IMG/VR virus record: IMGVR_UViG_3300017786_000107
Span: 1-26,760 of that record
Origin: a virus
Length of the DNA: 26,760 bases
Strand: one strand, 5' to 3'
Of the stretch, positions 1 to 26,760 are shown piece by piece. Numbering within the stretch: the first letter of the stretch is position 1; the number at the start of each line of letters is the position of its first letter. The translations under genes were made by a program, and so were the position numbers. The notes under the pieces were generated by a model. That model had not been told where the DNA came from, did not search any database, and was given only the letters and a program-made list of their open reading frames with translations.

Positions 1-2
1 CC

Positions 3-470
3 ATGGAAACAGTCAGCGCAAAGTACACTGGCACAGTTTACACCCGCGAAGATTGGTACAGTTTTTTTCCCTATGATAATATAAAATGTTTACCCAAGTT
101 GCCCTGGACAGAGACAGACAAATGGACACAGAGTTTTCACATGGGCAGTGGACTACATGCAGTCAATATAGCACTACATAATGGCGCAGATGTTGTAGTA
201 GTAATTGGACATGATTTCTGGGGCTCAGGTGCAAGTCATAACAACCTGTACAAAGGCACTGAAAACTATGCTGATGTAGTGGCACCTGCAGTGGATCCAA
301 GTTTTTGGATCAAACAATTCCAACGTTTTTTTGAATTATACCCAGATAAACAATTTGTATTTTGTCAACCTAACATTGCACGGTGGCGTAAACCAGACAA
401 CTGGAACTATGATAATCTGCAGTATGAAGAATTAACTACACTAGTGGACACTCTCAAACAAATAGGTTGA
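3..470 (+). CDS. DUF115/glycosyltransferase-like protein, probably 5'-truncated
   Basis: The frame is open to the left edge, with an ATG at base 3 and no room to see a ribosome binding site, so the true start probably lies outside the window. The visible 155 residues contain a segment near residues 46-73 (HMGSGLHAVNIALHNGAD, then a hydrophobic strand ending VVIGHDFWG). This resembles the 'S/TG..A...A...G...v.l.G.D' signature of DUF115/MptE-like and phage glycosyltransferase-like proteins. The function is not established; a role in glycan or cell-surface modification is only a family-level guess. Its stop codon overlaps the -35 box of the promoter for the next gene. Confidence 0.5.
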   Translation: METVSAKYTGTVYTREDWYSFFPYDNIKCLPKLPWTETDKWTQSFHMGSGLHAVNIALHNGADVVVVIGHDFWGSGASHNNLYKGTENYADVVAPAVDPSFWIKQFQRFFELYPDKQFVFCQPNIARWRKPDNWNYDNLQYEELTTLVDTLKQIG

Positions 471-494
471 CACACTATATATGCATGTTATATT
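467..494 (+). promoter_or_regulatory. sigma70-like promoter for uvsE
   Basis: TTGACA at 467-472 and TATATT at 489-494, 16 bp apart, with TG at 86-87 forming an extended -10 (TGTTATATT). Transcription would begin at about base 500-501, at the start codon of the UV endonuclease gene. Confidence 0.7.
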
Positions 495-500
495 AGTATT

Positions 501-1559
501 ATGTTCAGTAATGATGTAAAACGTATAGGGTTTGCTTGCAAGTATTTTCATCCGGATCAGAGTCTCAAAAAGAAACTACTTGAAGAGATTGAGCGTCCAT
601 TAAATGAACGTACTACAACTATTACATGGCTTAATAGGCAAACTCAGGAAGTTGCTGAACAGCGGTTGTGGGATATTATGGTACACAATATTCAGAGCTT
701 TGAACGACTAATTACATATGTAGGAGGATTACCCCATGAATTACGAATGGTTAGACTTGGCAGTAGTATACTCCCTGCCTATACTGAGCCTAGTTGGAGT
801 TATTATTGGCAGTTACCTGATGTACGGCGCTATCTGGAGACTAACCTCGCACCGGTTGGTGATAAAGCTCGTGCTAGGGACGTACGGCTCAGCATGCATC
901 CTGGTCAGTTCACTGTGCTTGCTAGTGACCGCCCAGATGTTGTTAACAGGAGCATAGAAGAATTTGAATATCACACCGATGTCATCAGGTACCTTGGGTA
1001 CGGTAAACAATTCCAGGATTTCAAATGTAACGTCCATATCTCGGGTAAACGCGGTCCACAAGGCATCATTGATGTCCTCGGAAGACTTTCTCCGGAATCA
1101 CGAAACTGCATTACTATTGAGAATGACGAGATGTCGTGGGGTATCGACGCAAGCCTCGAACTCGTCGACCACTGCGCCCTCGTTCTTGATATACACCACC
1201 ACTGGGTTAAAACAGGTGAATACATCTCCCCTATGGACGATAGACTTGCTCGCGTAAAAGATAGTTGGCGTGGTGTGCGTCCTGTTATTCACTACAGCGT
1301 TAGCAGAGAAGATTACCTTGTTGAGCACTGTCAAACAACTAAGCCCAACTATGATGCACTGCTAGAACAAGGCTACAAAAAAGGCAAACTTCGTGCGCAC
1401 AGCGACATGTATTGGAACAGTGCAGTAAATGATTGGGCAGTAAGTTTCAATGAAGACTTTGACATTATGTGTGAAAGCAAAGCAAAACAAGTAGCAAGCA
1501 TTGACTTCTACAATAAAATGTATCAAAAGAAAGTAAACAACAATGTACTCAAAAGTTGA
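501..1559 (+). CDS. uvsE: UV damage endonuclease UvsE/UVDE
   Basis: A 352-residue TIM-barrel DNA repair enzyme expected to nick DNA 5' to UV photoproducts and abasic sites, giving photolyase-independent repair. Family motifs are visible in order: IGFACKYFHP near 9-18, the metal-binding RLSMHPGQFTVLAS at 129-142, NVHISGKRG at 177-185, TIENDE at 205-210, DIHHHW at 230-235, HYS at 264-266, and RAHSDMYW in the C-terminal part. These histidines and acids build the metal cluster in known UvsE enzymes. Length fits the family. The ATG at 501 has no Shine-Dalgarno sequence and coincides with the predicted transcript start, so the mRNA may be leaderless. The gene overlaps the next one by 17 bases. Confidence 0.93.
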   Translation: MFSNDVKRIGFACKYFHPDQSLKKKLLEEIERPLNERTTTITWLNRQTQEVAEQRLWDIMVHNIQSFERLITYVGGLPHELRMVRLGSSILPAYTEPSWSYYWQLPDVRRYLETNLAPVGDKARARDVRLSMHPGQFTVLASDRPDVVNRSIEEFEYHTDVIRYLGYGKQFQDFKCNVHISGKRGPQGIIDVLGRLSPESRNCITIENDEMSWGIDASLELVDHCALVLDIHHHWVKTGEYISPMDDRLARVKDSWRGVRPVIHYSVSREDYLVEHCQTTKPNYDALLEQGYKKGKLRAHSDMYWNSAVNDWAVSFNEDFDIMCESKAKQVASIDFYNKMYQKKVNNNVLKS

Positions 1560-2676
1560 TCAACATATTAAAACACTCTATAACGAGCCTTTAGATCCTC
1601 TATGGGACAACCAAAAAATAACCTACGACACAGCAAAGTATAACTGGAATAAAATCTTTTTAGGTGTTACACAGGAACTAAAGCCTGAAATCAAAAACCT
1701 GCAAGATATTCATTTACATTTTCAACTAGAAGATTTTGTAGATTTACGCAAACACTACGAGCGTTTTACTAATAGCTCGCAGTTTAGTACGATGGTAGAT
1801 GAGTTTATTGTAGACTATGTAGTAGATAAGATTCCTAGTGAAGAATATCTTGTACAACGCACAACAGGCATTCGTTTGCTAATCCCAGATCAAGTCAAGC
1901 AAGGCAGACTGTTAAACTTTCACACAGGGTATTGGACAGGCTATGACAACCATATGTATACCACATGGGTACCTGTCACTGACAGTTGGGATAGCAATGC
2001 AATGCAGGTATTAACCTGGGAACAAACACTTAAAATCACAGATGAGATTTATAACAATAAACTAAGTCTTGAAGAAGTACAAGACATGTGTGAGAAAGTT
2101 TGCTGGCCCGTAAACTGTAAAGTCGGCGAAGCATGGCAGTTCAATCAAGGTGTATGGCACGGAAACATTAACAACGACACAGGTGTAAGTCGTGTAAGTT
2201 TTGATGTGCGTGTTGCTACACCACAAAGCGACTTTGAACACAGACGTCCCGGCAGTTTTTATAGATTTCCTGGAGAGAGCGCAGAAGAAAACTTTGCAAA
2301 ACTTCGCACAGATGGTAAATGGATTGTGTTTACAGATCAAAACAGCGACTTTGTTTATCCTACTCCGCACTATATGATTCGTGAGTTTATGATTTCTTAT
2401 GCAAGAGGCTTGGGAATCAATCCAGTTGAATGGGCAAACGAAGCATGGTGTACAGATTGGATGCCTGCATTTGATTACAAAATCAAACAAGATCTTCAAG
2501 GTATAGTACTACCAAGTATCTTTGCATTCAGCGAAAGCAACGAACGTGTATTAGAAATGCTGTCAGAAGGCATTGAAAACGGTATGCAGTTCTTATTTGT
2601 TGACGAAAACCTTGTAGCAGATACGCAAAAAGATTTGGATCATATCAAAAAACTTTACAACTTTATGAAAAAATAG
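1543..2676 (+). CDS. 2OG-Fe(II) oxygenase-like domain fused to a LIC12192-like 'sporadic carbohydrate cluster' domain
   Basis: A 377-residue protein with two apparent modules. Residues about 50-235 form a phytanoyl/StrK-like double-stranded beta helix: NFHTGYW at 125-131, WVPVTD at 142-147, and distal FNQGVWHG with His206, followed by Arg217 as the likely 2-oxoglutarate anchor. Residues about 255-377 resemble the LIC12192 family (YARGLGINPVEWANEAW, then LQGIVLPSIFAF and a C-terminal helix). In bacteria these two families are neighbours in the 'sporadic carbohydrate cluster', so this may be a fusion of partners. The proximal metal motif reads His127-Thr-Gly129 instead of HxD. The start overlaps uvsE in another frame, suggesting translational coupling. 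The substrate is unknown, probably a glycan or sugar precursor. Confidence 0.7.
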   Translation: MYSKVDQHIKTLYNEPLDPLWDNQKITYDTAKYNWNKIFLGVTQELKPEIKNLQDIHLHFQLEDFVDLRKHYERFTNSSQFSTMVDEFIVDYVVDKIPSEEYLVQRTTGIRLLIPDQVKQGRLLNFHTGYWTGYDNHMYTTWVPVTDSWDSNAMQVLTWEQTLKITDEIYNNKLSLEEVQDMCEKVCWPVNCKVGEAWQFNQGVWHGNINNDTGVSRVSFDVRVATPQSDFEHRRPGSFYRFPGESAEENFAKLRTDGKWIVFTDQNSDFVYPTPHYMIREFMISYARGLGINPVEWANEAWCTDWMPAFDYKIKQDLQGIVLPSIFAFSESNERVLEMLSEGIENGMQFLFVDENLVADTQKDLDHIKKLYNFMKK

Positions 2677-2687
2677 CTCTAAAAAGG

Positions 2688-2715
2688 TTGACAGGACCTA
2701 TAAAGATGCTATTAT
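2688..2715 (+). promoter_or_regulatory. sigma70-like promoter, extended -10 (TGCTATTAT)
   Basis: TTGACA at 2688-2693, 16-bp spacer ending TGC, TATTAT at 2710-2715. The block from the -10 into the early transcript (TGCTATTATATATGTATA) recurs almost unchanged at 3031 and 3609. Confidence 0.85.
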
Positions 2716-2750
2716 ATATGTATAAGTTGAAAAGAGAGATGAGGTCCAAA

Positions 2751-3014
2751 ATGTTTAAAATCCCTAGTTTTTACGAAATGCCTATGACTTTTGAAGATGC
2801 AAAGCGGGCATTAATCGGTTTGGACGGCAAGCAGGATTTGCTTGGCGCAATGGAAGCAATGGACGCTCGTTGGAACGAGTATTGCAAATCATCATTCACA
2901 GAAACTCCTCAGTACGAAGACGATGATGACTTCTACAGTACATGGGAGTATGAGGTCAACGCTTACAATGTTGTTTATGAATCAATGGCGCCATTGTTTG
3001 CACAAAAAGGTTGA
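2751..3014 (+). CDS. small hypothetical protein
   Basis: 87 residues, not recognised. The start is taken at ATG 2751 because GAGG at 2741-2744 gives a good ribosome binding site; in-frame starts further upstream lie in or near the promoter and would not be transcribed. The protein is acidic in its second half (QYEDDDDFYSTWEYE) and has no membrane segment or signal peptide, so it is probably cytosolic. It is a single-gene unit between two nearly identical early-type promoters, which suggests a small early protein acting on the host; that role is inferred from context only. Confidence 0.7.
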   Translation: MFKIPSFYEMPMTFEDAKRALIGLDGKQDLLGAMEAMDARWNEYCKSSFTETPQYEDDDDFYSTWEYEVNAYNVVYESMAPLFAQKG

Positions 3015-3038
3015 CACTAGCCTAATATATGCTATTAT
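3011..3038 (+). promoter_or_regulatory. sigma70-like promoter, extended -10 (TGCTATTAT)
   Basis: TTGACA at 3011-3016, 16-bp spacer ending TGC, TATTAT at 3033-3038. The -35 box overlaps the stop codon of the upstream gene. Same architecture as the promoters at 2688 and 3589. Confidence 0.87.
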
Positions 3039-3070
3039 AAATGTATAGTTTGTTGTTAAGGAGAGATGAG

Positions 3071-3415
3071 ATGACAGCAGTAACAGTTGAAATGATCCCA
3101 AACATCGTCGAAGAAGCAAAAGTCGAAGCATACAAGGCGGCTGACAAGTTTTTCAAAAATGAACTAGGCGGCAAAGATGCTTATGCATGTGGCTTTGCTT
3201 GGGTTAACATCTATGGTGTGAAAATGAACACCAAGATTGGCAAGGCTATGGCAGCCGCTGGTCTGCGTAAAGATTACACTGGCAGTGTTTGCATGTGGAA
3301 TCCAAGTAAGTATGGTTGCCAGAATGTTGACACACTAGAAGCAGGTGCTCGTGCAGCGGCGGCTGTGTTTGCAAAGTATGGTTTCCGTGCGTATGCTGGT
3401 TCACGTTTAGACTAA
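3071..3415 (+). CDS. conserved phage-type hypothetical protein
   Basis: 114 residues. ATG 3071 is chosen because AAGGAGAG at 3058-3065 sits just upstream; the longer reading from 3041 would start inside the promoter region. The protein has an N-terminal alpha-helical stretch (EEAKVEAYKAADKFFKNELGG), a central YACGFAWVNIYG, and a C-terminal GCQNVDTLEAGARAAAAVF segment. This pattern resembles an uncharacterised family that I associate with phages and with a conserved 'CGFAWV' core. No catalytic signature is evident. It is followed by a short gene and lies in a group of promoter-bearing small genes, consistent with early expression. Confidence 0.75.
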   Translation: MTAVTVEMIPNIVEEAKVEAYKAADKFFKNELGGKDAYACGFAWVNIYGVKMNTKIGKAMAAAGLRKDYTGSVCMWNPSKYGCQNVDTLEAGARAAAAVFAKYGFRAYAGSRLD

Positions 3416-3423
3416 GGAACTTT

Positions 3424-3585
3424 ATGAAAAAGTTATCACCCAAGCAGTACATGCGCTCTGAGGATTTTAAACAACCCGAGGGCATTCAAAAGGAAGTTAA
3501 GCTCTACGACGAATACAGTCGTGTAAAAAGTAACAGAGAGTTTATTGATAGCCTAGGCAGAAAATACTGCGGTGAAGTATATTAG
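3424..3585 (+). CDS. small basic/acidic hypothetical protein
   Basis: A 53-residue reading frame starting at ATG 3424, eight bases after the previous stop, with AAGGA at 3414-3418 as a plausible ribosome binding site. It begins MKKLSPKQYMRSEDFKQPEG and ends GRKYCGEVY, is highly charged, and is predicted to be helical and soluble. It fills the space between the upstream gene and the next promoter without a gap, which supports it as a real second cistron. No function can be assigned. Confidence 0.6.
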   Translation: MKKLSPKQYMRSEDFKQPEGIQKEVKLYDEYSRVKSNREFIDSLGRKYCGEVY

Positions 3586-3588
3586 AGG

Positions 3589-3616
3589 TTGACATATCCT
3601 TAGTTGATGCTATTAT
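3589..3616 (+). promoter_or_regulatory. sigma70-like promoter, extended -10 (TGCTATTAT)
   Basis: TTGACA at 3589-3594, 16-bp spacer ending TGC, TATTAT at 3611-3616, continuing ATATGTATAGTTAG. Third copy of the same promoter module in 930 bases. Confidence 0.87.
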
Positions 3617-3651
3617 ATATGTATAGTTAGAAACAAGAGAGAGAGAAACAA

Positions 3652-4068
3652 ATGGCTTATATTACCGCTGAAGAAGTAAAAGCAATCCGCGTCGCACTTA
3701 AAGAAGAGTTTGGTAAGACATACAAGTTTGGTGTCAAGCGAGATCATAATAGTGGTGTGCGTATTACTTTTAAAGAAGGTCCTGCGTTTGAGACTATTAT
3801 GAAATATAATCCATATGATCAAAAAGATCAGTTAGTGGATATCAACGAGTATAGCCAAATCAATCATTATCATGCAGAACGTTTGTATGGTGAGAACAAT
3901 GCCAAGATCCTTGACAAGGTTTCAGAGATTGCACATACTGCACCTGGTCTTGCTGGTGGTAAAACATATTACTGTAATGATGACACACAGACCGATTATT
4001 TCGATCGTGCTTACTATGTGTCAATCCATGTTGGCGCCTGGAACAAACCGTACCAGGTTGCTGCATAA
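3652..4068 (+). CDS. LPD29-like small phage protein
   Basis: 138 residues. It opens AYITAEEVKAIRVALKEEF, then has KFGVKRDHNSGVRITFKEGP at about 24-43 and a C-terminal strand-rich DRAYYVSIHVGAWN. This order (helix with 'ctaeevak.iRk.Lk..F', strand 'kFsVr....g.sirV...dGP') resembles large polyvalent protein-associated domain 29, found in phages and mobile elements. That match is from memory of the pattern. The start has AGAGAGAG upstream and lies about 36 bases after the -10 box, so this is probably a monocistronic early gene. It ends with tandem stops (TAA TAG) and is followed 91 bases later by a terminator. Confidence 0.75.
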   Translation: MAYITAEEVKAIRVALKEEFGKTYKFGVKRDHNSGVRITFKEGPAFETIMKYNPYDQKDQLVDINEYSQINHYHAERLYGENNAKILDKVSEIAHTAPGLAGGKTYYCNDDTQTDYFDRAYYVSIHVGAWNKPYQVAA

Positions 4069-4162
4069 TAGGACGAAAGAAGCGAAATCTGCGTCCGCTC
4101 GAAAGGAGTCAGGGTCAAATACAGCAACCAAGAGTGGTAGCAATACAAGTATTAAAAGATAG
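4069..4162 (+). other. possible +1-frame coding tail between the LPD29-like gene and its terminator
   Basis: This stretch has no start codon of its own. Read in the +1 frame relative to the upstream gene it stays open to TAG at 4160-4162 and encodes a Ser/Lys/Thr-rich tail in which the peptide SGSNT occurs twice (codons at 4109-4123 and 4133-4147) using different Ser and Gly codons. That pattern hints at selection on protein, for example a frameshifted extension or an eroded reading frame. Non-coding spacer remains possible. Confidence 0.25.
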
Positions 4163-4201
4163 TGCTTTACACACTTAAATGATAGAAAGCACTATTTTTT
4201 T
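4159..4201 (+). terminator. Rho-independent terminator
   Basis: Perfect 10-bp stem ATAGTGCTTT (4159-4168) with AAAGCACTAT (4186-4195), 17-nt loop, then a T-run to 4201. Ends the unit with the LPD29-like gene. Confidence 0.85.
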
Positions 4202-4202
4202 A

Positions 4203-4231
4203 TTGACTCTTTCATTAACTGAGCATATAAT
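4203..4231 (+). promoter_or_regulatory. sigma70 promoter with a symmetric element over the -10
   Basis: TTGACT at 4203-4208, 17-bp spacer, perfect TATAAT at 4226-4231. AGCAT-ATA-ATGCT (4222-4234) is a perfect inverted repeat lying on the -10 box and could be an operator, perhaps for the winged-helix protein it drives. Confidence 0.85.
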
Positions 4232-4262
4232 GCTTTATATTAAATGACATAAGGAGATACAA

Positions 4263-4508
4263 ATGTCTAAAATGGAACGTGTACTTGAAGTACTTTCAAC
4301 TGGTGAAGAACTCACTGCAAAGCAAATCGAAGCTCGTTATGGTGTAGGTAACGCTCGCTCAACAGTTTCAGCACTGCGTATGAAAGGTTATCCAATCTAT
4401 GCAAACGCTCGCACAGATACAAAAGGTCGTGTAAAGACCAAGTATCGGCTAGGTGCACCATCAAAGGCAGTTATTGCTGCTGGTTACCGCGCACTAGCAG
4501 GTAACTAA
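4263..4508 (+). CDS. winged helix-turn-helix DNA-binding protein
   Basis: 81 residues. Residues 4-42 read as helix 1 (MERVLEVLSTGE), then LTAKQIEARYG and GNARSTVSALRMKGYPIYA, a typical helix-turn-helix pair whose second helix enters the major groove; TKGRVKTKYRLG at about 53-64 is the wing. The protein is basic and has no effector domain, so it probably acts as a small transcription regulator. AAGGAG at 4251-4256 sets the ATG at 4263. The gene stands alone between a consensus promoter and a terminator, so it is a discrete early cistron. The inverted repeat on its promoter suggests autoregulation (inference). Confidence 0.85.
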   Translation: MSKMERVLEVLSTGEELTAKQIEARYGVGNARSTVSALRMKGYPIYANARTDTKGRVKTKYRLGAPSKAVIAAGYRALAGN

Positions 4509-4515
4509 AACTACA

Positions 4516-4545
4516 AAAAGAGCATCATGAACTTGGTGCTCTTTT
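4516..4545 (+). terminator. Rho-independent terminator
   Basis: Stem AAAGAGCATCA (4517-4527) with TGGTGCTCTTT (4534-4544), one G-U pair, 6-nt loop, followed by a short T-rich tract. Closes the winged-helix gene. Confidence 0.8.
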
Positions 4546-4554
4546 ACTTTATGT

Positions 4555-4562
4555 AATAAATA
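4555..4562 (+). promoter_or_regulatory. possible T4-late-like promoter (AATAAATA)
   Basis: AATAAATA, one base from the T4 late box TATAAATA, placed 24 bases before the next start codon, the same spacing as the tail-gene late promoters. In such AT-rich DNA it may be chance. Confidence 0.35.
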
Positions 4563-4585
4563 TTTTTTTATTAACAGAGGTTTCG

Positions 4586-4765
4586 ATGGCACTTGACAGC
4601 ATAGGTCATAACTTACTACACGCTTTAATGTGGGAACAACATGATTTTGAAGTTGTTGATAAACAGGAACGCTGGGACTTAGATGAAGAAGAAAGTGCCG
4701 CTGTCACTAAATGGATAGACAGACGAATCATAGAACTCAGAAGTATCAGAGACGGAAACAAATAG
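4586..4765 (+). CDS. small acidic hypothetical protein
   Basis: A 59-residue reading frame from ATG 4586, with AGAGG at 4576-4580 as ribosome binding site. The protein begins MALDSIGHNLLHALMWEQHD, is rich in acidic residues in the middle (DLDEEESAA) and ends in a basic helix (WIDRRIIELRSIRDGNK). It is probably soluble and helical. Its stop codon TAG ends at 4765 and the mature tRNA-Thr begins at 4766, so tRNA processing would cut the transcript at the very end of this message. Function unknown. Confidence 0.65.
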   Translation: MALDSIGHNLLHALMWEQHDFEVVDKQERWDLDEEESAAVTKWIDRRIIELRSIRDGNK

Positions 4766-4838
4766 GCTCCTATAGTTAAACGGTATAATGAGGGTTTTGT
4801 AAACCTTAGTTGGGAGTTCGATTCTCTCTGGGAGCACC
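4766..4838 (+). tRNA. tRNA-Thr (anticodon TGT)
   Basis: Acceptor GCTCCTA (4766-4772) pairs with TGGGAGC (4828-4834), followed by A and an encoded CCA. The anticodon stem AGGGT/ACCTT encloses TTTGTAA, giving anticodon TGT (codon ACA), and the T-arm has GTTCGAT. It is 73 nt and directly abuts the upstream stop codon. Confidence 0.93.
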
Positions 4839-4858
4839 ATAAATCAAGGAGATATCAA

Positions 4859-5083
4859 ATGTCAAAAGCCGGAGACTTGCTAATCGATGCTGCACTAGCA
4901 GAAGCAAAAGGTGCGCTTGCAGTGCATCGTGCAAATATTGAAGTATATCGTACAATGCCTGCAGGTATTGGTGAACACTCAGACGTTACTGAAGCAGTGA
5001 TTGAAGAACTTAATAAAATGGCTTCTGCTCAAGATCGTATTGATATGATCGACAAATATTTCAAAACTAAAGAAATACTATAA
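4859..5083 (+). CDS. small helical hypothetical protein
   Basis: 74 residues with a strong ribosome binding site (AAGGAGATAT at 4847-4856) just after the tRNA-Thr gene. The sequence is almost entirely helix-forming: SKAGDLLIDAALAEAKGALA, then a short break at PAGIGEHSD, then EAVIEELNKMASAQDRIDMI. A two-helix hairpin or dimeric coiled coil is likely; no membrane segment or catalytic motif is seen. It is probably co-transcribed with tRNA-Thr and the gene before it. The TATAAATA box of the next operon overlaps its stop codon. Function unknown. Confidence 0.75.
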   Translation: MSKAGDLLIDAALAEAKGALAVHRANIEVYRTMPAGIGEHSDVTEAVIEELNKMASAQDRIDMIDKYFKTKEIL

Positions 5084-5086
5084 ATA
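5079..5086 (+). promoter_or_regulatory. T4-late-like promoter (TATAAATA) for the transporter operon
   Basis: Exact match to the T4 late box TATAAATA, overlapping the stop codon of the upstream gene. A start five or six bases downstream would begin the transcript at about 5092, immediately before the first hairpin of the leader. Confidence 0.6.
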
Positions 5087-5091
5087 ACTTT

Positions 5092-5229
5092 GACAACGGC
5101 ACTCCATGCCGTGGGCTACAAAAGGACGCATGCGACCGAACTATAGGTTGCTTTATTGTTTGAAAGCACATAACGCCCTGCCCTATGTTATCTAACTAGT
5201 CAATCCATAACAACAAAACGGAGTCTTTA
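5092..5229 (+). ncRNA. potentially structured 5' leader of the TctA-like operon
   Basis: About 138 non-coding bases containing several possible hairpins: ACGGCA/TGCCGT (5096-5112, 5-nt loop), GCGACC/GGTTGC (5132-5151, one G-U pair), TGCTTT/AAAGCA (5149-5168) and ATAAC/GTTAT (5170-5191). The second and third share bases 5149-5151 and cannot form together, a riboswitch- or attenuator-like feature. No known riboswitch family is recognised. The end of the leader carries ACGGAGT (5218-5224), the ribosome binding site for the TTG start at 5230. Confidence 0.45.
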
Positions 5230-6525
5230 TTGGACATCTATTATTTTGTTCCGCACCTTGTGGGTGTTGGTCTTGGCTTGATTAGCGGACTTATTCCAGG
5301 TGTAGGTAACTTTGTCTTAATGCTGTTAGCATGGCCCTTTTTAACTGTGTTTGGCATAGTTGAACTGTTAATCATGTACGCAAGCATGGCGGCAATCAGT
5401 CAATACATTGGCAGTATACCTGCTATTGTATATGGCATACCTGGCGAAAGTTCAAGTTATCCTGCTGTGGCAGAAAGCCGCAACCTCAAAACCATCCCAC
5501 AAGTAAGCAACGCAATCAGCGGCAGTGCTTTTGGCAGTGCAGTTGGTAGTCTTGTTGTAGTTGGATTATGCTATGCTTTTGTAGAGTATACACCTTTAAT
5601 CAAGTACTTTTACAATACATATGTCCTAGTTGGTCTGCTACTAGCAGTCACACTGGCAATGATTGTTACTTGCGGTAACCGTTGGTATGTAAATGCACTG
5701 TACATAGTTAGTGGACTTGGATTAGGGATTATTGGATACAATAGTTATCTAAACATCAATGTAGCAACATTCGGCAACACTTATTTGTACGCTGGTCTTC
5801 CAATGCCAGTTGTGTTGATTTGTTTATTTGCTATTCCGCAGATGTTGCATCATTGGGATGCTGACATAGCCAAGACAAAAGCAAAGGCTTATGAACTAGG
5901 TCGTGTGTACATTCTCAATCCTTTGGCACTATTAGCAAGCACAGCGATAGGTTTCTTCGGAGGGCTTATTCCTGGACTTACTACAGTGTTTAGTAGTACA
6001 GCCGCATACAATGCTAGTATGTTGGTGACCAAAGATCCTGTAAATCGTATTGTGGTTAGTGAAACTGCAAACAATGCAGGTGCTTTCAGTATGTTGTTGC
6101 CACTGCTTATATTTGGAGTACCACTTATTGGCAGTGAAGCAATACTGTTGTTCCTCATGGAACAAAAAGGTTTTAACCTTGTACAGTTTGAGTTCAGCGA
6201 TTTTCTTCCTGAACTTGCCCTTGGACTTGTGTTAGTAAACTTTATTGGATTTATGATTGCTTGGCCCTTGAGCAAAATGGTGCCAGTTTTTTATAACTTT
6301 AACTTAAAAATCTTAATAAGTTTATTGATTATTGCATTGTTTGGTGTTACACTGTATACAGGTTTAATGAACTACAGCATGCTATATTATTTAATATGTT
6401 TCGCTGTACTAGCACCCATAGGAATGCTATTGAGAAACACAGACACACTTCCTTTAGTGTTTGCATTTATCATTCATAACAAACTAATAGATGGAGTATT
6501 TAGACTCAATCAACTTTTATTCTAG
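5230..6525 (+). CDS. TctA-like permease of a tripartite tricarboxylate transporter
   Basis: A 431-residue polytopic inner-membrane protein. The internal repeat typical of TctA is visible: GLISGLIPGVG at 16-26 with IPGESSSYPA at 70-79, and GGLIPGLTTVF at 244-254 with SETANNAGAFSMLLPLLIFG at 277-296 followed by VPLIGSEAIL. TctA permeases form the sodium- or proton-coupled channel that moves di- and tricarboxylates delivered by a periplasmic TctC protein. It is shorter than bacterial TctA (about 500 residues), with compact loops. The start is TTG at 5230, supported by ACGGAGT seven bases upstream. The next gene is a matching binding protein nine bases downstream; no TctB-like small subunit is present. 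Confidence 0.88.
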   Translation: MDIYYFVPHLVGVGLGLISGLIPGVGNFVLMLLAWPFLTVFGIVELLIMYASMAAISQYIGSIPAIVYGIPGESSSYPAVAESRNLKTIPQVSNAISGSAFGSAVGSLVVVGLCYAFVEYTPLIKYFYNTYVLVGLLLAVTLAMIVTCGNRWYVNALYIVSGLGLGIIGYNSYLNINVATFGNTYLYAGLPMPVVLICLFAIPQMLHHWDADIAKTKAKAYELGRVYILNPLALLASTAIGFFGGLIPGLTTVFSSTAAYNASMLVTKDPVNRIVVSETANNAGAFSMLLPLLIFGVPLIGSEAILLFLMEQKGFNLVQFEFSDFLPELALGLVLVNFIGFMIAWPLSKMVPVFYNFNLKILISLLIIALFGVTLYTGLMNYSMLYYLICFAVLAPIGMLLRNTDTLPLVFAFIIHNKLIDGVFRLNQLLF

Positions 6526-6534
6526 GAGATATAG

Positions 6535-7386
6535 ATGAAGAACCTACTAGTTGCATTTTCGATTGCACTATTTACGACTACTGCTTTTGCGGCAGAAAAA
6601 CTAACTATCCTTAACAGTGGTAGTAAAACAGGCGGCTTTAGCATGCAAAGCCAAGCATACAGTACTGACCTAGCCAGCAGTTATGACGTAAACTTGGTAA
6701 ACCCAGGTGACCGTTGTGTTGCACTAGGAAGTTTGCTTCCAAAGATTGATGGTCCTGTGCTTATGCCATGGGCTAGTGATTATGAAGCAGTAGGGCGTGA
6801 CGGCGGCTGTGTTAAGTTTGACATCAACGATGCAATCACACTGCGCTATGATTCAGCACCTTTGTTTGTGTGTACCAGGGGTGGCTTTATTAGCAAAGAC
6901 TCAGGTCGTGTAGCACACACAGTACCTGCAGACGGTCCATTGGCTCGTATTGTACAAGAGTTCAACAACCAATGGGGAACTACACACAAGCCTGTTGTCT
7001 ATGATGGATCAGGCGATGCACGTCTTGCTCTTATCAACGGCGAAGTAGACTATGCACTGCTTAGTAAAAAGCATGTATTGGTTGTTACTGAAACTGATCC
7101 TGCTATTACTTGCGAGCAAAGCCTTGCTAGTGTTGGCGAAAACAGTTTGCCACAAATGACAGGTAATCCTAAACTAGCATTTGGTTGGGATATGACTTGG
7201 ATGGCACTTAATATGACACAGGAACAAGCAGATGGGTTGAAGTTGCGTATGATGGAAAACCATTTGAACTGTGACAGTGCTATTGGTACATGGACAAAGT
7301 GTAACAGCGTATACACAACTCGTTGGGATCTCACCGAAGACGAAATCAACAGTCGTTGGGAACCAATGGTAGAAAGCCAGCGATGA
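6535..7386 (+). CDS. TctC/Bug-like periplasmic substrate-binding protein
   Basis: 283 residues with a Sec signal peptide (MKNLLVAFSIALFTTTAFA, cleavage likely before AEK at about residue 20). The mature part begins LTILNSGSKTGGFSMQSQ, as in type II periplasmic binding proteins, and contains VYDGSGDARLALINGEVDYA at about 162-181, close to the 'y.gsg.a..al..GeVD.a' pattern of TctC/Bug proteins. It would capture an organic anion in the host periplasm and hand it to the TctA-like permease encoded directly upstream. It is shorter than typical TctC (about 320). AGGAGATATAG precedes the ATG. Four or more cysteines in the mature protein suggest disulphides. The ligand cannot be read from the sequence. 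Confidence 0.78.
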   Translation: MKNLLVAFSIALFTTTAFAAEKLTILNSGSKTGGFSMQSQAYSTDLASSYDVNLVNPGDRCVALGSLLPKIDGPVLMPWASDYEAVGRDGGCVKFDINDAITLRYDSAPLFVCTRGGFISKDSGRVAHTVPADGPLARIVQEFNNQWGTTHKPVVYDGSGDARLALINGEVDYALLSKKHVLVVTETDPAITCEQSLASVGENSLPQMTGNPKLAFGWDMTWMALNMTQEQADGLKLRMMENHLNCDSAIGTWTKCNSVYTTRWDLTEDEINSRWEPMVESQR

Positions 7387-8105
7387 AACTAGATCCATAT
7401 GATTTTAAGATCCCACTGAAACCTATCAGTACTGAGGAAAGTGTTCTTCCGGTAATCCGAGAACAGTATCCTTGGCATTGGGATCCTATGAAACAGGATC
7501 ACGGCGATGCTCTCAACTATGAGGGCAACGTCGAGTTTGATTGGGAAGGTCTAGCAGAGTTTGCAATCAATAAAGCAAACCAGCATATGACACCAGAAAA
7601 GTTTTGGTGGTATGACTACGAGAATGAACGTATCATGCATGCCAATGATGATGTAAGCGATGCTCCTATTAGGGAACAAGCATTGCTTGCACTAAAAAAT
7701 AATACCCATACTGCGTACAACACACAGTACTTCAAGATTGCTAACGAGGAGTTTGAACATTGGTTTGAACCACTAGCAAACTTATTCCCAGGATTTGGCA
7801 AAGATAAAATGGGCATTAGTCTGTTTATTCAGCCTCCAGGGCATAATATTTGGAGTCATGTGGATACCTATAGTAGTTTTATTAGACGCACAGGTGACGA
7901 AAAGCCTGACTATACTAAACTGCGCAGGTATATGATTTTTGTGCGTGACTGGGATTGGGGTCACTTCTTTCATTGGGGCAACACTTGTATTAACCAATGG
8001 CGAGCAGGAGACTTTTGGGATCTTCAGCCTGGCGTGTATCACGGAAGTGCAAACGCAGGCATCAATCCTAAGATCACTATTCATTGGAGTGGTGAACTTG
8101 AATAA
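7383..8105 (+). CDS. 2OG-Fe(II) oxygenase-like protein (A)
   Basis: 240 residues from ATG 7383, which overlaps the previous stop as ATGA and implies translational coupling. The proximal metal motif is SHVD (in IWSHVDTYSSF), followed by RYMIFVRDWDWGHFFHWG, then the distal His in GVYHGSANAGINPKITIHWSG. The order HxD...H with a following basic residue fits non-haem iron, 2-oxoglutarate-dependent oxygenases, which couple decarboxylation of 2-oxoglutarate to hydroxylation of a substrate. It is a clear paralogue of the protein at 8613-9254, sharing 'DWGHF' and 'SAN.GINPK'. The substrate is unknown. Confidence 0.85.
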   Translation: MKLDPYDFKIPLKPISTEESVLPVIREQYPWHWDPMKQDHGDALNYEGNVEFDWEGLAEFAINKANQHMTPEKFWWYDYENERIMHANDDVSDAPIREQALLALKNNTHTAYNTQYFKIANEEFEHWFEPLANLFPGFGKDKMGISLFIQPPGHNIWSHVDTYSSFIRRTGDEKPDYTKLRRYMIFVRDWDWGHFFHWGNTCINQWRAGDFWDLQPGVYHGSANAGINPKITIHWSGELE

Positions 8106-8613
8106 TGTGTTGCTTATAGGTGCTACAGGACATTTAGGACAGTATCTTGCTGACTCCTATAAGCCAACCATTGCCACTACACGATTTGAAGATCCTATTG
8201 ATGAGTGGCAACAATATGAAAACATAGACACAGTTTGGCTTGTTGCGAGAGCGTGTCGCAAAACAAGTCCAAGACGAGATGCAGAAACAAGACGCATTGA
8301 ACTAGAAGGCATACAACGTATATGTGATGTTTTTAGTGATTGCCACGTTGTGTATACAAGTACAAAATGTGTGTATGGACTTACAGACAATGACATAAGG
8401 CATACTCATAGAGAGCATGTTGGTCGTGTATTTTGCAGTGGATTTCTTGGTACTAGAAATTTACCTGATATTAACAATCAAAAACACACAATAGACCTAT
8501 CACCTTTGGGAGAAGAGCATCGTATATATGCTGAAACTAAACTTGCAGGGGAAGATATTGTAAGACGCACAGTGCGTAGTCATTCGATTTATAGAATATG
8601 GGATATAAAGTAA
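8098..8613 (+). CDS. short NAD(P)-dependent SDR/epimerase-like protein
   Basis: About 171 residues. An N-terminal Rossmann strand and glycine motif (VLLIGATGHLGQYL) starts at once, and an extended-SDR active site follows: VVYTSTKCVYG with the conserved Ser/Thr region and IYAETKLAGE with the YxxxK pair. Bacterial extended SDRs (nucleotide-sugar epimerases and reductases) have about 300 residues; this one stops soon after the catalytic helix and lacks most of the substrate-binding half. No ATG exists near the Rossmann strand; TTG 8098 is preferred because GGAG at 8086-8089 lies eight bases upstream, but GTG 8092 or GTG 8107 are possible. It overlaps both neighbouring genes. Confidence 0.7.
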   Translation: MNNVLLIGATGHLGQYLADSYKPTIATTRFEDPIDEWQQYENIDTVWLVARACRKTSPRRDAETRRIELEGIQRICDVFSDCHVVYTSTKCVYGLTDNDIRHTHREHVGRVFCSGFLGTRNLPDINNQKHTIDLSPLGEEHRIYAETKLAGEDIVRRTVRSHSIYRIWDIK

Positions 8614-9254
8614 TGCCAAATCTTTACGAAAAAAATGATTGGTTCCAAGAATACTTGGACGACAAACAAGTAAGTTTAGATGATCATCTAGACATTAGTG
8701 ATTTAGAAATGCATGTTGATATTGATCATCAACAGATTATATCGTGGGCACAAGATAATATTTCCCGAGCTACGATTAAAGATTACAAACCTAGACCGTT
8801 TGTACCTGCAGACAGTTTGCGACAAAGCGTAATGACACAGTATCTAGGATACAACGAACATAACACTTTAGAAATCAACTGGGGAATCGAACCAGAAGAT
8901 GATCAGGCACTGAAAGACATGTGCGGTGATGATTTCTTTGATGCTGTTAATCTCAAAAAAGAAACCTGTTTGGTTAGATTGTTACGATATGATCCAGGCA
9001 CAGGCATTCCTATTCACACTGATAGTTACAACGGTTTTAAAACACGTTTCGGCGAAGGCAATGTAAAAAGATATTTTGTTGCTATTAGCCCATGGGATTG
9101 GGGACATTTTTTGCAAGTGCATGATAATATGTTACATCATTGGAAACCTGGATACACTGTGGAGATTCCAAATGATGTATTTCATCTAAGTGCAAACTTT
9201 GGCATCAATCCAAAGTATACATTAACGGTAACCGGATTTGTGAATGAGGACTAG
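8613..9254 (+). CDS. 2OG-Fe(II) oxygenase-like protein (B)
   Basis: 213 residues. ATG 8613 overlaps the previous stop as TAATG and is preferred over ATG 8598. Metal ligands are visible as IPIHTDSYNGF (HxD) and VFHLSANFGINPKYTLTVTG (distal His). The stretch PWDWGHFLQVHDNMLHHWKPG matches the corresponding part of protein A, so the two oxygenases arose from one ancestor and flank the SDR gene. The N-terminal 60 residues are acidic and have no counterpart that I recognise. It is expected to act in the cytosol on an unknown small molecule or protein side chain. Confidence 0.85.
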   Translation: MPNLYEKNDWFQEYLDDKQVSLDDHLDISDLEMHVDIDHQQIISWAQDNISRATIKDYKPRPFVPADSLRQSVMTQYLGYNEHNTLEINWGIEPEDDQALKDMCGDDFFDAVNLKKETCLVRLLRYDPGTGIPIHTDSYNGFKTRFGEGNVKRYFVAISPWDWGHFLQVHDNMLHHWKPGYTVEIPNDVFHLSANFGINPKYTLTVTGFVNED

Positions 9255-10128
9255 AAAGCCTTATAGTCAAGGTAAATGTATTCCTGATAGTGAAACAACT
9301 ACAACACTAGGCATGTTAATGCATGCTAAAGTAGGCACACAGGACACGGATTGCAGTGAGGAATACTGCTATATGTATCGAGGTTGGATTCTCAGTACAA
9401 GCAACAACACCATACAAGGTTTGAACGAGTTCAGCGATAGTGTATACAGTCATGGTACAACAGAAGCATTTGACAAGTTTTACTTAAAACATCGTCATAG
9501 AAATCTGCGTGTACTAGCAGGTGAATACAGTTATCACGGGTATGCTACTGATATTAATGTACTAAAAGATAAAAATGATATTGGGCCAAATGACACTTTG
9601 ATCATTAGCATACCTTTCGCTGACAGTGGTACAAACTATAACTACAAAGAACTAATGGAACAATGTACACTATTAAAAGTACCTGTACTTGTGGATTGTT
9701 GTTGGTTTGGCACGGTAGGTGAAATGGACTTCGACCTAACTTATCCGTGCATTGAACAGGTTGTGTTTAGCATGAGCAAAGCATTTCCTGTTGGAAGATT
9801 GCGTATAGGTATGCGTCTACAGAGATCTGGGTCAAATAAAGATGGACTGGGCGCATACCAACGTGATAGTTATCTAAACTTTTTTAACATGCAAATAGCA
9901 ATGGGCTTAATGGAAAACTTTAGTTCAGACTATTTGTTTGAAAAGTATAGAACTACACAACTTGCACTGTGCGATGAACTTGGTGTAAGTGCTAGCCCTG
10001 TGGTAAATCTTGCTACAGGTGTTGGTGAACATTGGGACTACCTTAACAGAGGAGGTCCTTTCAATAGACTTTGTTTAAGTGATCAACTTAAACAGAGTAT
10101 AAATACAGTGTTAGAACAGCGCCTATGA
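9244..10128 (+). CDS. PLP-dependent aminotransferase-fold protein
   Basis: 294 residues, starting at ATG 9244 inside the end of the previous gene. Class I/II aminotransferase landmarks are visible: LIISIPFADSGTNYNYKEL at about 119-137, VLVDCCWFG with Asp151 (expected to contact the PLP ring nitrogen), and FSMSKAFPVGRLRIGMR with Lys179 as the Schiff-base lysine and a nearby arginine for phosphate. It is about 100 residues shorter than typical fold-type I enzymes, with reduced N- and C-terminal small domains. The reaction could be transamination of a keto-sugar or keto-acid, which would fit the SDR and oxygenase neighbours; this is inference. Confidence 0.72.
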   Translation: MRTRKPYSQGKCIPDSETTTTLGMLMHAKVGTQDTDCSEEYCYMYRGWILSTSNNTIQGLNEFSDSVYSHGTTEAFDKFYLKHRHRNLRVLAGEYSYHGYATDINVLKDKNDIGPNDTLIISIPFADSGTNYNYKELMEQCTLLKVPVLVDCCWFGTVGEMDFDLTYPCIEQVVFSMSKAFPVGRLRIGMRLQRSGSNKDGLGAYQRDSYLNFFNMQIAMGLMENFSSDYLFEKYRTTQLALCDELGVSASPVVNLATGVGEHWDYLNRGGPFNRLCLSDQLKQSINTVLEQRL

Positions 10129-10190
10129 CGCGGATCGACGGGTCCTAATATAAAGTTCAACAATACTGATATCCTATAGGAGATAATAAA

Positions 10191-10904
10191 ATGTCAGAAC
10201 TTAAACAGTATGATGCAAAAGGTTACAACCCTAATACAGGCATCTATTGCAGTTCACAGATTTTCCAGGGCGACTGGGACAATGAACTAGCAGCACTCGA
10301 TTACACTGCTCGCGAACGTGCAGTGAGTGATAACAATATCGTTGCATTCGACGAAGATAAAGGTATTGTTAGCAACTATCTTTACAATGCTTTCCGTAGT
10401 GAAGATGGTAAAAGCACAACAACAGAAATCCAAGACTTTTGGGCAGAAGAAGCACCAGAAAACTTCTCATACACAGACAGTTACTACAACAGTCCAAAAC
10501 TAAGAGCTATGATTGATTGGTTTAAGTGTGAGAAGACACGCATCCGTATCTTCCAGCAGAAGCCAGGTCATACAATGGCTATCCACACTGACTTTGATAA
10601 TCAGCGTGGTCAAGAGCACGGCGAAACACTGCGCATTTTCGTACAACTTAACGACATGCCAGGCGGTGCTTGGTTCCGCTTTAAGACCGAAGACAGTGAA
10701 ATGTCAATCAACCTACAAAAAGGTCAGTTCCTAATCTTTAATCCAGATCACACAGGTCATGGTACAGAGAACGTAACAGACATCCCACGCAACACATTCA
10801 TGATGGTTGTGAAGCGTAACGAATGGTTAGACAACTTAGTTGGTGAAAGCAACATGCAGCTCATCAACGTAGACGAGCTAGTAGCAGCAAAAGCTGCAGC
10901 TTAA
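10191..10904 (+). CDS. 2OG-Fe(II) oxygenase-like protein (C), aspartyl/asparaginyl hydroxylase type
   Basis: 237 residues with AGGAGATAAT immediately upstream of the ATG. Residues about 117-200 carry the metal site: IRIFQQKPGHTMAIHTDFDN (HxD), LRIFVQLND, the Gly-rich PGGAWFRF turn, then GQFLIFNPDHTGHGTENV with the distal His and PRNTFMMVV with the 2-oxoglutarate-binding Arg. This arrangement is nearer to aspartyl/asparaginyl beta-hydroxylase-like enzymes than to proteins A and B. It is the last gene before a strong terminator and is separated by 62 bases from the aminotransferase-like gene. The target is unknown; it could be a protein. Confidence 0.82.
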   Translation: MSELKQYDAKGYNPNTGIYCSSQIFQGDWDNELAALDYTARERAVSDNNIVAFDEDKGIVSNYLYNAFRSEDGKSTTTEIQDFWAEEAPENFSYTDSYYNSPKLRAMIDWFKCEKTRIRIFQQKPGHTMAIHTDFDNQRGQEHGETLRIFVQLNDMPGGAWFRFKTEDSEMSINLQKGQFLIFNPDHTGHGTENVTDIPRNTFMMVVKRNEWLDNLVGESNMQLINVDELVAAKAAA

Positions 10905-10912
10905 TCCCCCGT

Positions 10913-10945
10913 AATAGTGTGCGTTTAGGCGCACACTATTTTTTT
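10913..10945 (+). terminator. strong Rho-independent terminator closing the transporter-oxygenase operon
   Basis: Perfect 11-bp stem AATAGTGTGCG (10913-10923) with CGCACACTATT (10930-10940), 6-nt loop, followed by a run of T to 10945. Confidence 0.93.
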
Positions 10946-10956
10946 ACATAGAAAAT

Positions 10957-12060
10957 ATGAATCAACAACATTATCGAGTAGGCGAAAAGACATTCGTCAA
11001 TGCATATGCTGCACTGTATGAAAGTGCGCAAACTGAACAGTTTAGCCAAGGCATTGCACCACAATATCATCTAGATGCATACAGTGCAGTGGATGTTGCA
11101 AGATTGCAACAGTATACCACTGCGGATCTTATTAGACAAAAACTCAGTGTACTAAGACAGTCACACAACAAAATAAGATTGCATTACACCGGCGGTAGAG
11201 ATAGTCATACTATATTGCTTGCGGCATTAGACATGGGTATTGACTTTGATTGTGTTTTTACTCATACAAATAGCATAGTTGAAGATCCATATACAGAGCA
11301 AGAGTTTACACCTGGTATTGAGTTTGCCAACAGCGTTCATATGCCTAATGTTGTACACAGGCTCGGCATAGAGGATTTTGAACGTGTTTGGACTGATCCA
11401 TGGTGCTTTACAAAATACCATGACTTCTATCATGGATTTGCTCCGGTATATAGCGATTTGATGTTAGACAAATATGACGACTATGATCTTGAACTGTTAG
11501 GTGTAGACAAACCATGGTACTATGTCAATGGCGATGACTACTATTGGATACTCAATGATGCGACAGATTATTGTATTGGACGTACACACGAAGACTTTTT
11601 TCTAGGCAGCGTTCACCCAGAGCTAACTGTAAAGCAAGTTTATCAAGGATATGAGTTTATAAAACAACGAGACAAACAAGGCTTTGTTGTTTATAAAGAC
11701 CTTCCTCAAAAACATTTTTGCAGACATTTAGGATTGCACGACGGTATAGATGTAAAATACAATGAAGAAAAAACACGCAAAGATTTCCATGCAACTGGAT
11801 ACTTTAACAACAAGCATTATCGCAGCATGCAACAGGTATTAGGCATGGGCAGGCAGGATATAGTTGATGCTTGGCGTGAGACAAGTGCGCATCTAGTAGA
11901 GCAACTAAGTCCTGCTCCTTATGGATTGGAAACAAGAACAATATTAGACGGTGTAAAGAGTACAACAACAGTAGCTCGCATAACTGCTATTTTTAAGATA
12001 ACACCCACAAACTTAGAAATGCTACCGCACACTGATATAAATAGGTTGACACAAGCATAG
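10957..12060 (+). CDS. PP-loop ATP pyrophosphatase / asparagine-synthetase-like protein
   Basis: 367 residues. The segment KIRLHYTGGRDSHTILLAAL at 72-91 is a PP-loop (SGGxDS-type; here TGGRDS at 78-83), which binds ATP and adenylates a substrate, as in asparagine synthetase C-terminal domains, tRNA-modifying enzymes and QueC. A following acidic strand (FDCVFTHTN) fits this fold. No glutaminase domain, zinc cysteine cluster or NADPH site is seen, so the reaction is open: amide transfer or a base modification are the main options. The start lies 12 bases after a strong terminator with no good ribosome binding site, so expression may depend on read-through. A promoter for the tRNA genes lies in its last codons. 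Confidence 0.72.
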   Translation: MNQQHYRVGEKTFVNAYAALYESAQTEQFSQGIAPQYHLDAYSAVDVARLQQYTTADLIRQKLSVLRQSHNKIRLHYTGGRDSHTILLAALDMGIDFDCVFTHTNSIVEDPYTEQEFTPGIEFANSVHMPNVVHRLGIEDFERVWTDPWCFTKYHDFYHGFAPVYSDLMLDKYDDYDLELLGVDKPWYYVNGDDYYWILNDATDYCIGRTHEDFFLGSVHPELTVKQVYQGYEFIKQRDKQGFVVYKDLPQKHFCRHLGLHDGIDVKYNEEKTRKDFHATGYFNNKHYRSMQQVLGMGRQDIVDAWRETSAHLVEQLSPAPYGLETRTILDGVKSTTTVARITAIFKITPTNLEMLPHTDINRLTQA

Positions 12061-12074
12061 GATTCTAGTATAGT
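12046..12074 (+). promoter_or_regulatory. sigma70-like promoter for the tRNA-Leu/tRNA-Arg unit
   Basis: TTGACA at 12046-12051, 17-bp spacer, TATAGT at 12069-12074. It overlaps the stop codon of the PP-loop gene and lies 12 bases before tRNA-Leu. Confidence 0.83.
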
Positions 12075-12086
12075 AATAAACATAAA

Positions 12087-12171
12087 GCGCCTATGGTGGA
12101 ACTGGTAGACACGCAGGTTTTAGGTACCTGTGCCGCAAGGCGTGGGGGTTCGACTCCCTCTAGGCGCACCA
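12087..12171 (+). tRNA. tRNA-Leu (anticodon TAG)
   Basis: Acceptor GCGCCTA (12087-12093) pairs perfectly with TAGGCGC (12161-12167), then A and encoded CCA. The anticodon stem CAGGT/ACCTG encloses TTTAGGT, giving TAG (codon CUA); the variable arm is the class II type and the T-loop is GGTTCGACT. 85 nt. Confidence 0.95.
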
Positions 12172-12178
12172 ACTTTAT

Positions 12179-12255
12179 GTTTCCGTAGCTCAGCTGGATA
12201 GAGCAACAGCCTTCTAAGCTGTGGGTCGCAGGTTCGAATCCTGCCGGGAACGCCA
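12179..12255 (+). tRNA. tRNA-Arg (anticodon TCT)
   Basis: Acceptor GTTTCCG (12179-12185) pairs with CGGGAAC (12245-12251, one G-U pair), then G and encoded CCA. The anticodon stem ACAGC/GCTGT encloses CTTCTAA, giving TCT (codon AGA), a codon frequent in these AT-rich genes. It lies seven bases after tRNA-Leu, on the same transcript. 77 nt. Confidence 0.95.
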
Positions 12256-12265
12256 TATTCATATT

Positions 12266-12715
12266 ATGATAGTATCAGTTACAGGAACAGATGCAGGGCT
12301 TGGAAAAAGCATTGCTGATTATTTAGAACACGCACACACTGTTTTAAGATTTGGAAAACAGCATGATCTCAGAGATTATTCTGTTAGACAAACGATCTTA
12401 ACCGCAGACTTTGATGTTCTAATCAGCGTAGCAAAGCCAGATTTTGCACAAACACAACTCGTGTATGAATGCTTCGAAATACATGGAACAAAAAAACGTG
12501 TTATAAACATAGGCAGTGCAGTGGTATATGAAAAACATTGGGGCGACGATGTTCATATGATGCGCTATCATACACAGAAACAGAGTCTTGCACATGCAGT
12601 TGCACAGATAAATCATCCGAACATTGCAATCGTTAATCCAGCGCATTTGTATGATCCTGGAGAATATGACTATGCTAAACTGGAACAATGGTGCAGGAAT
12701 AATATTGTTATATGA
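12266..12715 (+). CDS. mini short-chain dehydrogenase/reductase
   Basis: 149 residues starting at ATG 12266, just after tRNA-Arg; the longer reading upstream would run through the tRNA and is rejected. The coenzyme motif is VTGTDAGLGKSIADYL (TGxxxGLG) at about 5-20, a conserved Ser lies in VINIGSAVVY, and the catalytic pair is YHTQK (YxxxK). The chain ends soon after, so it is much smaller than the usual 250-residue classical SDR, though it keeps the complete cofactor and catalytic set. It overlaps the radical SAM gene by ATGA. The substrate is unknown; association with the next gene suggests a joint pathway. Confidence 0.72.
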   Translation: MIVSVTGTDAGLGKSIADYLEHAHTVLRFGKQHDLRDYSVRQTILTADFDVLISVAKPDFAQTQLVYECFEIHGTKKRVINIGSAVVYEKHWGDDVHMMRYHTQKQSLAHAVAQINHPNIAIVNPAHLYDPGEYDYAKLEQWCRNNIVI

Positions 12716-14001
12716 AACCAAAACAGTTATTTGAAAGCAAAACATTTTGCCCTGCGCCTTGGAACAATCTTTATGTAGCACCAGATGGTGATGTTAAAAC
12801 TTGTAGTATCGGAGCAAGCCCTTTAGGTAATCTTAACACAGATACGTTTGCTAGTTGTATCACGAGCAATCCTGTGCTTAAAGAAATACAGGGTGCTATG
12901 ATAAATGGCAAATACCATAGTAACTGCGCAGAGTGTTATAAACTTGAAACAGAGCAAGATGCTTATAGTTTAAGAAAACACTATAAACGCACACTTACAA
13001 GAACTGACAGATTAGAAAGTTATGATACAAACGATGGTGACCTAATACCTACCGGATTTGATTTACGTTATGATAACACCTGTCAAAATGCATGTGTTTA
13101 TTGTTTTCCAGCCCTAAGCAGTAGATGGGCAAAAGAACTAGGAGTGACGGTCAACAGGGCAGATGGTGTAGAGGATGTTAAGCAGTTTGTACTGGATAAC
13201 CTAGCGAATGCAAAAGAAGTTTATCTTGCAGGCGGTGAGCCACTTATAAACAAGGATTTTGCTCAGTTACTGGAAACACTATACGAGGTCAATCCTGATT
13301 GTAAGTTAAGAATAAACAGTAATATAAAAAACATACATACACCTGTATTTGAACTTAGCAAAAAGTTTAAAAAGTTAAGATATACAATAAGTGCAGAAAG
13401 CACAGGTGAACATTATCAATACATTAGATATCCACAGACCTGGAGTAGTTTTGCAAAAAATATTGACATAGTTATAAATGAAGTTCCTAGTTATAACTTT
13501 AACATGGTTTTGAATGTATTAAATCCTGTAGCACTATTCGATTGTATAGATTACCTTATGGAACGAGGCGTACATGAGAATGGTTTTGTAATACATCATG
13601 CAACAAGTCCAACTTGGAGTAATATTAATAATCTGCCAGACTGGCAGCTAGACTATTTTGTACTCAGATGTACACAACTACAAAAGACATTGGATCCTAA
13701 ATACAGTTTGTATAATGCCATAGAAGGTTGCATTAACTTCATTGACAGTAAATACAAAAAAGATATTGACGATACTCGAACTAATCTGCTATTATTAGAT
13801 CAAAGAAGAAAACTTAATAGTAAAGAACTTTTCCCTCATATATGGGAGTCGAACATGGAAAAAGAAGAAACTATCATGCCTGTTGATATGTTCAACAACA
13901 AGCAACAAAAGAAAGAAGCCGAAGATCAAGACGCAGAGCTCGACTGGGCCGAAACTTATGGTGTAAACACTGAGGATTTTTTATCGCCAAAAAAGACTTG
14001 A
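12712..14001 (+). CDS. twitch/SPASM-type radical SAM protein
   Basis: 429 residues. The N-terminal twitch-like domain has Cys13 (FCPAPWNNLYV), Cys31 (VKTCSIG), and Cys72 and Cys75 (NCAECYKLE), enough to bind an auxiliary Fe-S cluster. The radical SAM core follows, with CQNACVYC at 124-131 (CxxxCxxC, binding the SAM-cleaving [4Fe-4S] cluster) and AGGEP at 173-177. The order auxiliary domain first, radical SAM domain second is a form that I associate with marine phage genomes, often annotated only as 'twitch domain radical SAM protein'. The last 60 residues are charged and probably flexible. The substrate is unknown; peptide or glycan modification is typical of the wider family. Confidence 0.88.
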   Translation: MKPKQLFESKTFCPAPWNNLYVAPDGDVKTCSIGASPLGNLNTDTFASCITSNPVLKEIQGAMINGKYHSNCAECYKLETEQDAYSLRKHYKRTLTRTDRLESYDTNDGDLIPTGFDLRYDNTCQNACVYCFPALSSRWAKELGVTVNRADGVEDVKQFVLDNLANAKEVYLAGGEPLINKDFAQLLETLYEVNPDCKLRINSNIKNIHTPVFELSKKFKKLRYTISAESTGEHYQYIRYPQTWSSFAKNIDIVINEVPSYNFNMVLNVLNPVALFDCIDYLMERGVHENGFVIHHATSPTWSNINNLPDWQLDYFVLRCTQLQKTLDPKYSLYNAIEGCINFIDSKYKKDIDDTRTNLLLLDQRRKLNSKELFPHIWESNMEKEETIMPVDMFNNKQQKKEAEDQDAELDWAETYGVNTEDFLSPKKT

Positions 14002-14026
14002 CATCCTAGTAAAGTTAGCATATAAT
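13998..14026 (+). promoter_or_regulatory. consensus sigma70 promoter
   Basis: TTGACA at 13998-14003, 17-bp spacer, TATAAT at 14021-14026: a perfect match in both hexamers and spacing. TTAGCAT-ATA-ATGTTAA around the -10 (14015-14031) is a near-perfect inverted repeat like the one at 4222-4234. Confidence 0.92.
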
Positions 14027-14050
14027 GTTAATAATAATAGGAGACATGAA

Positions 14051-14206
14051 ATGGCAGATATTGATTACGCAGTTATTGAAGCATACCAAATGCAACTTAG
14101 TACAGAACAAAGTATAAAGTTTGTTATGAACATGGCTAAAGTTAACAGAGAGCAAGCCAAAGCGGCTATTAAAGTTTATGAACGTAAGGTCATAATGGCT
14201 CATTAA
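14051..14206 (+). CDS. small hypothetical protein
   Basis: A 51-residue reading frame from ATG 14051, with AGGAGA at 14038-14043 as ribosome binding site. The sequence ADIDYAVIEAYQMQLSTEQS then a helix rich in Lys and Ala (KVNREQAKAAIKVYERKV) suggests a small, helical, soluble protein. It is the first gene after a perfect promoter and is followed six bases later by tRNA-Ser, so it is probably made early and its message is cut during tRNA maturation. No family is recognised. Confidence 0.65.
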   Translation: MADIDYAVIEAYQMQLSTEQSIKFVMNMAKVNREQAKAAIKVYERKVIMAH

Positions 14207-14212
14207 AGTATT

Positions 14213-14302
14213 GGAGAGGTGGCTGAGTGGCTTAAAGCGGTGGATTACTAATCCATTGAGCCTTTGCGGGCTCCGGGGGTTCGAATCCCTCCCTCTCTGC
14301 CA
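14213..14302 (+). tRNA. tRNA-Ser (anticodon appears as ACT)
   Basis: Acceptor GGAGAGG (14213-14219) pairs with CCTCTCT (14292-14298, one G-U pair), then G and encoded CCA. A long variable arm GAGCC/GGGCTC marks a class II serine tRNA, and the T-arm has GGTTCGAATCC. The anticodon stem GTGGA/TCCAT encloses TTACTAA, which reads ACT where bacteria normally have GCT. 90 nt. Confidence 0.92.
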
Positions 14303-14342
14303 GTACATAAAAACGCAAGTATAGACTAAGGAAGAACGAAAA

Positions 14343-14543
14343 ATGACTATCGCAGTAATGCTTTTTACAACACTGTTTGCAATCGACAACACAGAGTTTT
14401 TTGAAACAGTAGAGCAAAATATCGAAGACGGCATGTCTTGGAACTATGTTGGTAAATCAGATCCTGATGGACAGCCAGCACTAACAGTGCGCAATGAAGC
14501 GACTGGGAAAGAAAGCATTTACTTTAAGATGCTAAGAGACTAA
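14343..14543 (+). CDS. small hypothetical protein
   Basis: 66 residues with AAGGAAG upstream of the ATG. A short hydrophobic N-terminus (IAVMLFTTLFAI) is followed by acidic residues (DNTEFFETVEQNIEDG) and a strand-rich end. The hydrophobic part is too short for a confident transmembrane segment, though a weak membrane anchor is possible. The stop overlaps the next start (TAATG), implying coupling to the membrane protein that follows. Function unknown. Confidence 0.65.
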   Translation: MTIAVMLFTTLFAIDNTEFFETVEQNIEDGMSWNYVGKSDPDGQPALTVRNEATGKESIYFKMLRD

Positions 14544-15043
14544 TGTATAGGGTAACTGGTTACTTCCGAAACCATAAAGTAGTACAGAGTTTTATTAATG
14601 TGTATGACGCTATTGATTTTAAAGACACTGTAGACGCACACTATCCTATTAAAACAACACTGGAAAAAGGAGTTTATCCTGTGAGAACATTTATTGTAAA
14701 CGGTTGGAACGCTATTATGGATCATAACATGAATCCATTGCGTAATATTCCAGACCTACAGACTCGACATGTGGTAATGCAAATACTAGCATGGATGTGG
14801 TGTATTATCTTTAGCATGAGCGTAGGTAGTATCACTGTGTTTGGTGTAAGTGCAGTTGCACATGTATTGTTTATTGCTGGTATTGTTGTAACAGTAGGCA
14901 CATTTGAAACTGCAAAACGCAATCCAAAACTTTTTAGTTTGCGCCCTGGATATCACAGTGTAAGCCGCACACGACAATACATGTGGATTAACGGTGAAAA
15001 GGTTAAACTTGATCCAAACGATCCAGGTGGAGAACATGAATAA
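14543..15043 (+). CDS. membrane protein with two predicted transmembrane helices
   Basis: 166 residues. The N-terminal 75 residues are soluble (YRVTGYFRNHKVVQSFINVY and a following DAHYPIKTTLEKG), then two hydrophobic segments lie at about residues 78-98 (VMQILAWMWCIIFSMSV) and 102-122 (VSAVAHVLFIAGIVVTV) with a short turn. The C-terminus is basic then acidic and ends DPNDPGGEHE. Both ends would be on the same side of the host inner membrane, probably cytosolic. No enzyme motif is present. It may alter the host envelope or another membrane process; that is a guess from topology. Confidence 0.75.
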   Translation: MYRVTGYFRNHKVVQSFINVYDAIDFKDTVDAHYPIKTTLEKGVYPVRTFIVNGWNAIMDHNMNPLRNIPDLQTRHVVMQILAWMWCIIFSMSVGSITVFGVSAVAHVLFIAGIVVTVGTFETAKRNPKLFSLRPGYHSVSRTRQYMWINGEKVKLDPNDPGGEHE

Positions 15044-15063
15044 AAACGTAAGGAAAATCGAAA

Positions 15064-15282
15064 ATGAAAGTTAACGTAGACGTATATACAACTGATGTTG
15101 ATGCAGGAATAGCAGCATTTAGAAAAGCACTGGAAAGCGGAGCAACTGATGTGCAGTTGCGTTCAAACGAGGATTGGGAATCTAAACAGTTTGAAAGTCT
15201 TAATCTAATGTTTGAAGCAGATCATAAGAGCGAAGCACTTAATGAATTAGATGATGGTCCATTTACCAAAGACCGTCCATAA
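15064..15282 (+). CDS. small acidic hypothetical protein
   Basis: 72 residues, preceded by AAGGAAAATCG. The first part MKVNVDVYTTDVDAGIAAF and SGATDVQLRSNEDWESKQFE suggests alternating strand and helix; the C-terminus DELDDGPFTKDRP-like region is acidic. No membrane or catalytic motif is visible. It is the last gene before a short hairpin at 15293-15312 that may end this transcript. Function unknown. Confidence 0.65.
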   Translation: MKVNVDVYTTDVDAGIAAFRKALESGATDVQLRSNEDWESKQFESLNLMFEADHKSEALNELDDGPFTKDRP

Positions 15283-15292
15283 CTAACAAAGT

Positions 15293-15312
15293 CCTGTCTT
15301 CCATTCGACAGG
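15293..15312 (+). terminator. weak hairpin, possible terminator
   Basis: CCTGTC (15293-15298) pairs with GACAGG (15307-15312) across an 8-nt loop, followed by TTAAATAA, not a T-run. Its position between gene blocks suggests transcription end or RNA processing, but the evidence is modest. Confidence 0.4.
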
Positions 15313-15319
15313 TTAAATA
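15312..15319 (+). promoter_or_regulatory. possible T4-late-like promoter (GTTAAATA)
   Basis: GTTAAATA matches the TATAAATA late box at six of eight positions and lies 27 bases before the start at 15347, the same distance as the GATAAATA boxes of the tail genes. Confidence 0.35.
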
Positions 15320-15346
15320 ACTGAATGGATGGTGCCCAGGAGAAAC

Positions 15347-16075
15347 ATGCAGAATATTCTAGTAGCAGGTTGTAGTTTTACAGAGCAGTGTGGTTTTACA
15401 AAACAAAACCAACCTCTGTATCACTGGCCCTATTTGTTAGCAGATTACTACGAGTCAGACGTTACAAACATAGGAATCAACGCTGGAACTTGTGAAGAAA
15501 TATTCTACAGAACATTAGAGCAAGTCATTGACACTAGTTATGACTATGCGGTTGTAGTATGGTCATACCCACATAGACGATGGATGTATAGCAGTCATAA
15601 TAATGTAGATGACTATACTATATTAGGCCCGCCTGCAGAAGGCAAAAATGCAGATATCAACGGTGTAAAAGACTATGCACGGTTGCACTACAAGCATTTT
15701 GATAATAGTTACATGAATCTTAAAAGATTTCTACTTCAAGTCAAAAGTTTGGAACTTGCACTTAAAAACTTGAATAGAAAATATGTTTTTGTACAAGGAA
15801 CAAACACACTTTGTCGAGAAGTTTTTGATTACAATCTTACTAGTGACATAAAAGACATGTTAGATTTTGAAAATAGACCTGACGAATACATATCAGAAAA
15901 ACTCAACGATCTTAGAAATATACTGACAAGCATAGATTTTGATAACACAATAGAATGGCTTGACTATAGTTTTTATGACAACAGATTAGACAGAGCAGAT
16001 GACAATGTACATCCTGGCCCTAGATCTAACAAGTTACTGTTTGATAAACTTGTAGCACACATCGCCAATAAATAA
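15347..16075 (+). CDS. SGNH/GDSL hydrolase-like protein
   Basis: 242 residues from ATG 15347, chosen because AGGAGA at 15339-15344 is well placed; an upstream GTG would use no ribosome binding site. The N-terminal strand ILVAGCSFTEQ carries the nucleophile motif (GxSxT/E type, Ser in GCSF), NIGINAGTCEEIFYRTL lies where block II occurs, and DDNVHPGPRSN near the C-terminus provides the Asp-x-x-His pair (DNVH). These are the hallmarks of SGNH esterases, which remove acyl groups from polysaccharides or lipids. It is likely a phage protein that edits a surface glycan or tail component, but it has no signal peptide. Confidence 0.7.
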   Translation: MQNILVAGCSFTEQCGFTKQNQPLYHWPYLLADYYESDVTNIGINAGTCEEIFYRTLEQVIDTSYDYAVVVWSYPHRRWMYSSHNNVDDYTILGPPAEGKNADINGVKDYARLHYKHFDNSYMNLKRFLLQVKSLELALKNLNRKYVFVQGTNTLCREVFDYNLTSDIKDMLDFENRPDEYISEKLNDLRNILTSIDFDNTIEWLDYSFYDNRLDRADDNVHPGPRSNKLLFDKLVAHIANK

Positions 16076-16079
16076 TAGT

Positions 16080-16361
16080 ATGATCACACTAACTGAAAAA
16101 GCAGAACAATATCTTAAAACCGTTGGAGATCCCAATGTTTACCTAAGTGTAAAAGGCGGAGGATGCAGCGGTTTTACTTATATTTGGGATGTTACAGACA
16201 AAGAACCTACCGTAGGCAATCTACATGTAGACCCTATTGCAGAAATGTTTGTAATGGGCTGTACCGTTGATTATATTACAGAACTAGGCGGCAGTTATCT
16301 ACAAGTCGTCAATCCCAATGCTGTAGCAAGTTGCGGCTGCGGCGAAAGTTTTGCTGTATAA
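16080..16361 (+). CDS. A-type iron-sulphur carrier (IscA/HesB-like)
   Basis: 93 residues, starting four bases after the previous stop. The three conserved cysteines of A-type carriers are visible: GGGCSGF at about 25-31, and the C-terminal ASCGCGESF, giving the CxnCxC pattern. These proteins hold and deliver [2Fe-2S] or [4Fe-4S] clusters to apo-enzymes. The central part (TVDYITELGGSYLQVVNPNA) also matches the family fold. HesB/IscA genes occur in several marine phages. Candidate clients in this window are the radical SAM protein; the next gene, a Rieske-oxygenase homologue, no longer has cluster ligands. Confidence 0.92.
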   Translation: MITLTEKAEQYLKTVGDPNVYLSVKGGGCSGFTYIWDVTDKEPTVGNLHVDPIAEMFVMGCTVDYITELGGSYLQVVNPNAVASCGCGESFAV

Positions 16362-16396
16362 TAGTTTATACCTATTCCCTAATAGACAGATAATCT

Positions 16397-16425
16397 TTGA
16401 CATTACTCCATGCTATATGTAAATA
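16397..16425 (+). promoter_or_regulatory. probable sigma70-like promoter
   Basis: TTGACA at 16397-16402, 17-bp spacer, TAAATA at 16420-16425. The -35 is perfect but the -10 is weak, so confidence is moderate. It would give a leader of about 15 bases with AAGGAG before the next ATG. Confidence 0.55.
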
Positions 16426-16446
16426 TTGTATAGTAAGGAGTTTACT

Positions 16447-17517
16447 ATGCCACCACGCAATCATACCAACTGGTTAAAGCAACCAAACATAGAATACATC
16501 AGCAGTGAATGCTACAATAATCACGAAGTTTACCTAGCAGAACAAGAGTTGATCTTCGGTAAAGTTTGGGTGCCTATATGCCACTTGAGCGAAATGTATG
16601 AACTAGGCGATTTCCGCACAACTACAATAGCAGGCGTTCCTGTAATAGCAGTAAATACAACGGACGGTGTTCGTGCTCTTCGAGACACAGGCATTACACA
16701 GCCAGCAGGTACACTAAGTGGGCCTATAGATGGAACACAACTGCATTGCGAAGTAAAGCACGGACAAATGGTTTGGGTAACACTGGATCCAAATCCTACT
16801 CAGGATGTAGAACAGTGGACAGCAGGTGCATTTGATTGCATAGCAGATGCTATTGATACTGAAGAACTAGAAGTGTTTCACTATCACAAAGCAATCATTG
16901 ACACCAACTACAAGTTGTGGCATGATACTAATAGCGAGTTTTATCACGATTTCATGCACTACTTTAACAGAGTGAGCGGTTTTAACGATGAATATTTCGC
17001 TAGAAAAAATGTTCCTTTTGATAATGGTCATGTTAACGTCAGCAGCTTTACTGTTAACTATACTGAGTATGACGGCTTTGAGGATAGAGGGGAGTTATCT
17101 TTTCCCAATCTGCCGCCCAACCAGTGGTACATGGTCGACCTCTTCCCAGGCTATAACTTCAACTTACGGGGCAGTGCCTATCGTAGTGACACAGTAACTC
17201 CACTAGGTCCTAATCGAGTCTTAATCGAGTTCAGAGGTTATGGGCTGCGCATTGACACACCTGCTGAGAGACACACACGCATTAAACACCACAACAGTAT
17301 CTGGGGTCCATTTGGACGCAATCTGCACGAAGACCTTATTGGCGTTGCAGGGCAAGGCACTACAATGCGTGAAGGTACAGAATCAAGAAACATTCTGCAC
17401 GGAAGACATGAGAACTCTACTATACATGATGAAGTTGGTATGCGACACTACTATGGCAAATGGGGCGATTTCTTAGGTGTAAATCCAACAAGACCACTAG
17501 AGAACTTAACTTTGTAA
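16447..17517 (+). CDS. ring-hydroxylating oxygenase alpha-subunit homologue lacking Rieske cluster ligands
   Basis: 356 residues from ATG 16447, with AAGGAG at 16435-16440; a TTG start 21 bases upstream is rejected. The N-terminus keeps the Rieske-oxygenase frame (LIFGKVWVPICHLSEMYELG, then DFRTTTIAGVPVIAV), but the segment that should hold CxH and CxxH is short and reads VRALRDTGITQPAG with neither motif. The catalytic domain is better preserved: NYKLWHDTNSEFYHDFMHYF at 154-173 (His167, His171) and LHEDLIGVAGQG with Asp296, forming the mononuclear iron site. Such enzymes normally receive electrons through the Rieske cluster; this one would need another source, or has a different role. It is about 80 residues shorter than usual. 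An Fe-S carrier gene lies just upstream. Confidence 0.75.
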   Translation: MPPRNHTNWLKQPNIEYISSECYNNHEVYLAEQELIFGKVWVPICHLSEMYELGDFRTTTIAGVPVIAVNTTDGVRALRDTGITQPAGTLSGPIDGTQLHCEVKHGQMVWVTLDPNPTQDVEQWTAGAFDCIADAIDTEELEVFHYHKAIIDTNYKLWHDTNSEFYHDFMHYFNRVSGFNDEYFARKNVPFDNGHVNVSSFTVNYTEYDGFEDRGELSFPNLPPNQWYMVDLFPGYNFNLRGSAYRSDTVTPLGPNRVLIEFRGYGLRIDTPAERHTRIKHHNSIWGPFGRNLHEDLIGVAGQGTTMREGTESRNILHGRHENSTIHDEVGMRHYYGKWGDFLGVNPTRPLENLTL

Positions 17518-17535
17518 ATCTTTTTCCTGCTACTG

Positions 17536-17543
17536 GATAAATA
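17536..17543 (+). promoter_or_regulatory. late promoter (GATAAATA)
   Basis: GATAAATATAC, one base from the T4 late box, 25 bases before the first tail-fibre-like gene. The same box precedes two other structural genes. Confidence 0.7.
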
Positions 17544-17567
17544 TACAGTAAGTTAGGAGTTCTAATA

Positions 17568-18137
17568 ATGCCGAAACAAAGTATTAATATTGGTAGTAGC
17601 GCCAATGACGGAACAGGCGATCCGTTACGCACTGCCTTTGACAAAATCAACGATAACTTTGATGAGCTGTATTTGTACAGTACTGCATCAAGTGGTAACA
17701 ATGTAACTATCACAGGCAACACCGTTGCTAGTGATAACACCAACGGCAACATTATCCTAGATCCAAACGGCACTGGTCGTGTCGTATTAGCAACAGCAAG
17801 CGAACTTCGTTTTACAGACCATACAGACAATGCAGTGGCATTTGTTGACAGTGACGGTGATGTAAGTTTCAACGGCGAGTTTACATTTACTGAATCAACA
17901 GGCAGACTACAAGTTGGAGATGTATTTGTTGGTGGTACAAGAATCGGTACAGAGCGCAGTAACCAAGACCTAGTTATTGATCCTAGCGGTACTGGTCTTA
18001 TTGACTACAACACAACTGCACAAACAACAGTAGGCGCGGCAGGTGGAGCAACTGCGCTACCAGCAACTCCAACTGGATACTTCCAACTAAAAGTTAACGG
18101 CACAGCATACGTTGTACCATACTACGCTGTAAGTTAA
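17568..18137 (+). CDS. tail fibre / structural protein with 'NDGTGDPLRTAF' N-terminus
   Basis: 189 residues. The N-terminus KQSINIGSSANDGTGDPLRT then AFDKINDNFDELY is a short module common at the start of T4-like marine phage fibre and tail-associated proteins, probably the part that anchors to the virion. The rest consists of repeated strand-turn units (NNVTITGNTV, GNIILDPNGTG, LVIDPSGTG), suggesting a trimeric beta-rich fibre shaft. AGGAG precedes the ATG and a late promoter lies upstream. It is followed nine bases later by a related gene, so it is likely a late structural protein at the host-contact end of the particle. Confidence 0.8.
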   Translation: MPKQSINIGSSANDGTGDPLRTAFDKINDNFDELYLYSTASSGNNVTITGNTVASDNTNGNIILDPNGTGRVVLATASELRFTDHTDNAVAFVDSDGDVSFNGEFTFTESTGRLQVGDVFVGGTRIGTERSNQDLVIDPSGTGLIDYNTTAQTTVGAAGGATALPATPTGYFQLKVNGTAYVVPYYAVS

Positions 18138-18146
18138 GGATAGACA

Positions 18147-18905
18147 ATGGCAAAGGCAACCATTAATGTAGGTACTAATGCAGACGACGGCACAGGCGAT
18201 TCACTTCGTGCCGCATTTGTAAAGGTAAACGACAACTTTACAGAAGTTTACGACGAACTTGGTGGTACTAGTCTAAGTAGACTTAGATTTGTTGATAACA
18301 AGATTATTGGAGATGTAAGCAACGAAAACGTTGTTATTGATCCCAATGGCACAGGCATTGTAAACATTCAAAGCGATGCTAGTGTAACTGGTGATCTTAG
18401 AGCTACTGGCGAAACTCGTGGTGCTACACTGCAAGTAGATGGTGCTGCAAACATTGATGGTAGTGCCGTAATAGATGGCACACTTAATGTAAATGCAGTA
18501 GCAAACACTACAAGTATTACTACAGCAACACTCATAGCAAGTGGCACAGCAACCTTTAATGGAAACGTTGACCTAGGTGACAGCAGTGCTGACACAGTAA
18601 CTATTACAGGCAGATTAGACAGCAGTATTGTTCCCGACACTGATCAAACATATGATATTGGCGGTACTAGTCTGCGTTTTAAAGATATTTTTGTACAAGA
18701 TGTTGATGCAGGTGCAGACATCACTGCCGGTGGTGACCGCATGCGTATTGTACAAAGCCACACACCTGCAAGCAGTATAGGCGTTAGCGGCGATACTGCA
18801 GGCGATTTTGCCTTTGACGGCAACTATATCTACTATGCAACAGCAGATTACGACGGTTCAGCAAACATTTGGAAGCGTGTTGCATGGAGCGGTGACACCT
18901 GGTAG
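18147..18905 (+). CDS. tail fibre / structural protein, paralogue of the upstream gene
   Basis: 252 residues. It begins AKATINVGTNADDGTGDSLR and AAFVKVNDNFTEVY, the same anchoring module as the previous gene. The middle repeats short beta units around VVIDPNGTGIVNIQSD and TLNVNAVANTT. The C-terminal 50 residues (GDTAGDFAFDGNYIYYATAD then YDGSANIWKRVAWSGDTW) form a compact domain that recurs at the end of the structural protein at 21427-22155. Such a terminal domain could trimerise or cap the fibre and contact the receptor. It is co-transcribed from the promoter at 17536. Confidence 0.8.
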   Translation: MAKATINVGTNADDGTGDSLRAAFVKVNDNFTEVYDELGGTSLSRLRFVDNKIIGDVSNENVVIDPNGTGIVNIQSDASVTGDLRATGETRGATLQVDGAANIDGSAVIDGTLNVNAVANTTSITTATLIASGTATFNGNVDLGDSSADTVTITGRLDSSIVPDTDQTYDIGGTSLRFKDIFVQDVDAGADITAGGDRMRIVQSHTPASSIGVSGDTAGDFAFDGNYIYYATADYDGSANIWKRVAWSGDTW

Positions 18906-18909
18906 GGTT

Positions 18910-18917
18910 GATAAATA
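18910..18917 (+). promoter_or_regulatory. late promoter (GATAAATA)
   Basis: TTGATAAATAC, 26 bases before the start of the large structural gene; same box and spacing as at 17536 and 21386. Confidence 0.7.
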
Positions 18918-18942
18918 CTACATATAACGAGGAGTATATAGT

Positions 18943-21390
18943 ATGTTGCCTCCAGTATGGGTTACACCACCTGGTGATCTAGGTACAGTCGTAGAAGGCG
19001 AGTTTTACCAAGTTCAACTAAACGCAGCCAATGCCACAAGTTACAAATACTTGAGTGGCGTATTGCCTGTTGGCATTAGAGTGACACGCAATGGTGTTGT
19101 AGAAGGCAATCCTAAGAACTATGATTATATCCAAGGTGTTCCTAAAGAAGTAGCACAAGATGTTACCAGTAAGTTTATTGTAAGAGCTGTAAGTGATGAT
19201 GGCAGTGTAGCAGACCGTGTGTTTGAAATGACTGTCACAGGACAAGATGCTCCTGTGATTACTTCGGAACCTGCAAGTGATTTAGGTGCGTTTTTCGATG
19301 GCGATAAAGTTGATGTACAACTTACTGCTACAGACCCTGATCCGCAAGATACACTAACTTGGAAACTGCAAAGTGGCAACTTGCCTAGTGGATTAGAAGT
19401 TACAACCGATGGTAAGATTATTGGATACATTACTCCTTTTGAAGATGTAACAGGTACTCCTGGATTTGATGTCAATAACTTTGACATCGGAGAATGGGAC
19501 TTTAGAACTAAAAGTGTAAACAAAACATATGACTTTATTGTAGCAGTCACAGATGGCAAAGACGTTGACTTAAAATCATATACACTGTTTGCTGCAAGTC
19601 GTAATGTTGTTACAGCAGACATGGACATACTCACAGTAGACAACTATGACGATCAAGAAACTAATACAGGATTAGGTCAACTTTTAGACGCAAGTGAAAC
19701 AAATCTGCGTAGACCTGCCATGCTAACACAAGCAACAGAAATAGGCACTATTAAACACGACAACTATTTTAGTTACCAAGTACTTGGAAGGGACTTTGAT
19801 GGAGATACATTAGAGTTTCAACTAGTTGGCGGTTTTGACAGTGCAGTAGATGGCTTTGATGATGTAAACTTTGATCAAGAATCTGCTAACTTACCAGACG
19901 GTCTGGTATTAGATCCTACCAGCGGTTGGATTAGCGGATACATTCCACAGCAAGCCAGTACTACTAAAAACTATACCTTTGGTATTTTCTGTCGCAAACG
20001 TGATAACACTGAGTATGTAAGTCAAGACACTATTAGTTTCAGTGTCACAGTAGAAGGCGATATAGACAGTGTTGTTGGGTGGCCCAATGCTGACCTTGGT
20101 ACTATAAGCACAGGTACACAAAGTCAACTTAGTATTTCAGCTAGTATTAGCGACGGCAGACCTGTACAGTATGAACTACAAGGTAATCTAGGATTTACAC
20201 AAAACTTGCCACAAGGGTTAACACTTAACAGCAGTGGACTTATTGTAGGCAGAGTAAGTTTTGAAACATTAATGTTTGACACAGGACGTACAACGTTTGA
20301 TATTGAAGATTTGTACACCAATGAAACAACATTTGAAAATATCTATACATTTACAGTAAGGGTATTCAGTGCAGATGGTGTTGTAGACACTTACAAGACA
20401 TTTAGTATAAGACTAGTACTAGATAGCAAAAAGCCATATGAAAGTATTTTTGCTAGAGCGTTGCCTACACAAGCACAACGTGATATCTATGAAGCGTTTA
20501 TTCAAAACAACGATGACATACCACAAGCAGATGTGTATCGTCCGGGTGATTATGCATTTGGTATTCAAACAGATATTCGTGCTGTGATTGCAGCTGGTCT
20601 AGCACCAAAGCCTGAAACAGATTACATAGAAGCAATGAGTAAAAACTTCTATAATAACATATTAAGATTTGGTGATTTTAAAACAGCAAGAGCCCTTAAT
20701 GAAGATGGCACTGTGAAGTATGAAGTTGTCTACTTAGAACTTTTAGATAACAAACAAGGAATAAATCCTAGCACAGGGATGAGTGGTAGTCCTGTACTAA
20801 AACAAGATGTACGCAGTGATGTCACTACATGGAGTAATCCATTGCGTGTAAGTGAACCTGCTATAGATGTAAGTCATCAGCATTATTTGGTTTCACAAGC
20901 AAACGATTATTATGTGTATCCAAACAGTATTGAAAATATGCGCAGTAGACTTACCACAGACATTGGTTATCAAATACTAGAACGTAAAGTATTACCAGAC
21001 TGGATGCAAGACAAACAAGAAGATAACACAGTGCTTGGGTGGATACTAGCAGCACCTATTGTTTACTGTAATCCAGGCACGGCGAAAAAGATCAAGTATA
21101 GACTTGAAGAACGTGTAAAAAACAGTACACTGGATATTAAAAAGATTAGTTTTGAGATTGATAGGTTTATACTAGACAATAACTTGAGCCGCTGGTTTGA
21201 CAAAACAACAAACAAGTTTACAATCACACAAGAAACAACATTTGATGTTAGTGACGTAACAGAGTTTGATGGTGACGGTACAAGATTCTTTGCCAATGTA
21301 GACACATTTGCAAACAAAGATCAAGGGGACAAATATATTAAGTTCCCACAGGTAGGACCTTTTGACAGACTACCTTACACTGAAAGATAA
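18943..21390 (+). CDS. large multi-domain tail/virion protein with Ig-like (He_PIG-type) repeats
   Basis: 815 residues, GAGGAG ribosome binding site. The first half contains about four beta-sandwich repeats with the He_PIG/cadherin-like signature 'LP.GL.l...G.I.G': LPVGIRVTRNGVVEG at about 42-56, LPSGLEVTTDGKIIG, LPDGLVLDPTSGWISG and LPQGLTLNSSGLIVG. These repeats often form carbohydrate- or surface-binding rods on virions. The second half (from about residue 505, SIFARALPTQAQRDIYEAF) is a separate mixed fold with no named family that I recognise. The long, repeat-built chain between fibre genes suggests a baseplate or tail-fibre component. It has its own late promoter. Confidence 0.8.
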   Translation: MLPPVWVTPPGDLGTVVEGEFYQVQLNAANATSYKYLSGVLPVGIRVTRNGVVEGNPKNYDYIQGVPKEVAQDVTSKFIVRAVSDDGSVADRVFEMTVTGQDAPVITSEPASDLGAFFDGDKVDVQLTATDPDPQDTLTWKLQSGNLPSGLEVTTDGKIIGYITPFEDVTGTPGFDVNNFDIGEWDFRTKSVNKTYDFIVAVTDGKDVDLKSYTLFAASRNVVTADMDILTVDNYDDQETNTGLGQLLDASETNLRRPAMLTQATEIGTIKHDNYFSYQVLGRDFDGDTLEFQLVGGFDSAVDGFDDVNFDQESANLPDGLVLDPTSGWISGYIPQQASTTKNYTFGIFCRKRDNTEYVSQDTISFSVTVEGDIDSVVGWPNADLGTISTGTQSQLSISASISDGRPVQYELQGNLGFTQNLPQGLTLNSSGLIVGRVSFETLMFDTGRTTFDIEDLYTNETTFENIYTFTVRVFSADGVVDTYKTFSIRLVLDSKKPYESIFARALPTQAQRDIYEAFIQNNDDIPQADVYRPGDYAFGIQTDIRAVIAAGLAPKPETDYIEAMSKNFYNNILRFGDFKTARALNEDGTVKYEVVYLELLDNKQGINPSTGMSGSPVLKQDVRSDVTTWSNPLRVSEPAIDVSHQHYLVSQANDYYVYPNSIENMRSRLTTDIGYQILERKVLPDWMQDKQEDNTVLGWILAAPIVYCNPGTAKKIKYRLEERVKNSTLDIKKISFEIDRFILDNNLSRWFDKTTNKFTITQETTFDVSDVTEFDGDGTRFFANVDTFANKDQGDKYIKFPQVGPFDRLPYTER

Positions 21391-21393
21391 ATA
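21386..21393 (+). promoter_or_regulatory. late promoter (GATAAATA)
   Basis: AAGATAAATATATAG, overlapping the stop of the large structural gene and 34 bases before the next start codon. Confidence 0.65.
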
Positions 21394-21426
21394 TATAGAC
21401 AGTTTCCACAGTTGGAGTTTTAAATA

Positions 21427-22155
21427 ATGGCAAGCGGTATTATCACAACAGGTATTGACACAGCGTATCCAGTAGCAGGGCAGGACAATGACAGCCAAGG
21501 ATTTCGCGATAACTTTACCAATATTAAAACAGCACTAGACACTGCTAAGACAGAGATTAGTGACATTGAAAGCAAGGCAATCCTCAAAGGCGCATTGGAC
21601 GGCGACAGTCTAAACAATGATGGCGCTGGCGCAGTACTTGAAGATTTTGAACTTAAAGATATCAGTGAAACTCGTGTTGCAAAAGGTACAACTAGTGGAA
21701 CAGTAACCTTTGACTATGAAGATGGTCCATATCAAACATTAACAACTAGCGGCAGTTGCACATTTGCGTTTAGTAACTTTCCAGCCGCAGGCAAAGTAGG
21801 CACAATCCGTGTTGAAATCAATGTAGCAAACGTAGCACATACAATGACACTACCAGGAGCAGTGGACATTGGTGAAGATCAACTTATCGGCAGCAACGGC
21901 AGTAATGTAATCACATTTGACAGAACAGGTGTACACTTGTTTGAGTTCATTACAGATGATGCAGGTGCAAGTATTGCTGTACTTGACCAGTTGCGCAACA
22001 ATCGTTCTATTGAAGTTCGCACTGCAACTGGCACAGGTCAGACAGGTGACAAGGCAGGCGATATTTGTGCTGATGCTACTAACCTATATGTGTGTACAGC
22101 AACATATGATGGCTCAACTGCTATTTGGAAAAAACTAGTACTACAAGCCATTTAA
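21427..22155 (+). CDS. tail/virion structural protein with shared C-terminal domain
   Basis: 242 residues. The N-terminus (MASGIITTGIDTAYPVAGQD, then SQGFRDNFTNIKTAL) is another T4-like marine phage fibre-type start. A central beta-rich part (TFDYEDGPYQTLTTSGSCTF, then GTIRVEINVANVAHTMTLPG) is followed by the C-terminal domain GDKAGDICADATNLYVCTAT then YDGSTAIWKKLVL, which matches the end of the protein at 18147-18905. The shared end domain argues that both belong to one fibre or adhesin complex. It is the last late gene in the block; an early-type promoter begins three bases after its stop. Confidence 0.8.
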   Translation: MASGIITTGIDTAYPVAGQDNDSQGFRDNFTNIKTALDTAKTEISDIESKAILKGALDGDSLNNDGAGAVLEDFELKDISETRVAKGTTSGTVTFDYEDGPYQTLTTSGSCTFAFSNFPAAGKVGTIRVEINVANVAHTMTLPGAVDIGEDQLIGSNGSNVITFDRTGVHLFEFITDDAGASIAVLDQLRNNRSIEVRTATGTGQTGDKAGDICADATNLYVCTATYDGSTAIWKKLVLQAI

Positions 22156-22158
22156 TAC

Positions 22159-22186
22159 TTGACACTGCCTCTAAAACCTGTATAAT
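22159..22186 (+). promoter_or_regulatory. sigma70-like promoter for the mazG-clamp-loader operon
   Basis: TTGACA at 22159-22164, 16-bp spacer, TATAAT at 22181-22186. Marks the switch from late structural genes to an early/replication-type operon. Confidence 0.88.
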
Positions 22187-22217
22187 ATATATAATACATG
22201 CATAACCAGAGGTATCA

Positions 22218-22574
22218 ATGACTAATCCTTTTAAAGATATTGACACGTTTCAAACAGCGTGTGACCAAGAGCCTAGCGCAAGTAACTACGCTATGTATCT
22301 TGATTTAATCGAAGAAGAATATACAGAACTAACAGAAGCAGTAGACGCCAACGACAAAGTAGAACAACTAGATGCACTTATTGATATTCTGGTTGTAACT
22401 ATTGGTGCTATCCGTGCAGCTGGCTGGGACAGCGAAGGTGCATGGGAAGAAGTTATGAAAACTAACTTTGCAAAGATTGATCCAGAAACAGGTAAAGTTC
22501 GCAAACGTGAGGACGGCAAAGTTCTCAAACCTGAAGGATGGCAGGCACCACAACTTAAACAGTTTATTGAATGA
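22218..22574 (+). CDS. mazG: MazG-like nucleotide pyrophosphohydrolase
   Basis: 118 residues. The all-alpha NTP pyrophosphohydrolase signature is clear: LIEEEYTELTEAV at about 31-43 (EExxE) and EQLDALIDILVVTIGAI at about 49-65 (ExxD-type helix), which together bind the Mg ions that cleave (d)NTPs to (d)NMP and PPi. The end PEGWQAPQLKQFIE is typical of short phage MazG proteins. Phage MazG has been proposed to adjust nucleotide or alarmone pools to favour phage replication. GAGGT at 22210-22214 sets the ATG. It is the first gene of a long run of overlapping genes ending at the clamp loader. Confidence 0.9.
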   Translation: MTNPFKDIDTFQTACDQEPSASNYAMYLDLIEEEYTELTEAVDANDKVEQLDALIDILVVTIGAIRAAGWDSEGAWEEVMKTNFAKIDPETGKVRKREDGKVLKPEGWQAPQLKQFIE

Positions 22575-22744
22575 CAACAAAAGACCACTTAGTATGTGCA
22601 GTATTTTCTGTGCTAATCTACTTTAGTATAACACTAATGATGATTCCCAACATGCTTTGGAGCATTGTTGGTGCTTGGCTTGTGTGGAGAAACTGGATAA
22701 CATTTAATGCATATTGTGAACAACGCAGGGATGGACTAAGATGA
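22571..22744 (+). CDS. small membrane protein
   Basis: A 57-residue reading frame whose ATG overlaps the mazG stop as ATGA and whose stop overlaps the next start as ATGA, so it is coupled on both sides. Residues 8-28 (VCAVFSVLIYFSITLMMIP) and 29-44 (MLWSIVGAWLVWRNW) are hydrophobic, giving two likely transmembrane helices, followed by a basic tail CEQRRDGLR. The topology and basic end suggest an inner-membrane protein with its C-terminus in the cytosol. No family is recognised. Confidence 0.7.
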   Translation: MTTKDHLVCAVFSVLIYFSITLMMIPNMLWSIVGAWLVWRNWITFNAYCEQRRDGLR

Positions 22745-22989
22745 ATCATCCTTTAACACCTAACTTATCCAGCATGTCTGACGCAGAAGTTCTCAAAAAA
22801 ATAAGTGAACTGCAAAAGCGTATGAACTTTGCCTATCAATCGGGCAATGCACATGTAATGAGCCAGATTGAAATGATGCTCGAAGACTATAAAGAAGAAA
22901 ATAGAAAAAGAGACAGAGAGCGTTGGGATAAAATGCAAGAACAACAAAAAGACAAAGGCAAAGATTGGGACGATTTAATCGACATATAA
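22741..22989 (+). CDS. small coiled-coil hypothetical protein
   Basis: 82 residues. After a short N-terminus (MNHPLTPNLSSMSDAEVLKK) the chain is highly charged and helical (ELQKRMNFAYQSG, EMMLEDYKEENRKRDRERWD), ending KDKGKDWDDLIDI. It is likely a dimeric coiled coil. The coupled ATGA start and the position inside the early operon support a real gene. Proteins of this kind are common in T4-like marine phages, but I cannot name a function. Confidence 0.75.
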   Translation: MNHPLTPNLSSMSDAEVLKKISELQKRMNFAYQSGNAHVMSQIEMMLEDYKEENRKRDRERWDKMQEQQKDKGKDWDDLIDI

Positions 22990-22991
22990 AA

Positions 22992-23603
22992 ATGATAGAA
23001 GTAAAAGAAACTTTCTCTACTACGATGGTGCTGGAAGATATTATTGTACCAAATACTTGGCATGTAACTATTAGTTTAGTACCTAACATGGGCAAGAACA
23101 AACTCTACACTAAAGCAATGGATCGTATTCAATATTACATTGCAGAAGTTATAGACAACAGTGTGTTTATTGGAGCACACAATCTGTCAAAGATTGCTAA
23201 CTTACCATTCAAAGCACAAGTGCATGTGTTTCCAGACGATCCTTGGGATCATTTAGTCGCCATGTGTTTGTATACAAAGATCAGTGCAATCTGTGAAGAA
23301 GTGTTTTTTGTAGACAGTATTACTATTAGCAGCCAACAGGCACGAAACGTAAGTCATACATTTACATCAGACGAAGGCGGCAATGAAAACTTGTTACAGT
23401 TGTTTGATGATGAACCTGATTTAGAGCAGTATGTAAAATACTGGTACAAGCCTAGTGCGCAGATGTTTTTCTTACACGAAGGACTAAAAATAGTAACTGT
23501 TGATTGGTCAGAAGAAGACTTGACGTTTGACGAAAAATCAGGTACAGTAGTAGAACTAAAAGATTTCAAAAAGAAACCACCTAACAATGACAATACAACT
23601 TGA
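22992..23603 (+). CDS. conserved phage hypothetical protein
   Basis: 203 residues from ATG 22992, two bases after the previous stop; a GTG-type reading 27 bases upstream is rejected since it lies inside the previous gene. The fold appears mixed alpha/beta, with LEDIIVPNTWHVTISLVP near the start, KAQVHVFPDDPWDHLVAMCL in the middle, and an acidic tail. No active-site motif is obvious. I recall similar proteins in the replication region of T4-like marine phages, without known function. It overlaps the next gene by 17 bases. Confidence 0.75.
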   Translation: MIEVKETFSTTMVLEDIIVPNTWHVTISLVPNMGKNKLYTKAMDRIQYYIAEVIDNSVFIGAHNLSKIANLPFKAQVHVFPDDPWDHLVAMCLYTKISAICEEVFFVDSITISSQQARNVSHTFTSDEGGNENLLQLFDDEPDLEQYVKYWYKPSAQMFFLHEGLKIVTVDWSEEDLTFDEKSGTVVELKDFKKKPPNNDNTT

Positions 23604-24102
23604 TGAATATTCGAGACAGGTTCTCAGTGAACAGCAAGCATGTGAAATGCTGTATGCAAACCCAAGTCTCGATATTACTAATCTATGTTTAGAAAATGTA
23701 ACAAAGTTTAATGCGGCAAGCAATGCACTTCATTTGGACACAATGTTAACACAGTTGAACGATGTAAATATGGATATACAACAGTATCATAATATAAATC
23801 AAAGCAACTGGCATATGCCAGAAAAGTATAAACACTTAGACATTGCAAAATACTTGTTAGATTTATGTAAAACAGATGCACAACTACAGAGAGTAGGACA
23901 AGAGCTACTGCTTTACCAAGAACGAGATATGTTTGACTTGTTGCGTTTTTTGTGTTATATTGTAGATACTATGCGAGATCAAGACATTGTTTGGGGTGTT
24001 GGTCGTGGTAGTAGTGTTGCAAGTTATGTGCTATATTTGATAGGTGTGCATAAGATTGACAGTCTATACTATGATTTAGACGTAGCAGAGTTTTTAAGAT
24101 AA
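23587..24102 (+). CDS. DNA polymerase III alpha-like fragment (palm/PHP-polymerase junction), catalytic part absent
   Basis: 171 residues. The C-terminal half matches the region of bacterial DnaE just before the catalytic centre: an EL..Y.ER.MFD.L helix at about 106-118, then IVWGVGRGSSVASYVLYLIG (GRGSS at 139-143), and VHKIDSLYYDLDVAEFLR at the end. In full-length DnaE the next residues are the catalytic aspartates (PDFDID); here the chain stops before them, so it cannot polymerise DNA alone. It may have become a nucleotide- or DNA-binding accessory, or an inhibitor or partner of the host replicase (inference). It lies in the same operon as the clamp loader. Confidence 0.78.
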   Translation: MTIQLDEYSRQVLSEQQACEMLYANPSLDITNLCLENVTKFNAASNALHLDTMLTQLNDVNMDIQQYHNINQSNWHMPEKYKHLDIAKYLLDLCKTDAQLQRVGQELLLYQERDMFDLLRFLCYIVDTMRDQDIVWGVGRGSSVASYVLYLIGVHKIDSLYYDLDVAEFLR

Positions 24103-24137
24103 GTATAATATACGCATATTATTATTAGGAGAATATA

Positions 24138-24620
24138 ATGGCTCGAGGAAAAACTTATAGAACAGCCAATGGACAAAACGTTGATTTTGGTGCTATGATG
24201 TTAGCAAATGAAACTGCGCCTGCACTGGGCAATATGAAAGTAAACGCTAGAGGTGATGAGATTTCGCCTGATGGTACTATTACAAAAAGTCGCGAACAAA
24301 TCATGCGAGAATACAATGAAATGAACACAATGGTTCCAGTAGACGATGTTATCCCAGAAGGCACAAATATTGCGCAAGCAGATGAAGATGACTGGCAAGA
24401 CTGGGAACCTGCTGTGCAAGCACAACCACAAACAACTGATGTTGTTGACGGTCACAGCGATGTACACGAAGTTGTACAAAGCCAACCAGATGAAGAAACT
24501 AAACCAACTCCAACTGGTGGGCTAGCAGCGGCTGTAGCGGCAGCTAAGAAAGTAGAACAAAACGTTCAACCTGCAAAAGGCACAGAAGAACGTGAGAACC
24601 CAGGTGTACGGAGGATTTAA
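24138..24620 (+). CDS. largely disordered hypothetical protein
   Basis: 160 residues with AGGAGAATATA before the ATG. The N-terminus ARGKTYRTANGQNVDFGAMM, then ALGNMKVNARGDEISPDG, is a conserved-looking module that I associate with T4-like marine phage genomes. The remainder is rich in Asp, Glu, Gln and Pro and ends in an Ala-Lys stretch (GGLAAAVAAAKKVEQNVQPA), so it is probably disordered. A scaffold or DNA-replication accessory role is possible but unsupported. It overlaps the co-chaperonin start by TAATG. Confidence 0.75.
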   Translation: MARGKTYRTANGQNVDFGAMMLANETAPALGNMKVNARGDEISPDGTITKSREQIMREYNEMNTMVPVDDVIPEGTNIAQADEDDWQDWEPAVQAQPQTTDVVDGHSDVHEVVQSQPDEETKPTPTGGLAAAVAAAKKVEQNVQPAKGTEERENPGVRRI

Positions 24621-25018
24621 TGGCAAAACATGTAGCGACAAGGACCACAGGAACTTTCAAACCTTTGCGAGATGGTATTCTTGTAAAGGAAATGGAGTTT
24701 GGTGAGATTACAACCAAAGCTGGTATTATTATTACCAGCGATGACGGTGAGACACGAGGCATTCATCCAAGATGGGGCAAAGTGATTGCTATTGGTCCTG
24801 AGCAAGAAGATGTTAAAGTTGGCGAGTGGGTGTTAGTAGCACATGGTCGCTGGAGCCGTGGATTTGAACTTAATGGTGAGATTGTACGCACAGTAGATCC
24901 TAAAGACACACTTGCAGTAACAGACGAAGATCCAGGGCAGGAGTTTTTCGATATTAGTATGGGGCACCAGACATATGAATATCAAGGGAAAGTTGGTGTA
25001 GGTAAACTAGAGGTGTAA
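24620..25018 (+). CDS. GroES/gp31-like co-chaperonin
   Basis: 132 residues. It opens with FKPLRDGILVKEMEFGEITT, then the mobile loop KAGIIITSDDGETRG, the flexible segment that docks on GroEL, and RWGKVIAIGPEQEDVKVGEW, the beta barrel pattern of GroES. The chain is longer than GroES (about 95), as in T4 gp31, which replaces the host GroES so GroEL can fold the major capsid protein. GGAGG at 24611-24615 sets the ATG. In this phage it is expected to help fold virion proteins in the infected host; that is a family-based inference. Confidence 0.88.
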   Translation: MAKHVATRTTGTFKPLRDGILVKEMEFGEITTKAGIIITSDDGETRGIHPRWGKVIAIGPEQEDVKVGEWVLVAHGRWSRGFELNGEIVRTVDPKDTLAVTDEDPGQEFFDISMGHQTYEYQGKVGVGKLEV

Positions 25019-25207
25019 ATGGCTTGGGAAGACCACACACAGTCAGAAGCAGAAAGATACAGGAGTATGTTTCTTGCAAAAGAAGATGAAAATCAAATCT
25101 TACGACATAACGTAAGAGAACTACAGGAGCAACTGCAAAATAGTTACAAACGTATTGCAGAATTAATCGATGGTGATATGGAACGGAAAACATCTGATCG
25201 GCACTAG
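25019..25207 (+). CDS. small coiled-coil protein
   Basis: 62 residues, starting directly at the end of the co-chaperonin stop codon. Residues 8-52 form one long helix (SEAERYRSMFLAKEDENQIL and ELQEQLQNSYKRIAELIDG), with leucine or isoleucine at regular spacing, so a dimeric coiled coil is likely. The end overlaps the next gene by 38 bases in another frame. Such a short coiled-coil gene between co-chaperonin and clamp-loader genes could be an adaptor; no function can be assigned. Confidence 0.7.
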   Translation: MAWEDHTQSEAERYRSMFLAKEDENQILRHNVRELQEQLQNSYKRIAELIDGDMERKTSDRH

Positions 25208-25709
25208 CCCTAAGTGTGCTAGACGCAGTATCATTGCTTGGGGCGAAGCAAATGGCTTTGTACAACTAGGTGATGCAGATGTAAAAAATATTCAAGATGC
25301 TACAGCCATTTACTTGGTACGAAACCCAAATGGTAGATTGCCCAAGCAAATACAAACTGTGACAAAACGTCTAGCAACAGCGGTTGCCAAAGAACCGATG
25401 GATCAATGGGACAACACTGAAAGTTTGTTTAAAGAGACATTGGAAGAAGATCCTAAAGATTGGTACAACATTGATCCTGTACATTTGCAGAAGCAAATCA
25501 ATGCTAGTGAACGCTATAAGAATATCTCTTGGAAGTTTATTAAACTAGATGACTTTAATACATGGGCTGTAGAAAATGGGTACCAACCTTTCGAACTGTT
25601 TGCAGAAAATGCAGACCCCAATCTTATCGCAATGATTAACTTTTTCATTGAAGAGTCAGGAGTAGAAGAACTTTACGCTGACGACTTTGAACTTTACAAT
25701 AGGATTTAA
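25170..25709 (+). CDS. sulfotransferase-like / P-loop protein
   Basis: 179 residues, from ATG 25170 (GTG 25173 also possible; no clear ribosome binding site). The start KHLIGTSPKCARRSIIAWGE resembles the 5'-phosphosulphate-binding loop of sulfotransferases (PKxGTT-type) and IYLVRNPNGRLPKQIQTV resembles the 3'-phosphate-binding motif (RDP..R). The C-terminal half is helical and acidic and ends ELYADDFELYNRI. If real, it would transfer sulphate from PAPS to a sugar or protein. The motifs are loose, so a general P-loop NTPase fold or a wholly new family cannot be excluded. It overlaps the upstream gene. Confidence 0.5.
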   Translation: MVIWNGKHLIGTSPKCARRSIIAWGEANGFVQLGDADVKNIQDATAIYLVRNPNGRLPKQIQTVTKRLATAVAKEPMDQWDNTESLFKETLEEDPKDWYNIDPVHLQKQINASERYKNISWKFIKLDDFNTWAVENGYQPFELFAENADPNLIAMINFFIEESGVEELYADDFELYNRI

Positions 25710-26132
25710 ATGTTAACTGTTATTGATGAAACACAACTCTCATATTTCGATCACGATCCTGTAAGACCACACATTGATGCAAACTTTCGCATCACAGAAA
25801 ACCGCAAAGCATTTGCACTGTGGTACAAGGACGAAGCACCTGCTGCAATCATTTGCGCTGCATTCTGCGAGGATGTGCCTAGCACTGAGGAAGTGCTGGA
25901 CAATCCAGGCACTACGGCTGTGTTTTACACAGTATGGAGTTATGAACGCGGCGCAGGTGCAGACGTTGTATTTGATGCAGTAGAATGGATCAAAAGCAAC
26001 ATGCCAGACATAGACAGATTTGTTACACTAAGCCCTCCTACAGAAATGGCAGAACGATTTCATTTGAAGAATGGTGCAATCAAGCTGCGTGTTAACGAAG
26101 ATACTGTAAACTTTGAATATGTCAACCCTTAA
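25710..26132 (+). CDS. hypothetical protein, possible GNAT-like fold
   Basis: 140 residues, directly following the upstream stop. Visible parts are a central TTAVFYTVWSYERGAGADVV and a C-terminal FVTLSPPTEMAERFHLKNGA then strand-rich NEDTVNFEYV. The segment 'LSP.TEMAERFHLKNGA' looks like the last strand-helix of some acetyltransferase-fold proteins, and I recall related proteins in marine phages beside the clamp loader, but no acetyl-CoA-binding motif is convincing. It is expected to be cytosolic. Function unknown. Confidence 0.65.
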   Translation: MLTVIDETQLSYFDHDPVRPHIDANFRITENRKAFALWYKDEAPAAIICAAFCEDVPSTEEVLDNPGTTAVFYTVWSYERGAGADVVFDAVEWIKSNMPDIDRFVTLSPPTEMAERFHLKNGAIKLRVNEDTVNFEYVNP

Positions 26133-26244
26133 ACACTATCGCAGTTGGTTTATACAACTTAAAAATCAATATGGAATATTGACAGCTCTGCTCTGTTTCA
26201 TGTACAATGCTAAACACTATAACTTAGATGGAACCTACAAATGA
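26119..26244 (+). CDS. very small hypothetical protein
   Basis: A 41-residue reading frame from ATG 26119, overlapping the end of the previous gene and ending ATGA into the next. It starts MSTLKHYRSWFIQLKNQYGI, with a short hydrophobic patch (LTALLCFMYNA), so it could be a small membrane-associated peptide. A promoter for the following genes lies within it (26179-26208), which makes it uncertain whether the frame is translated. Confidence 0.4.
   Translation: MSTLKHYRSWFIQLKNQYGILTALLCFMYNAKHYNLDGTYK
26179..26208 (+). promoter_or_regulatory. sigma70-like promoter for the clamp-loader unit
   Basis: TTGACA at 26179-26184, 18-bp spacer, TACAAT at 26203-26208. It lies inside a small reading frame and 32 bases upstream of the next ATG, so it can drive the small membrane protein and gp44-like gene independently of the upstream operon. 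Confidence 0.6.
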
Positions 26245-26378
26245 TACACAAATTTTTTAAGAAACTAGGACTTGCTGATGAGTACGGATACTGCGATACG
26301 AGCATCGTTGGATTCGTTGTTATCTGGAGTTTCTTTCTATACGGCGTATATCTTGCTATTGAGGATCTTGTTCGATGA
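26241..26378 (+). CDS. small membrane protein
   Basis: A 45-residue reading frame with a basic N-terminus (MIHKFFKKLGLADEYGYCDT) and one hydrophobic helix at about 21-40 (SIVGFVVIWSFFLYGVYLAI), ending EDLVR. By the positive-inside rule the N-terminus is in the cytosol. The ATG overlaps the previous stop and its own stop overlaps the clamp-loader start (ATGA), so it is translationally coupled to gp44. The function is unknown; membrane tethering of replication proteins is only a speculation. Confidence 0.65.
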   Translation: MIHKFFKKLGLADEYGYCDTSIVGFVVIWSFFLYGVYLAIEDLVR

Positions 26379-26760
26379 AAGAACTTTGGACAGAAAAATA
26401 CAGACCTAGCACAATCTCAGACTATGTGTTTAGAGATGATGCACAACGTAAACAAGTGCAGGGTTGGGTAGATGCAAAAACTATTCCACACTTGCTGTTT
26501 AGTGGTGCTCCAGGCACAGGTAAAACTACACTGGCAAAAGTGCTTATTAACATGCTTGATATTGATGAGTATGATGTACTAGAGATCAATGCTAGTCGTG
26601 AAAACAGTGTTGAAAACGTGCGTGATAAGATTACTAACTTTGTACAGACTATGCCTTATGGTGAATTTAAGGTAGTACTACTTGATGAGGCAGTATATAT
26701 AAGTCCAATTGGTCAAGCAGCACTGCGCGGTGTAATGGAGACATATGCAAGCAGTAGTCG
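26375..26760 (+). CDS. clamp-loader large subunit (gp44/RFC-like), cut by the window edge
   Basis: The first 128 residues of an AAA+ ATPase that opens the sliding clamp and loads it onto DNA at primer junctions. The start LWTEKYRPSTISDYVFRDDA is the conserved clamp-loader N-terminus; HLLFSGAPGTGKTTLAKVLI holds the Walker A P-loop; YDVLEINASREN follows; and VVLLDEAVYISPIGQAALRG contains the Walker B acidic pair. The segment ALRGVMETYASSSR is typical of RFC small-subunit-like loaders. The fourth position of the usual DEAD box is Val (DEAV). The gene runs off the right edge; T4-like phages usually place gp62 next. Confidence 0.93.
   Translation, partial: MKELWTEKYRPSTISDYVFRDDAQRKQVQGWVDAKTIPHLLFSGAPGTGKTTLAKVLINMLDIDEYDVLEINASRENSVENVRDKITNFVQTMPYGEFKVVLLDEAVYISPIGQAALRGVMETYASSS

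What the first reader, a model, noticed from the sequence alone, without database searches (positions are those of the whole stretch)
1543..2676. 2OG oxygenase with HxG in place of HxD: possible halogenase-like or inactive metal site
The proximal metal motif reads His127-Thr-Gly129, with distal His206 and Arg217 kept. The three other oxygenases in the window all retain HxD (SHVD, IHTD, IHTD). In Fe(II)/2OG halogenases the HxD acid is replaced by Ala or Gly, which frees a site for halide. A phage halogenase acting on a sugar or amino-acid substrate would be remarkable in a chloride- and bromide-rich sea; loss of activity is the alternative.
Basis: partly seen in the sequence, partly recalled or inferred. 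Interest (0 to 1): 0.62.

Follow-up and report, generated by a model that had tools for sequence, protein, structure and literature searches.

The report
Phage two-histidine iron oxygenase subfamily
This virus gene belongs to a widespread phage branch of iron-using oxygenases that all replaced one of the three usual iron-holding amino acids with glycine, so it is neither a fluke nor visible decay, and whether it chlorinates or simply oxidises its (probably sugar-type) target can now be tested.

Summary
Observation confirmed. ORF 1543-2676 (377 aa) reads H127-T-G129 with H206 and R217; the three other oxygenases keep HxD. HxG is fixed, not private: a motif scan blind to residue 129 found 42 viral ORFs with HxG, 41 of them fused like this one to a TIGR04323/LIC12192 domain, and 55 viral HxD relatives, none fused. 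Six cellular HxG loci exist, several in surface-glycan clusters. Canonical cellular TIGR04324 keeps HxD and is mostly followed by a separate LIC12192 gene. A tree without column 129 needs one HxD/HxG change (97/96 support). Asp135 is not conserved; the only invariant acid, D221, co-varies with R111 and also occurs in HxD relatives, so it is probably not a replacement ligand. The glycine codon GGG is two changes from any Asp codon. AlphaFold gives a confident PhyH-type fold; Foldseek's best match is the CurA halogenase, but VIA-align's best are hydroxylases such as PtlH. HxG alone does not prove halogenation: human AspH is a two-His hydroxylase. Verdict: a real, selected two-His Fe/2OG subfamily, probably acting on a sugar-type substrate; halogenation plausible (about 0.3) but unproven; loss of function unlikely.

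The parts
1543..2676 (+). Fused protein: HxG Fe(II)/2OG oxygenase plus LIC12192-like domain (377 aa)
   Evidence: ORF and translation; TIGR04324 and TIGR04323 matches; AlphaFold2 model pLDDT 95.5
1648..2265 (+). Oxygenase domain, residues 36-241 (TIGR04324 match; PhyH-type fold)
1921..1929 (+). H127-T128-G129, proximal metal motif with Gly in place of Asp
   Evidence: translation and codons CAC ACA GGG; HxG throughout the clade
1873..1875 (+). R111, co-varies with D221 (R/D in HxG and StrG-like HxD, S/N in canonical TIGR04324)
2146..2148 (+). Q202, four before the distal His; Gln in 60 of 60 HxG rows, variable in HxD groups
2158..2160 (+). H206, distal metal ligand
   Evidence: invariant
2191..2193 (+). 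R217, presumed 2OG-binding Arg
   Evidence: invariant
2203..2205 (+). D221, the only strictly invariant acid of the oxygenase domain in the HxG clade; probably not a ligand
2308..2673 (+). C-terminal domain (residues 256-377), LIC12192-like, serine-recombinase-type fold
   Evidence: TIGR04323 match; homologous to stand-alone LIC12192 ORFs next to cellular TIGR04324; model pLDDT 95.9 and Foldseek

Best explanation
The gene encodes a working Fe(II)/2-oxoglutarate enzyme of a distinct two-histidine (HxG) subfamily related to the TIGR04324 oxygenases, fused to their usual partner protein LIC12192. Shown: conserved HxG, H206 and R217, a single origin, fusion or adjacency with LIC12192, and a confident PhyH-type model. 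Inferred: Fe(II) is held by H127 and H206 only; 2OG is held by R217; the site left empty by Asp is filled by an exogenous ligand (water or halide) that Q202 may hold in place; an oxo-iron species then attacks a C-H bond of a small sugar-type substrate (nucleotide sugar, aminocyclitol or glycan unit), with the LIC12192 domain helping to bind or process it. I lean to oxygenation, with water as the extra ligand as in AspH, and keep halogenation as the main rival.
For: HxG, H206 and R217 invariant over dozens of ORFs down to about 26-30% identity; one origin on a tree built without column 129, 97/96 support; 41 of 42 viral HxG ORFs from the unbiased scan carry the LIC12192 domain, 0 of 55 viral HxD ORFs do; most cellular TIGR04324 genes are followed by a LIC12192 gene; coherent remodelling of nearby conserved positions (113 Q/H to V/L, 138 E to C/T/M/L, 140 to T, 202 fixed as Q); PhyH-type fold with hydroxylases as top VIA-align matches; glycan-cluster context in bacteria and sugar-type genes in phages; AspH shows that a two-His site hydroxylates without halogenating (PMC13168262).
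Against: No biochemistry, no metal or ligand in the model, substrate unknown. Most characterised PhyH-type enzymes with HxG/HxA that I know of are halogenases, and the best Foldseek match is the CurA halogenase. AspH holds its water with an Asp; the same spacing here gives a Gln.
Confidence: 0.5

Rival explanations
1. It is a Fe(II)/2OG halogenase: chloride or bromide occupies the vacated carboxylate site and is transferred to a C-H carbon of a sugar, nucleotide or aminocyclitol-type substrate.
For: HxG is the defining halogenase substitution (PMC12346261; PMC11186838). Best Foldseek PDB match is the CurA halogenase domain, E 7e-9, with SyrB2 and CytC3 lower. Loss of nearby polar and acidic residues (D129, E138, Q/H113) and a neutral Q202 would suit an anion. 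Sugar-ring chlorination has a precedent in the nucleotide halogenases AdaV/CtNTH.
Against: AspH has the same two-His arrangement and does not halogenate. VIA-align's top 50 contains no halogenase and is led by PtlH; T140, which lines up with a Thr of CytC3, also lines up with a Thr of the hydroxylase PtlH. No halogenated product is known for such clusters.
Confidence: 0.3
2. The third iron ligand comes from the substrate itself (for example a vicinal diol or carboxylate of the sugar), giving epimerisation, ring closure or desaturation rather than hydroxylation or halogenation.
For: Sugar-type context; structural neighbours include the 2OG epimerase SnoN and carbocyclase SnoK.
Against: No direct evidence; fold neighbours of every reaction type score alike.
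Confidence: 0.1
3. The oxygenase domain has lost catalysis and serves as a binding or scaffold domain for the LIC12192 part.
For: Loss of the carboxylate ligand is a common route to inactive relatives.
Against: H127, H206 and R217 are invariant over deep divergence and in several bacterial phyla; a decayed site would be expected to drift.
Confidence: 0.07
4. Another acid (D135, D221 or one from the C-terminal domain) supplies the carboxylate ligand.
For: D221 is invariant in the HxG clade and is Asn in canonical HxD TIGR04324, which looks like a swap.
Against: D135 is mostly Gly or Asn. D221 is equally invariant in 61 HxD relatives that keep their own Asp, and it tracks R111; PtlH also has HxD plus the R-x-S-x-D-x-R pattern. 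E300 and E355 are equally conserved in the LIC12192 partners of HxD enzymes.
Confidence: 0.03

Closest known systems
TIGR04324 sporadic carbohydrate cluster 2OG-Fe(II) oxygenase, with partner TIGR04323 (LIC12192)
   Same: Same domain and same inserted stretch between the proximal and distal His; same partner protein; H127, H206, G207, N208, N211, R217 and R223 shared
   Different: Canonical members keep HxD with S111/N221 and have LIC12192 as a separate gene; this protein scores below the curated cut-offs, has HxG with R111/D221, and is fused
StrG-like 2OG oxygenases (Azospirillum StrG annotation; about 220 aa phage forms)
   Same: R111, D221 and HGN..N..G.TR.S.D.R motif
   Different: HxD kept, no insertion, no LIC12192 domain
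PtlH, 1-deoxypentalenic acid 11-beta hydroxylase (PhyH family)
   Same: Best solved-structure match by profile and by VIA-align; similar FHQxG...RTxW...RxSxDxR arrangement
   Different: HxD present; terpenoid substrate; under 15% identity
Fe/2OG halogenases (CurA Hal, SyrB2, CytC3, AdaV)
   Same: Acid of the facial triad replaced by Gly or Ala; same fold class; CurA is the top Foldseek match
   Different: No sequence kinship beyond the fold; no halide evidence; no carrier-protein or natural-product cluster seen
Human AspH (aspartate/asparagine beta-hydroxylase)
   Same: Two-His Fe site with the acid missing; a conserved residue four before the distal His (D721 there, Q202 here)
   Different: Protein substrate; second-sphere Asp rather than Gln; no sequence kinship found in the PDB searches

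Membership tests
TIGR04324 (SpoChoClust_2) oxygenase | Score above the curated cut-off (150 bits) | tested here: not met
   84.9 bits; other HxG phage proteins 62.6-91 bits
TIGR04324 (SpoChoClust_2) oxygenase | Pairing with LIC12192 (TIGR04323) | tested here: met
   Fused C-terminal domain, though at 21.9 bits (cut-off 55) here; stand-alone partners next to most cellular members
TIGR04324 (SpoChoClust_2) oxygenase | HxD facial triad of the cellular members | tested here: not met
   HxG
Fe(II)/2OG halogenase | HxD acid replaced by Gly or Ala, both His and the 2OG Arg kept | tested here: met
Fe(II)/2OG halogenase | Halide bound at iron and halogenated product | not testable with these tools
   No coordinates, ligand modelling or assay available
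Fe(II)/2OG halogenase | Sequence or fold kinship closer to halogenases than to hydroxylases | tested here: inconclusive
   Foldseek top match CurA; VIA-align top matches hydroxylases; profile search PtlH first, CytC3 at E about 1
AspH-type two-His hydroxylase | HxG with no replacement carboxylate | tested here: met
   By sequence only: D135 not conserved; D221 shared with HxD relatives
AspH-type two-His hydroxylase | Second-sphere acid holding the extra iron-bound water | tested here: not met
   The residue four before the distal His is Gln in 60 of 60 rows, not Asp (AspH D721); compared by sequence spacing only

The most novel reading that the evidence does not exclude
A phage-borne Fe(II)/2OG halogenase family, fused to a recombinase-fold partner domain, that chlorinates or brominates a sugar, nucleotide sugar or aminocyclitol during infection.
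Probability: 0.28. Interest if true: 0.88.

Novelty: new variant of a known kind. Interest (0 to 1): 0.6.

Why it matters
Natural two-His Fe/2OG enzymes are few and chemically instructive, because they bear on what separates halogenation from hydroxylation. This is a large, single-origin natural set with HxD relatives that use the same partner protein, so the question of what else must change with Asp-to-Gly can be asked by direct comparison. If it halogenates, it would be, to my knowledge, the first phage Fe/2OG halogenase and a source of halogenated sugar-type compounds. If it hydroxylates, it is a microbial parallel to AspH. Either way it gives a handle on the uncharacterised sporadic carbohydrate cluster pair.

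Tried and rejected
Direct tblastn of the protein against phage records and pattern searches with its own peptides found nothing; its near relatives are in IMG/VR. A weak Providencia/Morganella phage hit has no HxG or HxD oxygenase motif in the matched ORF and was dropped. L007 and L010 matched the DNA pattern by chance. Apparent HxG in L102, L032 and L159 were spurious upstream matches; their true motif is HxD. Asp135 and D221 as replacement ligands were rejected as argued. Sequencing error or frameshift is rejected by GGG and dozens of relatives. No paper in the library mentions 'sporadic carbohydrate cluster', and none holds StrG together with streptomycin biosynthesis. Phylum-wide genome searches added no cellular HxG genes beyond those already found, so cellular HxG is rare in those samples. 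I had no atomic coordinates, so no metal, 2OG or chloride docking was done.

Full report
Observation. The ORF at 1543-2676 encodes 377 residues with H127-T-G129, H206 and R217. The glycine codon is GGG, two changes from any Asp codon. The window is a 26,760-base IMG/VR virus record. The N-terminal part matches TIGR04324 (84.9 bits, cut-off 150) and the C-terminal part matches TIGR04323/LIC12192 (21.9 bits, cut-off 55). The three other oxygenases keep SHVD, IHTD and IHTD.

Relatives in viruses. The first relatives were found with patterns that contained HxG, so they cannot count as independent support. Among the ORFs from that scan that cover the site, 42 viral ORFs have HxG and 55 have HxD; 41 of the 42 HxG ORFs carry the LIC12192 domain and none of the 55 HxD ORFs does (the one HxG exception, L092, runs to the end of its stored stretch). 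Representative HxG members under 75% identity number 21. In a 20-row alignment H127, G129, H206, R217, S219, D221 and R223 are invariant. The middle residue is T, Q or N; residue 135 is mostly G, with some D and N.

Relatives in cells. One scan of bacterial genomes with a distal-motif pattern showed that canonical cellular members keep HxD, typically LLPVHSDVWSGDSPFEVVVW; with the later phylum searches the count is 127 cellular HxD ORFs. The scan also gave six HxG loci: L167 (Roseivirga), L172 and L174 (proteobacterial MAGs), L204 and L252 (Caldithrix and KSB1) and L214 (Bacteriovoracaceae). In L167, L172 and L174 the LIC12192 domain is fused; in L252, L204 and L214 it is a separate, adjacent or overlapping ORF. 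Most cellular HxD oxygenases are likewise followed by a LIC12192 ORF. So oxygenase and LIC12192 form one functional unit, and the phage protein is the fused form with a changed metal site. Searches of 395, 398, 291 and 82 genomes in four phyla found no cellular HxG genes beyond those already in hand.

History. A tree of 92 oxygenase domains with column 129 removed needs a single change between HxD and HxG; the HxG set has 97/96 support. The root is not inferred, but the HxD state of the StrG-like relatives and of PtlH makes Asp-to-Gly the likely direction.

Is another acid the ligand? D135 is not conserved. The only acid invariant in the oxygenase domain of the HxG clade is D221. It looked at first like a swap, because canonical cellular TIGR04324 has N221. 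But 61 HxD relatives also have D221, and the residue tracks R111: R111/D221 in 58 of 59 HxG rows with both letters and in 61 of 61 HxD rows with D221, and S111/N221 in 112 of 121 canonical rows. The simplest reading is an R111-D221 salt bridge that predates the loss of D129. PtlH, which keeps HxD, also carries the R-x-S-x-D-x-R pattern. In the C-domain, E300 and E355 are equally conserved in the partners of HxD enzymes. I therefore reject a replacement carboxylate on sequence grounds; a structure would settle it.

Other coupled changes. Compared with both HxD groups, the HxG clade turned position 113 from Q/H to V/L, position 138 from E to C/T/M/L and position 140 from V/N to T, and fixed Q at 202, which varies in the HxD groups. 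Q202 is four residues before the distal His. In AspH, D721 lies four before H725 and holds the water at the vacated carboxylate site; the authors argue that this water hinders halide binding (PMC13168262). A neutral Gln at that spacing could hold water or donate a hydrogen bond to a halide. This comparison is by sequence spacing only.

Fold. AlphaFold2 with a 76-row alignment gave mean pLDDT 95.5 and pTM 0.91. Foldseek's best PDB match is the CurA halogenase domain (E 7e-9), with SyrB2 and CytC3 further down among hydroxylases. VIA-align's second look ranks PtlH first (Z 13.7, rmsd 3.5, 208 aligned) and lists no halogenase among its top 50. Profile searches of PDB sequences find PtlH (E 0.005-0.02) and CytC3 only at E about 1. 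Fold evidence therefore does not choose between halogenase and hydroxylase. The C-domain alone (pLDDT 95.9) matches serine-recombinase catalytic domains (TP901-1 integrase, E 8e-5, TM 0.66).

Context. Cellular HxG genes L252 and L167 lie near family-2 glycosyltransferases, GDP-mannose 4,6-dehydratase and NAD epimerases. HxG phage loci repeatedly carry a GalE-type epimerase (9 loci), another 2OG-type oxygenase with HxD (8), radical SAM proteins (6), an amidinotransferase (6) and a DegT aminotransferase (4). The amidinotransferase tested hits streptomycin StrB1 (1bwd) at E 1.7e-88. In the window itself an epimerase-like ORF (7936-8613), an ORF similar to the aminotransferase-like neighbour (9244-10128, by eye) and the HxD oxygenases form a block at 7323-10904. 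This points to an amino-sugar, aminocyclitol or glycan substrate; that is inference.

Mechanism. Shown: conserved two-His plus Arg site, single origin, partner fusion, fold. Inferred: Fe(II) on H127 and H206, 2OG on R217, exogenous water or halide in the vacated site near Q202, and C-H attack on a sugar-type substrate. Halogenases are characterised by the Asp to Gly/Ala change that lets halide bind (PMC12346261, PMC11186838), and AdaV-type enzymes chlorinate the deoxyribose of nucleotides, so halogenation is possible. AspH shows that it is not implied. I give an active non-halogenating two-His enzyme about 0.5, halogenase about 0.3, substrate-ligated chemistry 0.1, a dead enzyme 0.07 and a replacement carboxylate 0.03.

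Verdict. Real and conserved; a new variant of a known kind; interpretation partly supported.

Noticed in passing
window 2308-2673; L252:5790-6203; most of L146-L264: The LIC12192 (TIGR04323) domain has the fold of a serine-recombinase catalytic domain (TP901-1 integrase, Foldseek E 8e-5, TM 0.66), although it accompanies an oxygenase. A Ser-Arg pair common in the partners of HxD enzymes (aligned to 266-267) is not kept in the HxG fusions.
   Followed up: partly
L111:4199-5287 and neighbours in L033, L068, L080, L107, L123: Phage loci with the HxG gene carry an amidinotransferase; the L111 copy matches streptomycin StrB1 (1bwd) at E 1.7e-88. Four HxG loci have DegT/StrS-type aminotransferases. 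This hints at a phage aminocyclitol or guanidino-sugar pathway.
   Followed up: partly
L011 2299-3420 and 5543-6697: One marine phage contig has two diverged tandem copies of the HxG fusion gene, one HTG and one HNG.
   Followed up: no
window 16426-17517 and 16080-16361: Rieske-type ring-hydroxylating oxygenase alpha subunit-like protein (PF00848, E 2e-6) next to an IscA-like iron-sulphur protein (PF01521).
   Followed up: no
window 5230-6525 and 6535-7386: TctA-type tricarboxylate transporter membrane protein (PF01970, E 2e-44) followed by an ORF with a signal-peptide-like start in a phage contig.
   Followed up: no
window 501-1559: UvdE UV-damage endonuclease (PF03851, E 7e-37) overlaps the start of the HxG gene by 17 bases on the same strand.
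   Followed up: no
window 12712-14001: Twitch-domain radical SAM protein (NF033640, above its cut-off).
   Followed up: no
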